From Draconibacterium sediminis (GTDB taxonomy: Bacteria > Bacteroidota > Bacteroidia > Bacteroidales > Prolixibacteraceae), in the NCBI RefSeq assembly GCF_000949475.1, contig NZ_JRHC01000003.1, positions 62,001-126,000 on the forward strand: 64,000 nucleotides of DNA, written 5' to 3'. The first letter of the stretch is position 1. Every line of letters starts with the position of its first letter. The notes under the pieces were generated by a model that did not search any database, was not told where the DNA came from, and was given only the letters and a program-made list of their open reading frames with translations. Positions 1 through 64,000 of the stretch are shown piece after piece. Made by a program: the position numbers and the translations under genes.

Positions 1-14
1 CAGTTGCCAATTTT

Positions 15-1295
15 TTAATCAACCACGAACTTCACTCCAAACGAAAACATCGATGCGGTGAATGCCGAGTCGCGGTCGTATTTGTGGTATTTTAAATCGA
101 TACTTTTTAAGCCCAATTTCCAGATGTGCCCTTTCGTAAACACATCGGTGTAGCTTATACCAAAGCCGTAGTTGTTGGCCGAAAATTCCGACAGGTCGTA
201 GTCCGAGGTGTAAAATTCTTCGGTAGATAAATGCTCGTTGTACGGCGCAAAATAGTCGGCTGCCGTTTGGTTGTAAAACCGGTACGACGGGTATAGCGTA
301 AACTTATCGGTAATTTTTACCGGGATTTCAATGCTTGCCGTGTGCGAAGTAATTCCCCAGTCGTCGGTGTAATACCGGTAAAAGGTTCGCAAGGTTACCC
401 GGTGGTTTACAAAATAGTTGAGGCGGGCCCCCAGCGCAATTTTAAAGCGCGAGTCGGGCAGCTGCTCAATATCGTCGGCCAAATGGAAATTCTCGAAAAA
501 GTAATCTTCCTTATCGGCAAAATAAATGCGGTGAAACGGTGTCGACAGCAACCCATCCTGCAATATAAAATCGGCCGAAACATAACCTGTCATCCGGCTC
601 GACAGGATTTGCGAAAGACCGATACCCGCCGAGTAAGAGTTCCGTGCTTTGCTGCTATGTTCGTTAAACGACGGGTCGTAGCCGGGAACTACCTGTTGGA
701 ATGAACTTCCCTCATCCGGCCTTAGTTCGATAGGGTAGATGAGGCTCCAGGTATCGAGGTACACGTTGCCATTCAGCGATAACTCGGTGTTCTTTTCGTT
801 GAACAACCAGGTGCGTCCTCCGCCGAATCCAATCGAAATATAATCGAATTCGGCAGAACCCGATAGGTTGGCATTCCACAGCCGGTTTCTGTCGTCGGAG
901 CTGTGGCTGTAACTTCCAACCACATTTCCCCATACATCCGATTTTGATGCGCCGCTACTGGCCACAAAAGGGTCGGCCGGCTGTTTGCCATCGAAAGGGT
1001 TTACGTTACTTGATGATGCCGAAGTGTAGGCCGAAATGTTCGCGTTTATAGTCAGCACGTCGTCGTCGTTCAACGGAACAGCCACGATTATAGTTGGCGA
1101 AAAATCGGTAAGTTCCTCGGTTCCCCGGCCACCTGTGACAGCGGCATTTTCTCCATCCTGCTCGTAATAGTTCAGCAGAATATCTATCTCTGTATGTTCC
1201 AGTACGCGTTTTTTGTATTCGCCCGCAGCATTGTCGTCCTGGGCGCTAACAGCAAGCACTGAAGCAATCAATAATAAACTCAATAAATACTTCAT
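15..1295 (-). CDS. DUF3570 outer-membrane beta-barrel protein
   Basis: This 426-residue protein starts with a signal peptide (MKYLLSLLLIASVLAVSAQ). The mature part has the alternating polar/aromatic strands of an outer-membrane barrel and ends in a strand SFGVKFVVD at the C-terminus. The sequence and its position after ApbE and the GCGC-tailed lipoprotein fit the DUF3570 family. An early YKKRVLE segment and repeated 'YRYYTDDWGI' and 'YPSYRFYNQ' type strands are visible. It is the last gene of a four-gene minus-strand cassette and lies 13 bp after the DUF4266 gene. The role is unknown. By context it could be the outer-membrane component of an extracytoplasmic flavin/thiol redox module (inference). 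The family call is fairly sure; the function is open. Confidence 0.82.
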   Translation of the reverse strand: MKYLLSLLLIASVLAVSAQDDNAAGEYKKRVLEHTEIDILLNYYEQDGENAAVTGGRGTEELTDFSPTIIVAVPLNDDDVLTINANISAYTSASSSNVNPFDGKQPADPFVASSGASKSDVWGNVVGSYSHSSDDRNRLWNANLSGSAEFDYISIGFGGGRTWLFNEKNTELSLNGNVYLDTWSLIYPIELRPDEGSSFQQVVPGYDPSFNEHSSKARNSYSAGIGLSQILSSRMTGYVSADFILQDGLLSTPFHRIYFADKEDYFFENFHLADDIEQLPDSRFKIALGARLNYFVNHRVTLRTFYRYYTDDWGITSHTASIEIPVKITDKFTLYPSYRFYNQTAADYFAPYNEHLSTEEFYTSDYDLSEFSANNYGFGISYTDVFTKGHIWKLGLKSIDLKYHKYDRDSAFTASMFSFGVKFVVD

Positions 1296-1308
1296 GTTTT
1301 AACTGGAT

Positions 1309-1530
1309 TTAATTGCAGCCGCATCCGCCACCGGTTTTACCTCCGTTTGCTCCCGAAGCAGCCTCTCTGTACGATTGAAAAGTAGTTTGAAATTTGTCGA
1401 TCTTGCGGTCGGCCAAGGCCATATCCGGATCGTTTATATTTACCTTTTCGTACTCTTTAAGTACTGTGCACGAACTGAAAAGCATGATGCCCAGTCCGGC
1501 CATTAAAACAAATTTTTTCTTCATCCTCAT
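1309..1530 (-). CDS. DUF4266 small lipoprotein with Cys-rich GCGCN tail
   Basis: This is a 73-residue protein. A short hydrophobic signal ends in a lipobox-like FSSC (Cys21), so it is probably a lipoprotein. The middle (about residues 25-55) is charged and helical. The end is Gly-rich and finishes GGGCGCN, with two cysteines separated by one residue, which is the hallmark of the DUF4266 family. The start codon overlaps the ApbE stop by 4 nt (ATGA), so translation is probably coupled. The 'SGAN' near residue 60 resembles an ApbE flavinylation motif but has Asn where Thr or Ser would carry FMN, so flavinylation is not supported. The tail may be a thiol or metal site handled by the neighbouring thioredoxin (inference). 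Confidence 0.82.
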   Translation of the reverse strand: MRMKKKFVLMAGLGIMLFSSCTVLKEYEKVNINDPDMALADRKIDKFQTTFQSYREAASGANGGKTGGGCGCN

Positions 1531-2513
1531 TTTGTTTCGATTTTAATATTTTCTGATTGATGAATATTTCCTTTATCGTCAACGATTATACATTCTATTT
1601 GAGGCAACTGGTTAATGCGGTCGAGACCCACATCAATTCCCATTACAAAAACTGATGTTGCCAGTGCATCAGCCAGTTCGGCCTTAGGCGCAAATACAGT
1701 AGCACTGATAATGCCATGTGCCGGATAACCGGTTCGCGGATCGATGATGTGTGTGTAGCGTATTCCGTTGAATTGTACATATTTTTCGTAGTCGCCCGAA
1801 GTTACCACCGCACCATTTTTAATGGGTAGCAGTGCAAAGGCCTTGTCTTTGTTCATGGGGTTGGTAATGGCCACTCTCCAGTACGAGCCATCGGGTTGTT
1901 TGCCCCAGGTATTCATATCGCCCGATGCGTTAATGATACCCGCACTCACACCTTTGCTCATCAGCAATGCTTTGGCTTTGTCGGCAGCATAACCTTTGCC
2001 AATGGCACCAAAACCGATCTTCATTCCCTCTTTTTGAAGGAAAACGGTTGAAGCTGCTTTGTCCAGCACAATGTTCTGGTACCCGACTTTTGCCACCGAG
2101 GCCGCAATGGTTGCCTCCGAAGGCATTTCGGTCATACTTCCATCGAAATGCCAGATTCGGTCCATCGAGGCATAACTGATATCGAAAGCCCCGTCGGTGA
2201 GCTCCGAAATACGAATGGCCCGTTCGATCAAGGCAAAAAGTTCGGGCGATACCTTTACAGCTTGTATGCCTGCATTTTTATTTATCGCCGAAGTTTCGGA
2301 ATTGGCATCCCATGATGAGATCAGCTTCTCGATGCGCTGAATTTCCGCAACCGCCAGATCAATATAGCCGTTTCCTTCCTGCTCGCTGTTGGCAACAACG
2401 GTAATGTCGAAGCGGCTTCCCATAAGTTTTAGCGTTCGTTTGTAAGGTTGCTGGCAAAAAACCGGCAGCCCCAGTATTACTAAAACCAATAGTATTGCTA
2501 TGTGGCGAACCAT
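1527..2513 (-). CDS. apbE: FAD:protein FMN transferase (ApbE family)
   Basis: This 328-residue protein has an N-terminal export signal (about residues 1-21). ApbE enzymes transfer FMN from FAD to a Thr/Ser of extracytoplasmic proteins, using Mg2+. Family motifs are in place: IGKGYAADKA (about 171-180), NASGDMNTWG (195-204), HIIDPRTGYP (255-264) and the metal-site segment ADALATSVFVMG (281-292). Length is typical. It overlaps the upstream thioredoxin stop by 1 nt (TAATG) and the downstream DUF4266 gene by 4 nt, so the three are surely co-translated. No obvious substrate with an FMN_bind domain lies in the window. The candidate partners are the DUF4266 and DUF3570 proteins. Confidence 0.93.
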   Translation of the reverse strand: MVRHIAILLVLVILGLPVFCQQPYKRTLKLMGSRFDITVVANSEQEGNGYIDLAVAEIQRIEKLISSWDANSETSAINKNAGIQAVKVSPELFALIERAIRISELTDGAFDISYASMDRIWHFDGSMTEMPSEATIAASVAKVGYQNIVLDKAASTVFLQKEGMKIGFGAIGKGYAADKAKALLMSKGVSAGIINASGDMNTWGKQPDGSYWRVAITNPMNKDKAFALLPIKNGAVVTSGDYEKYVQFNGIRYTHIIDPRTGYPAHGIISATVFAPKAELADALATSVFVMGIDVGLDRINQLPQIECIIVDDKGNIHQSENIKIETK

Positions 2514-2971
2514 TAGTTCACAAAGGTTTCAAGATGTTTGATGTATTCGACGGGCGAGAGTTTTTTGTAGCCCGTTTCGCCCAGTACTTTACCGGTTTTG
2601 TCCAACACTACCACCAGCGGAAAAAAACCTTTTTGGTTGTACTTTTCGGCCAGTTCTTTGTTGGCTTTCACCTGCCCGCTGTCGGGCTGATTCTTTTTTT
2701 GGCGCGGGAAATCGGCTTTGTAAAGCACAAAATGCTCGGCCGAATAGTTTTTAAATTCATCTGAACTCCAGATCTCGTTCTCCAGTTTCATACAAGGGGC
2801 ACACCAATCCGATCCGGAAAATACCAGGATGACGGGTTTGTCTTCTGTTTTTGCAGTTTGTAATGATTGCTGAAAATCGCTTTGCCAGTTTTGACCAAAC
2901 GAGATACCCGAAAGAATAAGGGTAAGTAGAAAAGTCAATGAGGCACTTTTTAAAATTAGTTGTTTGCTCAT
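2513..2971 (-). CDS. Secreted thioredoxin-fold protein
   Basis: This 152-residue protein has a signal peptide ending near SFGQ (residue 27). The thioredoxin fold is marked by PVILVFSGSDWCAPC with the redox pair Cys57-Ala-Pro-Cys60, followed by a helix MKLENEIW and the strand and cis-Pro region FFPLVVVLDKTGKVLG. It resembles the thioredoxin_7/DUF255-like periplasmic reductases. It is first in the cassette with ApbE, DUF4266 and DUF3570, and its stop overlaps the ApbE start. A likely job is reducing cysteines or assisting maturation of the Cys-tailed lipoprotein in the periplasm (inference). Confidence 0.88.
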   Translation of the reverse strand: MSKQLILKSASLTFLLTLILSGISFGQNWQSDFQQSLQTAKTEDKPVILVFSGSDWCAPCMKLENEIWSSDEFKNYSAEHFVLYKADFPRQKKNQPDSGQVKANKELAEKYNQKGFFPLVVVLDKTGKVLGETGYKKLSPVEYIKHLETFVN

Positions 2972-3092
2972 TGTTTTATTCTGTTAAAATTATCGAATCA
3001 TCTAGATTTTTCGATATGTATAACTTATCAACGTTCAAATTGTTTTGCCATATTGTAAATTTAACAGAATTTAAATGTAGAAGACCGGTGGT

Positions 3093-3449
3093 TTAATCTT
3101 CCAGAGGGATGTTATTTCGGTTGTTTACAACAAGATGAAAACCCAGCTGCTCTGCCTTGTCAACATCATTTTCGGCAACTCTGATTGCGATTAAGTTACC
3201 GGTTGGACAAGAGCAAGCCAAACAAACCGGACCTGAATAGTAATTGATTTTTTGAACTGAATAAACTGCAATGTTATTGTGCTCGAGATAGGCAGTTACA
3301 GCTTGTTTGAAATCGCCGGAGCCTTCGTAAAATTCGTCCCAGCCATTCATGCAGCTGGTTTCAACAATATCCATTTCAATGCCTTTTTCATCGTTGCAGG
3401 CAGCAATGGCAAACAATAAGACTGAAAGAATGAGAATAATACGTTTCAT
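3093..3449 (-). CDS. Small lipoprotein of unknown function
   Basis: This 118-residue protein has a clear lipoprotein signal: MKRIILILSVLLFAIAAC, lipobox IAAC, Cys18. The mature part has a further Cys in TSCMNGWD and a CLACSCP cluster around residues 76-82, so four cysteines could form disulfides or bind metal. The C-terminus (IAIRVAENDVDKAEQLGFHLV) has the look of a small alpha/beta domain. I do not recognise the family. It lies 33 bp downstream of the MscS gene on the same strand and may share its transcript. Confidence 0.72.
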   Translation of the reverse strand: MKRIILILSVLLFAIAACNDEKGIEMDIVETSCMNGWDEFYEGSGDFKQAVTAYLEHNNIAVYSVQKINYYSGPVCLACSCPTGNLIAIRVAENDVDKAEQLGFHLVVNNRNNIPLED

Positions 3450-3482
3450 AACAGCAGTTTGGATTAAGATGGTTGCGTCGGG

Positions 3483-4400
3483 TTAAAGGTTGCGCTGTTG
3501 TGCGTTTGTTGCTTCGCCTGCTTTGTAAAACCGTGTGGTAGGATAAGCGAATTGAATATCCGGTTCTTTATTAAATGCTGTTAGAATGTTTTGCCAGATT
3601 GTATTTTCCGATCCCCGTCGTTGCCGCGGATTACATAAGTAGCGAATGGTTAAACGCACGCCAAAGTCCATCACTTTTGTATACACAATTGGAGTGAGGT
3701 GCTTGTAATAAATCATATAATTTTTGCTGGCCTCCTGAATCTCTTTTTGCGCTTTTATGTGAATGTCTTTTGAGTAATCGTGAATAATCTGATCCAAAAT
3801 GTCTTTGGCTTTTTGCCAGTTGCTTTCAAATGTAATGTTCACTTTCATTTCGTTCCAGATGTACTCAAAACCGGTACTGAAATTGGCCTGTGGTTCAAGA
3901 AAAACCTTGCCGTTGGGCATATGAATAATTCGGCCGGTACTTTGGTCGGCGTCTACCCAATTCCCGATTTCAAGAATGGTAAACTGAAAAAGCCTGATAT
4001 CGATAACATCGCCGGTGTGCGGGCCAACCTGCACGCGGTCGCCCACATGAAATGGTTTGCGTACAACGATAAAAAACCACCCGGCCAGGTTCGTGATAGG
4101 ATCTTTTAAAGCAATAGCAATACCTGCAGTAAATAAGCCCAGGAACGTGCCGAATTCTTCAAAGGCATGAATCCAGACTGCACTGATCAATATTAATCCT
4201 GAAAAAGGAATAATAAAGGAGAGGGCACGTTTCCACGAGTAACGGATTTTTACGTTTTGTGTTTGCCGCCAAACAATACGCAGAATTAACAGGCGGATGA
4301 TCGACAAGAAGATCAGGATAAGAATCGAGATAATTATTTTGTGCTGGGTGGCAGCACTCAGGCCCGTTTGGTCGGTAATAAATTCGTTTATCTCCCTCAT
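3483..4400 (-). CDS. Mechanosensitive ion channel, MscS family
   Basis: This 305-residue protein has three predicted transmembrane segments (about 21-41, 60-78 and 84-110). The pore-lining third helix runs FGTFLGLFTAGIAIALKDPI, followed by the MscS beta-domain signature GWFFIVVRKPFHVGDRVQVG and the conserved HMPNGKVF loop. The family opens a non-selective pore on hypo-osmotic stress. The length matches the compact MscS class (E. coli MscS has 286 residues). It lies downstream of an SLC12-like permease on the same strand with a 72-bp gap. Confidence 0.92.
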   Translation of the reverse strand: MREINEFITDQTGLSAATQHKIIISILILIFLSIIRLLILRIVWRQTQNVKIRYSWKRALSFIIPFSGLILISAVWIHAFEEFGTFLGLFTAGIAIALKDPITNLAGWFFIVVRKPFHVGDRVQVGPHTGDVIDIRLFQFTILEIGNWVDADQSTGRIIHMPNGKVFLEPQANFSTGFEYIWNEMKVNITFESNWQKAKDILDQIIHDYSKDIHIKAQKEIQEASKNYMIYYKHLTPIVYTKVMDFGVRLTIRYLCNPRQRRGSENTIWQNILTAFNKEPDIQFAYPTTRFYKAGEATNAQQRNL

Positions 4401-4472
4401 TTATATCCGGATTAGCGTTTAGCGGAAGTTACGAAATATTTTGTTTTGTTCAGCAACACCAGCTAAAATGCA

Positions 4473-6689
4473 TTATTCTATTGCCTTCTGTTCTTTCGAA
4501 TGAACAAACAAAATAGTACCCAGATCGTCGTAGCCTGCAAAAGTGTTTTCTTTTTCGTGTTTTACCATTTCTTCGCGCAGCCCCACCAAAATCAAACCGG
4601 CATCTTTCGATGTTTTATTGATGATTGCCCGTGTAGAAATTTCGTCGGTGCGCTGAATGATCTTGATATTTTTTTCGGTAATCGGCATCCTTCCCGACAG
4701 CACCAGCTTTTTCATTTCCTGTTTTGATTGCTGCACTTCGTTTTCGTGACAAACCACAAAAATTTCGATGCTCGCCTTTTTTAAATCAGGATGCCCCAGA
4801 ATAATAAAACTCAGCAAAATCATCAGGTTGGCATTCTCGGTGTCGAACGAATTGATCCACACATGTATACCATTCTGGATTTTCATTTTTTTAGGCGACG
4901 ATGCCAACACACAAATATCAAAATCGCCACTGTTTACCAATGCAAAGTTCTCAATAATTCTTCCCAGATTATCGGGTTTATCTTTGTTGTATTCAAAAAT
5001 AACCATGTTGTTTTCCATACCCGCAACACCCGGAATTTGGATAGCTTGTGCAATTGCAGATGTGTACGATGGCGAAATAATCGTATCGATATAAACGTAG
5101 TTTTCTTCGTCAGATTCTTCAAGCATAAGATTTAACATCTCGTCAGCTTTTTCAACGGTTTTTGAGGAATAATAACCTTCTATGAGGTATAAAAAAGTTC
5201 CAAATCCGTATTTGTACGAAATCCAGCTTAACAACTGAAATGCGCGGTTATTGTGGGTAGTTTTATCCGAAATACAAATAGCACTGGGGCGCCACTCGTT
5301 TTGTTTTACCATTTTTTTGCGTTTCTGCAGGTGCACCTGCAACTTCCTGTTCAGCTGAAAGAGCGAGTTGGCAAACAGCGAAGCAAAGTCTTTGCGGTGT
5401 TTGTGGTAATGGTTAATGTACAGGTAAATCAATGTCATGGCACCGGCTGACAGCAATGCATATGAGGTACTGATTTTAAACATCACCCAAATGGATACCA
5501 GGAAACCAACCAGCGACAGGTACCAGCGCGAGCGGAAAGTAGGGCGGTACGACGGCGAAGCTCCAAAATGATTCAGAAAGGAAATAAGACACAATGAACC
5601 GTATGTTACCATAAAAAACATAGAAATGATAGATGCCACAGCATTTACGTCGCCAAGCGCCACAAAAACAAATGCAATGGCCACGGTAACTATTGATGCA
5701 TTTTGTGGTTCGTTGTCGGCTGCATTTGCTTTCGACAGCCAACGGTTGATTCGTTTCGATGGGAAAGCATGATCAAGAGCCAGCGCCTGCAAAGTACGCG
5801 GAGCCACCATTACCGAACCCAGTGCAGACGAAATGGTTGACGCCGCCAACCCCAGCGGTACGATTACCGAACCGGCTATGGCTATTTTTCCCATGATCAA
5901 CTGGTGTTCCGTTAAATCTTCTATGGAGGCCGACATGGTTAGTTTATACACAATAAAAATGTAAAGTATCATGCCCGAAACTGTTGCCAGTACTGTTCCG
6001 AGCGGAATGGATTTCGATGGATTTTTTAAATCGCCCGACAGTCCGACACCGGCCGTCATTCCTGTAAACGCCGGGAAAATAATGGCAAAAACAACAAAGA
6101 AATTCTCAAAATTCCGAAACTGATCTTTCGAAAAAGGCAGATGGGCCGATTGCGAAAACTCTGTCGATCCGAGAAAGAACATAATGATGGAAACAAACAA
6201 AATGGCCACCACAAAATAAAGGGCTTTAACACCCAAATTGGCTCCTTTTTTTATAATCAGAAAAGCCAGACCGGCCATAACAGGTAAACTGATGGCCTGC
6301 CGCGGCAGAAGAAAATCATATTTATCAGCGAGCAGATTAAAAAAGAATTCGAATGCTTCTGTAAAGGCGATAACATAAAATGCCACACTAATGGCCTGCG
6401 AAAAGAAAAGCGCGATACCAATTGTGGCTCCAATATTCAGTCCAAACGAGCGCGATATAATAAAATACTCACCGCCACCCTCAACACGTTTGTTGGTGGC
6501 AATCTCGGAAATGGCAAGTGCCGTAGGAATGGTTACCAGGTGCCCAAGGAAAATAATCAGGATAACGCCCCAAAAGCCCAGCGTACCTACTGCATAACCA
6601 AAACGAAGAAATAAAATTGCTCCTAAAATGGTTGATATAGCTGTAAGAAATACCGGGGCTGTTCCAAACTTGTTGCTGTGTGTAGTCAT
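4473..6689 (-). CDS. APC-superfamily permease, SLC12 (cation-chloride cotransporter)-like
   Basis: This 738-residue inner-membrane protein has about twelve transmembrane helices in the first ~430 residues, starting FGTAPVFLTAISTILGAILF. The APC signature region VEGGGEYFIISRSFGLNIGA is present, as is FPAFTGMTAGVGLSGDLKNP in the second repeat. The last ~300 residues form a soluble alpha/beta domain (from about RKKMVKQNEWRPSAICIS), as in SLC12 Na-K-Cl type carriers and their bacterial relatives. Typical amino acid permeases are about 450-500 residues and lack this tail, so a cation-chloride or cation-coupled substrate is more likely than an amino acid (inference from architecture). The MscS channel gene lies 72 bp downstream. 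Confidence 0.87.
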   Translation of the reverse strand: MTTHSNKFGTAPVFLTAISTILGAILFLRFGYAVGTLGFWGVILIIFLGHLVTIPTALAISEIATNKRVEGGGEYFIISRSFGLNIGATIGIALFFSQAISVAFYVIAFTEAFEFFFNLLADKYDFLLPRQAISLPVMAGLAFLIIKKGANLGVKALYFVVAILFVSIIMFFLGSTEFSQSAHLPFSKDQFRNFENFFVVFAIIFPAFTGMTAGVGLSGDLKNPSKSIPLGTVLATVSGMILYIFIVYKLTMSASIEDLTEHQLIMGKIAIAGSVIVPLGLAASTISSALGSVMVAPRTLQALALDHAFPSKRINRWLSKANAADNEPQNASIVTVAIAFVFVALGDVNAVASIISMFFMVTYGSLCLISFLNHFGASPSYRPTFRSRWYLSLVGFLVSIWVMFKISTSYALLSAGAMTLIYLYINHYHKHRKDFASLFANSLFQLNRKLQVHLQKRKKMVKQNEWRPSAICISDKTTHNNRAFQLLSWISYKYGFGTFLYLIEGYYSSKTVEKADEMLNLMLEESDEENYVYIDTIISPSYTSAIAQAIQIPGVAGMENNMVIFEYNKDKPDNLGRIIENFALVNSGDFDICVLASSPKKMKIQNGIHVWINSFDTENANLMILLSFIILGHPDLKKASIEIFVVCHENEVQQSKQEMKKLVLSGRMPITEKNIKIIQRTDEISTRAIINKTSKDAGLILVGLREEMVKHEKENTFAGYDDLGTILFVHSKEQKAIE

Positions 6690-6844
6690 ATATGTATTTT
6701 ACAAATCTGCCTTAAAACAAGCATAATAAAAAGCTTTTAATCCTCAACAGAATCATTATGCGAGTTCCATGATTTCCTTAAAAATAAACAATTATAAACG
6801 AACGAAAAGATAGAATGTTTTTTTGTTAATCAAGCAAACCCAAG

Positions 6845-7195
6845 TCAATATTCTACATATTCTGCAAAACCTTTTTCCACCAGCTCATCGTTAAGGGTTT
6901 GCTCGTTGTCGGCAAGGCGAATAGTCCCTATATAACGGCCAAATTTACCAACCTCTTTGTCGGTTTCAACAATCACCTGGTTGTTGTTGTTCGTTATCCG
7001 CTCAATAACAAATGCTTTGGCTTTCATGCCATTTTTATATTCTTCCGAATCCTTTTTTACATTGTAAGTTTCGGGGGTGTTTATGCCACGAAGACGAATA
7101 CGCTGAAAAGTGGTGATTTTAAATCCGAGGTCGATAACCAGGTCGATGGTGTCGCCATCAACCACACGGTCAACTGTTGCTTTGTAGGTGTACAT
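6845..7195 (-). CDS. Thermonuclease (SNase-like) family protein
   Basis: This is a 116-residue SNase-fold protein: VDRVVDGDTIDLVIDLGF (metal-site Asp in VDGDTI), then RIRLRGINTPET, where the Arg and Glu match the catalytic Arg35 and Glu43 of staphylococcal nuclease. In the latter motif Asn stands where Asp40 is usual, a substitution also seen in family members. KFGRYIGTI fits the second catalytic Arg region. I chose the ATG at 7195; an in-frame upstream TTG would add eight residues. There is no signal peptide, so the protein is probably cytoplasmic, unlike secreted thermonucleases. The gene is monocistronic by context. Confidence 0.85.
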   Translation of the reverse strand: MYTYKATVDRVVDGDTIDLVIDLGFKITTFQRIRLRGINTPETYNVKKDSEEYKNGMKAKAFVIERITNNNNQVIVETDKEVGKFGRYIGTIRLADNEQTLNDELVEKGFAEYVEY

Positions 7196-7277
7196 ATTTA
7201 TGTGTTTTGTTCCCCTCAAGATACGGATTTGGAAGCGAATAACGTAATTTATTCAACAGCTATTTATTGGCGGCCTT

Positions 7278-7308
7278 TTGTATAAGTCGTTGTGTTGTAC
7301 TAAATTCG
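7278..7308 (+). promoter_or_regulatory. Candidate Bacteroidota promoter for the DASS transporter
   Basis: TTG (7278-7280), a 20-bp spacer and TAAATTCG (7301-7308) match the Bacteroidota TTG/TAnnTTTG pattern with one mismatch in the -7 box. Transcription would start near 7315, giving a short leader before the ATG at 7329. This makes an upstream TTG start for the gene unlikely. It was found by eye only. Confidence 0.45.
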
Positions 7309-7328
7309 GAAAAACGAATAAAACGAAA

Positions 7329-8864
7329 ATGCCTGAATTAAAACAATCGAAACCACAGGGAGTGCGGCAGTGGGCTTTAATTGTGGCTCCGCTAATAAGT
7401 TTGTTGGTTATTCTTTTTGCCGATCTCGATCCGCAAAACCGGAATGTTACCTATTGCTTTGCCATCGCCTTGTTGATGGCCATATGGTGGATAACTGAAG
7501 CCATTCCACTGGCAGTTACGGCCTTGCTACCGGTTGCACTATTCCCGTTGTTTGGCGTAGTTGATGGGAAGACGATTTCGGCCATGTATTTTAACCACCT
7601 GATTTTTCTTTTTATTGGCGGCTTTTTAATGGCTTTTGCTATGGAGCGGTGGAATTTACACCGGAGAATAGCTTTGCGGATTTTGCTGGTTGTCGGGATA
7701 AGTCCCGGGCGTATTTTGCTGGGGTTTATGTTGGCGACATCCTTCTTGTCGATGTGGATGTCGAACACAGCCACAGCTATGATGATGGTTCCTATTGCAC
7801 TTTCAATAATTATAAAACTGGAAGAAAGTCTGGGTGAAAAGAAAATGGGGAAGTATGCGATCGGCCTGCTTCTGGGAATTGCGTATTCAGCATCGATTGG
7901 CGGTGTTGCTACGCTGGTGGGGACGCCCCCAAATTTGTCGTTCGCCCGAATTGTAAGCATCATTTTCCCCGAGATGACTGAAATATCGTTTGCCGACTGG
8001 TTTATTTTTGCGCTCCCTGTTACGGTTCTTTTATTTGTAATGGCATGGCTTATTTTGTATGCGATGTACAAACCCAAAAAGAGCTGGAAAAAGGTTCACA
8101 TTGATCAGTTTCGCGAAGAGTACCAGGCGCTGGGTAAAGCAAAACCCGAAGAGAAGATCGTACTGATTTTATTTGTTATTCTGGCGTTTTTATGGATATT
8201 CCGGTCGGGATTTACCATTCAGTCGTTTGAGATTCCCGGTTGGTCGCAGCTATTCAAAAATCCGTCTTATATCAACGATGGTACGGTGGCCATTTTTATT
8301 GCGCTCTTGCTTTTTATCCTGCCATCGAAATCTGAAAAAGGCGAGCGGCTAATGAACTGGAAAACGGCGCGAAAAATTCCCTGGAACATTGTGCTTTTAT
8401 TTGGTGGCGGATTTGCCCTGGCACAGGGATTTGTTGAGTCGGGACTTTCGGTTTGGTTTGGCGAGCAAATGGCCGGTCTTGCCAATGTTGAGCCCATTGT
8501 ACTCACTTTTGCCAATGTTACCATGATGTCGTTCTTAACCGAACTAACGTCGAACACAGCAACTACCGAAATGATTCTGCCTATTCTTTCGGGGCTTTCA
8601 ACCACTATCGAAGTTAATCCTTTGTTGTTAATGATTCCCGCCACCCTGGCGGCATCGCTGGCTTTTATGCTTCCTGTTGCTACACCACCCAACGCCATAA
8701 TTTTTGGCACCAACCGCATTCAGGTAAAAGACATGGTTAAAACCGGAATATTGCTCAACCTGGCCGGAATTATTGTGGCCACACTGGTTATGTATTTCTG
8801 GGGTGTTTTAGTGTTTGATATTGATGTTTCGGTATTCCCTGATTGGGCAGCTGCGGTGGGGTAG
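7329..8864 (+). CDS. Divalent anion:sodium symporter (DASS/SLC13 family)
   Basis: This 511-residue inner-membrane protein belongs to the SLC13/DASS family, which imports di- and tricarboxylates or sulfate with Na+. Both signature SNT motifs that shape the Na+/carboxylate sites are present (WMSNTATAMMM and ELTSNTATTEM). So are LVGTPPNLSF and the C-terminal ATPPNAIIFGTNRI. About eleven hydrophobic segments are visible, and the length is typical. The ATG at 7329 follows a plausible promoter. Substrate cannot be fixed from sequence alone; C4-dicarboxylates are the commonest. Confidence 0.93.
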   Translation: MPELKQSKPQGVRQWALIVAPLISLLVILFADLDPQNRNVTYCFAIALLMAIWWITEAIPLAVTALLPVALFPLFGVVDGKTISAMYFNHLIFLFIGGFLMAFAMERWNLHRRIALRILLVVGISPGRILLGFMLATSFLSMWMSNTATAMMMVPIALSIIIKLEESLGEKKMGKYAIGLLLGIAYSASIGGVATLVGTPPNLSFARIVSIIFPEMTEISFADWFIFALPVTVLLFVMAWLILYAMYKPKKSWKKVHIDQFREEYQALGKAKPEEKIVLILFVILAFLWIFRSGFTIQSFEIPGWSQLFKNPSYINDGTVAIFIALLLFILPSKSEKGERLMNWKTARKIPWNIVLLFGGGFALAQGFVESGLSVWFGEQMAGLANVEPIVLTFANVTMMSFLTELTSNTATTEMILPILSGLSTTIEVNPLLLMIPATLAASLAFMLPVATPPNAIIFGTNRIQVKDMVKTGILLNLAGIIVATLVMYFWGVLVFDIDVSVFPDWAAAVG

Positions 8865-8873
8865 AATAGTTTT

Positions 8874-9281
8874 GTTACACGGCTGAAGGAAGTTAACTAC
8901 AAAAAAAATATCTGGCTTGTTGCGTGGTTGCGGCAAGCCTTCCATAACATTTTTTTGCCTACCGAGGCGCTACAACAGGGTAGCCACAATATTCTTTTGC
9001 ATTTCGAAAATGCGCGAATCCGGTCTCAGTTTAATTTTACCCCTGCTGCAAAACTGCATAGGGGGTCTAAACAAAATTTTTTGCCTGTTGCAATGCTGCG
9101 AGGTGGGTCTCAACGAAATTAATCGTAGTTGCACGGCTGCTTGGTGGGTCTAAACAAATTTGCAGGCATGTCACACGGCTGCAGGAGGGGTCTAAGAAAA
9201 ATTTTTTGCCATTTGCAGCGCTGCAACACGCCATCCACAAAGTTTGCTGGGTAATTACACGGCTGCAGGAAGCCTGTAATC
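8874..9281. repeat. About ten degenerate 42-bp tandem repeats
   Basis: Ten head-to-tail units can be laid out with spacing 41-45 bp. Each has a 5' part like TTGCACGGCTGCAGGA, a middle like GGGTCTAAACAAAA and a T-rich end like TTTTTTGCCTG. The GGTCT core recurs at about 9022, 9064, 9106, 9147 and 9189, i.e. steps of 42, 42, 41 and 42. Outer units are more diverged. The array fills most of the 607-bp gap between the DASS transporter and the next gene. Short open frames across it are broken by stops, so it is probably non-coding. From 9282 to 9471 the gap is AT-rich and presumably holds the promoter of the following gene. Confidence 0.8.
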
Positions 9282-9471
9282 AGTGAGTTACAAGAACAAC
9301 AGAATATTACTCCCTTAAGAAATGGCGTTTTTCTGTTAAGTTTAGTAAAAACACCTCACAAATACCTATTGCCACTCTTGTTCACTTTTTGTCTACTTAA
9401 TTATTTAAACTTAAAAGACTGTTTGATTGTAACTTATCACAATACTCATAACAAAAACTAAAAGTAAACAA

Positions 9472-10059
9472 ATGAAAAAATTAACTCTTTTACTGGCACT
9501 TGCCATTCTTGGATTTACAAGTGCAAAAGCACAGGTTGAAATTAAAGGCCTTGTTGGGATGAATTTTGCCACTTTCCATGGTACCGACGCCGATATATCG
9601 GCCAAAGCTGGTTACCAGTTTGGTGGCGGTGTTTTAATTGGCGATAAATTTTATGTGGAGCCGGGCATTCAGTTCGTTCGCAACTCACGCAGCATTTTAG
9701 TTAGCGAAGGCAGCACCATTGGCGAAGTTGATTTTAGCCAAAACCTGGTTAAAATTCCGGTGTATGCAGGCTACCATGTATTGGGGCACGAAAGCGACAT
9801 GTTTGCCTTACGTCTTTTTGCCGGCCCTTCAGTCTCTATTCCCGGATCGATAAAAGATGGTGACGAGTTTTTCGATAAAGACAATATAAACAGTGCCATT
9901 TGGGCTATCGACGGAGGTATTGGTTTAGATATTCTCTTCCTGTTTGTTGAGGCAAACTACGAATATTCGTTAAACGATTATTTCTCGGATGCTTTTAATG
10001 GCGACAATGGCAAACACGGCGCTTTTATTATAAACGCAGGAATACATATTGATTTTTAA
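9472..10059 (+). CDS. PorT-like outer-membrane beta-barrel protein
   Basis: This 195-residue protein has a signal peptide MKKLTLLLALAILGFTSAKAQ. The mature part is a small barrel of the OMP_b-brl_2/PorT type: VEIKGLVGMNFATF, FGGGVLIGDKFYVEPGIQF, IPVYAGYHVLG, LRLFAGPSVSIPG, and a C-terminal strand INAGIHIDF ending in Phe, as expected of a BAM signal. The ATG at 9472 starts directly on the signal peptide. Function is unknown; such barrels are abundant in Bacteroidota. It is followed by a hairpin and another secreted protein. Confidence 0.85.
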   Translation: MKKLTLLLALAILGFTSAKAQVEIKGLVGMNFATFHGTDADISAKAGYQFGGGVLIGDKFYVEPGIQFVRNSRSILVSEGSTIGEVDFSQNLVKIPVYAGYHVLGHESDMFALRLFAGPSVSIPGSIKDGDEFFDKDNINSAIWAIDGGIGLDILFLFVEANYEYSLNDYFSDAFNGDNGKHGAFIINAGIHIDF

Positions 10060-10078
10060 TACATACTCCAAATATTCT

Positions 10079-10112
10079 GACAGCCCCTGTGGAATAATTC
10101 GCAGGGGCTGTC
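10079..10112 (+). terminator. Hairpin after the barrel gene
   Basis: Perfect 11-bp arms GACAGCCCCTG (10079-10089) and CAGGGGCTGTC (10102-10112) enclose a 12-nt loop. The following CTTTAAAT is only weakly T-rich. It is a probable terminator between the barrel gene and the next gene. Confidence 0.6.
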
Positions 10113-10136
10113 CTTTAAATTCTAAAATTCAAAATA

Positions 10137-10952
10137 ATGAAGAAACCTATAGCAATTTCATTCATCTTTTTTGTAGCCACTATTCTGCTTGTAAATGTTT
10201 CGGCACAGGCACAGGAAAGTTTCGACAAAGTGACTATGCTAAATGGCGAAGAACACATTGGGCAGGTTGTTGCCATGAACGACCAAAGTATTGAGTTTGT
10301 CCATAAAAATGAAAGCTTGAAATACTCGTATTCGAAAGCCGATATTAACAAAATTCAATTTGCAAGCGGACGAATAGAAATACTTAATAAAGCGCAGACC
10401 GCTTCAGCTTCCGGAGCTGATGTTTCTTTGCAGGATCATCATAACAAGGTGGCGGTTTTGCCTTTTACCTATATGAGTAGTGATGGAGCGCACGATGATC
10501 AAATGGAAAAAAAAGTACAGTCTGACTGTTACACCTTGATGACAAAGTTTGCCAGCGAGTTCATTCTGCAAGATCCTACTACCACAAACGCAACCTTGAT
10601 AAAACACAGTATAAATTCGTCGAATATCGATGGTTTTACTCCGGCTGAGCTGTGTAATATTCTGGAAGTTGAGTATGTGGTAATGGGAACGGTTACTGTG
10701 CGTTATACCAGCACAACCAATTATTCGGGTTCAAGTAAGACCAGCGAGCAAAAGAATAACAAAAACAAGAGTTATACCTCAACCTCTTCCAGTTCAACCG
10801 ATAATTTTCAAACCCAGGTGGATATGAAAATGTATTCCGACCAGGGACAGAATATTTATGCCAAATCGCACACTTCATTCTGGATGACAGAAGATGCTTA
10901 CACTGTTACATTGCAGTGGTTGCTTAAACGATCGCCTTTATACAGGAAATAA
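10137..10952 (+). CDS. Secreted protein of unknown function, CsgG/TolB-N-like
   Basis: This 271-residue protein has a signal peptide ending NVSAQAQ. Residues about 28-80 form a small beta-rich unit (VTMLNGEEHIGQVVAMNDQS, then KYSYSKADINKIQF) common in Bacteroidota secreted proteins. From about residue 100, KVAVLPFTYMSSDG followed by a helix, a catalogue of Thr/Ser and ILEVEYVVMGTVTVRYT recalls the fold of CsgG/TolB-N-type domains, where an opening VAVLPF strand is typical. A Ser/Asn/Lys-rich linker (about 200-225) precedes DMKMYSDQGQNIYAKSHTSFW. I do not assign a function; the CsgG/TolB resemblance is by eye. Confidence 0.7.
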   Translation: MKKPIAISFIFFVATILLVNVSAQAQESFDKVTMLNGEEHIGQVVAMNDQSIEFVHKNESLKYSYSKADINKIQFASGRIEILNKAQTASASGADVSLQDHHNKVAVLPFTYMSSDGAHDDQMEKKVQSDCYTLMTKFASEFILQDPTTTNATLIKHSINSSNIDGFTPAELCNILEVEYVVMGTVTVRYTSTTNYSGSSKTSEQKNNKNKSYTSTSSSSTDNFQTQVDMKMYSDQGQNIYAKSHTSFWMTEDAYTVTLQWLLKRSPLYRK

Positions 10953-10972
10953 TAGTTAGATACAAATAACAA

Positions 10973-11006
10973 AAGATCCATGTTTTAACCGGCATGGATT
11001 TTTTTT
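10973..11006 (+). terminator. Rho-independent terminator
   Basis: ATCCATG (10976-10982) and CATGGAT (10993-10999) pair around a 10-nt loop, flanked by A-rich and T-rich ends (eight T's at 10999-11006). It ends the secreted-protein transcript before the TPR regulator gene. Confidence 0.7.
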
Positions 11007-11049
11007 ACCTCAATTGTTTATCTTTATTGCTTCACCGAAGTTATACTCT

Positions 11050-12831
11050 ATGAACCTTAAATCGATCTATTTTTTCATTATTACTTTTCTGATGGCTGCA
11101 CATGTTGTTGCTCAGCCAAATGTTGATAGCCTAAAGACCAAATACACTGCGGAAGTAAGCATAGAAAATAAAGTTTTATTAGTAACAGAAATTGCAAAAT
11201 CGTATCTCAATACCCAGCCCGATTCTGTCCGGTATTATGCAAATGAAGGCCTAAAACTGGCAGAAGCGAGTAAAAATTATAGTGCCCTATTCCGATTCTA
11301 TAATATTTTGGGCCGAATTGAACTGATGCAACAAAATGAAGATGCTGCAATTGCCAGTTACGAGCAAGCCATGCAACTATTAAACCACCTCGAAAACAAA
11401 ACTGAAGCATTTAGCGTGGTTATCAATCTTGGGTATTTGTATGATTTGCAAAACAAATACACAGAAGCATTTCAGCTTTATTCCAAAGGCCTGCAAATAG
11501 CTGAGGAACTAAACGACAGCACCTGGTTGTATTCCATTTACAATAATTTCGGATCTCACCTAAAAAGTTTGGGCGATTTGGAAGCCAGCAAAAAAATGTT
11601 CAACAAAACCATTGCAATTGCCAAAATGCTAAAAAAAGAGGAGTTGTTTTTTTCGCCGGCAAGTGCCTATAATAATCTTTCCTTAATATATGTTGAAGAG
11701 CAAAAGCCGGATAGTGCATTGTATTATCTTCGGAAGGCATGGAATTATCCGGGTGCACGCAATGATGCTTACGGCGAACAAATAATGTCGGTGAATTTTG
11801 TCGATATTTTTCTGGAAACCCAGCAACACGATAGTGTATCAAAATACTTAAACATTCAAAAAGCCGATCTCGAAATACTTGAGTCCTCTTTCCCGGGTTC
11901 AATGAATTTTCAATACGCCACTTACTACCGGCAACTGGGCGAAAATTACTACAACAACAAACAATACAAACAGGCTCTGCATGCTTTAGAAAAAGCACTT
12001 GACTACAGCGAAAAGCTGGATGAATACGGCATTAAAACCCAGGTGTTACAACTACTTGCCTCAAGTAACGAGAAAAGTGGAAACATGCAAAAGGCAGCAT
12101 TTTATTACAAGAGTTATGCCGAGAGCAGTAATATACTTAACGAACGTAATTCGGGGGAAGAGATAATAAAATTAAGGGCAAAGCACGAATTGGACAAAGA
12201 ATTGACCGAGACAAAAAATGAGCTTGCCGTTATAAAATTCAGAAAAGATAAAAAGGATATGATCTATATTATCATTCTGTTGTTGTCGGTTTCAACAGCA
12301 CTTGTGATTTTACTACTGTTCCTGCAACAGCGCAATCGACACAAGCAGCTGCAAACCGAGGAAGCTTTGCACCGTATGGAAAAAGAAAAGGTATCAGAAG
12401 AACTGGATCACAAGAAAAAAGAAATGGCCACCAACGGCATGTACCTCGCCCAGAAAAACAATCTAATTCTACTTGTCTCAAAAAAATTAACAGAAATCCA
12501 GAATGACCTGCCACAAAAGGATGCAGGGAAAATTAAAGAAATAATTGAAGAACTAGGAAGCAAAGCCCACGATAACTCCTGGGAAGAATTTGAAAAACGC
12601 TTTAAGGAAGTACATACCGATTTTTACGAGCGCCTGAGCAAAGCCTATCCAAAATTAACGGCGGGCGATTTGCGTTTATGCGGATTCCTGCGGCTAAATA
12701 TGTCGAATAAAGAAATAGCCGCCATTACCTACCAGAATGTAGAAAGCTTAAAAACGGCCCGTTATCGTTTACGAAAAAAACTGGGGCTTTCGCGGGAAGT
12801 TAACCTCATCCACTTTTTAACGAAATTTTGA
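11050..12831 (+). CDS. Membrane-anchored TPR protein with C-terminal LuxR-like HTH
   Basis: This protein has about 593 residues with the start placed at ATG 11050, directly before the signal sequence MNLKSIYFFIITFLMAAHVVAQ; an upstream in-frame codon would add 12. Residues about 25-380 are tetratricopeptide repeats (for example VVINLGYLYDLQNKYTEAFQ and QLGENYYNNKQYKQALHALE). A single membrane helix (MIYIIILLLSVSTALVILLL) is followed by a coiled coil. A C-terminal winged or LuxR-like HTH contains LTAGDLRLCGFLRLNMSNKE and IAAITYQNVESLKTARYRLR. This periplasmic-sensor/cytoplasmic-HTH layout is a known Bacteroidota regulator class. It is encoded just upstream of the giant adhesin on the same strand and might control it (inference). 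Confidence 0.85.
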   Translation: MNLKSIYFFIITFLMAAHVVAQPNVDSLKTKYTAEVSIENKVLLVTEIAKSYLNTQPDSVRYYANEGLKLAEASKNYSALFRFYNILGRIELMQQNEDAAIASYEQAMQLLNHLENKTEAFSVVINLGYLYDLQNKYTEAFQLYSKGLQIAEELNDSTWLYSIYNNFGSHLKSLGDLEASKKMFNKTIAIAKMLKKEELFFSPASAYNNLSLIYVEEQKPDSALYYLRKAWNYPGARNDAYGEQIMSVNFVDIFLETQQHDSVSKYLNIQKADLEILESSFPGSMNFQYATYYRQLGENYYNNKQYKQALHALEKALDYSEKLDEYGIKTQVLQLLASSNEKSGNMQKAAFYYKSYAESSNILNERNSGEEIIKLRAKHELDKELTETKNELAVIKFRKDKKDMIYIIILLLSVSTALVILLLFLQQRNRHKQLQTEEALHRMEKEKVSEELDHKKKEMATNGMYLAQKNNLILLVSKKLTEIQNDLPQKDAGKIKEIIEELGSKAHDNSWEEFEKRFKEVHTDFYERLSKAYPKLTAGDLRLCGFLRLNMSNKEIAAITYQNVESLKTARYRLRKKLGLSREVNLIHFLTKF

Positions 12832-13133
12832 AGGCCTTCCTTACCCAAAGCTGATCAGCAAGATTGGCATTGTACACTTTTTGTTACCCCTGCATGTTAA
12901 CATTTCTGCAGCTTACTGAAGTTAGCTAGAAATGTAATATGTTAAATTTGCAATTTAGTTAAGATTTAATACAACTTTCCAAAACCACTTTTAATCATAT
13001 TTGTTTCATTTTTTGTATTTTAAACAAGCATAATTAACAAACGTAACTAAAGATCGTATTGATCGAATGTAATTTTCCCATTCGACACCATTAGAAGAAT
13101 TACTCAATTTGAAACACAAAAACACAAAATAGT
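12832..13133 (+). other. 302-bp intergenic region upstream of the adhesin gene
   Basis: This AT-rich stretch holds no ORF and no strong terminator. It must carry the 5' leader and probably the promoter of the 12.5-kb adhesin gene. I could not pick a convincing TTG/TAnnTTTG pair by eye; CATATTTG near 12997 is one mismatch from the -7 box. Confidence 0.5.
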
Positions 13134-16100
13134 ATGCAAAACTATACCTGCAAAACCAACACTTTGAAAGTATTTCGAATTTTCAGACTTTTTATTTTAC
13201 TATTGTTTTTTATTGGGCTTAACCAAACTTTGAATGCCCAAAACCGGATTATTGTAAATCCTTCCTTTGAAACCGGATCTGGGATTCCACACAACGGCGT
13301 TGCTTATCTTGAATCGCAGGTTGGCGATAATCCACAGATTGATGGCTGGTACTCAACACATCCAACTTATAACGGAGCAGAAGGAGCAATTGAACACTGG
13401 CAAAGCGGATTTAACAGTGTACCAGCACAGGAAGGTGGGTATTTTGTAGAGTTAAACGTTTCTCACTCATCAAGGCTTTATCAAATAGTTTTCCTGGTAA
13501 ATGGCGAAACCATCGATTGGGAATACTACCACAGGCAACGCGTTGCAACTGCTACTGAAACTGTTCAGTATTCGATATACAGCGAGGATGGAAGCTCGAA
13601 ATTATACACCATCGACACCCACACAGCAAGTAGCACAAGCGCGTGGGATCACCGTACCGGGAGTTATACGTTTACCGGTTCAACCGGTGTCTACCAAATT
13701 GGCTTTGAATCAACCACTGGTGGCGGCTCAGGGAATTTTCTGGATAACGTAAACATTGGACTGAAAGGATTAAGCGAATTCAGACAGAGTTCATTTACAA
13801 TAAACGAATCGGAAGCTGCAGGATTCGACCCGCATATAGTGGTGAATGGTGAGGTACAAAGTGCTTCCACCATAACCTTTACGGTTATTTCAGTAGATGC
13901 TGATGAAGGTATCGATTATACTTTCCCGACAAAAACACTCAACGTCCCTATTGGAGATTATGCGATTGCTGATTCCCTTTCATTAGGTTTTTCGCTGATA
14001 AACGATACGAAAGGAAGAGGCGACCGTACCATTCAGATCAACCTGAGTTCAGCAAGTGGCGATCTGGACGTTAGAGATGCCAATGGCGATGGTTTAAAGC
14101 AAACATTGACCATACATGTTATTGACGACGATCCATCACCCGGCGATGTTCCAAAAGCCGAACTCTGGCTCGATGCTTCCGATCCCGATGGCGATGGCAA
14201 TCCAGGAAACAACCCGGCTGATAATACGGATGTTACCACATGGACAGATAAATCAGGAAACGGGAACGACGTTACTACTGCCGGTATTGCAGGAAGTGGT
14301 ATCAACCCACCATCGTATTTGAATAATCAGTTTAACGGTCAGGCTGCGCTGCGTTTCGATAAAGGCAACAATGAAGCGCTGGGAAAAATCCTGGCCTCGG
14401 ATTATATTGGCGATTTTACGCTCTTTATCGTTTTGCAGGGGCAAACCGCAAGTCCAGCTGATTATGATGCCTTTTTCTCTTCCTGGAATAATCCTTCACA
14501 GACGAATAGTTTTCAGATTGATTACCTTGCAAGTTCCCAAAATTTCCAGGTACGAACCAATCACGGTAACTTAGCATTCGGACCTTTCAACCAGGAACTG
14601 GATCTGTTTACCGTCAGGCAATCGGGAACAACATTAAAAACATTGTCTGATGGCGTGGAACAAAACCAGCAGGATATTGGAACAGCATTGGGCTTCAACG
14701 CTTACAGGATAGGTGCAAACAGGAATAGTAATCAATTCTATGATTCAAAAATTGCGGAAGTAATCGTTTACGCGCGTGCACTTACTGATTGTGAACTGGA
14801 ACAGGTAAACGATTATCTTGGGGCAAAATACGGCCGCGATTATTACGATATTGCTGCAAATTTCGATCATGCAACTACGTTTCCTAACGATGCTACCGGA
14901 GTAGGAGCTTTCGGTTCGGCATGTTCGGGAATCAAGCAAATCAATACCGCAACTTCCAGTATTTTAACTATTGATAATCCCAGCTCGAACGATACACAGG
15001 GCGAATTCCTGACGCTGGCACACGATGCAGGAACGCTGACAGCAACAGGAGCAAATTTACCGGCTACTCTTTCAGGAAGAACCCGATTGGCAAAATCGTG
15101 GAAAGCCGACCGCGATGGCGATGTCGGAACGGTAGATATGGAGTTCGACTTAAGTGGAATAGCCGGAATTGGAACACAGGCATCAGATTTTAAATTAGTT
15201 ATTGATACCGATGGCGATGGAAATTTCCAGACCGGAACCGTTCAGACCATAGATGCAACAGCTTTTGCAAGCAATAAGGTTGAATTTAATGCAGTAACCC
15301 TTCCTGATAATGCTGTTTTTACAATTGTGGTGGGAGCGACCTTTGGACCGGGTGTAAACGGTCCTAATCTTTGGCTAAAAGCAGATAACGGTGCGACAAA
15401 CAGTGGCGCCAATCTTACCGGTTGGACAGACCAGACCGGAACAAATACGTTTACCGTTACTGGTACTCCTGGTTTTCAGGCGGATGCCATCAATTTTAAC
15501 CCAGCTGTTACATTCAATAACACCGATCCGGTGACGTCTTTGCCTTCTGATCGGCTTTCGGGTAATACAGATATTACTTATGTCGATGGTTTTGCCGTAT
15601 ACAAGCATACCAGTAACAACTCAAACTTTTTAGGAAGTACAGCTCCCGGATTGGCTTATGGCGCAGCAATCTTTGCGAGTTTTGGTGCAAACAGCAGTTA
15701 TGTAAGCAATGGGACAGGAACTTTTTATTCCGATTTCACATCCCCGGGCCTAACCAATAGTTACAATGTGGTGAATATGGATGTGTCTCCAACCACAAAT
15801 CCGTTCGCTTCAGGCAGAGTTAATGGGATTGCCCAAACTTTAAGTTCACCAGGTTCCGATTATGCCAACATCGTGTTTACCCCAATGATAGGTGGTACCA
15901 ACAACGCTGGAAGCGCAGGTAGTTCAGGTTGGCCTCATGCCGTTGGAGAAGTGGCAGAAATCGTGCTTTACCCCTCCGGCCTCTCTGCAACGGAAAAGCT
16001 GAAAGTAGAATCTTATCTTGCCATTAAGTATGGTATTCATTTGGCTGGAAATTACGTTAACAGCGGAGGCACACCGATCTGGGATGCTACCGTTAATGCC

Positions 16101-19100
16101 ACATATCACAATGATGTTTTCGGTATTGGTAAAGATGACGGCAGTGGCCTGAACCAAGGTTCATCGAACAGTATTAATACCGGAAACGGAAACGGAACAG
16201 GGCAGTCAGGAAAATGTAATATCCAGATTGCGGGCGCAGCCTCTTTAGACGATGGTGATTTTTTAATCATCGGAAACGATGGCGGCGCATTAAGCGAACA
16301 GACTACCGGACTTCCAACGAGTTTAAGCGGATATCTAAGATTGGGCCGGCAGTGGAAAGTAAAACGCACCGGCGATCTTACCAATAATTTTATTTTCGAC
16401 CTTAACGGCTTATCACTTAGCGGAAGCGCTTCATCCGATTTTAAACTTATTGTTGATGTAGATGGCGACGGTGATTTTACCACCGGAACCGTGACTGAAT
16501 ACAATGGGACATACGTTAATAGCACTTTAATTTTCCTGGCACTGGATCTGCCTGACGGTTCTGTATTTACCCTTGTCACCGGCCTGGGCAATCCTGACTG
16601 GACATTTACTAAAGAAACTACATCGACCAGTTATTCCCAGGTTAATGAAGCACTTATTTACAAATTGACTTTATCCAACACCGGGAATGTTGATATTTCA
16701 AATATTCAGCTTGACGATCCCGGATCGCTTAATCCGATAATATTTCCAAATGCAAACGAAGACGCCAACAGTGATGGTTTATTAAATCCCGGAGAAATCT
16801 GGACAGCTGTTTATCCTCATCCGGTAACACAGGCCGACCTGGATGCCGGAAGTTACACAAACATTGCAACGGCTTCAGGTTCTTCGGCAGCCGGTCCGCC
16901 ACCAACATTGTCGGATACGGTTACGGTAGATGCGATCCAAACACCACAAATCTTACTGGATATTTCTGCCGACACACTGGTTTATGGTGCGGTTGGAGAA
17001 CCGATCGCTTTCAAGCTAAAAGCCAGTAACACCGGTAATGTAACTTTGGATAGTGTTTCATTGGATTTAGTTCTTAATCCAACAAGCTGGGGGCCTGGAA
17101 TCATGGCTCCTTCTACCTTGGATAGCACAGAGTTTAGTTACAGCATAAAACAGGAAGACCTGGACCGTGGTTACATTGTTTATGGGACAACCATCAGTGG
17201 TATTAGCCCAAGCGGAATTCGGGTATCGTATTACGACGAGATTTTCTTAACTGCTGATCAACGTCCTTCATTCGATATCGTAAAAACGGCTTTGGCTCCT
17301 GAATTCAGATCGGTTGGAGATTTGCAGTTTGAAATTGTTTCAACCAACACAGGTAACGTAACACTCGGGCAGGTGGCATTGATCGACTCACTTGTTAACC
17401 TGACAAAACCGCTGCCAGACATGGCTCCCGGCGATATCCACAAGGAAACCATATCGTATTCGATTACCCAGGCAGACATGGACGCACGGGAAGTTACCAA
17501 TGTTGCGACCATATACGGAAGATTGGGCACTAACGGTCTGGAAGTGACCGCCACTGATTCGGAAACAGTTGGAGGTGTTCCTCTTCCGGCAATTGAACTT
17601 ACAAAAACCGCCGATGCAACAAGTTACAAGCAGGTTGGGCATACCATCACATACAGTTTCACCGCAAAAAATACCGGTAACGTTACGCTTTCTGATGTCA
17701 CTCTCAACGATCCGCTTACTGGTACAATTGACCACAATTTTGGAACAATTGCTCCGGGTGACTCGGTAAAATTCTCCGCAGATTATAACATTGTTCAGGC
17801 AGATATTGATGCCGGATCGTTGACTAATATTGCAACGGTTAGTGGCACAGATCCTGTTTCAACAGTTGTGTCGGCAAATGCCAACTTAACAATTAATGCC
17901 GATCAAACTCCTGAAATTGTTCTTGAAAAAGCAGCAATTGAGCAAAATTATGATGCTCCGGGAGATGTAATAAATTATTTACTGGAAGTAAAGAATCCGG
18001 GTAACGTAACAATGACGAATGTTCACGTTTTGGATCCGCTTACAGGTATTGATACGGTGTTGAGTACACCAATACTTCCCGGTGGCTATGCATTCTTGAG
18101 TGGAAGCTACACCGTTAACCAATCAGACATTGATGCCGGTTATATAACCAACGTGGCAACTGTAACCGCTACTGATCCAAACGTTACAACATGGTCGGAT
18201 AACGCTACGGTTACAGTTAATGCAGATCAACACCCATCAATCGATCTGAGCAAAACAGCTGACACATTAAGCTATTCGACAGCAAACGATTTAATTACTT
18301 ATAGTATTGAAGTTGAGAATACCGGTAATGTTACGATCACCGATGCTGTTGTCAACGACCCGCTCACCGGATTCACAATAACAATAGTATCACTTGCTCC
18401 AGGTGCAACTGAGAATTTTACAACCACACACACCATTACACAAACCGATATTGATACGGCGTATGTATTGAATACAGCATCAGTAATTGGTGATGCCAAC
18501 GGAACAGCCGTTCAAGCGGGCGATCAGGTGAAAGTATTTGCAATTCAGGCACCGAATATTGAATTGACCAAATCGGTTGATTCAACCGTATTCTTTTTTG
18601 CCGGCGATGTGGCTGAGTATAAATTTGAAGTAAATAACACCGGAAACGTAACACTCACAAATATCCAGTTGGATGATCCGCGAATTCCATATGCGCAAAA
18701 TATAGCTCAATTATTGCCAGGCGAAGTGTGGAATGATTCAGCACAGTACACACTGACGCAAACTGATGTGGATAACCAGGTTGTAAAGAATACTGCCACA
18801 GTTTCGACAGATACACCTGACGGAACTACAATAAATGATAGCGACGATGCCTATCTTACCATTGATGGCGTTGGCGCATTGGAAGTAGTAAAAGTTACGG
18901 AGACTAAACAATACAGCGCACCGGGCGATTCCGTTAAGTTCGCCCTGGGTATTTTCAATATTGGTAACGTAACACTCGAAAATGTGGTGCTTACCGATTC
19001 GTTGACCGCCGAGACATGGAACATTGGAGTGATGGATCCATTCTCATATATTGTTTATGAAGTAGGATATGAGGCAACCCAGGCTGATATTGATTATGGA

Positions 19101-22100
19101 ACCATTCGAAATGTGGCTTCCGCTACAGGAAATACCACTTTGGGAGATCCGGTTACAGCTATGGATGAAGCCATTTCGAAAGCTGTTACAAATAGTGCCA
19201 TCGAAATCACTAAAAAGGCAAAAACCAAATCATTCAGTTCTGTTGGCGACATTATCAATTATACGGTTACGGTAAGCAATGCCGGAAATGTTACCATGAC
19301 TAATGTTCTGGTGACGGATACATTAACCGGACTGACGCAACCGATAGGAACGATGGCTCCGGGCGACATTCAGACGATAAACACCTCTTACACCATCACC
19401 CAGACTGATATCGACCGTGGCATACTTTATAATACTGCCACTGTAGATGCCACAAATCCGAAGGGTACAAATATTGAAAATCAGGACACAGAAAAAGTCA
19501 GTGCCTTACAATCGCCTTCGGTAAGTATCTCTAAAACGGCCAGCGAAAGCACATACAATTCGGTTACTGATGTTATAACTTACACCATATCCGTAAAAAA
19601 TACCGGAAACGTTACCTTAAACGATGTAGAAGTTGTTGATGCTTTGATTGCTCTGGATCAAACCCTGGCAATGCTGGCACCGGGAGACTCAAGCGTATTC
19701 ACGGGTGATTATGCCATAACTCAATCTGATATTGATGCCGGGGAAGTTATCAATGCTGCCTTAGCAACGGGAGTTTCTCCTAAGAAAGTTAACGTTTACG
19801 ACATTGCAGAATTAACTGTTGTTGCAGAACAAAATCCATCACTAAACATAGCCAAAACTGCCGACAAGAGCAGTTTCTCGGTTGTTGGTGAGATCATCTC
19901 ATATAATTTACGTGTTCAAAATAGTGGAAATGTAACTTTAACTGCCGTTCAGGTTGAAGATCCGCTAACCGGAACAGCTTTGAATTTAGGTGATTTGGCT
20001 CCTCTTGATGTTCGGGATATTCCGGTTTCCTATACCGTAAATCAGTCGGATTTGGATAATGGATACATCGAGAATGAAGCAACTGTCTATGGTTCCGATC
20101 CTGGATTGAATAAAGTGGAAACAAAAGATCAGCTGACCATTAACGCCATCCAAAAACCGTTAATGAAGCTGACCAAATCTGCCGTTCAGAGTAATTACAC
20201 TACCATTGGCAACAAAATTGACTATAAATTGGCTTTTGAAAATACAGGTAATGTTACCCTTTTGAATGTTCAGGTGAGCGATCCGCTAACCGGAGTAAAT
20301 CAAACTTTTGCCAGTGTTGCTCCGGCAGAAATAAAAACAATTGATGCGTCTTATTTTATTACTCAGGCTGACCTTGACTCAGGCTTAGTAACAAATGTGG
20401 CCAACGCCACAGCCTCGGCTCCTGATATGAGTAAATTGCAATCAACAGATACAGCTACAGTAGTTGCCTTGCAAGCTCCATCAATCAAAATAGATAAGAC
20501 TGCCTCTCCACAACTGGTTGAAAATGTTGGTGACATTATTGAATATACTTTTGTAATTAGCAATTCCGGGAACGTTACTTTAAGAGACGTGAATTTAAGT
20601 GATCCGAAAATTCTGGTTGATCTTGACTTCCCTGTGATTACACCGGGAGGAGTCTGGACCACTTCTCTGGATTACGACGTTACTCAGGAAGACTTAGATG
20701 GATTACTAATTGCGAATACGGCTTATGTTTCTGCAGAAGGCCCCAATTCAACGATTACGGATAAAGATCACGCGCTGGCTGCGGTAAAAGACAAAGGAGC
20801 AATAGAGGTAGTAAAAACTACAAGCGATACAATTTATTCAGCACCGGGAGACCGTTTGCGGTATACGGTTGAAGTAACCAATATCGGAAATATCACCCTT
20901 GCAGATGTGCTTGTTAGTGATTCATTAACCAACGAGACCTGGACAATTGACACGCTAGCACCAGGTGCATCTCAGCAATTTTTGTCGATTTACAATGTGG
21001 TTCAGGATGATATCGACAGAGGCACTGTGGTGAACCAGGGAAAAGCAACGGCAAATGAAGCAACTCCATTGGGAAGAACTGTGGAATCGGTCGACGAAGT
21101 AACTTCGACAGCAGCAAGAAATGCCGCCTTTGAGTTGAATAAATCTGCCGTAGCTAATACTTACTCACAAGTAGGTGAAGTGATCAGTTACAACCTGGAA
21201 GTTAAAAATACAGGGAATGTTACATTGGAAAATATTACCATAACAGATCCTCTGACCGGAACAAACCAGGCAATAGCAACCTTAGCACCAGGCACGAGCC
21301 AGACTGTTTCTGCCAACTATACCATCACTCAGGCTGACCTTGACAGAGATTCAGTGTTTAATGCAGCAACGATAGTTGGCAATGAAGTTTATAGTCTATC
21401 CGGAATTTTAACAGACAATGATTCTTACACCGTTTATGCGGTTCAAACACCGGGAATCGAAGTTGTAAAAACAGCTGATAAATCAACTTACAATACCGAT
21501 GGCGAAGTGATCGACTATACGCTTGAAGTCAGCAATACAGGTAATGTAACACTCCACGATGTAGTGCTGACAGATACACTAACCGGGACAGTTCAAAACA
21601 TCGGAATTATGGCTCCGGGAGATGTTCAAACTTATCACGGTCTGTATACGATCAAGCAATCGGACATGGATGCCGGCTCATTATATAACAAGGCGAGTGT
21701 AACTGCACTATCTCCTCAGAATATAAGCGTAAATGATATGGATTCGCTGATACTCTCAGCAAACCAGTTCGCAGCAACCACCCTGATTAAAACTTCTGAT
21801 GTCTCAAGTTTTAATGCAGTTGGTGATGTTATTACATACACATTAGAAGTGTCCAATGCGGGAAATGTAACTTTAAATGATGTAACTGTCGTTGATCCGC
21901 TTACCGGAACCAGCATAAATATTGGAAGCCTTCTCCCACGCCAGGCAAAAACAGAGACAGCAACTTATGCTGCTACTCAATCTGATTTAGATGCAGGGTT
22001 GATTCAAAATATTGCGACCGTAACAGGTGAGGATCCTAACGGGAAAACAGTACAGATAAGTAATGGTAACATTGTTATTGCATTGCAGGCACCTGCTCTT

Positions 22101-25100
22101 GATTTCGAAAAAACAGCCAGTCCGACACTTATTGTTGAGGCAGGAAATGAGATCACTTATACATTCTCGGTGATAAATACCGGTAATACAACACTAAGCG
22201 ATTTACAACTTAATGATTCGAAGATTCCATTTGGTAAACAACGAACCAGCTTGGCTCCCGGCGATACCTGGACTGAAACAGTTGTTTACACCGCTTCCCA
22301 GCAGGATATCGACGGAATTATAATCCGAAATATCGCTGAGGTTTCGGCTAAAACACCGGTTGGACTTACAATAAGAGAAGAAGATCAGGCATTGGTTGCT
22401 ATTTTTGGTAAAGGTGGCATTGAAGTAATAAAAACCACCAGCGATCCATTGTATAGTTTGCCGGGTGACTTGCTTAATTATGAGATTCAGGTTAGCAACA
22501 TTGGCAACCTGACAATTTCGAACGTTGAACTTACTGACTCGCTAACAGGCGACAGCTGGGATTTGGGAACAATGTCACCAGGTGAATCAACAACTATGGC
22601 CAGTACATACTCTGTAACTCAAACCGATATTGACAGAGGGCAGGTAATTAATTCTGCGGCAGTTTCCGGAACCATACCGTCCGGAAGAACAATAGAAAGT
22701 CGCGATGAAACACTATCAACCGCCATGAGTGCAGCAGGATTGAGTGTTTCAAAAACTGCCAGCACCTCAACCTATTCATCGGTAGGAGAAATAATCACCT
22801 ACACTATTCATGTAAAAAATGCCGGTAATGTAACATTGAACAATTTAGTGGTTACTGATCCGCTGGCTGCAACAACGCAAACATTTGCGACAATTGCTCC
22901 GGGAGTTACTGAAACAATTTCAGCAAATTATTCCATAACACAAGCTGATCTGGATAACGGGTCGGTTATGAATGAAGTTGAGGTGATTGCTGAAAATCCT
23001 GTTGGAACACCTATAACCAATTCAGCAAGCTGTGTTATTCTCGCCGACCAGCAACCTGCAATCGACGTTACAAAAACAGCAGATCATATAGAATATTCTA
23101 TGATTGGCGATGTGCTTAACTTTACAATAGGTGTACAAAATACAGGTAATGTTAGATTAACCAACGTACGAGTAAATGATCCGTTGACAGGTTTTGTGCA
23201 TACAATTGACACATTGGCTGCAGGCGAATCTACTCAATACTCCACTTCTTATTCCATAGTTCAAAAAGATCTGGATGCCGGTATTTTGGTCAACACTGCT
23301 ATAGCTCTGGGAACTTCTCCTCGAAAATTTGGCATTAGCGACGTGGCAAGTATTACACTCTCGGCAGTAAATCGGCCGGCGATTGAAATCGAAAAAGTGG
23401 CCAATCGTGCTAATTATGATACAGCGGGTGATCTTATTAATTACACGCTGACAGTTACCAACACAGGGAATATTTCGCTGAACACTATTCAAATCAGTGA
23501 TCCGCTTACCGGAACAAATAAATTACTACCGGTTCTCGCCCCTGGAGCACAAAATGTTACGAATACCGCTTATTTTATTAAGCAGTCGGATATTGATTAT
23601 GGCTCATTAACTAATATCGCCGAAGTATCGGCAACAGATCCATTAAATAATCTTCTACACGACAAGGATACTGTAACTTTAAATGCACAGGCAAAACCAT
23701 TTATCGATGTTACCAAAACTGCTGACAAGACCGATTTTAATGCAGTTGGTGATGTGATCACTTATAATATCTCTATCAGAAATACGGGTAACGAAACACT
23801 AAATAACATTCAGCTGAATGATCCGCTAACAGGCCTGAGTGAAATTATTGATACTTTAAGGGTGGCTCAAACATTACAATTCAGCACCAGTTATAAGATT
23901 GTTCAGAATGATCTCGATAATGGAGAATTGCTTAATGTTGCATCGGCTATTGGTTCTGATCCAGGCAATAAAACGATTACAGATTCTGACTCGCTGGTAA
24001 TAGCGGCTATTCAAAATCCACAATTATTCCTGGAAAAAACTGCAGTGGTTAATTGCGATATTATCGACTACCAATTAATTGCCACAAACACAGGTAATGT
24101 TACGCTTACCAATTTTAGTCTGGATAATCCTCTAATCGGATTAACTCAGGCAATGAATGATTTGGCACCGAATGCCAGTGATACAGTAAACGTTCAATAC
24201 CTTGTTACAACTGCTGATTTTGATGCAGGAGTAGTTACTAATACTGCAACGGTAAGCAGTTTATCTCCACAAGGAAATATAGTAACTACAAATGCGACTA
24301 GTACTACTCCGGTTCATTTAGACCGGACTACCGAAAAGGTTACCAGCTGCGATTATTACGATTGGCTCGGACAACGAATATATCTGAGTGGTAATTACGT
24401 TGATACGTTGACCAATGCAATAGGCTGTGATTCAATTGCAACACTTGAGCTGACAATCAACAAAAGCACTAACTCTTTACTGGAAATTACAGCTTGTGGC
24501 AGTTATACCTGGACGGATGGAAATACCTATACGCAGTCTGGCACGTATAAACAGATGCTGACTAATACTCAAGGTTGTGACTCAATTGCTACATTAGAGC
24601 TCACCATCAATACTGAAACAAGCTCAACGACTTATATAACCGCCTGTGATAGCTACCTATGGACTGATGGCAATAGCTACACGCAATCGGGGCAGTACAT
24701 ACAAATACTGACCAATGCATCTGGTTGTGATTCCATCACAACTCTAGATTTGACCATTTTGAATAGTTCAAGCTCCCTGACTACTGTCACGGCCAGTGAC
24801 AACTATACCTGGACCGACGGAAATACCTATACCCAGTCAGGCACTTATACACATGTTCTGACGAATGCTGAAGGTTGTGATTCAATTGCCACACTGGAGC
24901 TGACCATTCTTAGTTCGGATGCTAGTATCCACAGCTTGACGATTAATGGCGAAGAATTTTTAAATCCGGATCAGGAATTCTACTACCTTATAGATTGCGA
25001 CAATCATGAGTCGTCAATATCAATAAACTACAGCACCCACCCGAATGCCAGTTCCAGCGAACCTAATCCGTTGGTAATTGAAATACCGGTTAGTGGTATT

Positions 25101-25688
25101 TATCATCAAAGCGTAACCATCACCTCTGAAGATAAAATCCATCAGTTAACTTATCACATTATAATTGAAAAGCGTTTTGGCTTTGATGAGATAATAGAGC
25201 AAAAGTATAACAATGTTTTGCTGGTAAACAACAATCCCGCAACTAACGGTGGCTATCGTTTCGTGGCCTTTGAATGGTACAAAAACGACCAGCTAATTGG
25301 AACCGAACAATATTATTCGGCAGGGCAAAACGCTTCAGACGTTTTGGATCCAAACGCTTCCTATTCGGTCGAGTTGGCTACCGAAGACGGGGACGTGATT
25401 CACGTCTGCGATTTCAAAATTATACTGGATCCAACCTTTAGCTTAACCGCAAGCCCCAATCCGGTAAAAGCAGGAAGTACAATAAAAGTTGCAACCAATT
25501 ATTACAACAGTATGTTGAGCAACCGCACCGTTCAGATCATAGATATGAATGGAACGCCGGTGATAAGGGAAATGTCAGCAAGCAATATCACGATGATTAC
25601 GCTTCCAGGAGATTTGGCTCCGGGTACTTATGTGGTAAAGACGACTGCTTCGAACGTTGTTCTAACCACCAAAATCATTATTCATTAA
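13134..25688 (+). CDS. Giant T9SS-exported repeat adhesin with DUF7507/DUF11-like repeats
   Basis: This is a 4184-residue protein. The signal peptide ends near TLNAQ (residue 36). Visible in order: a carbohydrate-binding or galactose-binding-like domain (about 37-205); a Calx-beta-like domain (210-335); a LamG-like unit starting AELWLDASDPDGDG (340-570); a DUF8202-like unit; and a second LamG/DUF8202 pair starting GPNLWLKADNGAT (745-1140). Next come 24 immunoglobulin-like repeats of about 105 residues with the core YTLEVSNTGNVTLxDVxVxDPLTGT and a TQADLDxGxxxNxAxV end (1150-3730). Four Cys-pair repeats, a linker domain and a type A T9SS sorting domain (SLTASPNPVKAGSTIKV to the C-terminal TTKIIIH) complete it. 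It should be secreted through T9SS and anchored on the cell surface. Roles in adhesion or gliding are inference. The reading frame is intact over 12.5 kb. A barrel gene follows 26 bp downstream. Confidence 0.9.
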   Translation: MQNYTCKTNTLKVFRIFRLFILLLFFIGLNQTLNAQNRIIVNPSFETGSGIPHNGVAYLESQVGDNPQIDGWYSTHPTYNGAEGAIEHWQSGFNSVPAQEGGYFVELNVSHSSRLYQIVFLVNGETIDWEYYHRQRVATATETVQYSIYSEDGSSKLYTIDTHTASSTSAWDHRTGSYTFTGSTGVYQIGFESTTGGGSGNFLDNVNIGLKGLSEFRQSSFTINESEAAGFDPHIVVNGEVQSASTITFTVISVDADEGIDYTFPTKTLNVPIGDYAIADSLSLGFSLINDTKGRGDRTIQINLSSASGDLDVRDANGDGLKQTLTIHVIDDDPSPGDVPKAELWLDASDPDGDGNPGNNPADNTDVTTWTDKSGNGNDVTTAGIAGSGINPPSYLNNQFNGQAALRFDKGNNEALGKILASDYIGDFTLFIVLQGQTASPADYDAFFSSWNNPSQTNSFQIDYLASSQNFQVRTNHGNLAFGPFNQELDLFTVRQSGTTLKTLSDGVEQNQQDIGTALGFNAYRIGANRNSNQFYDSKIAEVIVYARALTDCELEQVNDYLGAKYGRDYYDIAANFDHATTFPNDATGVGAFGSACSGIKQINTATSSILTIDNPSSNDTQGEFLTLAHDAGTLTATGANLPATLSGRTRLAKSWKADRDGDVGTVDMEFDLSGIAGIGTQASDFKLVIDTDGDGNFQTGTVQTIDATAFASNKVEFNAVTLPDNAVFTIVVGATFGPGVNGPNLWLKADNGATNSGANLTGWTDQTGTNTFTVTGTPGFQADAINFNPAVTFNNTDPVTSLPSDRLSGNTDITYVDGFAVYKHTSNNSNFLGSTAPGLAYGAAIFASFGANSSYVSNGTGTFYSDFTSPGLTNSYNVVNMDVSPTTNPFASGRVNGIAQTLSSPGSDYANIVFTPMIGGTNNAGSAGSSGWPHAVGEVAEIVLYPSGLSATEKLKVESYLAIKYGIHLAGNYVNSGGTPIWDATVNATYHNDVFGIGKDDGSGLNQGSSNSINTGNGNGTGQSGKCNIQIAGAASLDDGDFLIIGNDGGALSEQTTGLPTSLSGYLRLGRQWKVKRTGDLTNNFIFDLNGLSLSGSASSDFKLIVDVDGDGDFTTGTVTEYNGTYVNSTLIFLALDLPDGSVFTLVTGLGNPDWTFTKETTSTSYSQVNEALIYKLTLSNTGNVDISNIQLDDPGSLNPIIFPNANEDANSDGLLNPGEIWTAVYPHPVTQADLDAGSYTNIATASGSSAAGPPPTLSDTVTVDAIQTPQILLDISADTLVYGAVGEPIAFKLKASNTGNVTLDSVSLDLVLNPTSWGPGIMAPSTLDSTEFSYSIKQEDLDRGYIVYGTTISGISPSGIRVSYYDEIFLTADQRPSFDIVKTALAPEFRSVGDLQFEIVSTNTGNVTLGQVALIDSLVNLTKPLPDMAPGDIHKETISYSITQADMDAREVTNVATIYGRLGTNGLEVTATDSETVGGVPLPAIELTKTADATSYKQVGHTITYSFTAKNTGNVTLSDVTLNDPLTGTIDHNFGTIAPGDSVKFSADYNIVQADIDAGSLTNIATVSGTDPVSTVVSANANLTINADQTPEIVLEKAAIEQNYDAPGDVINYLLEVKNPGNVTMTNVHVLDPLTGIDTVLSTPILPGGYAFLSGSYTVNQSDIDAGYITNVATVTATDPNVTTWSDNATVTVNADQHPSIDLSKTADTLSYSTANDLITYSIEVENTGNVTITDAVVNDPLTGFTITIVSLAPGATENFTTTHTITQTDIDTAYVLNTASVIGDANGTAVQAGDQVKVFAIQAPNIELTKSVDSTVFFFAGDVAEYKFEVNNTGNVTLTNIQLDDPRIPYAQNIAQLLPGEVWNDSAQYTLTQTDVDNQVVKNTATVSTDTPDGTTINDSDDAYLTIDGVGALEVVKVTETKQYSAPGDSVKFALGIFNIGNVTLENVVLTDSLTAETWNIGVMDPFSYIVYEVGYEATQADIDYGTIRNVASATGNTTLGDPVTAMDEAISKAVTNSAIEITKKAKTKSFSSVGDIINYTVTVSNAGNVTMTNVLVTDTLTGLTQPIGTMAPGDIQTINTSYTITQTDIDRGILYNTATVDATNPKGTNIENQDTEKVSALQSPSVSISKTASESTYNSVTDVITYTISVKNTGNVTLNDVEVVDALIALDQTLAMLAPGDSSVFTGDYAITQSDIDAGEVINAALATGVSPKKVNVYDIAELTVVAEQNPSLNIAKTADKSSFSVVGEIISYNLRVQNSGNVTLTAVQVEDPLTGTALNLGDLAPLDVRDIPVSYTVNQSDLDNGYIENEATVYGSDPGLNKVETKDQLTINAIQKPLMKLTKSAVQSNYTTIGNKIDYKLAFENTGNVTLLNVQVSDPLTGVNQTFASVAPAEIKTIDASYFITQADLDSGLVTNVANATASAPDMSKLQSTDTATVVALQAPSIKIDKTASPQLVENVGDIIEYTFVISNSGNVTLRDVNLSDPKILVDLDFPVITPGGVWTTSLDYDVTQEDLDGLLIANTAYVSAEGPNSTITDKDHALAAVKDKGAIEVVKTTSDTIYSAPGDRLRYTVEVTNIGNITLADVLVSDSLTNETWTIDTLAPGASQQFLSIYNVVQDDIDRGTVVNQGKATANEATPLGRTVESVDEVTSTAARNAAFELNKSAVANTYSQVGEVISYNLEVKNTGNVTLENITITDPLTGTNQAIATLAPGTSQTVSANYTITQADLDRDSVFNAATIVGNEVYSLSGILTDNDSYTVYAVQTPGIEVVKTADKSTYNTDGEVIDYTLEVSNTGNVTLHDVVLTDTLTGTVQNIGIMAPGDVQTYHGLYTIKQSDMDAGSLYNKASVTALSPQNISVNDMDSLILSANQFAATTLIKTSDVSSFNAVGDVITYTLEVSNAGNVTLNDVTVVDPLTGTSINIGSLLPRQAKTETATYAATQSDLDAGLIQNIATVTGEDPNGKTVQISNGNIVIALQAPALDFEKTASPTLIVEAGNEITYTFSVINTGNTTLSDLQLNDSKIPFGKQRTSLAPGDTWTETVVYTASQQDIDGIIIRNIAEVSAKTPVGLTIREEDQALVAIFGKGGIEVIKTTSDPLYSLPGDLLNYEIQVSNIGNLTISNVELTDSLTGDSWDLGTMSPGESTTMASTYSVTQTDIDRGQVINSAAVSGTIPSGRTIESRDETLSTAMSAAGLSVSKTASTSTYSSVGEIITYTIHVKNAGNVTLNNLVVTDPLAATTQTFATIAPGVTETISANYSITQADLDNGSVMNEVEVIAENPVGTPITNSASCVILADQQPAIDVTKTADHIEYSMIGDVLNFTIGVQNTGNVRLTNVRVNDPLTGFVHTIDTLAAGESTQYSTSYSIVQKDLDAGILVNTAIALGTSPRKFGISDVASITLSAVNRPAIEIEKVANRANYDTAGDLINYTLTVTNTGNISLNTIQISDPLTGTNKLLPVLAPGAQNVTNTAYFIKQSDIDYGSLTNIAEVSATDPLNNLLHDKDTVTLNAQAKPFIDVTKTADKTDFNAVGDVITYNISIRNTGNETLNNIQLNDPLTGLSEIIDTLRVAQTLQFSTSYKIVQNDLDNGELLNVASAIGSDPGNKTITDSDSLVIAAIQNPQLFLEKTAVVNCDIIDYQLIATNTGNVTLTNFSLDNPLIGLTQAMNDLAPNASDTVNVQYLVTTADFDAGVVTNTATVSSLSPQGNIVTTNATSTTPVHLDRTTEKVTSCDYYDWLGQRIYLSGNYVDTLTNAIGCDSIATLELTINKSTNSLLEITACGSYTWTDGNTYTQSGTYKQMLTNTQGCDSIATLELTINTETSSTTYITACDSYLWTDGNSYTQSGQYIQILTNASGCDSITTLDLTILNSSSSLTTVTASDNYTWTDGNTYTQSGTYTHVLTNAEGCDSIATLELTILSSDASIHSLTINGEEFLNPDQEFYYLIDCDNHESSISINYSTHPNASSSEPNPLVIEIPVSGIYHQSVTITSEDKIHQLTYHIIIEKRFGFDEIIEQKYNNVLLVNNNPATNGGYRFVAFEWYKNDQLIGTEQYYSAGQNASDVLDPNASYSVELATEDGDVIHVCDFKIILDPTFSLTASPNPVKAGSTIKVATNYYNSMLSNRTVQIIDMNGTPVIREMSASNITMITLPGDLAPGTYVVKTTASNVVLTTKIIIH
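16590..24320 (+). repeat. 24 DUF7507-type repeats arranged as four six-unit super-repeats
   Basis: Within the adhesin gene, 24 coding units of about 315 bp can be counted. Units 1, 7, 13 and 18 share a variant with 'DDP/SDPKI...PGxxW' in place of 'DPLTGT'. The unit after each (2, 8, 14, 19) has the 'SAPGD...SW/TW...DIDRG...VESxDE' type, and the following ones also align by rank (for example SPKKVNVYD, SPQNISVND and SPRKFGISD in units 10, 16 and 21). Blocks run about 16,590-18,555, 18,556-20,483, 20,484-22,097 (one unit short) and 22,098-24,023, plus terminal unit 24. Confidence 0.8.
24337..24915 (+). repeat. Four ~48-residue Cys-pair repeats in the adhesin C-terminal region
   Basis: Four in-frame copies follow the pattern CxSYxWTDGNxYTQSGxYxxxLTNxxGCDSIxTLxLTI. 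Copies 1-3 keep two cysteines, one near each end, that could form one disulfide each. Copy 4 has Ala-Ser-Asp in place of the first Cys. This repeat type is common before T9SS sorting domains in Bacteroidota surface proteins. Confidence 0.82.
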
Positions 25689-25714
25689 TTGATTGATAGT
25701 TTAAAATAAAAAAC

Positions 25715-26605
25715 ATGAATATTATTAAATTAAAGCGATACAAACAAATCCTGATAGCAACGCTACTGCTATTTTCGATGGTAAAATCAGGCGCTCAGGA
25801 TTCCCAAATACCACAGGGGGAACTTTCTTTCTATCTGAAAGAAGTTAATTCCATGCTGCATGTAGAACTATTTGATAACGGCAGTGGCGAAACATGTTTT
25901 GGTGCAGGTGTTCAGTACAATTATTACGTTACACGAGGATTGAGTTTTTCGGGAGGACTGGAGTACCAACCATACCGTTCCAAAATAATTCTTGACGATT
26001 TCACCGACAGCTATAGCCTGATTGATTCAGAGGGAGATGATATGATTTTTCGTAGCTCGGCCAATTTATACCGCGAACGACACACTGTCAGGATGCTCAA
26101 TATTCCGTTGCTTGTTCAATGGGAAACAAAAGGCCTTTCAACCAGCTTCTTTACTGCAACCGGAATTCAACTGGGAATACCACTTGCAGCTAACTACAAG
26201 GCGACAGTTGATGGTCTTGAAACTGCCGGCTACTTCCCGCAATGGGACGCCCTTTTAACCAGTCCGCGATTTATGGGATTCGGAGAGTGGGATACGCAAC
26301 AAAGCGGTAAAGAAAAATTGAAGCTGAAAAGTAGCTATTCATTCCTGTTTGAATTGGGAATAAAACAACGACTAAAAAATGAGTTCCGCCACCTTTATGT
26401 AAGTGTTTATCTGGAATTAGGACTTAACGACCTTAAAAACGAAAAAAATCAACAAACTCTTATCAGCTATAACGTGGAAAATCCAACTGATTTCCATTTT
26501 TCTTCGGTCATTTACAGCTATTCACAAGCCTCCGGTTACAACTATGTTAATAAGATCAAAAGTCAAAGCGTTGGTTTCAGAATACGATACTCCTTTGGCT
26601 GGTAG
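25715..26605 (+). CDS. PorT-like outer-membrane barrel, probable adhesin partner
   Basis: This 296-residue protein has a signal peptide ending VKSGAQ. A barrel pattern follows: FGAGVQYNYYVTRGLSFSGG, VRMLNIPLLVQWETKGLS, FFTATGIQLGIPLAAN, and a last strand SVGFRIRYSFGW ending in Trp. It lies 26 bp after the giant adhesin and is very likely co-transcribed. SprB-type adhesins are often followed by a PorP/SprF barrel that helps their export. This protein looks more like the OMP_b-brl_2 class than PorP/SprF, so a partner role is inferred from position only. Confidence 0.82.
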   Translation: MNIIKLKRYKQILIATLLLFSMVKSGAQDSQIPQGELSFYLKEVNSMLHVELFDNGSGETCFGAGVQYNYYVTRGLSFSGGLEYQPYRSKIILDDFTDSYSLIDSEGDDMIFRSSANLYRERHTVRMLNIPLLVQWETKGLSTSFFTATGIQLGIPLAANYKATVDGLETAGYFPQWDALLTSPRFMGFGEWDTQQSGKEKLKLKSSYSFLFELGIKQRLKNEFRHLYVSVYLELGLNDLKNEKNQQTLISYNVENPTDFHFSSVIYSYSQASGYNYVNKIKSQSVGFRIRYSFGW

Positions 26606-26737
26606 TTAATCCAAAGGAGATATTTGAGGTCTTCGAGAATGATGAAATTAATGTACCTGCTAATAAAAAAAAGTAACAACGGAACAGTGGTGAAAAAATT
26701 AATTCTTGATAGAAAATAGCTTAAATTATAGGAGAGA

Positions 26738-26769
26738 AAGGCAGTCAATTTATTGGTTGCCTTTTTTTT
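26738..26769 (+). terminator. Rho-independent terminator after the adhesin/barrel operon
   Basis: The stem AAGGCA (26738-26743) / TGCCTT (26758-26763) has an inner CAAT/ATTG pairing and is followed by eight T's (26762-26769). It lies 133 bp after the barrel gene stop. Confidence 0.75.
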
Positions 26770-26811
26770 GTTGATGATGCTGAAAAGGGCGACATTGAAA
26801 GGTAAGCTAGA

Positions 26812-27699
26812 CTACAATTTTGAATTCAGGATGGAGTGAATTGTATCAACAATTTCTTTATTACCAGCATACAAAGCTCCGCGGTGATTCATAAAGGTAG
26901 AATCGTTGCGGTTTAGGTCGAGAGGTGTGCCATCGAAACTTGTTGCCAGAGCACCAAGCTCGTTAAAAATACATGCTGTTGCGGCAAAATCCCAAAGGCT
27001 TCCTCCGCCGGGAGTTGGTTTCGGTAATTTAAAATAGCAGCCCGGCGCCTGATCGAGTGTCCAGATGGCGTTTAAAACAGCACCGGCCTGTTTTTGTAGT
27101 TGCAATTGGTTGATGTGCAGTTCTTGCAACTTATCCTCCAATCCGTTGATAAATTTATCGAAATGCTGGTATTTCAGGAAAGTACGGTCCATGTGTAGGG
27201 TAAAGGTTCTTTTGCCTTCAAGCTGCAAATCTGGTTGCCAGCTTTTGTGGTTTTTAAAAGCTCCCTGGCCTTTTACTGCGTAATAAAGATTCTGTGTAAG
27301 CGGATCGAAAACAACGCCAATTACCGGCTCTCCCGATTTTGAAACCAGGCCAATGGAAACAGCATAACCGGGTGTTTTTTCGGTAAATGCCAGCGTTCCG
27401 TCCATGGGGTCGATACACCAGAAATAGTCTTTTTCGAAACGGCTTTTATCGTCAATACTTTCTTCGGTAAGCAAAGCCAGGTCGTATTTTGATAGGGAAG
27501 GTGAAAGTACTTCCAGAATGGAGTTTTGCGCTTTTACATCCACCTCGGTAACCACTTGCGAGGCCAGACTGTCGGCCGCTTCCTTATTGTTTACGGCCAC
27601 ATCTTTTGTGGAATATTCGCTAATGAGAGTACCGGCCTTTTGAGCCGCTTCAATGGCCAGTTGTGAGAGTGTCAGTAGATCAGTAGTTGTTAAACGCAT
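26812..27699 (-). CDS. Inositol monophosphatase family / 3'(2'),5'-bisphosphate nucleotidase-like
   Basis: This 295-residue cytoplasmic phosphatase has the metal-binding motifs of the Li+-sensitive IMPase superfamily: LLTEESIDD (Glu), DPMDGTLAF (DPxDGT) and LWDFAATACI (WDxAA). Length fits CysQ and IMPase proteins. Substrate could be PAP, inositol phosphate or another sugar phosphate. It is the third gene in a minus-strand run after the hydrogenase-like and kinase-like genes, with a 57-bp gap to the kinase-like gene. Confidence 0.88.
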   Translation of the reverse strand: MRLTTTDLLTLSQLAIEAAQKAGTLISEYSTKDVAVNNKEAADSLASQVVTEVDVKAQNSILEVLSPSLSKYDLALLTEESIDDKSRFEKDYFWCIDPMDGTLAFTEKTPGYAVSIGLVSKSGEPVIGVVFDPLTQNLYYAVKGQGAFKNHKSWQPDLQLEGKRTFTLHMDRTFLKYQHFDKFINGLEDKLQELHINQLQLQKQAGAVLNAIWTLDQAPGCYFKLPKPTPGGGSLWDFAATACIFNELGALATSFDGTPLDLNRNDSTFMNHRGALYAGNKEIVDTIHSILNSKL

Positions 27700-27756
27700 A
27701 TGCAGGATTGATCGATAAATTATAAAATGGAGGGCTAAAGTTACACAAAGTTGGGT

Positions 27757-28737
27757 TTACTCCGCTAGTTTTTCAATGACTTCGCGCGAAACACGTTCGC
27801 TGTACGAATTGATTTTCCAGTGCCCCGGGTGCCAGCCTTTTAAAAAGCGATGAAAATCGGCCCAGGCTATGTGGTACAAATTACGCCAGTCGGCTTCAAG
27901 CGAATCGGCATCAATAGTGGTATTTTTCTTTTGAAGGGCTTCACGCAAATGGGTAAAATACATCTCGAGTAATTTGTCTTCGTATTTTTCACAGTCGTTT
28001 TCGCTCATGCAGCTGCCAATAAAATAAGCCAGGTCTTTCATTCCACACCCACCGCCAACATATTGAAAATCGACGGCTGCCACACTTTTCCCATCATTCG
28101 AAAAACAGAAGTTGGCCAGTTTGGCGTCGCCGTGCACAAGCGTTTGATAAGGACTTTCGCTTAGTTTTTTATCAATAGCGCTCGCGGCATTTTTTAAAGG
28201 CAGATCATCCATGGCTTCCAGCTCTTCGGGGCGGGTTTCAAGGTGCCAGTAAGTTCCGGTTTCCCATAAACCTTCGGGTTTTTCTCCCATAAAAGTTGCA
28301 TGAAAATTGGCCAGCCAGTGTAAACAGGCATTTATATTGTCCCAGTTAACCGATGTGCTTAAACGTTTTGCAAATCCGGTGCTGTCGAGGTCTTCAAAAA
28401 CCATTAACACTTCGCTGCCCTTTGTTTCCAGCGCATAACATTGTGGTGTTTTACAATCATCGTTGCACTTGGCGTTAAACGACTTGTACCACTCTGTTTC
28501 CACCTTGTATGATTTTAATTTCCGCTGATGCGAGAGATCGGTATTCCAACCACGCGGATGCGAACCTCCTTCGGGCAGGTTAACATGTTTTACCACCACA
28601 CTTTCAAGCTCGTAACCTTCCAGCCCAAAACGTACGATTTCGCCGTATCCGCTCCACAAACTCTGAATAACTTCTATTTCGTAGAGGCTTTCTGCTCCGG
28701 TTGATTGTAAAATGATATCCTGAAAATGTTGATCCAT
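27757..28737 (-). CDS. Aminoglycoside phosphotransferase/ecdysteroid kinase-like protein
   Basis: This 326-residue protein has a protein-kinase-like fold of the APH/EcKinase (DUF1679) group. The catalytic loop [13 protein letters not shown] shows the HGDxxxxN pattern, and [20 protein letters not shown] carries the metal-binding Asp. N-terminal [10 protein letters not shown] has the nucleotide-anchoring Lys. The phosphate acceptor is unknown. It starts 20 bp after the hydrogenase-like gene, suggesting one transcript. A link to hydrogen metabolism is not evident. Confidence 0.8.
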
Positions 28738-28757
28738 GTTTTCCTTTTTTGCGATGT

Positions 28758-30182
28758 CTAGTCTTTTAAGTTGGCATTGAACAACTTCTTATTGCCGGCC
28801 ATTTCGCCCAGCGATGCAGGCCCGTTAATACAGCCACCTTCGCAAACCATAAATTCGATAAAGTTTGCCGGAGCTTTTCCACGGGCGTAAGCCTTCATCA
28901 TTCCAACTGCTTTTTTGTCAACACCGTTAATCACCAGTTCTTTAATGTTTGCCTCGGGGCGTTCGGCTTTAACAGCGGCAGTTACACCTCCCGAAAGCGC
29001 AAAACCACGGTCAACGGTCTTTTTATTATGTCGGGCTTCGTTATCGGGAATTCCTCCCAAATCGATATCCAGACCAACAATCAGTGCATTCAGCTCCTCA
29101 AACGACATTACATGATCAACTTTATCGTTGCGGCGGGCTTCTTTTCGTTTACCAATACATGGCCCGATAAAAACCAATTTTGTGCCCGGATTTTTCTCGC
29201 GGGCAATATCGGCCGCATACATCATCGGCGATGGTGTATCCGATACAAAAGGTTTTAATCCTTTCACGTGTTTTTCGACGGTTTCCACATAACTTGGGCA
29301 ACAGCTGGTGGTCATAAACGGCGCACCTTCATCAAGGCGTTCCAAAAATTCTGCCGATTCGTGTTCCACTGTTTTACGTGCTCCGTCAGCAACTTCAACC
29401 ACTTCGTTAAAACCAATTTCTTTTAACAGGTTTTCAATTTGCCCGGTCGACAGGTTAAACTGTCCGTGAATGGCCGGAGCAAAAATAGCGGTGGTATGCT
29501 CTTCTTTTCGGATACACATCAGAATATCGATAAGCTGACTCACTTCGAAAATACTGCCAAACGGACAAGCTACCATACATTTTCCACAGTAAATACATTT
29601 GTCGTCGTCGATGCGTTCAACACCGTATTCATCTTTCGAAATGGCTCCAACCGGGCACGCCGCCTCGCACGGGATAGGTACGTGGATAATGGCGTGGTAC
29701 TGGCACTGCTTTTGGCAAATTCCGCAGTTAATACATTTGTCGGTGTTAATTTGTGCCTGACCATTTACCATGCTAACGGCGTCTTTCGGGCAGTTCATCA
29801 TACACGGACGTGCCACACAGCCACGGCAAAGGTTACTTACCACATACTGTGCTTTTACACAACTTGTACAGGCTTCGTCAACCACGGTCATTATTTCTTT
29901 TTTTACTTGTGTGCGGTTTTGGGCATTTTCGGCATAGGTACTAAGGGGAGTCAATTCATCTTTTTCATCGTCAACAGTGTAACCCAGCAAAGGAAACAAC
30001 TTGTATTTTATTACCGCCCGTTCTTTATGAATACAACAACGGTGTTGGGCTTCGCGGCGTTTTGGTGCCATTTGGATGGGAATGCGGTCGATTTCCTCAA
30101 CCAGCTTACCATCGGCAAAAAGCCTGACGATTTGTTTCAGTAAATCTCTTCTAATAATCAGTGTGTTACTTGTGTACCCCAT
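28758..30182 (-). CDS. Monomeric [FeFe] hydrogenase-like protein (group B type)
   Basis: This 474-residue protein starts at ATG 30182 ([10 protein letters not shown]); an upstream start would add nine basic residues. The N-terminal half holds several ferredoxin-like [4Fe-4S] motifs: [40 protein letters not shown] and [14 protein letters not shown]. The C-terminal half has the three H-cluster motifs in the group B form: TSCCPSY (292-298), [10 protein letters not shown] (341-350) and CEGGCINGP (447-455). It should bind an H-cluster and evolve, oxidise or sense H2. No HydE, HydF or HydG maturase is in the window, and the physiological role of group B enzymes is poorly defined. It is first of a three-gene minus-strand run. 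Confidence 0.85.
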
Positions 30183-30317
30183 GTTGCCTTTCTTTTTTTG
30201 ACGCCGCAAAAGTACTGCCTTTTTATGTTCCGCAACACCTTTTTAGTGATAAGTTGACTCTTGTTAAGTCAGGGTTAAAACGAAGCAACATGCAATGTTT
30301 AAGGCCAACTGAAAAAG

Positions 30318-30388
30318 TTTGATATATGGTGTTATTATCATAAATTTAGAAGGTGAAAGCGATTGGGATACGCTTTTTTATAAATTTG
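30318..30388 (+). promoter_or_regulatory. Candidate promoter(s) for the serine hydrolase operon
   Basis: Two overlapping possibilities: TTG (30319-30321), a 19-bp spacer and TAAATTTA (30341-30348); or the exact -7 match TAAATTTG at 30381-30388 without a well-placed -33 box. Either gives a 55-100 nt leader before the ATG at 30450. Found by eye. Confidence 0.35.
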
Positions 30389-30449
30389 AAAATGTATTGT
30401 GTGCTTCACATTATCAAACAAAAAATAAACTAACATAAAAATAAATCGT

Positions 30450-31667
30450 ATGAAATCTTTCAAAGCTTATTTCCCGTTTTTATTCTTGCTCGTTTTAATT
30501 GTTACCGGATGTAATTCAACGCCAAAAGAACAGAAAACAAACACCGGTGCAGTTGCCGCCGATTCGTTAACGGCAGCAGAAAACCTTATTCAGCAGTATA
30601 TTGATAAAGGTGAGTTGGCCGGTTTTTCAGCACTGATTATTAAAGATGGCGAAGAGGTTTTTAGAATGAACAAAGGTTATGCCGACCGGGAAAATGAGAA
30701 ACCTATTGAAACGAATACGATTTATCGGATTTTTTCGATGAGCAAACCCGTAACAGCAGTCGCCTTGATGACTTTATACGATGAAGGAAAATTTGACCTG
30801 GATGATAAAGTTTCGGATTATATTCCAAAATATGCCGATTGTAAAGTGTACACACCCAGTGAAAATGGTTTTAGTTTGGAACCTCAGGAAAACGAAATGA
30901 CGATTCGGCATTTGCTGACCCACACTTCCGGAATATCTTATGGTTGGAATCCATCATATGTTGACTCGCTTTATCGGGTAAATGATGTAAGTGGATGGGA
31001 TGGAAAGCTGGAAGACAAAATGCTTGCGTTGGCTGATATGCCACTTAATTTTCAACCCGGAACTCAATGGATGTACGGGCTTTCGATTGATGTGGCCGGT
31101 TACCTCGTGGAAGTGATTTCAGGAAAACCTTTTGATGAGTACCTTCAGGAGCACGTTTTTGGACCGCTAAAAATGGATGATACCGGTTTTTATGTGCCGG
31201 AAGAAAAGCACGATCGTTTCTGTAGGCTTTATAATCAGGGTGAGGATAAAATGCTGGCACCTGCTCAAGACCTATTTGCAGATGTATTTAAACAGCCCGT
31301 AACACTTTTTTCGGGTGGAGGAGGACTGGTTTCAACCATTGACGACTATGCCCGTTTTTGTAAAATGTTGCTGAACAAAGGCGAACTGGATGGCGCAAGA
31401 ATATTGGAACCGCATACGGTAGAATTGATTATGAGTAACCAATTGCCGGAAACAGCAACCTACGAAAATGGACAAAAGGGATACGGACTGGCAGGAGCTG
31501 TTGATTTTGAAACGGGAGAATACAGTTGGGCAGGCGCAGCTTCCACAAATTTTTGGGTCAATCCAACCGACCAGCTCATCATTATCACAGCTACGCAGAT
31601 AATGCCGAGTAATTTCGAATATGCAAACGAATTCAAATCAATAATCGACAATACTTATACTAAATAG
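30450..31667 (+). CDS. Lipoprotein serine hydrolase, beta-lactamase (class C/esterase VIII) family
   Basis: This 405-residue protein has a lipoprotein signal (lipobox VTGC, Cys21). The catalytic SxxK is intact as Ser96-Met-Ser-Lys99 in IFSMSKPVTAVALM. The second-motif Tyr is in WMYGLSIDVAGYL. The family includes class C beta-lactamases, D-amino acid peptidases and esterases; the sequence alone does not pick among them. The YGLSIDV form resembles family VIII esterases. The DUF1080 gene follows after 12 bp, so the two are co-transcribed. It contrasts with the inactive paralogue at 33,239-34,360. Confidence 0.87.
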   Translation: MKSFKAYFPFLFLLVLIVTGCNSTPKEQKTNTGAVAADSLTAAENLIQQYIDKGELAGFSALIIKDGEEVFRMNKGYADRENEKPIETNTIYRIFSMSKPVTAVALMTLYDEGKFDLDDKVSDYIPKYADCKVYTPSENGFSLEPQENEMTIRHLLTHTSGISYGWNPSYVDSLYRVNDVSGWDGKLEDKMLALADMPLNFQPGTQWMYGLSIDVAGYLVEVISGKPFDEYLQEHVFGPLKMDDTGFYVPEEKHDRFCRLYNQGEDKMLAPAQDLFADVFKQPVTLFSGGGGLVSTIDDYARFCKMLLNKGELDGARILEPHTVELIMSNQLPETATYENGQKGYGLAGAVDFETGEYSWAGAASTNFWVNPTDQLIIITATQIMPSNFEYANEFKSIIDNTYTK

Positions 31668-31679
31668 CCAATATAAAAG

Positions 31680-32546
31680 ATGAAAAATTCAATCCTGCTT
31701 CTTTTTTTCACTGTTATACTCCTGTCGTGCAATACATCAAACGAATGGGAATCGTTGATGGATAAAGATCTATCGAAGTGGGACCGGTATTTAAGTTATA
31801 AACACCAGTTGGGCTACGACGGGCAACAGCCAAAGGATGCCGACGGCAACTTAATAGAACCTATTGGCTTAAATAAAGAAGGGTATAATGTTTTTACGGT
31901 AACCGAACAAGACAGAGAAGATGTGTTAAAAATAAGTGGTGAGATTTATGGCTGCCTGATCACAAAAAAAGAATATCACAATTATCATTTACGGCTAAAA
32001 ATGAAATGGGGCGATAAAAAGTTTGATCCGCGTAAAAACCTGTTGAAAGACTCGGGGATTTTATATCATTCCATCGGGCCATTGGGAGCTGAATACTGGC
32101 GCACATGGATGCTTTCGCAGGAATTCCAGATTATGGAAGGCCACCTGGGAGATTACTGGAGCCAGGTTACTTCGGCCATCGACATACGCGCTTACCTTCC
32201 CGAATATATCATGAATCCGGTTGCCGATGCCAGCCAGCCATTTTTGCCAATGGGGCAGGATGAGGATATTCAGGGTTTTTGTCTGCGTAGCGGAAATTAT
32301 GAAAAAGCGCCGGGAGAGTGGAACTTGCTGGAACTGATTTGTTACGATGGAAACAGCATTCATATGGTAAACGGCGAGGTGGTAATGGTTTTACGTAACT
32401 CGCGTTACATTAAAGATGGCGAAACCTTGCCATTGGATAAAGGGAAAATACAGCTGCAAAGCGAGGCGGCAGAGGTTTTTTATAAAGAGATTGAGATTAG
32501 GGAACTGGATGAAATGCCGGAATACTTTGCACAGTATTTCAATTAA
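31680..32546 (+). CDS. DUF1080 (3-keto-disaccharide hydrolase-like) lipoprotein
   Basis: This 288-residue protein has a lipoprotein signal (LLSC, Cys17). The DUF1080 family has a concanavalin-like jelly-roll fold and includes 3-keto-glycoside hydrolases. Recognisable pieces are the opening WESLMDKDLSKWDRYLSY, then EIYGCLITKKEYHNYHLRLK, and DSGILYHSIG and WSQVTSAIDIRA later on. The final QLQSEAAEVFYKEIEIREL is typical of the family end. It is encoded 12 bp after the serine hydrolase and its 3' end overlaps the convergent DUF4230 gene by 4 bp. Confidence 0.87.
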   Translation: MKNSILLLFFTVILLSCNTSNEWESLMDKDLSKWDRYLSYKHQLGYDGQQPKDADGNLIEPIGLNKEGYNVFTVTEQDREDVLKISGEIYGCLITKKEYHNYHLRLKMKWGDKKFDPRKNLLKDSGILYHSIGPLGAEYWRTWMLSQEFQIMEGHLGDYWSQVTSAIDIRAYLPEYIMNPVADASQPFLPMGQDEDIQGFCLRSGNYEKAPGEWNLLELICYDGNSIHMVNGEVVMVLRNSRYIKDGETLPLDKGKIQLQSEAAEVFYKEIEIRELDEMPEYFAQYFN

Positions 32547-33163
32547 TCTTTCAACAGGTGTTTCACTTTTGCAGCGCTTATTTTACGGTGTTCGGCTTCA
32601 AATTGCCAGCCTACGGATTCAATTAATTGCTGTACAAGAGCTATGGTATCGGTGGCCTGGTCTTTCGCAATTTGTACAAGGTGGCTTTCCTCCACTTTTT
32701 CACGAATAAATTCTTTCGAGCGTTTATTCATGTTGGTCAAATCCGATTCATTTATTTTGTTGATTATTCCCTTTTGTATGTCGTAATATTCCAGGTCGCT
32801 GTCGATGCTAAGAATTTCGGGCTCGGGAAAGCGCGATAGCTCCACTAGTTTTTTATGCGGATTTATATCGATGTTTATTTTGGTGAGATCGAAACCGATC
32901 ATCACTTTGGCTTTTACAATTAGTAAAGCTCGTTTTTCGGTTTGAAAAAGTTTGAAGAACAACTGTTTCTCATCTCTATGGGTGTATAGTTCCGAGAATT
33001 CTCCTTCAACGGTAATTAATTTACAAACCTGTTTTATTTTGTCAAGCAAAATAACCGACTGGTCGTGCAGTTGTTTCTCGTTGCGGTTTTTGTAATAATA
33101 AATCGTTCCGAAAATTCCGGCAGCCAGTCCAATAAGTATTCCCAAAAAAATAAGGGTTTCCAT
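32543..33163 (-). CDS. DUF4230 membrane-anchored protein
   Basis: This 206-residue protein has an N-terminal membrane helix (METLIFLGILIGLAAGIFGT). The remaining part matches DUF4230: LITVEGEFSELYTHRDEK, ALLIVKAKVMIGFDLTKINI, and the C-terminal helix VQQLIESVGWQFE. Function is unknown. The convergent 4-bp overlap with the DUF1080 stop is unusual and leaves no room for a terminator between them. Confidence 0.85.
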   Translation of the reverse strand: METLIFLGILIGLAAGIFGTIYYYKNRNEKQLHDQSVILLDKIKQVCKLITVEGEFSELYTHRDEKQLFFKLFQTEKRALLIVKAKVMIGFDLTKINIDINPHKKLVELSRFPEPEILSIDSDLEYYDIQKGIINKINESDLTNMNKRSKEFIREKVEESHLVQIAKDQATDTIALVQQLIESVGWQFEAEHRKISAAKVKHLLKD

Positions 33164-33238
33164 AAAAAGTCTTGTTTTGAATATCTAAAGTAAAACTTTT
33201 TATAAAAACCCGTGTATTGAAGTTCCGAAAAGAAAATT

Positions 33239-34360
33239 CTATTCCTCGCTTTCCTCCGGTTTTGGCAGGAAAATGTCGGCCAGTTTAAAAATGGTAGAAT
33301 TGCTTCGTTCCTGGGTAAGGTTGGTTGTAATTGCTACAACCAGCTCTTCTTTCGGGTAAATAAGCACAGACGAACTACCTCCGTGTACTGATCCTTCGCG
33401 ACCGTAAAATACATTTCCTTCGCGGTCGCGTAAAATTAGCCAACCGTTGGCAAATTGCGCTACCTGATTGTTATTCAGCTCAACAGGATCAAAAAGATGA
33501 GCCCGTGTGCTGTCGTTCAGGTAATCGGAATTGAAGTAGATATCGGTGAGTTTTACCAAATCTTCGGCACTTGATAAAAGCCCTTCAGATGGAGCCCGCC
33601 AACGTAAATCGGTAGTCATGGCGTTTACCACCTGCGCAATAATATTGTGATCGTAAAAATTAGTGCGTCCTTCTATTGTTGAAAACGGATTATCAGGACA
33701 GGTACTTTCGAAATGCAGCGTGTCGGTTACGTACTCTTGCAGCAACTCATTAAACCGCTTTCCCGATGCTTTTTCCATAATAGCGCCAAGCAGGTTAAAA
33801 TTCAGGCGACTTTCCATGTGGAATTCTCCCGGGGGTGCCATCAACTCATCATCCTGAAACGTTTCCAAGCCTTTCTGCAGCGTAATATTTGTTGCCTGCC
33901 AGTTATTTTCGGTGTTGTTCATCTCTCTGAATCCCGAGGTGTGATTTTTAAGATTTTTGATGGTAACCGGAAGTCGTTTTTCCGGAAAATCAGGGAGATA
34001 ATGCTGTATGGTAGAATCGGGATTAAGTGTGCCGTCTTCCACCATTTTTAAATAAATAATTGTGGTGTAAATTTCGGATAAGTCTCCGATCCGGAATTTT
34101 GTATCACGGGTAACTTTCACATCAAGATCGGTCGAGGCACGACCAATTCCCTCAGAATAAATAAGTTTCCCGTTTTTGGCAATAGCGATTTGTGCCCCCG
34201 GAATAAAGTTCGTTCGCAAATAAGTTGAGAGTTCTTTTCTAACTTCTTTAATCTCGTCGATGTACGCTTTGTCGTACAGAATGTTGTTGTTTGCTTTTTT
34301 ACAGTTTGTTAGCGCTACCACAACAAAAAACAAAATAAAAACTTGGATTACTCGCTTCAT
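33239..34360 (-). CDS. Beta-lactamase-fold lipoprotein lacking the catalytic motifs (pseudoenzyme)
   Basis: This 373-residue protein has a lipoprotein signal (LTNC, Cys20). The overall fold matches class C beta-lactamase/DD-peptidase-like proteins: FRIGxxS, TIKNLKNHTSGFREM, LNFNLLGAIMEKASG, and VHGGSSSVLIYPKEELVVAI near the end. The SxxK motif is replaced by Asp93-Leu-Ser-Glu96 (FRIGDLSEIYT). The YxN motif reads Glu-Ser-Arg (ESRLNFNLLG). The reading frame is intact, so it appears maintained as a non-hydrolytic binding or regulatory protein (inference). It lies 115 bp downstream of the LytTR regulator gene. Confidence 0.82.
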   Translation of the reverse strand: MKRVIQVFILFFVVVALTNCKKANNNILYDKAYIDEIKEVRKELSTYLRTNFIPGAQIAIAKNGKLIYSEGIGRASTDLDVKVTRDTKFRIGDLSEIYTTIIYLKMVEDGTLNPDSTIQHYLPDFPEKRLPVTIKNLKNHTSGFREMNNTENNWQATNITLQKGLETFQDDELMAPPGEFHMESRLNFNLLGAIMEKASGKRFNELLQEYVTDTLHFESTCPDNPFSTIEGRTNFYDHNIIAQVVNAMTTDLRWRAPSEGLLSSAEDLVKLTDIYFNSDYLNDSTRAHLFDPVELNNNQVAQFANGWLILRDREGNVFYGREGSVHGGSSSVLIYPKEELVVAITTNLTQERSNSTIFKLADIFLPKPEESEE

Positions 34361-34475
34361 TTTTACTGGGTTTTTAAACTGGTTTTAACTCTAAAAAACA
34401 GCTGCAAAAATATAAAAATTGAAAAAGTGTAAGCGTGAAATTTTGTTAAAAAACACAGGTGTCCGGAGCTGTTGG

Positions 34476-35213
34476 TTAAAGAAAATTCTTTTTCTGAAGC
34501 AGGTTTTGGAAAGCAATTTTATAGGTGCTGCTAACCGGAATAAGTTTGTCTTTTATTTTAATGGTATTGTTTTCAATGTAGTCGATCTTATCGATTGAAA
34601 TGATATACGATTTATGCACACGGATAAATTTCTGCTCATCCAGTAATTCCTGCATTTTTTTGAAATTCAGGAGGGTCATAATCCGGCTGTCTTCGGTGTG
34701 AATTTGCAGGTAATCGCGCTGCCCTTCGATGTATAAAATCTTATCGAAATACACTTTAACCGTTTTATTCCCCGATTTTATGAAAGTATATTCCGGGTGA
34801 TCGTTATTTTCTGCCGGCTGCTGCGCCGGTGCCGGAGTATGGTTGTTCTGGTCTTTTAAAAAGCGGGCATAAACCTTTTCGGTGGCTTTTACAAAACGCT
34901 CGAAAGGAATGGGTTTTAAAAGGTAATCTACCACATCTAACTCGTAGGCTTTTAGGGCATATTCGTCGAAGGCAGTGGTTAAAATTACGTATGGCGGATC
35001 TTTTAAGGTTTCGAGTAACTGGATGCCGGTAAATTCATCCATTTGAATATCGAGGAAAATAAGGTCGACTTTGTTCTCGCGCAGAAATGAAAAGGTTGAC
35101 AAGGCATTATCGAAGGTGCCCAATAGATTGAGGTAATCAATTTTTTCGGCAAAACGTTCTATCTTTTTTAAAGCCAAAAGTTCATCGTCAACAGCTATGC
35201 AATTCATTTTCAT
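34476..35213 (-). CDS. LytTR-family response regulator
   Basis: This 245-residue protein has a receiver domain (about 1-120) with acidic pocket VDDE and phospho-acceptor Asp55 in LIFLDIQMD, and the conserved Lys in YLLKPIPFERF. A LytTR DNA-binding domain follows (about 145-245): YTFIKSGNKTVKVYFDKILY, IEGQRDYLQIHT and FIRVHKSYIISIDKIDYIE. It is encoded 15 bp after the matching LytS-type kinase. The target genes are unknown. Confidence 0.93.
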   Translation of the reverse strand: MKMNCIAVDDELLALKKIERFAEKIDYLNLLGTFDNALSTFSFLRENKVDLIFLDIQMDEFTGIQLLETLKDPPYVILTTAFDEYALKAYELDVVDYLLKPIPFERFVKATEKVYARFLKDQNNHTPAPAQQPAENNDHPEYTFIKSGNKTVKVYFDKILYIEGQRDYLQIHTEDSRIMTLLNFKKMQELLDEQKFIRVHKSYIISIDKIDYIENNTIKIKDKLIPVSSTYKIAFQNLLQKKNFL

Positions 35214-35228
35214 AAAAACACTCTTTTA

Positions 35229-36245
35229 TTATACCGGCACTTTTATATGCACATCAAATTTATCCATATCCTTTTTAATATCAAAAGTAAAATTGCTGCC
35301 ATAAAGGAGTTTTAGGCGCTTTTCAACATTTTTTAATCCCGTTCCGGTGCCACTGTCGGGCAGTTTAAAATTGTTGCGTTTTACAATGTTCGATGTGCGC
35401 AGTTCAATACAGTCGCTATCAATGGAAAAGTTAATTTTTACACCGGGCGATTCCGATTGTTTATTGCAATGTTTCACCGCATTTTCAATTATCGGGATAA
35501 ACAAAAGTGGCGGTACAAGTTGCGAATTAGGTGCTCCTTTTTGTTCAAATTTTAAGAATTCAGGATCGGCAAAGCTCAGTTTCGCCAGCTCCAGGTAGTC
35601 TTGAATATAACTGAGTTCCTTGTCCAGTTTCACCATCTCATGTGTTGATTCCTGCAACATGTAACGCATAATTTTCGATAGCAACACAATGGCATTCGAT
35701 GCCTTTTCTTTGTCCTCGTAAATAAGCGCATCAATATTATTTAGCACATTAAAAAGGAAGTGCGGATTTACCTGCGAGCGTAAAATGCCCAGTTCCGATT
35801 GCACGGTTTTGCGCTCCAGTTCGGATTGTGTTAACTGAAATTTGTACGAATAGCTGAACAGCTTAAAGGCGGTGGCTGTACCGATGATCATAAAATTGTT
35901 AAGCAAGGCCGAGAACATTTCGGCACTAAACGGGCGGCGTACTACCCAAAATCCCAGTAATGGTTGGATGTTCAGTTTTATAAATTGCGAGATGGCAATA
36001 TTAAGCGCAATGATTATTGCCGTGCCAAGAATAAAAATTTCAAAACGCCGCTTTTTAAATACAAAACGCGGAATGAGGTATTCGATAACAATGTAAACGC
36101 CGATAATGTCGATGGGGATGTAGATGATATTTATAAAAGCTTCAATTACAAAACCAACCGACAGAAGGTACGGAATGGTGTAAAAAGTAAAAATAAATAT
36201 CCAAAACAGTATGTGGTTTAGAACCCGGTACTTAAAGATCTTCAT
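35229..36245 (-). CDS. LytS-type sensor histidine kinase (His_kinase PF06580)
   Basis: This protein has 338 residues with start ATG 36245 (MKIFKYRVLNH). Four transmembrane helices lie in residues about 8-135. The phospho-acceptor box is SQVNPHFLFNVLNNIDALI (His162). The N box is PPLLFIPIIENAVKHC and the G box GTGTGLKNVEKRLKLLYG. There is no periplasmic sensor domain, so the signal is probably sensed in or at the membrane. It forms an operon with the LytTR regulator. Confidence 0.92.
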   Translation of the reverse strand: MKIFKYRVLNHILFWIFIFTFYTIPYLLSVGFVIEAFINIIYIPIDIIGVYIVIEYLIPRFVFKKRRFEIFILGTAIIIALNIAISQFIKLNIQPLLGFWVVRRPFSAEMFSALLNNFMIIGTATAFKLFSYSYKFQLTQSELERKTVQSELGILRSQVNPHFLFNVLNNIDALIYEDKEKASNAIVLLSKIMRYMLQESTHEMVKLDKELSYIQDYLELAKLSFADPEFLKFEQKGAPNSQLVPPLLFIPIIENAVKHCNKQSESPGVKINFSIDSDCIELRTSNIVKRNNFKLPDSGTGTGLKNVEKRLKLLYGSNFTFDIKKDMDKFDVHIKVPV

Positions 36246-36795
36246 TGTATTATTAAATGCATTTACAATACAATGGTAAACCATTTATTTGAATAATCCA
36301 TTGATTTTCTGCCAATAAGCCAATAAATTCGTCTAGCTACACTACTTTAAAAGAATCTGAATTATGCAGATTAAAAAGTGTTTTTTGCAGATGATTTTGC
36401 GCTGTTCGCAGATGCGATTAAAAATATCCAGTGCTTGTAAATTTTATGCAGTCGTGATGTAGCCTGGCATAAGAAACCTCCTTTTTGCCTTTTCAGGCGG
36501 AATCTACTCTTTGGCTTTGCCCAAAGAGTAGACAGAAAACCCAAGGCTGCGTCCGCTTCTCTCGGAAATTCTACGCGATGACGACTAAAATTCCTGAAAC
36601 TCGTCGTACCTCCTCAAACATCAGTAATTTTTTAACGCTGTCACCGCTTGATTTCCGGCTCACCGGCCGAGGCCGAAGCGTAGGTGTGGCTATTGCAGAC
36701 GATACCAAAGTGGACCGGTTTCTTTTTAATATGCTTCAAGTTGGAGCATAGCGGAAATCCCAATTATAAGTAGAGTTCAAATACGAATGCCGCCT
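36246..36795. other. 550-bp intergenic region with an interspersed-repeat-like element
   Basis: The region between the divergent-side kinase start and the symporter stop holds no believable gene. The part from about 36,470 to 36,740 is more GC-rich than its surroundings. It contains a perfect hairpin with arms TCTACTCTTTGG (36503-36514) and CCAAAGAGTAGA (36521-36532) around CTTTGC. It resembles non-coding repeats I recall from other Bacteroidota genomes (recollection, unverified). The first 150 bp should carry the histidine kinase promoter. Confidence 0.5.
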
Positions 36796-38022
36796 TTAAA
36801 TGGCTACAGTTGTTTCCTCATTTTCCGAACGGGCTACAGTAACAGCTCCGCAACTGTCGCTCCACACGTTTACGGCGGTGCGCAACATATCCAGAATCCG
36901 GTCAACGGCTAAAATAAGCCCGATTCCTTCGAGTGGCAATCCAACGGCAGTCAGAACAACGGTAATCATAACCAGTCCTGCCATTGGTATTCCGGCGGCA
37001 CCAATCGATGCCAGCAGAGCCGTAATCACCACAAATACCTGCTGCGTAAACGACAAATCAACGCCGTAAGCCTGCGCAATAAACATGGCAGCCATACACT
37101 CGTAAAGTGCAGTTCCGTCCATATTTATCGTAGCTCCTAAAGGCAAAGTAAAACTGGTAATTTTATTTGATACGCCGCTTTTGTGCTCCAGCGCTTCCAT
37201 GGTTAATGGCAACGTTGCACTCGACGACGATGTTGAAAATGCAGTAAGCAGGGGAGTGGCCATATTTTTTAAGTGTGCAAATGGTTTTGCCTTCCCGATA
37301 AAACGTACAATAAGCGGTAGAATGATAAGCGCATGAATCAATAGACCCGCAATTACACACAAGCTGTAAATTGCCAGGCTGCCGGCAATGTTGGCCAGTT
37401 GTTCTGAATTGCGCGCTACTTCTCCGGCAACGATACCAAAAATTCCGAGCGGAGTGAATTTGATAATAAACAGTGTTACTTTCATCATCACCTCAAAAAC
37501 GGCATCGAAAAAAGTTTTTAGGGAATTTTTATACGTTTCGTCAACTTTTGTAATAAAGTATCCAAAAACAATGGCAAAAAAGATCACCGACAAAATGGTT
37601 CCCTGTGCCATGGCATCAACAATATTATCCGGAATAAGGCGGTAAAGAATATCTTTTACCGATCCTGCTTGTTCGGCCAGGCCTTCTACCGATTGGGTAA
37701 ATCCAAGCTCTACACCAACGCCGGGTTTTACCAGGTTAACGATAAGTAAACCGGTTAAAATGGCCAGTGTACTTGTTCCCAGGTAATAAATCATTGTTTT
37801 AAATCCCAGCCTTCCGAGGTTGCTGCCTTCGCCCATGCTGGTTACTCCACTGATGATTGAACTCAGGATCAGCGGAATGATCACCATTTTTAATGCGCGA
37901 AGAAAAATATCACCCATCCACGAAGTATAATCGGTTGCATTTGGTGCAAAATAACCAAACAATACAGCCAGTATCAGTGCGATAAGAATTTGCCAGTGTA
38001 ATTTAATTTTCAGAATCTTCAT
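36796..38022 (-). CDS. Dicarboxylate/amino acid:cation symporter (DAACS family)
   Basis: This 408-residue membrane protein starts LHWQILIALILAVLFGYFAP, typical of GltP/DctA carriers. It has the serine-rich re-entrant loop STSSSSATLPLTMEALE and the NMDGTALYECMAAMF motif, which bind substrate and cation in this fold. A second loop LLASIGAAGIPMAGLVMIT is present. It imports glutamate, aspartate or C4-dicarboxylates with Na+ or H+. It is monocistronic by context. Confidence 0.93.
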   Translation of the reverse strand: MKILKIKLHWQILIALILAVLFGYFAPNATDYTSWMGDIFLRALKMVIIPLILSSIISGVTSMGEGSNLGRLGFKTMIYYLGTSTLAILTGLLIVNLVKPGVGVELGFTQSVEGLAEQAGSVKDILYRLIPDNIVDAMAQGTILSVIFFAIVFGYFITKVDETYKNSLKTFFDAVFEVMMKVTLFIIKFTPLGIFGIVAGEVARNSEQLANIAGSLAIYSLCVIAGLLIHALIILPLIVRFIGKAKPFAHLKNMATPLLTAFSTSSSSATLPLTMEALEHKSGVSNKITSFTLPLGATINMDGTALYECMAAMFIAQAYGVDLSFTQQVFVVITALLASIGAAGIPMAGLVMITVVLTAVGLPLEGIGLILAVDRILDMLRTAVNVWSDSCGAVTVARSENEETTVAI

Positions 38023-38130
38023 ACCCTTTTATTGCCTTTTTTTGGATTGAAAAACCAAATCTATCTGCACAGAACCGATTTCGCTTTTCGTGATGATTTT
38101 TATTTTGATGCCGGTTTAATTAAGGAGTCG

Positions 38131-38161
38131 CTAATTTATTCTTTTTCGCCGATGTAGCAAA
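38131..38161 (-). promoter_or_regulatory. Candidate promoter for the DAACS symporter
   Basis: On the minus strand TTG (38160-38158), a 19-bp spacer and TAAATTAG (38138-38131) match the Bacteroidota pattern with one mismatch. This would leave a leader of about 100 nt before the ATG at 38022. Found by eye. Confidence 0.35.
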
Positions 38162-38407
38162 CAAAACTGACATCGAGCAATGCCTGAAATGTAAAATTGC
38201 CAGGTTTTAATCCGTTTTGTAGAAATTGATCAAATCAAAAACTGAAAAAGATCAGGTTTTATATGCCTCCGGAGAGCGGGAGGCAGTCTTTTAAATATTT
38301 GCTTTTTTCTTTCAATTGCCCTAACTTTTCTTGGCAAAACAGTTAGAGCTCGTATTTAATTGTTTAGCATTTGTTCTAAATGAATTTCCAAATAAAAAAA
38401 TTAACGT
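38162..38407. repeat. Intergenic stretch with a small GC-rich hairpin
   Basis: The gap upstream of the aquaporin gene is AT-rich except for GCCTCC (38265-38270) / GGAGGC (38279-38284), a 6-bp stem that stands out in composition. I see no gene here. The aquaporin promoter is probably in the last 100 bp (a TAGCATTTG at about 38366 is a loose -7 candidate). Confidence 0.4.
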
Positions 38408-39097
38408 ATGAAAAAATTAGTTGCTGAATTTTTCGGAACCATGTGGTTGGTTCTCGGAGGTTGTGGAAGTGCTGTGCTCGCAGCCGCTTTCCCGGAGTTG
38501 GGAATTGGGTTTGCCGGTGTGGCCCTGGCCTTTGGTTTAACCGTTTTAACCATGGTTTATGCAATCGGGCATATTTCCGGTTGTCATTTAAATCCTGCAG
38601 TTTCGGTTGGCTTATGGATTGGCGGCCGTTTTGATGTCAAGGAGCTTATTCCCTACATTGTAGCCCAGGTGCTGGGGGGTATTGCCGGTGCCGCTGTGCT
38701 TTACATTATTGCAACCGGTAAGTCCGGTGCCGAAATCGGAACTTTTGCTTCCAACGGTTATGGAGCCTACTCGCCGGGAGGTTATGGTATGGTTGCAGCC
38801 CTGGTTTGCGAGGTGGTGCTTACCTTTTTCTTTCTGATCGTTATTTTGGGCGCAACACATTCAAAGGCACCAAAATACCTGGCAGGTGTTGCCATTGGAT
38901 TGTGTTTAACTTTAATTCACCTAATTAGCATTCCGGTTACCAATACATCGGTAAACCCGGCACGTAGTACCAGCCAGGCAATTTTTACCGGTAACGGTGA
39001 ATTGATCGGACAGTTGTGGCTGTTTTGGGTAGCACCGATAATTGGTGCAATTTTGGCCGGTATCGTGTATAAATACCTTTCTCCTGAAGAAGAATAA
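38408..39097 (+). CDS. aqpZ: Aquaporin Z-like water channel
   Basis: This 229-residue protein has six helices and the two half-helix NPA loops: [12 protein letters not shown] (NPA 62-64) and [13 protein letters not shown] (NPA 183-185). The NPARS segment and a His near residue 171 match the narrow water-selective filter of AqpZ, and the length is that of AqpZ. Glycerol facilitators have an Asp after the second NPAR, which is absent here. It moves water across the inner membrane. It is a single gene ending in a strong bidirectional terminator. Confidence 0.93.
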
Positions 39098-39114
39098 TTA
39101 CGCTGAAATATACA

Positions 39115-39150
39115 AAAAGAGCCATCCGTCAGTTGACGGATGGCTCTTTT
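39115..39150. terminator. Strong bidirectional terminator between aqpZ and ilvA
   Basis: Perfect 17-bp arms AAAAGAGCCATCCGTCA (39115-39131) and TGACGGATGGCTCTTTT (39134-39150) surround a GT loop, with A's on one side and T's on the other. It serves both convergent genes. Its core CCGTCA/TGACGGAT is the same as the outer stem of the REP-like hairpins near 44.5-45.2 kb. Confidence 0.9.
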
Positions 39151-39180
39151 CACATATTATCTGATTTGTTTTAGCAACGA

Positions 39181-40440
39181 TCAGATTAAAAACTGAAAGA
39201 GATCAGCTTTTTCATTCAGGTACTCGTATATAAAACCGTTTTCATCCATACGTTTTACAAGGCCATGAAAATCTTCTTTTTTCTGCACCTCAATTCCGAT
39301 AACAGCCGGGCCTTTTTCCCGATTTGTTTTTTTCGAGTATTCAAAATGGGTAACATCGTCGGTTGGGCCAAGAACCACATCAACAAATGTACGCAGGGCT
39401 CCTGCACGTTGTGGGAAGCGCACAATAAAATAATGTTTCAGCCCTTCGTAAAGTAACGAGCGCTCTTTTATCTCCTCGGTGCGGGTGATGTCGTTATTGC
39501 TTCCGCTAACGATACAAACTACATTTTTCCCTTTAATTTGCTCGCGGTAAAAATCAAGAGCGGCAATCGACAGTGCTCCTGCCGGCTCAATTACAATGGC
39601 ATCGCGGTTGTAAAGCTCAAGAATTTTAGTACAAATCTTTCCTTCCGGAACCGATTGAAATTCGTCAACCACCTTTTTACATATTTCGAAAGTAATTTCG
39701 CCAACGCGCTGAACAGCTGCACCGTCAACAAACTTATCGATGTTCTCCAGCTTAATTACGCTGTTGGCTTCCAGCGACTTTTGCATCGATGGTGCACCCG
39801 CAGGTTCTACTCCAATAATTTTTGTGTTCGGACTGATTTGTTTAATATAGGCTCCAACACCGGCCGCCAAACCACCACCTCCGATGGGAATAAACAAATG
39901 GTCGATCGTTTCGGTAGAATCCTGCAAAATCTCCAGCCCCACGGTTGCTTGTCCTTCAATAATTTGCGGATCGTCGAACGGATGGATAAATACCATACCG
40001 GTTTTCTGGCAGTCTTCCAAAGCTGCACGGTGGGCATCGTCGTAAGTATCGCCGGTAATAACTACCTCAACGTGCGTTTTTCCAAACATTTTTACCTGTT
40101 TGATTTTTTGCTTGGGCGTTGTAGTAGGCATGTAAATTTTGCCTTCAATACCTAAAAGCCGGCACGAGTAGGCAACACCCTGTGCATGGTTTCCGGCACT
40201 GGCGCAAACCACCCCTTTTTTGCGCTCGTCATCCGAAAGTTGTGCAATTTTATTATAGGCTCCACGAATTTTGTAGGAACGAACGATTTGCAGATCTTCG
40301 CGTTTCAAAAATACGTTGGCGCCGAATTCTTCTGATAAGTTCAGGTTTTTTTGAAGGGGGGTGTGTAATACAATCTCACACAGGTTGTGCTTTGCGGTGG
40401 TTATATCTTTTAACTGAGGAAAATATTTTGTGTCGCTCAT
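39181..40440 (-). CDS. ilvA: Threonine ammonia-lyase (threonine deaminase)
   Basis: This 419-residue protein starts at ATG 40440. It is a PLP fold-type II enzyme with the Schiff-base Lys in VRSYKIRGAYNKI, SAGNHAQGVAYSC and the phosphate-binding IPIGGGGLAAGVGAY. A single C-terminal regulatory ACT-like domain (about 335-419: HYFIVRFPQRAGALRTFVD) makes it the short biosynthetic form. It converts threonine to 2-oxobutanoate for isoleucine. The leucine operon with a citramalate-synthase-like gene is 5 kb away, so the cell may have two routes to 2-oxobutanoate. Confidence 0.94.
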   Translation of the reverse strand: MSDTKYFPQLKDITTAKHNLCEIVLHTPLQKNLNLSEEFGANVFLKREDLQIVRSYKIRGAYNKIAQLSDDERKKGVVCASAGNHAQGVAYSCRLLGIEGKIYMPTTTPKQKIKQVKMFGKTHVEVVITGDTYDDAHRAALEDCQKTGMVFIHPFDDPQIIEGQATVGLEILQDSTETIDHLFIPIGGGGLAAGVGAYIKQISPNTKIIGVEPAGAPSMQKSLEANSVIKLENIDKFVDGAAVQRVGEITFEICKKVVDEFQSVPEGKICTKILELYNRDAIVIEPAGALSIAALDFYREQIKGKNVVCIVSGSNNDITRTEEIKERSLLYEGLKHYFIVRFPQRAGALRTFVDVVLGPTDDVTHFEYSKKTNREKGPAVIGIEVQKKEDFHGLVKRMDENGFIYEYLNEKADLFQFLI

Positions 40441-40510
40441 TATGCAATTTTTTTGCAAAGATATATGGGACACCGCTAAAAGCAAGCTCGCCGGATAGAT
40501 TTTATGACTT

Positions 40511-40864
40511 TTAACAGAAGATAATTACACCAATGATTGCCGCCATTACAGAAACGATTAAAACTGCGGCTGCAGAAATATCTTTTATGATTTTGATCTG
40601 TCTATTTTTCTCCGGAGAAATAAAATCACAAATGCGCTCGATGTCTGAATTAAATGCTTCAGCTCCTAGTACAATTCCAACACAAATAGTAATCAGCATC
40701 CATTTGGTTCGGGTAATTTCGACAAGCCGACTTAAGGTGGTCACAACAGTTATAGTTGCAAAAATTTGAATTCGAAAATTTATTTCCTTTTTCCATAAGT
40801 GCCATAGTCCGTTAAGTGCATATTTAAAGCTGTGTAGCCTTTTTGCTAGAAAGACGTTTTTCAT
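40511..40864 (-). CDS. Diacylglycerol/undecaprenol kinase (DgkA family)
   Basis: This 117-residue small membrane kinase has the signature EAFNSDIERICDFISPEKNR followed by KIIKDISAAAVL. Three transmembrane segments (about 32-50, 53-68 and 95-116) fit DgkA. The N-terminal RLHSFKYALNGLWHLWKKE is also typical. In many non-proteobacterial species this family phosphorylates undecaprenol instead of diacylglycerol, so the lipid substrate is open. Confidence 0.9.
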   Translation of the reverse strand: MKNVFLAKRLHSFKYALNGLWHLWKKEINFRIQIFATITVVTTLSRLVEITRTKWMLITICVGIVLGAEAFNSDIERICDFISPEKNRQIKIIKDISAAAVLIVSVMAAIIGVIIFC

Positions 40865-40975
40865 ACTATTAAAATTGTTTGTTTCTAACGGTATAGTATG
40901 GAACTCGCTCGTGTTTTAATAGTCCTTCAGGGGGTAATGTTATACATGCTCGTTTCATGGCTGGAAATTTTTTTG

Positions 40976-41009
40976 ACATTTCCTCCCGGAATACCACGGG
41001 AGGAAATGT
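40976..41009. repeat. Perfect 13-bp inverted repeat between creD and dgkA
   Basis: Arms ACATTTCCTCCCG (40976-40988) and CGGGAGGAAATGT (40997-41009) surround an 8-nt loop. It sits 8 bp after the creD stop on the minus strand but has no T-run on that side. It could be a terminator of weak form or an mRNA 3'-end stabiliser. Confidence 0.6.
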
Positions 41010-41016
41010 GTGATTC

Positions 41017-42357
41017 TTATTCTTTATACCAGTTTACTTTTCGGGTTGAATACATTAATGCAGCCAGTAGTACAAATAATCCGATACTGCCGGTTAGTAA
41101 TGCAAACGATTCGAGTTGTAGCAGGATAAAAATAAAACTGTAACAGCCTGCCAAACCTAAACTTGTTCCCAGTTGGTTTTTAAGTTTTGGCATAAAACTG
41201 CGCGTGTAAAAGAACACCAGTATAATTACTGCCAACGCAGCAACAAGATACGCGAGGTTAAAACCCAGGTGCTCGGAAATGGACAACAGCAGCAAATAGA
41301 AAATGCTGATTGCCGATCCCACCATAATGTACTGAAACGGGTGAATGCGCTCTTTTGACAGCACTTCGAACATAAAGAAAACCACAAAAGTGATGATAAT
41401 GATGAGGATAGCGTATTTCGCGCTGCGGATGTTTTTTTGATAATGATCGGCAAGGCTCACCATTTCAACACCGAATTTTGAATTTTCAATGTCGTTTTGA
41501 TTTAAGGATTGGTTGGTGCTTATCCATTGTTGCGGATAGTTGCGGTTAAAATGCAATACGCTCCAGTCGGCCTGAAAACCATTGTCATCCACATTACGGT
41601 CGGCAGGCAGGTAATTGCCTGTAAAACCCGGATCGTTCCAGGTCGACTCCAAATGAACTGAGGTTTGTTCGCCCAGCGGAGTGAACATCAGGTTTTGGCT
41701 GCCTTTTAACTGCAGTTTAATAGTAAATGCTCCGTTCAGGTTGCTGGTATAAATCTCTTTCAACGGAATGGAAACACCGCTGTGTCCGATTGGCGATGAA
41801 GCTTTCCCGGGCGAAAATGTATAGGCTTTGTCGTTCCAGTTCAGTTCCAGCCCTTTGTTTATACCTCTCAGGTCGCTAATTGATAATTGCAACTGGGCAT
41901 CTTCCCACATTATATCCGAAGATTCGATGTTTTGTTTCTCCAGATCGATGTCTTTAAAATTTCCGGTTATCGCAAGTTCTGCCTCGTAAACATCAACATT
42001 GTAAATGCTGCGCTGCAATTGTTTGGGTAGCAATGTTCCGTTCACCGATAATTCTTTTGGCAGGAAAGTGGCGTAACGTGTTACTTCGTTGTACGTGTCT
42101 TCCTCCTCGTTGTAAATTTTCTTTTTAAAAGGAACAAAGAGTACGGGGCCACTAATGAGCTGTTCGTTCGACCATTTGCACATCACTTCGTCCACAACCT
42201 GAAAGGAATTGCTCTGGCGCTCGCCAATTAGCTCCATTATCATTACTTTGGGTATCAGCAGAATAATGATTAGCATCCCGATTACTAAAAGTTTGAACGA
42301 CAATGTTCTGTGGAATCTGATTCCAAGGCGGTCTAAAATGTTTTCTTGTTTTTCCAT
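41017..42357 (-). CDS. creD: CreD-like inner-membrane protein
   Basis: This protein has 446 residues with start ATG 42357. CreD (CET) family: an N-terminal helix LLVIGMLIIILLIPKVMIMELIG (in two parts) with the GERQS motif, then a periplasmic domain (about 50-300) with YATFLPKEL and PIGHSGVSIPLKEIY, and a C-terminal set of helices with PFQYIMVGSAISIFYLLLLS and EHLGF. Function in envelope integrity is known only in outline from E. coli. Upstream HTH and membrane-protein genes on the same strand suggest a small regulated unit. Confidence 0.9.
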   Translation of the reverse strand: MEKQENILDRLGIRFHRTLSFKLLVIGMLIIILLIPKVMIMELIGERQSNSFQVVDEVMCKWSNEQLISGPVLFVPFKKKIYNEEEDTYNEVTRYATFLPKELSVNGTLLPKQLQRSIYNVDVYEAELAITGNFKDIDLEKQNIESSDIMWEDAQLQLSISDLRGINKGLELNWNDKAYTFSPGKASSPIGHSGVSIPLKEIYTSNLNGAFTIKLQLKGSQNLMFTPLGEQTSVHLESTWNDPGFTGNYLPADRNVDDNGFQADWSVLHFNRNYPQQWISTNQSLNQNDIENSKFGVEMVSLADHYQKNIRSAKYAILIIIITFVVFFMFEVLSKERIHPFQYIMVGSAISIFYLLLLSISEHLGFNLAYLVAALAVIILVFFYTRSFMPKLKNQLGTSLGLAGCYSFIFILLQLESFALLTGSIGLFVLLAALMYSTRKVNWYKE

Positions 42358-42409
42358 GTTTAATTGTTTTGAAAGTACTTTGAGGTACAAAGTAGAATGA
42401 TAAAAAAAA

Positions 42410-42721
42410 TTATTTGTTTGTAATATTTTGATTTTTTATTAGATCTTCCAATGCTTTTAAATGCAGCTCAAAAGCTTTACTACCGCTTGATGTAACGGCG
42501 TAGGTAGTGTTGGGCTTTTTGCCCACAAAGGTTTTATTCACCGAAATGAATTTTTCCTTTTCCAATGCTTTAATGTGGCTGGCCAGATTGCCATCGGTTA
42601 ATTCGAGCAGGTCTTTCAGTTCGTTAAAACTTAAGCGCGAATTCACCATCAAAGCAGCCATAACGCCCAGCCTCACTTTGTTCTCAAAGGCTTTATTCAG
42701 ATTTTGAATCGGATTCTTCAC
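42410..42721 (-). CDS. Winged-helix transcriptional regulator (HTH_34 type)
   Basis: This is a 103-residue single-domain winged helix. LSFNELKDLLELTDGNLASH holds the recognition helix, and the wing region reads FVGKKPNTTYAVTSSG. It belongs to the MarR/ArsR-like HTH_34 group. Its start overlaps the preceding membrane-protein gene's stop by 4 bp (42718-42721) and creD follows 52 bp later. It probably regulates this trio (inference from context). Confidence 0.88.
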   Translation of the reverse strand: MKNPIQNLNKAFENKVRLGVMAALMVNSRLSFNELKDLLELTDGNLASHIKALEKEKFISVNKTFVGKKPNTTYAVTSSGSKAFELHLKALEDLIKNQNITNK

Positions 42722-43347
42722 GCTTCTGAATTTTTGTTTTCACGATTTAAGAACATAAATCCGTAAATAATATGAAGGATCCCAAAACCAATGGCCCAGA
42801 AATAAAGCCCATATCCAGGAAATATTGCTGCAAGTAATCCTAATACGATCTCAACCAAACCAAGACTTAAAATCTCGGGACGGGTATATTTTGCCGCGTT
42901 TACCAATGCCAATCCGTAAAAAATAAGGAAACACGGACTTACAACACCGTAGTATCCACGTAATGCCAGTATCGTGGTTAGTATTCCACCTGTGGCCAAA
43001 GGAATAAGCAGATTGATGAGTAGCAGTTTTGAGCCCGGTCCCCAAATGGGTTTTTGCTCCTTTTTAGCCTGTTTTACCGTTAAAACGTAAATGGTGAATA
43101 GCGAAAGAACGAGTACCGTAATACCGATTATAAAGATAGACGTTAGTGTGTCGTTTATGTATTCCTGCCTGGCATCGGATGGAAATTGAATATAAACGAT
43201 GCGGTAGGCAAAAAAAGCACCAATCAGCGCATAGATACCCACCATTATTCCTGATAGTCCGCTTAGTGACAGGAAGCGGCTTGAGCGCTCCATAATGTTG
43301 CGGATGTCTTTTAATTCGCTTAACAGCTTTTCTGATTCGTTCATCAT
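42718..43347 (-). CDS. Membrane protein of unknown function in the creD unit
   Basis: This 209-residue protein has a short cytoplasmic helix (ESEKLLSELKDIRNIMERS) followed by five or six transmembrane segments, the first in LSLSGLSGIMVGIYALIGAF. The N-terminal pattern recurs in Bacteroidota proteins encoded beside HTH_34 regulators. The start may be the first or second of two adjacent Met codons. It is first gene of the HTH-creD run. Confidence 0.8.
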   Translation of the reverse strand: MMNESEKLLSELKDIRNIMERSSRFLSLSGLSGIMVGIYALIGAFFAYRIVYIQFPSDARQEYINDTLTSIFIIGITVLVLSLFTIYVLTVKQAKKEQKPIWGPGSKLLLINLLIPLATGGILTTILALRGYYGVVSPCFLIFYGLALVNAAKYTRPEILSLGLVEIVLGLLAAIFPGYGLYFWAIGFGILHIIYGFMFLNRENKNSEA

Positions 43348-43486
43348 GAAAGTACTTTGAAATACAAAGTAAGTAAATGTTTTTCAGAAATAAAATAGGG
43401 GGAGCATTTTTAATGCAATTTTTTTTGGTTTAGGATAGGAGAGTACCGTTAATCAGAAATGTATATTTTAGAACGATAACTTTTGC

Positions 43487-43516
43487 TTGACCGTTTAACA
43501 AAATGTTCTAACTTCG
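43487..43516 (+). promoter_or_regulatory. Candidate promoter for the CPBP protease gene
   Basis: TTG (43487-43489), a 19-bp spacer and TAACTTCG (43509-43516) match the Bacteroidota pattern with one mismatch in the -7 box. Transcription would begin about 30 nt before the ATG at 43553. Confidence 0.42.
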
Positions 43517-43552
43517 CTAACACTTAAAACCTTCAAAAAAAATTGAAAAGAA

Positions 43553-44485
43553 ATGAAACATTTATCACGCGCTTTCGATGGCGAAAATCAATGGTGGAAA
43601 TTTGTAGTGGTAATTCTTGTGGCCCTGGGCGTTGGGCAAATAGTTGGTGCTATTCCGCTTATTGTTGTAATGGGAATATCCATTGCGAAGAATGGGGGGC
43701 AGGTAGCAACACCAGAGAACCCGATGGATTTATCGGCTTATGGAATTAATCCCAGCCTTGGCTTAGCACTAATGGTTATTCCATTTATAGTAACACTTGT
43801 TTTGGCCATTGTTTTGATAAAGTCGTTTCATCAACGAACTTCAAAAGATGTGGTGAACGGAGGACAAGCTTTCAGGTGGAACAGGTTTTGGTTGGGCGTT
43901 GTTGTGTGGGGTGCAATTATGTTGATATTATTCTTCGCGCAGTTAGCTATAAGTCCCGAAGAACTCGAGTTTCGTTTTGATCCGGCTGCATTTATTCCCC
44001 TGGTTTTTGTGGCTGTACTGTTAATTCCAATTCAGTCGGGCACCGAAGAATTTATCTTTCGTGGTTATCTGGCGCAGGGAGTTGCCGGATGGACAAAACG
44101 CCGCTGGGCAGTTATTCTGATACCTTCGGTTCTGTTTGCGTTATTACATGCCGCCAATCCCGAAGTGAAAGAACACGGCTTCTGGATGATGATGCCCTCG
44201 TACTTTGTTTTTGGTGTTGCATTCGCAATCACAGCAGTTCTTGATGACGGAATTGAATTAGCCATTGGAATACATGCCGTTAATAATACACTGGGCGCAC
44301 TATTGGTTACCAGTAAAGAATCAGCGATACAAGTTCCGGCGTTGTTTTTCCAACAGGAAACTGATCCTGTTAAAGAATCGCTGGTTTTAGTGCTCTCATC
44401 GGTAGTTTTGCTGGTGGTTTTTAAACTGATTTTAGATTGGGATTTTTCGGTTATCTGGAAGAAGATAGAACCGGAGTCGGTATAG
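43553..44485 (+). CDS. CPBP family intramembrane glutamic endopeptidase
   Basis: This 310-residue protein has about eight membrane segments. The CPBP/Abi motifs are complete: SGTEEFIFRGYL (EExxxR), FALLHAANPE (FxxxH) and IHAVNNTLGALL (HxxxN), forming the intramembrane catalytic site. Family members cleave membrane-bound substrates such as prenylated or anchored peptides. The substrate here is unknown. The gene is a single unit followed by the REP-flanked transposase. Confidence 0.9.
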   Translation: MKHLSRAFDGENQWWKFVVVILVALGVGQIVGAIPLIVVMGISIAKNGGQVATPENPMDLSAYGINPSLGLALMVIPFIVTLVLAIVLIKSFHQRTSKDVVNGGQAFRWNRFWLGVVVWGAIMLILFFAQLAISPEELEFRFDPAAFIPLVFVAVLLIPIQSGTEEFIFRGYLAQGVAGWTKRRWAVILIPSVLFALLHAANPEVKEHGFWMMMPSYFVFGVAFAITAVLDDGIELAIGIHAVNNTLGALLVTSKESAIQVPALFFQQETDPVKESLVLVLSSVVLLVVFKLILDWDFSVIWKKIEPESV

Positions 44486-44512
44486 TTAAATCTTCTCAAT
44501 TGCTATTTTTTG

Positions 44513-44532
44513 CCGTCAGCTTTAGCTGACGG
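44513..44532 (+). repeat. REP-like hairpin 1
   Basis: CCGTCAGCTTTAGCTGACGG forms a 9-bp stem with a TT loop, preceded by TTTTTTG and followed by ATGATAA. It lies 76 bp upstream of the transposase start. Confidence 0.85.
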
Positions 44533-44607
44533 ATGATAAGGTGCAGATCTAAGGGCTTCAGTCCAAAACAATTTTGTACATTAGACTAAATATTTAATCT
44601 CAATCAC

Positions 44608-45027
44608 ATGTCATACACAACAATTTGGCTCCATTGTGTTTGGTCTACAAAAAATCGTGAATGTATCATTTCGAATACCTTTCGACCTGTTCTTCTTAAT
44701 CATATAAGGGAAAAGGCAAGTGAAAAAGGTATTGTTCTCGATTACATTAATCTTCATAAAGATCATGTGCATGCACTAATAAATCTTGGTAGAAAACAGA
44801 CTATAGCAGATGTAATGCAGCAACTGAAAGGTGAGAGTTCGTATTGGATTAATAAAATGAATGTGATGCCGGTAAAATTTTATTGGCAGGATGATTATTT
44901 CGCTGTTTCAGTAAGTCAATCACATGTGGTGAGAGTGAGAGAATATATAAAAAATCAGGATGAACATCACAGAAGATTGACATGGGAAGACGAGGTTGAT
45001 CAGTTTTTCAAAAGATATAATTTTTAG
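44608..45027 (+). CDS. REP-associated tyrosine transposase (Y1/IS200-like, HUH)
   Basis: This is a 139-residue Y1 transposase. The HUH motif is His53-Val-His55 in KDHVHALINL and the catalytic Tyr113 is in VREYIKNQDEHH. The N-terminal strand IWLHCVWSTKNRE and the FYWQDDYFAVSVS segment are typical. These enzymes cut single-stranded DNA at hairpin ends. The full motif set and unbroken frame suggest the protein is functional. Because it is bracketed by REP-like hairpins, it is better read as a RAYT than as a free IS. Confidence 0.92.
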   Translation: MSYTTIWLHCVWSTKNRECIISNTFRPVLLNHIREKASEKGIVLDYINLHKDHVHALINLGRKQTIADVMQQLKGESSYWINKMNVMPVKFYWQDDYFAVSVSQSHVVRVREYIKNQDEHHRRLTWEDEVDQFFKRYNF

Positions 45028-45070
45028 AAGATTAGTGGCTAAAGCCGGGAGTCTGAACTATATTATTATT

Positions 45071-45090
45071 CCGTTGGTTAAAACCAACGG
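45071..45090 (-). repeat. REP-like hairpin 2 (inverted)
   Basis: CCGTTGGTTAAAACCAACGG has a 9-bp stem. Read on the minus strand its flanks (TTTGCCG... and ...CGGAATAATA) match those of hairpins 1 and 3 on the plus strand, so it is the same element in opposite orientation with a diverged stem. Confidence 0.75.
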
Positions 45091-45140
45091 CAAAGGATAA
45101 ATGTATTTCATTTTTATTTCTGAGATTTGGATATCTTTTG

Positions 45141-45160
45141 CCGTCAGCTTCAGCTGACGG
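45141..45160 (+). repeat. REP-like hairpin 3
   Basis: CCGTCAGCTTCAGCTGACGG differs from hairpin 1 by a single base in the loop and shares its TTTTG prefix and GGAT suffix. Confidence 0.85.
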
Positions 45161-45180
45161 ATACATAAAATATGGAACAA

Positions 45181-45216
45181 AAAAATAACCGATCTCCAGA
45201 GAGATCGGTTATTTTT
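45181..45216. terminator. Bidirectional terminator between the transposase and leuB
   Basis: Perfect 16-bp arms AAAAATAACCGATCTC (45181-45196) and GAGATCGGTTATTTTT (45201-45216) surround a CAGA loop. It ends the leucine operon on the minus strand. A second small hairpin (GCGGTT/AACCGC, 45224-45238) lies between it and the leuB stop. Confidence 0.9.
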
Positions 45217-45244
45217 ATAGAAGGCGGTTAAAAACCGCATATTC

Positions 45245-46309
45245 TTAGTTCTTTTCGATCCAGTGAGCGATCCAGTCGCCAACTGCCGATGTACTTTGTG
45301 CCGGTCCTTCAGCAATGTCTTCGGTAACAAAACCTTCAGCCATTGACGCTGCAACAGCATCGCGGATCAATTTACCTTCTTCTTTCAGGTCGAAAGCATA
45401 TTCGAACATCATGGCTGCCGAAAGGATGGTTGCAATTGGATTAGCAATGTTTTTACCTGCAGCCTGCGGATATGAACCGTGGATGGGCTCGAATACCGAA
45501 GTGTGGATACCAACCGATGCAGAAGGCAGCAATCCAAGCGATCCGGTAATTACACTGGCCTCGTCGGTAAGAATATCACCAAACATGTTTTCAGTTACCA
45601 TTACATCAAAGTTCTTTGGCCACTGAATAATTTGCATTGCAGCATTATCCACAAACATGTACTCTGTTTGGATATCAGGATAATTTGGAGCCATTTCCTG
45701 GGCAACTTCACGCCATAAACGCGAGCTTTCCAATACGTTGGCTTTGTCAACCACAGTAAGTTTTTTGTTGCGTTTGGCAGCAAATTCGTAACCCAGTTTC
45801 AAGATACGCTCAACTTCTTCGCGAGTGTAAATACAAGTGTCGAAAGCCGTATTTCCATCGTCTTTACGACCTTTTTCGCCGAAATACATTCCACCGGTTA
45901 ATTCGCGGATGCAAACAAAATCAGCACCTTCAACCAATTCGCGGCGAAGTGGCGATTTGTGCAACAACGATTCAAAAGTTTCTACCGGGCGGATGTTGGC
46001 ATATAGTCCCAACTTCTTACGCATGGCCAGCAATCCCTGCTCAGGACGAACCGGCGCTTTTGGGTTGTTGTCGAATTTTGGGTCGCCAATAGCACCAAAA
46101 AGCACAGCATCCGATTTCATACACAATTCGTGCGTTTCTTCCGGATACGGATCTCCAACTGTGTCGATGGCAATGGCACCTGTTAGTGCCTCGGTGTATT
46201 CTAATTCGTGATTAAATTTATTTGCAACAGCTTTCACTGCTTTCATGGCCTGATCAACTATTTCAGGACCAATCCCGTCGCCGGGCAATAATGCAATGTT
46301 AAGTTTCAT
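45245..46309 (-). CDS. leuB: 3-isopropylmalate dehydrogenase
   Basis: This protein has 354 residues with start ATG 46309 ([17 protein letters not shown]). It is a beta-decarboxylating dehydrogenase that oxidises 3-isopropylmalate to 2-oxoisocaproate precursor with NAD+. Motifs: the substrate loop [39 protein letters not shown], and the NAD-binding [18 protein letters not shown]. It is last in the leu operon, 48 bp after the cimA-like gene. Confidence 0.96.
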
Positions 46310-46357
46310 TTTCTTAAAAGTTTTCGGACACACAAAACTGCAGGTCCGAGGTCGTTT

Positions 46358-47938
46358 TTATTTTTCGTTTTTTAATTCTTCCAGTTTTGTGGAGTTGAAC
46401 TCGTTTTCAATAATGTTCAACATTCGGGTTGTTGCCAGAATTGCAGCGGCGTTCTGATCAGGATGCAAACCTTTAGTCTTAAATTCGTGATCGTTGCGCC
46501 AGGTAATAACTGTTTCAACCAGGGCATTGGTGTTACCGCCCGGAGGAATGGTTACCACATAGTCAACCAGCATCGGGAATGCTTTGTCGAGACGTTCATA
46601 AATCTTCCGCAAAGCTTTTACAAATGCGTCGTATTGTCCGTCGCCATCGCTGTATTCCTCGTAAATCTTTCCGTCAATTTCAAGCGAAACATTGGCCATC
46701 GGGCGCAAACCCATAGTGTAACTTATCGAGTAATTCACCACTTTTACACGTTGATCAAAAAGATCATTCTCCAGAACATCGGCAACAATGTATGGCAACT
46801 CGTCGCTGGTGATGGTTTCTTTTTGGTCGGCCAGTTCAATAACCTTATCGGTAACTTTTTTCAGCGATTCTTTGTCCAGCTCAATGCCAAGGTCTTCCAG
46901 GTTCTTTCTGATGTTGGCTTTGCCCGAAGTTTTTCCCAAAGCGTACTGGCGTGTCCGGCCAAAACGTTCCGGTAGCAAGTCGTTGAAATACAGATTGTTT
47001 TTACTGTCGCCGTCGGCATGAATTCCGCTACATTGGGTAAACACAAATTCACCAATCAATGGTTTGTTGGTTGGAATACGAATTCCAGAAAATGATTCAA
47101 CCAGTTTCGAAACCTTATTTAACTGAGCTTCATTCACACGGGTTTTCATTTTCAGGTGATCTTTTATGGTGGCAATAACACTCGAAAGGGGAGCGTTACC
47201 GGCACGTTCACCCAGTCCGTTAACCGTGGTGTGGATACAACGAATTCCGGCTTTAAGTGCATGAAATACGTTAGCAATGGCCAGGTCGTAGTCGTTGTGC
47301 GCATGAAAATCGAATTCTACGTCAGGAAAGCTTTCGATCATTTCGTGGCAGAAATCGTAAGTCTCGTCCGGATCGAGGATGCCTAATGTATCGGGAAGCA
47401 TAAAACGCTCCACCTTTTCATCTTTCAGGCTCGCTATCATAAAATGAACGTAGTCCTTTGAGCTGCGCATACCGTTCGACCAGTCTTCAAGGTAAATGTT
47501 TACCCTGATTCCCATTTCGTCGGCATAGTTTAGTACCTGTTTGATGTCGTCAACATGCTGTTCCGGCGTTTTCCGCAGTTGCTCGGTAACGTGTTTATAC
47601 GATCCCTTGCACAGCAGGTTAATCACTTTCCCTCCGGCTTTGGCAATCCACTCCAGCGAAATTTTTCCATCAACAAATCCAAGTACCTCAATTTTATCGA
47701 GGTGACCTTTCTGAGCCGCCCAATTCATTACCTTTTGAGTGCCTTTAAATTCTCCTTCCGACACCCTTGCCGAGGCAATTTCAATGCGGTCTACTTTCAC
47801 ATCCTCAAGCAGCACCTTGGCTACACTTAGTTTTTCCCCTTCGCTGAACGAAACCCCGGAGGTTTGTTCTCCATCGCGAAGGGTGGTATCCATAATGGTC
47901 AGGCGCTTACCTGAAATTTCTACTGCTTTGCCTGTCAT
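46358..47938 (-). CDS. Citramalate synthase / 2-isopropylmalate synthase-like (LeuA2)
   Basis: This protein has about 526 residues with ATG 47938 chosen. A GTG 33 bp upstream is in frame but lies inside a hairpin. It is of the DRE-TIM metallolyase family: [37 protein letters not shown] (metal His pair) and a C-terminal LeuA-dimer regulatory domain (about 390-510, ending before LKNEK). It shares the operon with a true LeuA, so it probably makes (R)-citramalate from pyruvate for isoleucine, or is a second isopropylmalate synthase. Sequence motifs visible by eye do not decide. Confidence 0.85.
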   Translation of the reverse strand: MTGKAVEISGKRLTIMDTTLRDGEQTSGVSFSEGEKLSVAKVLLEDVKVDRIEIASARVSEGEFKGTQKVMNWAAQKGHLDKIEVLGFVDGKISLEWIAKAGGKVINLLCKGSYKHVTEQLRKTPEQHVDDIKQVLNYADEMGIRVNIYLEDWSNGMRSSKDYVHFMIASLKDEKVERFMLPDTLGILDPDETYDFCHEMIESFPDVEFDFHAHNDYDLAIANVFHALKAGIRCIHTTVNGLGERAGNAPLSSVIATIKDHLKMKTRVNEAQLNKVSKLVESFSGIRIPTNKPLIGEFVFTQCSGIHADGDSKNNLYFNDLLPERFGRTRQYALGKTSGKANIRKNLEDLGIELDKESLKKVTDKVIELADQKETITSDELPYIVADVLENDLFDQRVKVVNYSISYTMGLRPMANVSLEIDGKIYEEYSDGDGQYDAFVKALRKIYERLDKAFPMLVDYVVTIPPGGNTNALVETVITWRNDHEFKTKGLHPDQNAAAILATTRMLNIIENEFNSTKLEELKNEK

Positions 47939-47960
47939 TTTTGTCTGTCTGTTATGTATA

Positions 47961-47987
47961 GAGGGCTTCACAATCGGTGAAACCCTC
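47961..47987 (-). repeat. Hairpin at the leuD-cimA junction
   Basis: On the minus strand GAGGGTTTCAC and GTGAAGCCCTC pair over 11 bp (one G-T) around a 5-nt loop. There is no T-run, so it may mark an RNA processing or stability site inside the operon. It also covers the alternative GTG start of the downstream gene. Confidence 0.6.
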
Positions 47988-47994
47988 CATAGAT

Positions 47995-48582
47995 TTAAGC
48001 CTGTTCAAATTCTGCTATTTGATCCTTCATTTCAACGAGGTAGTCGATATCGTCCAATCCGTTTTGCAAACAATGCTTTTTGTACGGATTGATCTCGAAA
48101 TCAGTCGACTCACCAGTAGCTGTTATGGTGAATTTTTGATTTGGAAGATCGACTTCAAAAGTTGAATCTGCATCTTTTTCTATCTGATCAAAGATTTTCT
48201 CAAGGAACTCTGGTGAAACAACAACCGGTAACAGTCCGTTGTTCAATGCATTTCCTTTAAAAATGTCGGCGAAAAAGCTTGAAACCACTACACGGAAACC
48301 ATAATCGTAGATGGCCCATGCGGCGTGCTCGCGGCTCGATCCGCTACCAAAGTTTTTACCGCCAACCAGGATTTTACCTGAATATTTTGGGTTGTTCAAC
48401 GGGAAATCAGCCTTCGGACTTCCATCGTTTTCATACCGCCAGTCGCGGAAAAGGTTATCGCCAAATCCTTTACGTTCAACTGCTTTCAGGAAACGTGCAG
48501 GAATGATCTGGTCGGTATCTACATTTTCGTAGGGCAGAGGTACTGCCGAAGTATTTATTATTGAAAATTTATCGTATGCCAT
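47995..48582 (-). CDS. leuD: 3-isopropylmalate dehydratase small subunit
   Basis: This 195-residue aconitase swivel-domain protein contains [20 protein letters not shown] and [20 protein letters not shown], the substrate-binding signature of LeuD. It pairs with LeuC, encoded immediately upstream (84-bp gap), to isomerise 2- to 3-isopropylmalate. The gap between them contains a degenerate run of GCGC- and AGAGTGCT-like words. Confidence 0.96.
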
Positions 48583-48666
48583 TTTTTACAATTTTTGCAG
48601 AGTGCTAAGAGCAGAGTGCTTAGCGATTTTTTTCGCTTCGCTCTGTGCGCTTTGCGCTGTGCGGTT

Positions 48667-50067
48667 CTACATCATTTCTCTTGGGTCAGCAATAACACCT
48701 GAAACTGCTGCTGCTGCTGCAGTTAACGGGCTGGCAAGCAAAGTACGGGCACCCGGTCCCTGGCGGCCTTCAAAGTTTCTGTTCGAAGTTGATACCGAAT
48801 ATTTACCTGTAGGTATTTTATCGTCGTTCATTGCCAGACATGCTGAACACCCCGGTTGACGCAATTCAAAACCTGCTTCCTCTAATATTGGAACAAGTCC
48901 TTCTGCTTCAATCTGGTTTTGCACTGCTTTTGATCCCGGTACCAACCATGCAGTAACGTTGTCGGCTTTTTTCTTTCCTTTTACAAAAGCGGCAAATTCG
49001 CGGAAGTCTTCGATACGGCCGTTGGTACAGCTTCCCAGGAATACGAAATCAACCGGTTTGCCTTTCATGGCATCGCCTTCGTTGTATCCCATGTATTGCA
49101 ACGATTTCTGATACGTTGTTTTATCTGTTCCTGACAAACCTTCCGATGTTGGAATCGTCTGCGAAACACCAATTCCCATTCCCGGGTTGGTTCCGTAAGT
49201 GATCATCGGCTCAATATCAGCAGCATCAAAAGTGTAATCCGTATCAAAAACTGCATCTTCGTCTGATTTTAACTCCGCCCATTTTTCCATGGCTTTGTCC
49301 CATTCTTCACCTTTTGGTGCAAACTGACGACCTTTTACGTAGTTGAAAGTTGTTTCATCGGGGGCGATCATACCACCGCGGGCACCACTTTCAATACTCA
49401 GGTTACAAAGTGTCATACGGCCTTCCATCGACAGGCTGGTGATTGCCGAACCTGCATACTCGATAAAGTGACCGGTACCACCACTGGTTGAAATTTTAGA
49501 AATAATGTAAAGAGCAATATCCTTTGCAGTTACACCTTTATCTAAAGTACCGTTAACGGTGATGCGCATTTTCTTTGGTTTAGGCTGCATAATACACTGG
49601 CTGGCCAAAACCATTTCCACTTCGCTGGTACCAATACCAAAAGCAATGGCTCCAAAAGCTCCGTGTGTAGAAGTGTGACTGTCGCCACAAACGATGGTCA
49701 TTCCCGGCTGGGTTAATCCCATTTCGGGGCCGATAATGTGCACCACACCGTGACCTTCAGTTCCCAGTCCGTGATAAACGATACCGTTTTCATCGCAGTT
49801 CTTTTTCAACATGTCAACCTGGTTGCGCGAAAGTTCGTCTTTAATCGACAGGTGCTGGTTGATAGTAGGTACGTTATGGTCGGGGGTAGCTGTGGTCTGA
49901 TCCGGACGATATACTTTCAATCCGCGGTTTTTCAATCCTAAAAAGGCAACCGGACTCGTTACTTCATGAATAAAGTGACGGTCGATATACAATACATTTG
50001 GGCCACCTTCAACCTTCTTCACCACGTGTGCATCCCAAATTTTATCAAATAATGTTTTTGCTGTCAT
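48667..50067 (-). CDS. leuC: 3-isopropylmalate dehydratase large subunit
   Basis: This protein has 466 residues with start ATG 50067 ([16 protein letters not shown]). It is an aconitase-family Fe-S enzyme: [20 protein letters not shown], and the [4Fe-4S] ligand motifs [14 protein letters not shown] and [10 protein letters not shown]. Length is typical for LeuC. It may also handle citramalate if the downstream synthase is CimA (known for LeuCD in other bacteria). Confidence 0.96.
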
Positions 50068-50142
50068 GATTTCTTTCCATCTATTATATGGATTCAACTT
50101 TTATTCTTTTTAACACTCATTCCCCTGCTCCTTCGTCGCATT

Positions 50143-50156
50143 CCCCTTCGAAGGGG
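50143..50156. repeat. Palindrome CCCCTTCGAAGGGG at the leuA-leuC junction
   Basis: This perfect 14-bp palindrome lies in a C/G-rich patch (about 50,120-50,172) inside the 132-bp gap between leuA and leuC. It looks like a short interspersed repeat of the kind often seen in Bacteroidota spacers (recollection, unverified). Confidence 0.6.
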
Positions 50157-50199
50157 GATAAAGGGGGATGAATTGTCTACATCTTTTATCCGTATTTAA

Positions 50200-51705
50200 T
50201 TACAATGCTGCCGGTAATTTATTGATGGCATCCAAAAAGGCCTCAACCGAAGCAGTAATAATATCGGTGTGTGCACCAAATCCATGATAGATTCCGTCTT
50301 CGTATTCCACCTGCATGTGTACTTTACCAATATCATCGCTTCCGCGGGTAATGGCCTGTACCAGGAATTCCTCGATAACAACCTGACGATGAATGATCTT
50401 TTTAACCGCTTTAATGGCTGCGTCAACCGGACCGTTTCCATCCGAAGTGGCATCGAATTTTTCTCCTGAAATATTCAGACGAACTGTTGCCATTGGTTTT
50501 AAACTTTTTCCGGTAACAACCTGTAAGTAATCCAACTTAATACGGTGCTCCTTGCGCGTTGCATCGCCAACCAACAACGCGATATCGTCATCACGGATGT
50601 CTTTTTTCTTGTCGGCCAATTTCAAAAACTCTTCGTAAACTTCGTCAAGCTTTTCTTTGTCCAATTCGAAACCTAATAACTCTAAACGGTGTTTCAACGC
50701 GGCGCGGCCACTTCGGGCAGTCAATAAAATTGCCGATTCGTTGATACCCACTTCTACCGGATCCATGATCTCGTAGTTCTCGCGGTTTTTCAACACGCCA
50801 TCCTGGTGGATACCTGATGAGTGAGCAAAAGCATTACGTCCAACAACAGCTTTGTTTGGCTGAACAGGCATGTTCATTAAAGTAGAAACCAAACGGCTTG
50901 TTCCGTAAATTTTCTTAGTATTTACACCGGTTTCAATTCCCAGTGTTTTGTAATGCGTTTTCAAAGTCATTACCACTTCCTCTAAAGAAGTGTTACCCGC
51001 ACGTTCGCCAATACCGTTAATGGTAACCTCTGCCTGGCGTGCACCATTCAGGATTCCTGAAATAGTGTTCGCAGTTGCCATTCCCAAATCGTTATGACAG
51101 TGCGTTGAAATAATCGCTTTATGAATATTAGGCACGTTGTCAACCAGGTATTTGATTTTTGCACCAAATTCGTGTGGCAAGGTGTAACCGGTAGTGTCGG
51201 GAATATTTACAACCGTAGCACCGGCTTTAATTACTGCCTCAATTACGCGGGCCAGGTACTCGTTATCGGTACGGCCGGCATCTTCAGCGTAAAACTCTAC
51301 ATCTTCAACGTATTTTTTTGCGTATTTCACCGCCTCAACACCACGCTCGATAATGGCATCGGGATTTGAGTTGAGTTTGTGGTAAATATGAAAGTCAGAT
51401 GTTCCGATTCCGGTGTGGATACGACCTTTTTTGGCGTACTTGAGTGATTCGGCTGCAACATCAATATCTTTTTGTACTGCGCGGGTTAAGGCTGTAATCG
51501 TTGGCCATGTAACCGCTTTCGAAATCTCTACTACCGATTCAAAATCGCCGGGGCTCGAAATGGGGAATCCTGCTTCAATTACATCAACTCCCAATTCCTG
51601 CAAAGCTTTGGCAACTTCAATCTTTTCTACCGTGTTCAACTGGCAACCGGGGACCTGTTCACCGTCCCTCAAAGTTGTGTCGAAAATGTAAAGTCTGTCG
51701 CTCAT
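50200..51705 (-). CDS. leuA: 2-isopropylmalate synthase
   Basis: This 501-residue DRE-TIM enzyme condenses acetyl-CoA with 2-oxoisovalerate, the first step of leucine synthesis. [17 protein letters not shown] and [17 protein letters not shown] are the catalytic and metal-binding motifs. [17 protein letters not shown] and [18 protein letters not shown] follow. A C-terminal regulatory LeuA-dimer domain (about 365-500) allows leucine feedback. It is first structural gene after the attenuator. Confidence 0.95.
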
Positions 51706-51760
51706 GATTTGTTGTCTATTTATGTTATTTTTCTTTTAAGCTATGTACGTATCTATCATG

Positions 51761-51791
51761 AAAAAAGCCATCCTCAATGTGAGAATGGCTT
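51761..51791 (-). terminator. Attenuator terminator of the leu operon
   Basis: On the minus strand AAGCCATTCTCA (51791-51780) pairs with TGAGGATGGCTT (51776-51765) over 12 bp with one T-G wobble around a CAT loop, followed by six T's. It lies before leuA, where a constitutive terminator would silence the operon, so it must be conditional. Confidence 0.85.
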
Positions 51792-51828
51792 CTTTATTCC
51801 AATATCGTTAATCAACACACCATTCTCA
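51780..51828 (-). promoter_or_regulatory. Antiterminator pairing of the leu attenuator
   Basis: On the minus strand TGAGAATGG (51828-51820), which begins with the leader-peptide stop codon, is exactly complementary to CCATTCTCA (51788-51780), part of the terminator 5' arm. The two structures are mutually exclusive: a ribosome at the leader stop covers TGAGAATGG and lets the terminator form, whereas a ribosome stalled on upstream Leu codons leaves it free to antiterminate. Confidence 0.82.
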
Positions 51829-51897
51829 TTTCTGTCTTGTTAGAAGAAGAATACCAATGAGGAGGTTAAGAATAGAAATGTTGATATTTTTTGTCAT
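51826..51897 (-). CDS. leuL: leu operon leader peptide (23 residues, Leu/Ile-rich)
   Basis: This short ORF upstream of leuA begins MTKNINIS and ends LLLTRQK, with ILNLLIGI between them. Eleven of 23 residues are Leu (six, codons CTT, CTC and CTA) or Ile (five), including a run of three Leu codons six residues before the C-terminus. It is placed exactly where an attenuator leader should be, 120 bp before leuA, and its TGA stop is part of the antiterminator arm. It is too small for routine gene calling. The Ile content suggests that isoleucine shortage may also relieve attenuation. Confidence 0.85.
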   Translation of the reverse strand: MTKNINISILNLLIGILLLTRQK

Positions 51898-51914
51898 TTG
51901 CTTATGATTTCCTG

Positions 51915-51922
51915 CAAATATG
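51915..51922 (-). promoter_or_regulatory. Possible -7 box of the leu operon promoter
   Basis: CATATTTG on the minus strand is one mismatch from TAnnTTTG and lies 18 bp before the leader peptide ATG. No clear -33 TTG was found, so this is only a suggestion. The rest of 51,923-52,084 is AT-rich and then holds a degenerate CAGTGAC/CAGTC-rich tract next to the OstA stop. Confidence 0.3.
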
Positions 51923-52084
51923 AAAATATTATTTTAAAATGAAAATGAAATGGGGCTTTTTTATTAAAAAAAGAAGAATAATACCGAAATGTCTGTTTTG
52001 CGTTAACATTGAAGTAACTTTTGATGAAGTCAAAAGTTTAGAGCTCAGTGGGCAGTCTCAGTTTTCAGTCGCAGCAACCAGTGA

Positions 52085-53674
52085 CTATTGACCAGTGACT
52101 TCTTCTGTTGCCTCTTCCTCAATCACCTCTTTCTTCTCAGGGCGCCAGAAAATATCTTTTTTAGAAAGCGGGCGCAGTTTTATTTTCCACTCGAAACCCG
52201 GTAATGTTTTCTCGCTATCTTCCAGTTTTAGAATTGGTTTTAACTGCCCTTCAGGTTGTTTTTGAAATGCAATGGCATCAATCTTTCCTTCTTTAAACCG
52301 TATACTGATATTGCTGCTTTCTGCTCTGTTCAGCCCGATAATGGCTTCTTTGTCGCGTGCATAATACAGGGTTTGCCCGTTACCATCCACATCAATATTG
52401 CGTAGTTTGCCGTTAACAATGTAGCCGGTCATGTCCTTGCCTTTAATCTGATCGAAGCGCCCCGAGTCCTGTTTCGAAATGATAAAACTGTTTTTCATCA
52501 TATGCATTTCGTTGGGAGCGGTAGTGTGCTGAATCATTTCAATATAGTCGGCACTGAGTTGGTGTTGCTCGCTCCAAATTACCGGGTTGCTGTGCATTTG
52601 AACCAGCGAGTCTTTGGTGAAATACATCAGCGAATCGCAAAGCCCCTGTATGTCGGTTCTGAAAAAACGAACACCATAATAGGCCATCACAATATTTTCG
52701 CCATCAATGGTGTCAGGGATACTTTTTAAGGTGTCGGCGTGCAGGAACAGGCTGTCGGCTTCGCTGTACGAAATAAAAACCGCCGAATCGGTGGCTATCG
52801 CCGTTTCTTTTGTTTCGTTGTAAATTACCTTGTTTCCCTGAATTATGGTTTGGTTTTCAAAGTCTTCGATATGTACGTTTCCCTCGGCATAACCATCGCC
52901 ATTTTCTTTATTATAGCTTATTTGTCGGGCGGTTAAAAGTTGCGTTTCGTTAAATACGCTTGGCATTTCTTTCAGATCGGCCTCGCCGGTTAGGGTGTTG
53001 TACCAACCATCTTCGGCATAAAGGGTATTCACCGAATCGCGTATGGTCGTTGGCCCTTTAAAATAGATAACCTCGGTTTGCGTATTGTAGCGCAGATCTT
53101 CGCTGTTGATGGTATACTTATCAGAGAAACCAACAACGCTGTCGGTAAAATGTGCTTCGTTATTGTCGAGGTAATATTTCCCCACTTTGCTGGTAAGTGT
53201 GTTGGTGCTGTCAACAATTTTCCCGAAACAATCGTAGTAGCCAACGTTCAGGTTCATGTCGTAATCCAGTGTGTCGGTGTAAAGCGTTACCTCGTTATTC
53301 ACCAGCTTTACATTTTTTATGGCCTGTGCAAAACTACGGTCGCCATCGTAATACACTTTTCGCGCATAAAGGTGCAGCGTGTCGCCCTTGTTAATGTGTA
53401 CGTTGCCAAAAGCATCTACGCGGTTTGATTGATCGTAAGTGTACGCGCTGTCGCAATACATCAGAATATCTTCATGCTTAATGATTACGTCGTTGATCAG
53501 GCGCTGGGCATTGGCAACATTTTCGCCTTGTTCCAATGTTTCAGCCTGAATGATTTCCACACGTTTCTTTTCCTGCGCGAATCCTTTTGTTGCTGTAAAC
53601 AGAAGGAAAAGGAAGAAAATTGCAGGAGTTAATTTGCGCAAAGTAGCGCTGGTATTAATACGGTAAAAAGACAT
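52085..53674 (-). CDS. OstA-like protein (LptA/OstA_2 domain)
   Basis: This 529-residue exported protein has a signal peptide ending KGFAQ. Repeated beta-jellyroll turns typical of OstA/LptA run through it: DVIIKHEDILMYCDSAYTYD, NRVDAFGNVHINKGDTLHLY, YAEGNVHIEDFENQTII and similar. The family shuttles lipopolysaccharide across the periplasm. Its start overlaps the MoxR stop by 1 nt (TAATG). Context with SurA-type isomerases supports an outer-membrane biogenesis role. Confidence 0.88.
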   Translation of the reverse strand: MSFYRINTSATLRKLTPAIFFLFLLFTATKGFAQEKKRVEIIQAETLEQGENVANAQRLINDVIIKHEDILMYCDSAYTYDQSNRVDAFGNVHINKGDTLHLYARKVYYDGDRSFAQAIKNVKLVNNEVTLYTDTLDYDMNLNVGYYDCFGKIVDSTNTLTSKVGKYYLDNNEAHFTDSVVGFSDKYTINSEDLRYNTQTEVIYFKGPTTIRDSVNTLYAEDGWYNTLTGEADLKEMPSVFNETQLLTARQISYNKENGDGYAEGNVHIEDFENQTIIQGNKVIYNETKETAIATDSAVFISYSEADSLFLHADTLKSIPDTIDGENIVMAYYGVRFFRTDIQGLCDSLMYFTKDSLVQMHSNPVIWSEQHQLSADYIEMIQHTTAPNEMHMMKNSFIISKQDSGRFDQIKGKDMTGYIVNGKLRNIDVDGNGQTLYYARDKEAIIGLNRAESSNISIRFKEGKIDAIAFQKQPEGQLKPILKLEDSEKTLPGFEWKIKLRPLSKKDIFWRPEKKEVIEEEATEEVTGQ

Positions 53675-54636
53675 TAAAGCAATTTGTCGATGATTTCGTC
53701 GATTGAAATATTTTCAGCTTCGGCTTTGTAGTTTTTAATAATCCGGTGCCTAAGAATAGAGGGAGCAACGGCTTTTACATCCTCAATATCGGGCGAATAT
53801 TTACCATGCAAAGCAGCATGTGTTTTCGCGCCCAATACCAGGTACTGCGATGCACGTGGCCCCGCTCCCCATTTCAGGTACTGGTTACTGATCTCTGCCG
53901 CATGTTCATTCTCCGGGCGGGTTTTTGCCGCCAGTGTAACTGCATAACGTAACACATTATCGTTTACCGGAATTTTACGGATCAAATCCTGGTAGTACAG
54001 AATTTCTTTTCCTGAAATAACTGGTTTTAACTGGGTGTTTTGTATGGTAGTTGTATTTTTTACGATGGTAATTTCGTCTTCCAGTTTTGGGTAATCGAGC
54101 CAAACCGAAAACATAAAACGGTCGAGCTGAGCTTCGGGCAGGGGATAGGTTCCTTCCTGCTCGATTGGGTTTTGCGTTGCCAGCACAAAAAACGGTTTGT
54201 CAAGCTCAAAATGTTGTCCGGCAGCAGTAACCGATTGTTCCTGCATGGCTTCCAATAGTGCCGATTGCGTTTTTGGCGGTGTACGGTTAATCTCGTCGGC
54301 CAGAATAATGTTGGCAAACAATGGCCCTTGTATGAATTTAAAATTACGTTCGTTGTCCAGAATTTCGGTACCGATAATATCCGATGGCATCAAATCGGGT
54401 GTAAACTGAATACGGTTGTACTTAAGCCCCAGAATTTTTGCAATGGTAGTTACCAGCAGCGTTTTTGCCAGCCCGGGAACACCAATCAGCAAAACATGAC
54501 CGCGGCTAAACAGCGAGATCAGTACCTGATCGATAATTGCATCCTGGCCATAGATTACGCTTGTAATTTCCTTTTTCAGGTCTTTAAATTTTCCCTGAAG
54601 TGCATCTAAGGCTTCAACGTCGTTTTTAAAATTCAT
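53674..54636 (-). CDS. MoxR-family AAA+ ATPase
   Basis: This protein has about 320 residues with start at MNFKNDVEAL (54636). Walker A is GVPGLAKTLLV, Walker B and the following helix ILADEINRTPPKTQSALLEA, and sensor 1 FVLATQNPIEQEGTYPLPEA. The C-terminal lid domain has KWGAGPRASQYLVLGAKTHA. MoxR ATPases act as chaperones for metal or substrate loading. The usual VWA partner genes are not next to it here; it is sandwiched between SurA and OstA. Confidence 0.93.
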   Translation of the reverse strand: MNFKNDVEALDALQGKFKDLKKEITSVIYGQDAIIDQVLISLFSRGHVLLIGVPGLAKTLLVTTIAKILGLKYNRIQFTPDLMPSDIIGTEILDNERNFKFIQGPLFANIILADEINRTPPKTQSALLEAMQEQSVTAAGQHFELDKPFFVLATQNPIEQEGTYPLPEAQLDRFMFSVWLDYPKLEDEITIVKNTTTIQNTQLKPVISGKEILYYQDLIRKIPVNDNVLRYAVTLAAKTRPENEHAAEISNQYLKWGAGPRASQYLVLGAKTHAALHGKYSPDIEDVKAVAPSILRHRIIKNYKAEAENISIDEIIDKLL

Positions 54637-54656
54637 AAACAAAAATTCGTGGGTTA

Positions 54657-56003
54657 TTATTTAATCCAGTTGTCGAAATTAAAGTTGCAGTTAGCATAAG
54701 TTCTGTCGATACGGATGTAGGTTTGCGACTGGCGCTCTGCAATCCATTCTTCCAAAACCTGTTCTTTCTTTTTCGCCAGGTACATTTCGGCAAGCGTTTG
54801 GTAATCGTCTTGCAGGTTGGCCTTATGCGAATCGATTTTTCTTAACAGCTTGATAATTTTATAAACCTGTTGCTGGTTTTTAGTGTCAATAGTTTCAAAC
54901 GGCTCCGAAATCTCGTTGATGTTCATTTTTGTGATGATCTTGCTGGCATCGGGATCAACCTCTTCAATCGAAAATTTCGACGACATGGTGTTGGGGTTAA
55001 TGGCAATTCCACCATTGTTACGGGTGTTCTTGTCGTAAGAGAACATTTGAGCTGCCTGATCAAAAGCAATTTCATCTTTACGAATGAGGTTGGCCAGGCT
55101 ATCGAGGCGTTCGTAAGCTTCTTCTTTTGCGTCAACCGAAATTTTTGGTTTCATCAAAATATGGCGCGTGTTTACTTTTCCACCTTGCTTATCTACCAAT
55201 TGAATAATATGGTAGCCAAACGCACTTTTTACTACGTTCGATACTTTATCATCTTTTAGGTTGAAAGCAGCTGTTGCATAAGCCGGATCAAGCTGTGCAC
55301 GACCCGAATAACCAATAACGCCGCCATCTTTCGCTGACGGTCCTTCAGAGTAAATTACAGCCATTGCAGCAAAGCTCGAACCGTTTTCAATTCGTTTTTT
55401 AATCTCGCGCAGTTTGGCTTTTACCCGGTTTTCTTCTTCCAATTCTATTTTTGGTTGCACGGTAATTTGTGCATACTCGTATTGTGTTGGTATCGTTGGA
55501 ATCTCCTCTTTGCTTAGGTTGCGGTAATTGTAGCGCACTTCTGACGGGGTAACGGTTACATTTTCAACGATTTTCGAGCGCATTTGCTGGCTTAGCAACT
55601 GCTCGCGAATGGCTTCCTGCATGTCGGCTTTAATACTGGCAATTGATTTGCCAAAGTAGGTTTCAACGGCGCTTTCGGTACCAAAGTGTTGCATGTACAT
55701 TTGCAATTGGGCATCCATTTGCTGGTTAACCTGGCTGGGTGTTACCGTAATCAAGGTATCCAGTTCGGCTTCGGCAACCAATAGTTTATTGATCAAAAAA
55801 TCTTCCAGAAGCTCGCATTTCATATCTCCTTCCGAAGTAATTCCCTGCGCCTGCTGGTTAATGTTCATGGTTTCGATGTCCGATTTCAAAATAACGTTAC
55901 CACCAACCACGGCTACAATCTGGTCGATAACTTTATCCTGAGCATTTGCTCCGGTAAGTACCGCAAGCATAAGCATCGCTGTTACAAAAATTCTAGTTTT
56001 CAT
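54657..56003 (-). CDS. SurA-like periplasmic peptidyl-prolyl isomerase
   Basis: This protein has 448 residues with start ATG 56003. The signal peptide ends TGANAQ. The N-terminal SurA-type chaperone domain is DKVIDQIVAVVGGNVILKSD and onward, followed by two parvulin-type rotamase domains (about 175-275 and 285-385; YAQITVQPKIELEEENRV, SEGPSAKDGGVIGYSGRAQL and VNTRHILMKPKISVDAKEEA). It folds outer-membrane proteins in the periplasm. The preceding lipoprotein gene ends 7 bp upstream of it. Confidence 0.9.
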   Translation of the reverse strand: MKTRIFVTAMLMLAVLTGANAQDKVIDQIVAVVGGNVILKSDIETMNINQQAQGITSEGDMKCELLEDFLINKLLVAEAELDTLITVTPSQVNQQMDAQLQMYMQHFGTESAVETYFGKSIASIKADMQEAIREQLLSQQMRSKIVENVTVTPSEVRYNYRNLSKEEIPTIPTQYEYAQITVQPKIELEEENRVKAKLREIKKRIENGSSFAAMAVIYSEGPSAKDGGVIGYSGRAQLDPAYATAAFNLKDDKVSNVVKSAFGYHIIQLVDKQGGKVNTRHILMKPKISVDAKEEAYERLDSLANLIRKDEIAFDQAAQMFSYDKNTRNNGGIAINPNTMSSKFSIEEVDPDASKIITKMNINEISEPFETIDTKNQQQVYKIIKLLRKIDSHKANLQDDYQTLAEMYLAKKKEQVLEEWIAERQSQTYIRIDRTYANCNFNFDNWIK

Positions 56004-56010
56004 ATTTTTA

Positions 56011-56874
56011 TTAATTCGTTTTCGTGTCATAAATTCTGAATTTCTTTTTTCTTACACCTTCCGTGTAAATATTTTCTTCAATTTCTTTTAAGAACCTGAT
56101 CTTACGTTGATTCAGGATCAGATTTTTAATATTGTCCCGAACAAATTCAATCGGAGCCAGATCGTTACTTAGCTTATAATCATGAATGCTGACAATATAG
56201 TAATAATTTGAATCATTCATTTCATACAGCTCGTTCCGCTTCAGAAAGGACTCGGGATCTTCCACCTTTTGCGGAAAGTTGTTTTCCAGCATCTGGAAGC
56301 TGATCCATTCGTCGGCTGATATGTTTGCTTTTTTTGCGTATTGACTGCAATAGTCGCGAAGTTCGTCAATTCCTTCAGGTGAAGTGTCGGCAATCAGGGA
56401 TTTTACCATATTGGGATCGGCCAAATCGCTTGGTATCATTACAAAAGTGGCTTTTACAATGCTGTTATTCAGGTTGAAATTTGTCGGGTTATTGTTGTAA
56501 AATTTTTCAATCTGCTGATTGGTAACAACAGTGTCCATCCGTTGCCGGATCAACTCGTTTTTATATTTATAAATAATCAGCGAATTGCGGTATTCTTCCA
56601 GCTCGTTCCGAAGATCTTTTTGCTCGTCACTCAGGTTTTCATCGGCTTTCTGAATCAGTAATTCCTGCTTAATCCATTTGTCGATGTAATTGTCGCTCAT
56701 CGAGATGCTGTCTTCCTTACTTATTCCTTTGGGCAGAATTTCTTCCACTTTTGAACGGTAAAGCACTTTTTCACCAACGCTGGCAACCGGTTCATCGCTC
56801 AAGTCCGACGAACATCCGGCAAGTGCAAGCGCCAGTGCAGCGATTAAGCTATATGTGATTTTTCGTTTAAACAC
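56011..56874 (-). CDS. Lipoprotein with SurA-N-like helical domain, no rotamase seen
   Basis: This 287-residue protein has a lipoprotein signal (LAGC). PVASVGEKVLYRSKVEEILP recalls the start of SurA-N domains (a 'VG' strand followed by helices), and the rest is mostly helical. I see no parvulin signature. It lies between two rotamase genes, overlapping the upstream one by 8 bp. It may be a membrane-tethered chaperone partner (inference). Confidence 0.78.
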   Translation of the reverse strand: MFKRKITYSLIAALALALAGCSSDLSDEPVASVGEKVLYRSKVEEILPKGISKEDSISMSDNYIDKWIKQELLIQKADENLSDEQKDLRNELEEYRNSLIIYKYKNELIRQRMDTVVTNQQIEKFYNNNPTNFNLNNSIVKATFVMIPSDLADPNMVKSLIADTSPEGIDELRDYCSQYAKKANISADEWISFQMLENNFPQKVEDPESFLKRNELYEMNDSNYYYIVSIHDYKLSNDLAPIEFVRDNIKNLILNQRKIRFLKEIEENIYTEGVRKKKFRIYDTKTN

Positions 56875-58765
56875 CCTCGATGGAATTTAGCAGTTTTTTA
56901 TTCACTTTAACCTTGTACTTATTGCGCAGTTCTTTTATCCACTGTTCTTCCAGGTAGTCCTGATAATCCGAGATAAAAAGGCCGCGTGCATCATCCAACG
57001 TTTTTGGCTCCGGTTTAATTTTGTCGCCACGAACAAAAGTAGTGGCACTGTCAAAATTTTCCGGGTCTTTGCCGTTCCAAACGTAATAATCCACTACCGG
57101 ATTTTGGGCTTCTTCCCAGGCTCCGGTTTCAATGGAAATCAGTTCTTCACCATCCGTATTTATGTGTGCGAGTACTTCGTCGGCATTCAGGCCGGCACCA
57201 AAAAGGTTTTCCGCTTCTTCGCGAACCGACACATCCTTGCAGGTAATTATATGACCGTTAAAACGATCGCCCCAAAGGTGGTTATCCTTGTTATTTTGGT
57301 AGAATTTTTCCAACCCGGCTGTATCTTGCGCTGCATAGTTCCAGATTTTTTCCTGCGAAATATTAAACAGCAAAATGCCATCGTGGTATTCGTTCATCAG
57401 GTAGCGGAACTCCGGGTATTTCTCCTCCAGTTTTGAGTCTTCCAGATTTGTAATCTCATCCGTTACCCAATTATCGTAAACCGAAAGGTAAGAGCTCGAT
57501 TTTATATTATTTTGTGTAATAAACGCTGTCAGTTCTTCGGCTCCAAAGTTTTTATTGTCGATAGTAAAGAAAGTTTCTTCGGGCAAAGCAGAAGTGCCGG
57601 CAATGGTTAGCTCTGCTAGTTTTACCTTGGCGACTTCGTTTTCCGAGAAATTATACTCCTTTTTCAGTTTCTCAACAAACACTTTTTTTCCCGATGCCTG
57701 ACGTGCAGCATCTTTTTTTATCTGACTTTCAATTGATGCACGGGCTTCTTCAAAAGGAGGAACCGGGCGCGCACTTAGGCGTTTTATAATGTGATAGCCA
57801 AAAGGCGTTTCAACAGGTTCCGAAATATCGCCATCGTTTTTCAACGCAAATGCCGGATCGGAAAATTCCTTAACGATCCTGCCTGCCGCAAACCAGGGCA
57901 TTTCTCCACCGCGTACTGCAGAGCGTCGGTCCTGCGATTCGTCTTTAGCCAAAGCCGCAAAATCAGCTCCGTTGAGCAGCAACTGATAAATGGAATCGAT
58001 GGCCATTTTTGCTTTTGCTTTTTCTTCAGGAGTGGCATTCCTGCTCACGTTTTTCATTATGTGGGCAACCTGCAATTCTCCTTTGTTGGGGCGTGTGTCG
58101 TGCACCTTAATCAGGTGGTATCCAAAGTCGGTACGCACCGGCTCCGAAACTTCTCCAACAGGCGTGTTAAATGCCGCATCTTCAAAAGGAGCCACCATGG
58201 TAAAAGCCGAAAAATAGTTTAAATGTCCTTTGTTTGTTTCTGCCGACGGATCTTCCGAGTATTCCATTGCAGCATCCTCAAAAGGTTTTCCGGCGATTAT
58301 CTGCTTACGAATGTTAGTAATTTTGTCGAGTACCTGCTGTTCTTGTTCTGGCGACGCATCTTTGTCAACACCCAACAAAATATGGCTTGCATTTACCTCC
58401 AGTTTCATGCGGCGGTAAAGCTCTTCAACCTGGTGTTCGTTAAAATCAATATCGGTGAGATAAGGCGCTGCAATTTCTTTCCGGTAGCCGGCCAGTTCAT
58501 TAATAAAGGTCTGGTTGGTGTCCATCTTTAAGTTTTCAGCTTCAACAACTTTCAGCTTAAAATTAATGAACAGTTCCAGGTATTCTTTGGGTGTTTTTCT
58601 ATCGGCATCAGAATACAGGCTGCTGTTGTTTTTGTTGTAGACGAATTCAAATTCATCTTTACTAACCTCGTGTTGATCAATCGTTAACAACACCTCGTCA
58701 GATTGTGCTACAACCTGTAAGGTAATGACAACAAAAAAAATCAATGAAAAGAAAACTCTGTTCAT
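56867..58765 (-). CDS. Peptidyl-prolyl cis-trans isomerase with two PpiC domains
   Basis: This protein has 632 residues with start ATG 58765, which places the signal peptide (MNRVFFSLIFFVVITLQVVA) at the N-terminus. A SurA/PpiD-like N-terminal domain precedes two parvulin domains: VNASHILLGVDKD with DFGYHLIKVHDTRP, and LQVAHIMKNVSRN with TPFGYHIIKRLSARP. The C-terminal 300 residues are a less recognisable helical and strand region. It is first of the three-gene periplasmic folding set, 85 bp after guaB. Confidence 0.9.
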   Translation of the reverse strand: MNRVFFSLIFFVVITLQVVAQSDEVLLTIDQHEVSKDEFEFVYNKNNSSLYSDADRKTPKEYLELFINFKLKVVEAENLKMDTNQTFINELAGYRKEIAAPYLTDIDFNEHQVEELYRRMKLEVNASHILLGVDKDASPEQEQQVLDKITNIRKQIIAGKPFEDAAMEYSEDPSAETNKGHLNYFSAFTMVAPFEDAAFNTPVGEVSEPVRTDFGYHLIKVHDTRPNKGELQVAHIMKNVSRNATPEEKAKAKMAIDSIYQLLLNGADFAALAKDESQDRRSAVRGGEMPWFAAGRIVKEFSDPAFALKNDGDISEPVETPFGYHIIKRLSARPVPPFEEARASIESQIKKDAARQASGKKVFVEKLKKEYNFSENEVAKVKLAELTIAGTSALPEETFFTIDNKNFGAEELTAFITQNNIKSSSYLSVYDNWVTDEITNLEDSKLEEKYPEFRYLMNEYHDGILLFNISQEKIWNYAAQDTAGLEKFYQNNKDNHLWGDRFNGHIITCKDVSVREEAENLFGAGLNADEVLAHINTDGEELISIETGAWEEAQNPVVDYYVWNGKDPENFDSATTFVRGDKIKPEPKTLDDARGLFISDYQDYLEEQWIKELRNKYKVKVNKKLLNSIEGV

Positions 58766-58850
58766 TTTACACCATCGGTTTATATTTGAACAACTCTGCT
58801 TGAGCAAATTGCGAATGTTTTACACCCCTTCGGGTAAAAGCAGCCCGCGC

Positions 58851-60332
<1,482 letters not shown>

Positions 60333-60357
60333 CTATTTTAATGTTTTTATTAAAGCG

Positions 60358-60365
60358 CAAAACTA
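60358..60365 (-). promoter_or_regulatory. -7 promoter box for guaB
   Basis: TAGTTTTG on the minus strand matches TAnnTTTG exactly and lies 31 bp before the guaB ATG. A -33 TTG is not perfectly placed. Confidence 0.4.
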
Positions 60366-60407
60366 CAAAAAAATAGTGGACCAGAACTGATTTATTTAAG
60401 CTGTGCT

Positions 60408-60415
60408 TACTTTTG
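60408..60415 (+). promoter_or_regulatory. -7 promoter box for recQ
   Basis: TACTTTTG matches TAnnTTTG exactly and lies 47 bp before the recQ ATG. The -33 region has only CTG at a spacing of 18. It and the guaB box form a divergent pair within the 136-bp gap. Confidence 0.4.
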
Positions 60416-60462
60416 AAGAATAAAAATTGTTAAAGGTTAAAATGATTTCTTAATTTGTATTA

Positions 60463-62361
60463 ATGGAAGACTTCAGGCAGATACTTACCCGCTATTGGGG
60501 CTACCCCGAATTCCGGCCGCTGCAGCTCGAAATTATTGAGTCTGTTGCAGCGGGTAATGACACGCTTGGACTAATGCCAACCGGAGGCGGTAAATCAATT
60601 ACTTTTCAGGTTTACTCACTGGCACACGAAGGCATTTGTGTGGTGGTTACACCCTTAATTGCTTTAATGAAAGACCAGGTGGAAAACCTGAACCGGAAAG
60701 GGATAAAAGCACTGGCCGTGCATAGCGGAATGTCGGCACGCGAAATTAGACTGACGCTCGATAACGCTGTTTGGGGCAATTACAAGTTTTTGTATGTATC
60801 GCCCGAACGCTTGAATTCAGAGCGTTTTATAGAGCGCCTGGAGCAAATGAAAGTAAACCTGTTAACGGTTGACGAAGCGCACTGTATCTCGCAATGGGGC
60901 TACGATTTTCGGCCCAGTTACTTAAGCATTATTAAAGTGCGGGAACTGCTGCCCAAAATTAAAATACTGGCTTTAACAGCAACCGCAACGCCTAAGGTGG
61001 CCGACGATATTCAGGACAAACTCGGTTTCAAAGAGAAGAATTTGTTAAAAATGTCTTTTCACCGCGAAAACCTGAGTTACCTGGTGCGTCATGTCGAGAA
61101 TAAAACCGGATATCTGCTGGATACACTGAAAAAAAGTAAAGGCTCGGGAGTGGTGTACGTACGAAGCCGCAAAGCCACCCGCGAAATTGCTGAAGAACTA
61201 AAGCAAAACAGAATTTCGGCCGATTATTACCACGCCGGTTTGGGAAATATTGTTCGTAGTTCGCGGCAAGACGACTGGCTAACCGGAAGAACGCGTGTGA
61301 TTGTTGCTACCAACGCCTTTGGAATGGGAATCGACAAAGCCAACGTTCGTTTTGTAATCCATATTGATGCGCCCGATTCGCTGGAGGCCTATTACCAGGA
61401 GGCAGGTAGGGCAGGCCGCGACGGGAAAAAATCGGCAGCGGTGTTATTATATAATAATGCCGATACCACAAAACTGAAAAAGCATATTTCAACTTCGTTT
61501 CCCGAAATTGATAATATAAAACGCATTTATGATTCGCTGTGTAACTATTTTCAAATCGCTGTGGGCCACGGAAAAGGGCAGGTGCGCGAATTTAGCTTAC
61601 AGGGATTTGCCCAGGCCTACAAATTTCAGCAGGCGATGGTTTACAATAGCCTGAAGATTTTGCAACGCCAGGAATACCTTGAATTTACAGAGCAGGTTGA
61701 CAGTCCGTCGCGGATCTATTTCCCGATTTCGCGCGATGAGCTGTACAAATTTCAGGTGGCCAACGCCAAACTCGACGATTTTATAAAACTGCTGTTGCGC
61801 TCGTACACCGGTTTATTCACCGGTTATGTATCGGTTGATGAAGAGTTGTTGTCGAAACGTTCGGGGCTTAACCGCGACCAGGTGTATAATTACCTGAAAC
61901 ACTTGCGCCAGTCGAAGGTGATTGATTATGTACCGAAAAGTCAAACGCCGTTTATCTACTTCACCAAAGAGCGAGTGCATATCGACCGCCTGAAGATCTC
62001 GAAAGAGAACTATGATCTGCGGAAAAAGGACTATACCGAAAAAATTGAGTCGGTAATTCATTATGCTACCGATTTGGCCACTTGCCGCAGCCTGATTTTG
62101 TTGAACTATTTTGGCGAAAGCGATGCTGCCCCCTGTGGCACCTGCGATATTTGTAAAGCCAAACAGGCACTGGCACTTAGCGATTACGAATTTGAAACCG
62201 TTAGCAAACGTGTGCAGAAGTTGCTCGAGGAACCAAGCACCTACGAAAACCTCTTGTTTAAACTAAAGGGCGACCAACAAAAAATGCGCGAAATAGTTAA
62301 GTGGTTACTCGATAACAAAAAAATAATTTACCGCGTTGATGGACTGCTGGAATGGAAGTAA
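60463..62361 (+). CDS. recQ: ATP-dependent DNA helicase RecQ
   Basis: This 632-residue superfamily 2 helicase has Walker A MPTGGGKSITFQ (39-50), DEAH box DEAHCISQWGYDFRP (137 on), motif VI YYQEAGRAGRDGKKSAA and a zinc-binding module (CRSLILLNYF, then CGTCDICK). A winged-helix RQC domain follows. The C-terminus ends soon after RQC (YRVDGLLEWK) with no HRDC domain, as in the shorter RecQ proteins. It unwinds DNA in recombination and repair. Confidence 0.94.
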   Translation: MEDFRQILTRYWGYPEFRPLQLEIIESVAAGNDTLGLMPTGGGKSITFQVYSLAHEGICVVVTPLIALMKDQVENLNRKGIKALAVHSGMSAREIRLTLDNAVWGNYKFLYVSPERLNSERFIERLEQMKVNLLTVDEAHCISQWGYDFRPSYLSIIKVRELLPKIKILALTATATPKVADDIQDKLGFKEKNLLKMSFHRENLSYLVRHVENKTGYLLDTLKKSKGSGVVYVRSRKATREIAEELKQNRISADYYHAGLGNIVRSSRQDDWLTGRTRVIVATNAFGMGIDKANVRFVIHIDAPDSLEAYYQEAGRAGRDGKKSAAVLLYNNADTTKLKKHISTSFPEIDNIKRIYDSLCNYFQIAVGHGKGQVREFSLQGFAQAYKFQQAMVYNSLKILQRQEYLEFTEQVDSPSRIYFPISRDELYKFQVANAKLDDFIKLLLRSYTGLFTGYVSVDEELLSKRSGLNRDQVYNYLKHLRQSKVIDYVPKSQTPFIYFTKERVHIDRLKISKENYDLRKKDYTEKIESVIHYATDLATCRSLILLNYFGESDAAPCGTCDICKAKQALALSDYEFETVSKRVQKLLEEPSTYENLLFKLKGDQQKMREIVKWLLDNKKIIYRVDGLLEWK

Positions 62362-62659
62362 ATAGAGCAGAAGGCAAAAGGCAAAAGTTGAGATTAGCTG
62401 TGCTGATCGAAATCCCGACCGAAGCGTCGGGAGCAAAAGTTGCAGTATCCGGTCGCAGTTCTCAATTGACTGATTCGCTTTCAATCAACTTCAATCTTAA
62501 AATCAATCTACCTCAATCTTCTCTAAGAAAGCACTGTGCTCAATAATACTATCACGCCAACTTAAGCCTTTAATCTTTCCACTTCCATCATTACACTCCT
62601 GTCTTAAAAATCTTTACTACTTTTGCAGCAGTTTAATTATTGGGAAATTAGGTGTGACT
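62362..62659. other. 298-bp intergenic region after recQ
   Basis: No gene is seen. It contains a hairpin TCCCGAC (62413-62419) / GTCGGGA (62426-62432) with a 6-nt loop, a GGCAAAAGGCAAAAG direct repeat at the start, and a run of CAATC-rich imperfect repeats (about 62,490-62,525). The promoter of the DUF5063 gene is presumably in the last 100 bp. Confidence 0.5.
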
Positions 62660-63265
62660 ATGGATCAGATCGTATATTCAAAAAATGTAGTTGAATTTGT
62701 AACAGTGGCTAACGAGTACTGTTCTACCATCGAGAATGTGTCGCATCTCACTGCAGAAGAAAATCTTGCAAAGCTTCAAAAGTTGTTGCCATTACTCTAT
62801 TTAAAGGCTTCGGTTGTTGGGAAGATTGAAATGGTGATGGACGAGGAACTGGAGAAATTTGTAAGCGAGCTCGACTACAATATGTTGTGCCAGAAATGGT
62901 TGCAGTTGTTGGGCGAGAACGATGGTTTTCACGAAGTTTTCGATCCCAATATTCAGTTTGGAGAAGAAACGGTACGGGCAAGTGTTTCCGAAAATCTGAT
63001 GGATATTTACCAGGACCTGAAGGATTGTATCACAAATTACAGCATTGGTAACGAAGAAGTAATGAACGATGCAATTTCGGAGTGTATTTATCATTTCGAA
63101 GAGTTTTGGGGACAGCAGCTGGTAAATGTTATGCGTGCCGTGCACATGCTGGTATACAGCGGTGCTGATTTTTCAACTGAAAGTAGTAATGACGAAGCGG
63201 TTCCCGGGAAAGGAAATCCCAAATGGCTTGATAAATTCTGGGGAACCGATCAAGAAGAGGAATAA
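62660..63265 (+). CDS. DUF5063 domain protein
   Basis: This protein has 201 residues, with start ATG 62660 (a GTG 6 bp earlier is in frame). All-helical and cytoplasmic: VVEFVTVANEYCSTIENVSH, LPLLYLKASVVG and CITNYSIGNEEVMNDAISEC are typical of DUF5063. Function is unknown. The exonuclease gene starts directly at the next base after its stop, a conserved-looking pair in Bacteroidota, which hints at a nucleic-acid role (inference). Confidence 0.87.
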   Translation: MDQIVYSKNVVEFVTVANEYCSTIENVSHLTAEENLAKLQKLLPLLYLKASVVGKIEMVMDEELEKFVSELDYNMLCQKWLQLLGENDGFHEVFDPNIQFGEETVRASVSENLMDIYQDLKDCITNYSIGNEEVMNDAISECIYHFEEFWGQQLVNVMRAVHMLVYSGADFSTESSNDEAVPGKGNPKWLDKFWGTDQEEE

Positions 63266-63838
63266 ATGTTTAAAGAAAAAATATCAAACGAAGAATTGAC
63301 GGGCCTGCCTTTAAAACGTTTTGAAGGGCAGATCTTTTTAGTCGATTCGTTACAACAGGTAAAATATGCCATGGAAGAGCTCAACGGAGCAAGCATAATT
63401 GGCTTTGATACCGAAACAAAACCTTCGTTTAAAAAAGGCGTGGTAAACAAAGTGGCCCTGCTGCAATTGTCGACCAAAAACAAGGCTTTTTTATTCCGGA
63501 TTAACCGAATTGGTTTGCCACGCGAAATTGTGGAATTACTGGCCAACGAGAACGTGATTAAACCGGGCGTTGCTATTCGCGACGATATTAAAGGCTTACA
63601 GGAATTTGTACCTTTTAAACCGGGTGGTTTTGTTGAGTTGCAGGATGAGGCAAAAGAAATGGGCATTCAGAATTTCAGCCTGAAAAAACTGACTGCTATT
63701 GCCTGTGGTTTCCGTATTTCGAAAGGACAGCAGCTGACCAACTGGGAAGCCAGCGAATTAACAGAAGCACAACAATATTATGCAGCTACCGACGCGTGGG
63801 CTGCACTGGAAATTTTCGAGAACTTTTCAAAAAATTAG
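63266..63838 (+). CDS. DEDD-type 3'-5' exonuclease (RNase D/WRN-exo-like)
   Basis: This is a 190-residue single exonuclease domain. Motif I is IIGFDTETKPSF (Asp48, Glu50), the second acidic motif is in PGVAIRDDIKGLQEF, and motif III is the DEDDy form YYAATDAWAALEIF. There is no HRDC domain, unlike RNase D. It may trim RNA or DNA 3' ends. It is encoded between DUF5063 and an RlmI-like methyltransferase with essentially no gaps. Confidence 0.9.
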   Translation: MFKEKISNEELTGLPLKRFEGQIFLVDSLQQVKYAMEELNGASIIGFDTETKPSFKKGVVNKVALLQLSTKNKAFLFRINRIGLPREIVELLANENVIKPGVAIRDDIKGLQEFVPFKPGGFVELQDEAKEMGIQNFSLKKLTAIACGFRISKGQQLTNWEASELTEAQQYYAATDAWAALEIFENFSKN

Positions 63839-63840
63839 AG

Positions 63841-64000
63841 ATGGCAAAAGAGTTTGTCAAAGTTGTATTAAAGTCGGGTAAAGACCAGTCATTGCTGCGT
63901 TTTCACCCGTGGGTATTCTCCGGAGCCATTAAAGAAATGTACGGAAAACCTGCCGAGGGCGACATGGTAAAAGTGTATTCGAACCAGGACCGGTTTTTGG
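63841..64000 (+). CDS. RlmI-like class I SAM-dependent rRNA methyltransferase (5' part)
   Basis: Only the first 53 codons lie in the window (ATG at 63841, 2 bp after the exonuclease stop). The translation MAKEFVKVVLKSGKDQSLLR then FHPWVFSGAIKEMYGKPAEG is the N-terminal PUA domain of RlmI/RlmK-type 23S rRNA m5C methyltransferases. The catalytic domain is beyond the end, so the call rests on the PUA part and the gene neighbourhood. Confidence 0.82.
   Translation, partial: MAKEFVKVVLKSGKDQSLLRFHPWVFSGAIKEMYGKPAEGDMVKVYSNQDRFL

Follow-up and report, generated by a model that had tools for sequence, protein, structure and literature searches.

The region upstream of leuA on the minus strand of Draconibacterium sediminis very probably controls transcription by ribosome-mediated attenuation, with charged tRNA-Leu, and probably also charged tRNA-Ile, as the sensed signal. 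The assignment is drawn from sequence features: a leader that behaves as coding, mutually exclusive 2:3 and 3:4 pairings, a covarying 1:2 helix, and the conservation of these elements. Ribosome-mediated attenuation had been proposed in an earlier sequence-only reading of the window (the whole 64,000-nucleotide stretch of DNA analyzed here), and the proposal gains support from 39 of the 40 loci of the clade, from the coding character of the leader, and from the spacing between the control codons and the antiterminator arm.

Architecture of the leader region

The leader is followed on its 3' side by leuA, leuC, leuD, a CimA/LeuA-like gene, and leuB, in this order (Table 1). The product of the CimA/LeuA-like gene is likely to be a citramalate synthase, but this identity is not established, because its score against NF042433, the Leptospira CimA model, is under the cut-off. 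A promoter-like block, [CGA]ATATTTG[CT], is present ahead of the leader in 35 of 37 clade sequences. We take the TAnnTTTG-type consensus to be the −7 promoter region of Bacteroidota and assign a putative promoter to this block; transcription would start a few nucleotides past it, giving a short 5' untranslated region before the leader ATG. No Shine-Dalgarno-like stretch was found at the usual spacing from this ATG, and an AGGA is located approximately 12 nt ahead of it. Translation initiation in Bacteroidota proceeds largely without Shine-Dalgarno sequences.

Table 1. Features of the attenuator region and the leu operon (positions in the window)
Feature	Position	Strand	Basis or remark
OstA/LptA-like upstream gene	52085-53674		end 187 nt ahead of leader
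Putative promoter −7 region CATATTTGC, Bacteroidota type	51914..51922	-	conserved block in clade alignments
Leader peptide ORF MTKNINISILNLLIGILLLTRQK, 23 sense codons, stop TGA 51828-51826	51826..51897	-	sequence and pN/pS
Segment 1, outer, 5' strand ATCAACAT, codons 5 to 7	51878..51885	-	pairs with 51811-51818
Segment 1, inner, TATTCTT at control codons	51847..51853	-	pairable with GAGAATG of arm 2
Control codon cluster Ile16-Leu17-Leu18-Leu19 (ATT CTT CTT CTA)	51841..51852	-	codon conservation and spacing
Segment 2, antiterminator arm TGAGAATGG, opening with the three bases of the leader stop codon	51820..51828	-	pairs with 51780-51788
Outer 1:2 helix, 3' strand GTGTTGAT, just past arm 2	51811..51818	-	covariation
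AACGATATT element, candidate RNA polymerase pause site	51801..51809	-	common to his leader, partly first trp leader
Segment 3, terminator 5' arm AAGCCATTCTCA	51780..51791	-	core GCCATTCTC in 37/37 aligned loci
Segment 4, terminator 3' arm TGAGGATGGCTT	51765..51776	-	94.9% of cells paired
Terminator T-run, expected 3' end of attenuated transcript	51761..51766	-	sequence
leuA, 2-isopropylmalate synthase, first structural gene	50200..51705	-	TIGR00973 686 bits, cut-off 598.7
leuC (longest ORF; start codon not settled)	48667..50097	-	TIGR00170 662 bits, cut-off 560
leuD	47995..48582	-	TIGR00171 197 bits, cut-off 116
CimA/LeuA-like acyltransferase	46358..47971	-	best NCBIfam NF042433 (CimA) 674 bits, cut-off 950
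leuB, 3-isopropylmalate dehydrogenase	45245..46333	-	TIGR00169 456 bits, cut-off 353

The 23-codon ORF with six Leu and five Ile codons described in the sequence-only reading is present exactly as described, with its ATG at 51897. The window contains 994 ORFs of 15–35 codons on both strands; 8 of them have a Leu plus Ile content of at least 45%, and 9 have, no more than 95 nt downstream, a terminator hairpin at −10 kcal/mol or below. The two properties coincide in a single ORF, namely the leuA leader. Across 25 distinct 23-codon leaders, pN/pS was 0.52 in the reading frame of the leader but 1.57 and 1.43 in the two other frames, which argues that the leader evolves as a coding sequence under protein-level selection. 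Ile7, Ser8, Gly15, and Leu18 were unchanged in all 25, while codon 16 was Ile in 24 and codon 19 was Leu in 22. Leu and Ile were exchanged for one another at codons 9, 13, 14, and 17, and codons 20–23 were variable. In clade leaders, Leu accounts for 26% and Ile for 25% of the residues, compared with 9.0% and 7.8% in window genes (30 long ORFs); leaders outside the clade contain 20% and 21%. The region thus carries a short, translated-looking ORF rich in codons for the amino acid of the operon.

An intrinsic terminator separates the leader ORF from the first structural gene. It consists of 12 pairs (13 with a G-U pair in the predicted fold) and a loop of 3. The earlier description of a 12-bp hairpin with six T's is correct, with two of these T's belonging to the stem; its placement "just before leuA" is loose, because the end of the terminator is 55 nt from the leuA ATG at 51705. 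Compared with shuffled sequences, the z-scores of the separately folded stretches were −5.1 for the terminator, −4.7 for the antiterminator, and −2.95 for the 1:2 stretch; that of the whole leader was −3.5. Among the clade sequences, the core of arm 4 opposite arm 3 showed A/G variation opposite U and a single broken cell; only 15 of 36 sequences form the apical pair, and two pairs of the terminator carried double changes (3 cells).

The perfect 9-bp pairing claimed between TGAGAATGG (51828-51820) and CCATTCTCA (51788-51780) was found without any mismatch. By sharing arm 3 with the terminator, this predicted antiterminator excludes it. In 36 distinct clade sequences, 99.4% of the antiterminator cells were paired. 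Substitutions in arm 2 were restricted to A to G opposite U, apart from those in L032, and one base is missing in L037. No cell showed a double compensatory change; therefore, covariation neither proves nor disproves the 2:3 pairing. One-sided changes are expected of a strand that serves two partners. In 38 of 39 clade leaders and in 24 of 32 leaders outside the clade, no more than 5 of 100 shuffles yielded an arm-2/arm-3 duplex as good as the best native one.

Our analysis also revealed an outer 1:2 helix that was absent from the sequence-only reading. Its cells pair in 88% of cases. Five of its 8 pairs were changed on both sides, a number reached by 1 of 500 shuffles, and 11 cells were changed on both sides, a number reached by none of 500 shuffles (kinship was ignored in both comparisons). 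Over the control codons, the inner pairing of segments 1 and 2 was formed in 94.8% of cells, a +3 slide also pairs in 88%, and no covariation beyond that of shuffles was detected in this inner pairing. An upstream pairing with arm 2 outperformed shuffles in 26 of 34 clade leaders and in 10 of 24 others. The predicted fold also suggests a hairpin that would join the GATAT element to the 3' strand of the 1:2 helix; its covariation was not convincing.

Conservation among relatives and position of the control codons

We compared 156 leuA upstream regions, comprising 30 + 17 + 29 loci of relatives and 80 loci from named organisms; a few genomes are represented twice, such as L035 (Draconibacterium orientale) and L145. 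One of 48 leuA matches (G018), situated at a contig start, was left out, and a wider search, with matches in 159 genomes, contributed 29 new loci. The clade is defined here as 40 loci: 34 of the same GTDB genus and the 6 named loci nearest by LeuA (L034–L039), which are labelled Prolixibacteraceae, Draconibacterium, and one Odoribacter sp. The clade alignment has 37 rows, with the identical leader regions of L016, L145, and L146 merged. Leaders were accepted by a strict filter (Leu plus Ile of at least 33%, a strict hairpin, and a stop-to-stem distance of 0–60 nt) that passes over some visible leaders.

Of the 156 regions, 71 passed this filter; 39 came from the clade (40 loci) and 32 from the remaining 116 regions, a lower bound. 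An alignment of homologous leuA upstream regions had been suggested in the sequence-only reading as a check on the attenuator. This check bore the proposal out, with the leader and terminator retained in 39 of 40 loci and the arm-2 duplex in 38 of 39; the compensatory changes sought in both stems did not appear in the antiterminator, where changes were one-sided only. In two clade members the leader end differs: it is frameshifted in L034, and the stop codon is 4 nt early in L143. Leader-terminator units are also found before leuA in other families. Among 27 loci from outside the order (L116–L142), one (L126) passed the filter; the absence of leaders in this set says little, because several of the sequences preceding leuA look coding by eye.

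The single clade exception is L032, from a 2.2-Mb genome. In this locus, arm 2 and most of the linker are lost, the leader is broken, and the terminator hairpin is weakened to −9.7 kcal/mol; the hisG match of the same genome is only remote. L032 appears to be a natural loss of the leuA attenuator in a small genome.

The location of the stop codon inside the antiterminator arm had been described as an unusually compact arrangement. This arrangement is real and is kept in the clade, where 38 of 39 leaders place the start of arm 2 no more than 3 nt from the stop codon. It does not extend to 14 of the 32 accepted leaders outside the clade, in which the arm begins 18–29 nt ahead of the stop codon and most or all of arm 2 lies within the ORF. 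The position of the arm start relative to the stop codon ranges from +2 to −29 nt, a slide of about 30 nt. Since the arm is well ahead of the stop codon in these leaders, the stop codon within the arm is not essential. In Bacteroides- and Prevotella-type leaders (L048, L077, L079, and L114), the antiterminator arm lies within the ORF and encodes a Gly-Ser-Glu/Asp stretch close to the C-terminus.

The spacing between arm 2 and the final codon of the Leu/Ile cluster behaves differently from the stop codon. In D. sediminis, Leu19 starts 15 nt ahead of the arm. The median distance was 14 nt (SD 1.8) in 38 clade leaders and 15 nt (SD 4.8, middle half 14–19 nt) in 23 leaders outside the clade. With the widened definition of the cluster given below, the latter had distances of 2, 9, 12, 13 (six leaders), 14 (six), 15 (four), 16, 17, 20, and 26 nt, of which 2, 9, 20, and 26 nt are outliers from the rule. 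A spread as small was obtained in none of 20,000 permutations of the arm positions among these 23 leaders, with kinship ignored. The set of 23 was taken from the 32 accepted leaders by leaving out 8 with weak duplexes and 1 without a cluster, and the definition of the cluster was widened after the first distances had been seen, such that a Leu or Ile following one Arg was counted (as in IIIIRL).

The front edge of a ribosome is approximately 13–15 nt from its A site. With a distance of about 14 nt, a ribosome held up at the final Leu/Ile codon would just free arm 2, and one at or near the stop codon would cover it; the control codons are placed accordingly. We rank this codon-to-arm spacing as the strongest evidence for the attenuation mechanism. 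From the comparison of the aligned leaders, the stop codon inside the arm appears to be a habit of the clade, and the distance between the last Leu/Ile codon and the arm appears to be the conserved quantity.

Proposed mechanism and alternative explanations

We propose the following mechanism. Transcription would start just ahead of the leader. In the absence of a ribosome, the 1:2 helix would form, and nothing would hinder the 3:4 terminator. Under a shortage of Leu-tRNA (or Ile-tRNA), the ribosome would stall on codons 16–19 and cover segment 1, with its front edge just short of arm 2, so that the 2:3 antiterminator could form and RNA polymerase would read into leuA-leuC-leuD-cimA-like-leuB. 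With charged tRNAs available, the ribosome would reach the stop codon and cover arm 2, the 3:4 terminator would form, and transcription would end near 51761. This model needs coupling of transcription and translation. Such attenuation cannot work without coupling, and the leu attenuator would therefore offer a clean test of ribosome-RNA polymerase coupling in Bacteroidota, a subject on which no paper was found in the open-licence literature.

Leucine sensing is very likely, and isoleucine input is plausible. The latter had been suggested in the sequence-only reading from the citramalate-synthase-like gene of the operon; the frequency of Ile, which equals that of Leu, and the exchange of Leu and Ile codons now speak for it alongside that gene, all of these being properties of sequence. 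The same attenuator may instead sense Leu alone, with the Ile codons arising from AT-richness, hydrophobicity, or the pairing with arm 2. This is a serious possibility, although we consider it somewhat doubtful. Codon 18 is invariably Leu, and Leu is dominant at codons 17–19 in the clade. The synonymous bias is also much stronger for Leu, with CTT, CTC, and CTA making up 87% of Leu codons in clade leaders versus 32% in window genes, than for Ile, with ATT making up 78% of Ile codons in leaders versus 58% in window genes; in leaders outside the clade, CTA alone makes up 29% of Leu codons versus 7% in window ORFs. In contrast, the cluster of the non-clade leaders contains 76 Ile and 54 Leu residues, and some leaders read IIIIRL (L094 and L098). 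The citramalate route to Ile uses the products of leuBCD. Thus, leuBCD would also serve the synthesis of Ile if the CimA-like gene encodes a true citramalate synthase.

The four invariant residues of the clade leader (Ile7, Ser8, Gly15, and Leu18) are more than codon counting needs. They would be explained if the leader peptide itself stalled the ribosome in response to a small molecule, a drug, or a general slowing of translation, with the Leu and Ile codons not being the signal. We regard this explanation as very unlikely, since the peptide varies much in other families except for the Leu/Ile cluster and its spacing, leaders of the his and trp operons are rich in His and Trp, respectively, and the first two bases of codon 7 are within the covarying 1:2 helix.

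Slightly less credible again is an ordinary intergenic terminator of the OstA/LptA-like gene combined with a chance ORF, with the leuA promoter downstream of the terminator. The terminator does lie between two genes, and the upstream gene ends 187 nt ahead of the leader. However, the leader appears to be under protein-level selection and is preceded by the conserved promoter-like block, and a scan for sigma-70-type promoters, to which class the result applies, found nothing on the minus strand from 51761 to 51705. Conservation also extends to arm 2 and the outer 1:2 helix, and leader-terminator units recur in other families.

Control of the terminator by a metabolite riboswitch or a T-box-like tRNA-binding RNA, with an incidental ORF, would fit a conserved structured RNA ahead of an amino-acid operon, but we consider it extremely improbable given that the leader is coding and that the leader, T-box, and riboswitch families of Rfam gave no match above the gathering score in the whole window, nor did any other Rfam family.

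Seven sub-threshold Rfam matches (401 bases, E ≤ 10) were judged spurious, the best being human SNORA53 (E 0.0078, 20.9 of 38 bits). The best sub-threshold leader family was Phe_leader, with 18.2 of 55 bits.

Enteric leu, his, and trp attenuators combine a terminator and alternative pairings with a short ORF in which codons for the regulated amino acid abound. The Draconibacterium leader resembles them in its short cognate-rich ORF, its alternative pairings, and its terminator before the first structural gene. It differs from them in that it belongs to another phylum, scores below the Rfam cut-offs, mixes Leu and Ile codons, and has no Shine-Dalgarno-like stretch at the usual spacing.

The nearest functional parallel that we have seen is the ilv-leu leader of Staphylococcus aureus, which is Leu-rich and contains three Ile codons; passages of that study propose Leu-dependent attenuation and suggest an Ile input (PMC5794164). 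In contrast to the leader described here, it is located ahead of ilvD in a Firmicute, and the same passages place its operon also under CodY (PMC5794164).

Leader-peptide attenuation is a known kind of control that is little documented in Bacteroidota, and the literature that we found amounts to two short remarks. No paper on a leuA attenuator of Bacteroidota was found in the open-licence literature. For Flavobacterium psychrophilum, of the same phylum, strong clues for leader-peptide attenuation ahead of amino-acid biosynthesis operons have been mentioned, in main-text passages that detail no operon, sequence, or mechanism (PMC9723704). Passages on Bacteroides thetaiotaomicron, also of the same phylum, describe short ORFs in long 5' UTRs, where the example mRNA codes for a hypothetical protein and not for leuA (PMC7366714). 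In a 2010 survey, Naville and Gautheret stated that, as far as they knew, leader-peptide systems had been demonstrated in Proteobacteria and Actinobacteria alone, to which they added Firmicutes (PMC2965389). Passages of a survey of his genes in the superphylum mention attenuation for Salmonella and E. coli (PMC8305728).

His and Trp leaders and the GATAT element

The genome of D. sediminis also contains a leader before hisG (L165, contig C17): the peptide MTVTTLHHGHHWKNQPSGRL, with its ATG at 585, is followed by a terminator, and hisG starts at 726. A lenient ORF-plus-hairpin filter applied to the same relatives detected His leaders (at least 3 His) before hisG in 43 of 47 loci and Trp leaders (at least 3 Trp) before trpE in 41 of 47 loci; the loci compared were 47 of 50 for hisG and 47 of 53 for trpE. 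Two Trp leaders in tandem, NTIWLPWWGLL followed by a WWW leader, were present at 32 of the 47 trpE loci, with 82–101 nt from the first stop codon to the second ATG. In D. sediminis itself (L235, contig C1, minus strand), the tandem leaders are MQKINTIWLPWWGLLT and then MRTNNNIWWWHSNFLQIS. Hairpins with T-runs follow the first trp leader (by eye) and the second. These His and tandem Trp leaders suggest that the clade uses leader-peptide attenuation repeatedly. By eye, ilvC (KARI) of the same genome has no leader-terminator upstream.

The spacing rule of the leu leaders does not transfer directly to these operons. Among his leaders, 25 of 43 had a supported arm, and their last His codon was mostly 16–20 nt away from it; among trp leaders, 9 of 41 had a supported arm, and the distance was inconsistent. 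No clean antiterminator arm was found in the WWW trp leaders, where the best duplex often takes in the Trp codons themselves.

The leu, his, and first trp leaders have in common an AA(A/C)GATAT element between the leader stop codon and the terminator. Among distinct linkers, GATAT was present in 21 of 29 clade leu linkers (shuffled mean 4.1), 21 of 25 clade his linkers (shuffled mean 1.4), and 12 of 25 linkers of the first trp leader (shuffled mean 2.0). It was present in only 2 of 30 linkers of the WWW trp leader (shuffled mean 1.2), counted as the distinct linkers of all 38 such loci. The his set was limited to the clade; outside this test, GATAT was found in 2 of 12 non-clade his linkers (L180 and L181). 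The leu and his linkers of D. sediminis share a 9-base match, a length reached by 217 of 20,000 shuffled pairs. The element occupies what we take to be the place of the pause in enteric leaders, and it is a possible RNA polymerase pause site, which we offer as a lead. In the D. sediminis genome, ACGATATT plus a T-run gave 11 matches versus 7 for the reversed control, indicating that the element alone does not find attenuators; by eye, a leader accompanied the matches only at leu and his.

A conserved leu attenuator with His and Trp counterparts would supply a ready-made regulon in a phylum of major standing in the gut and the environment, and suggests how the synthesis of branched-chain amino acids, His, and Trp is controlled in Bacteroidota. 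In the broadest form of this proposal, Bacteroidota would possess a wide set of attenuators (leu/ile, his, and tandem trp) in which the distance between control codon and antiterminator, rather than the stop codon, serves as the ruler and an element of approximately AA(A/C)GATATT, placed between antiterminator and terminator, serves as a common pause. We advance this broad form tentatively and think it rather unlikely to hold as a whole; if true, it would imply that RNA polymerase and the ribosome advance together in Bacteroidota, despite their largely Shine-Dalgarno-independent initiation of translation.

Just past the leu operon, on the plus strand, a 139-aa ORF (44608-45027) has, judged from its translation by eye, the look of a small REP/IS200-type transposase.
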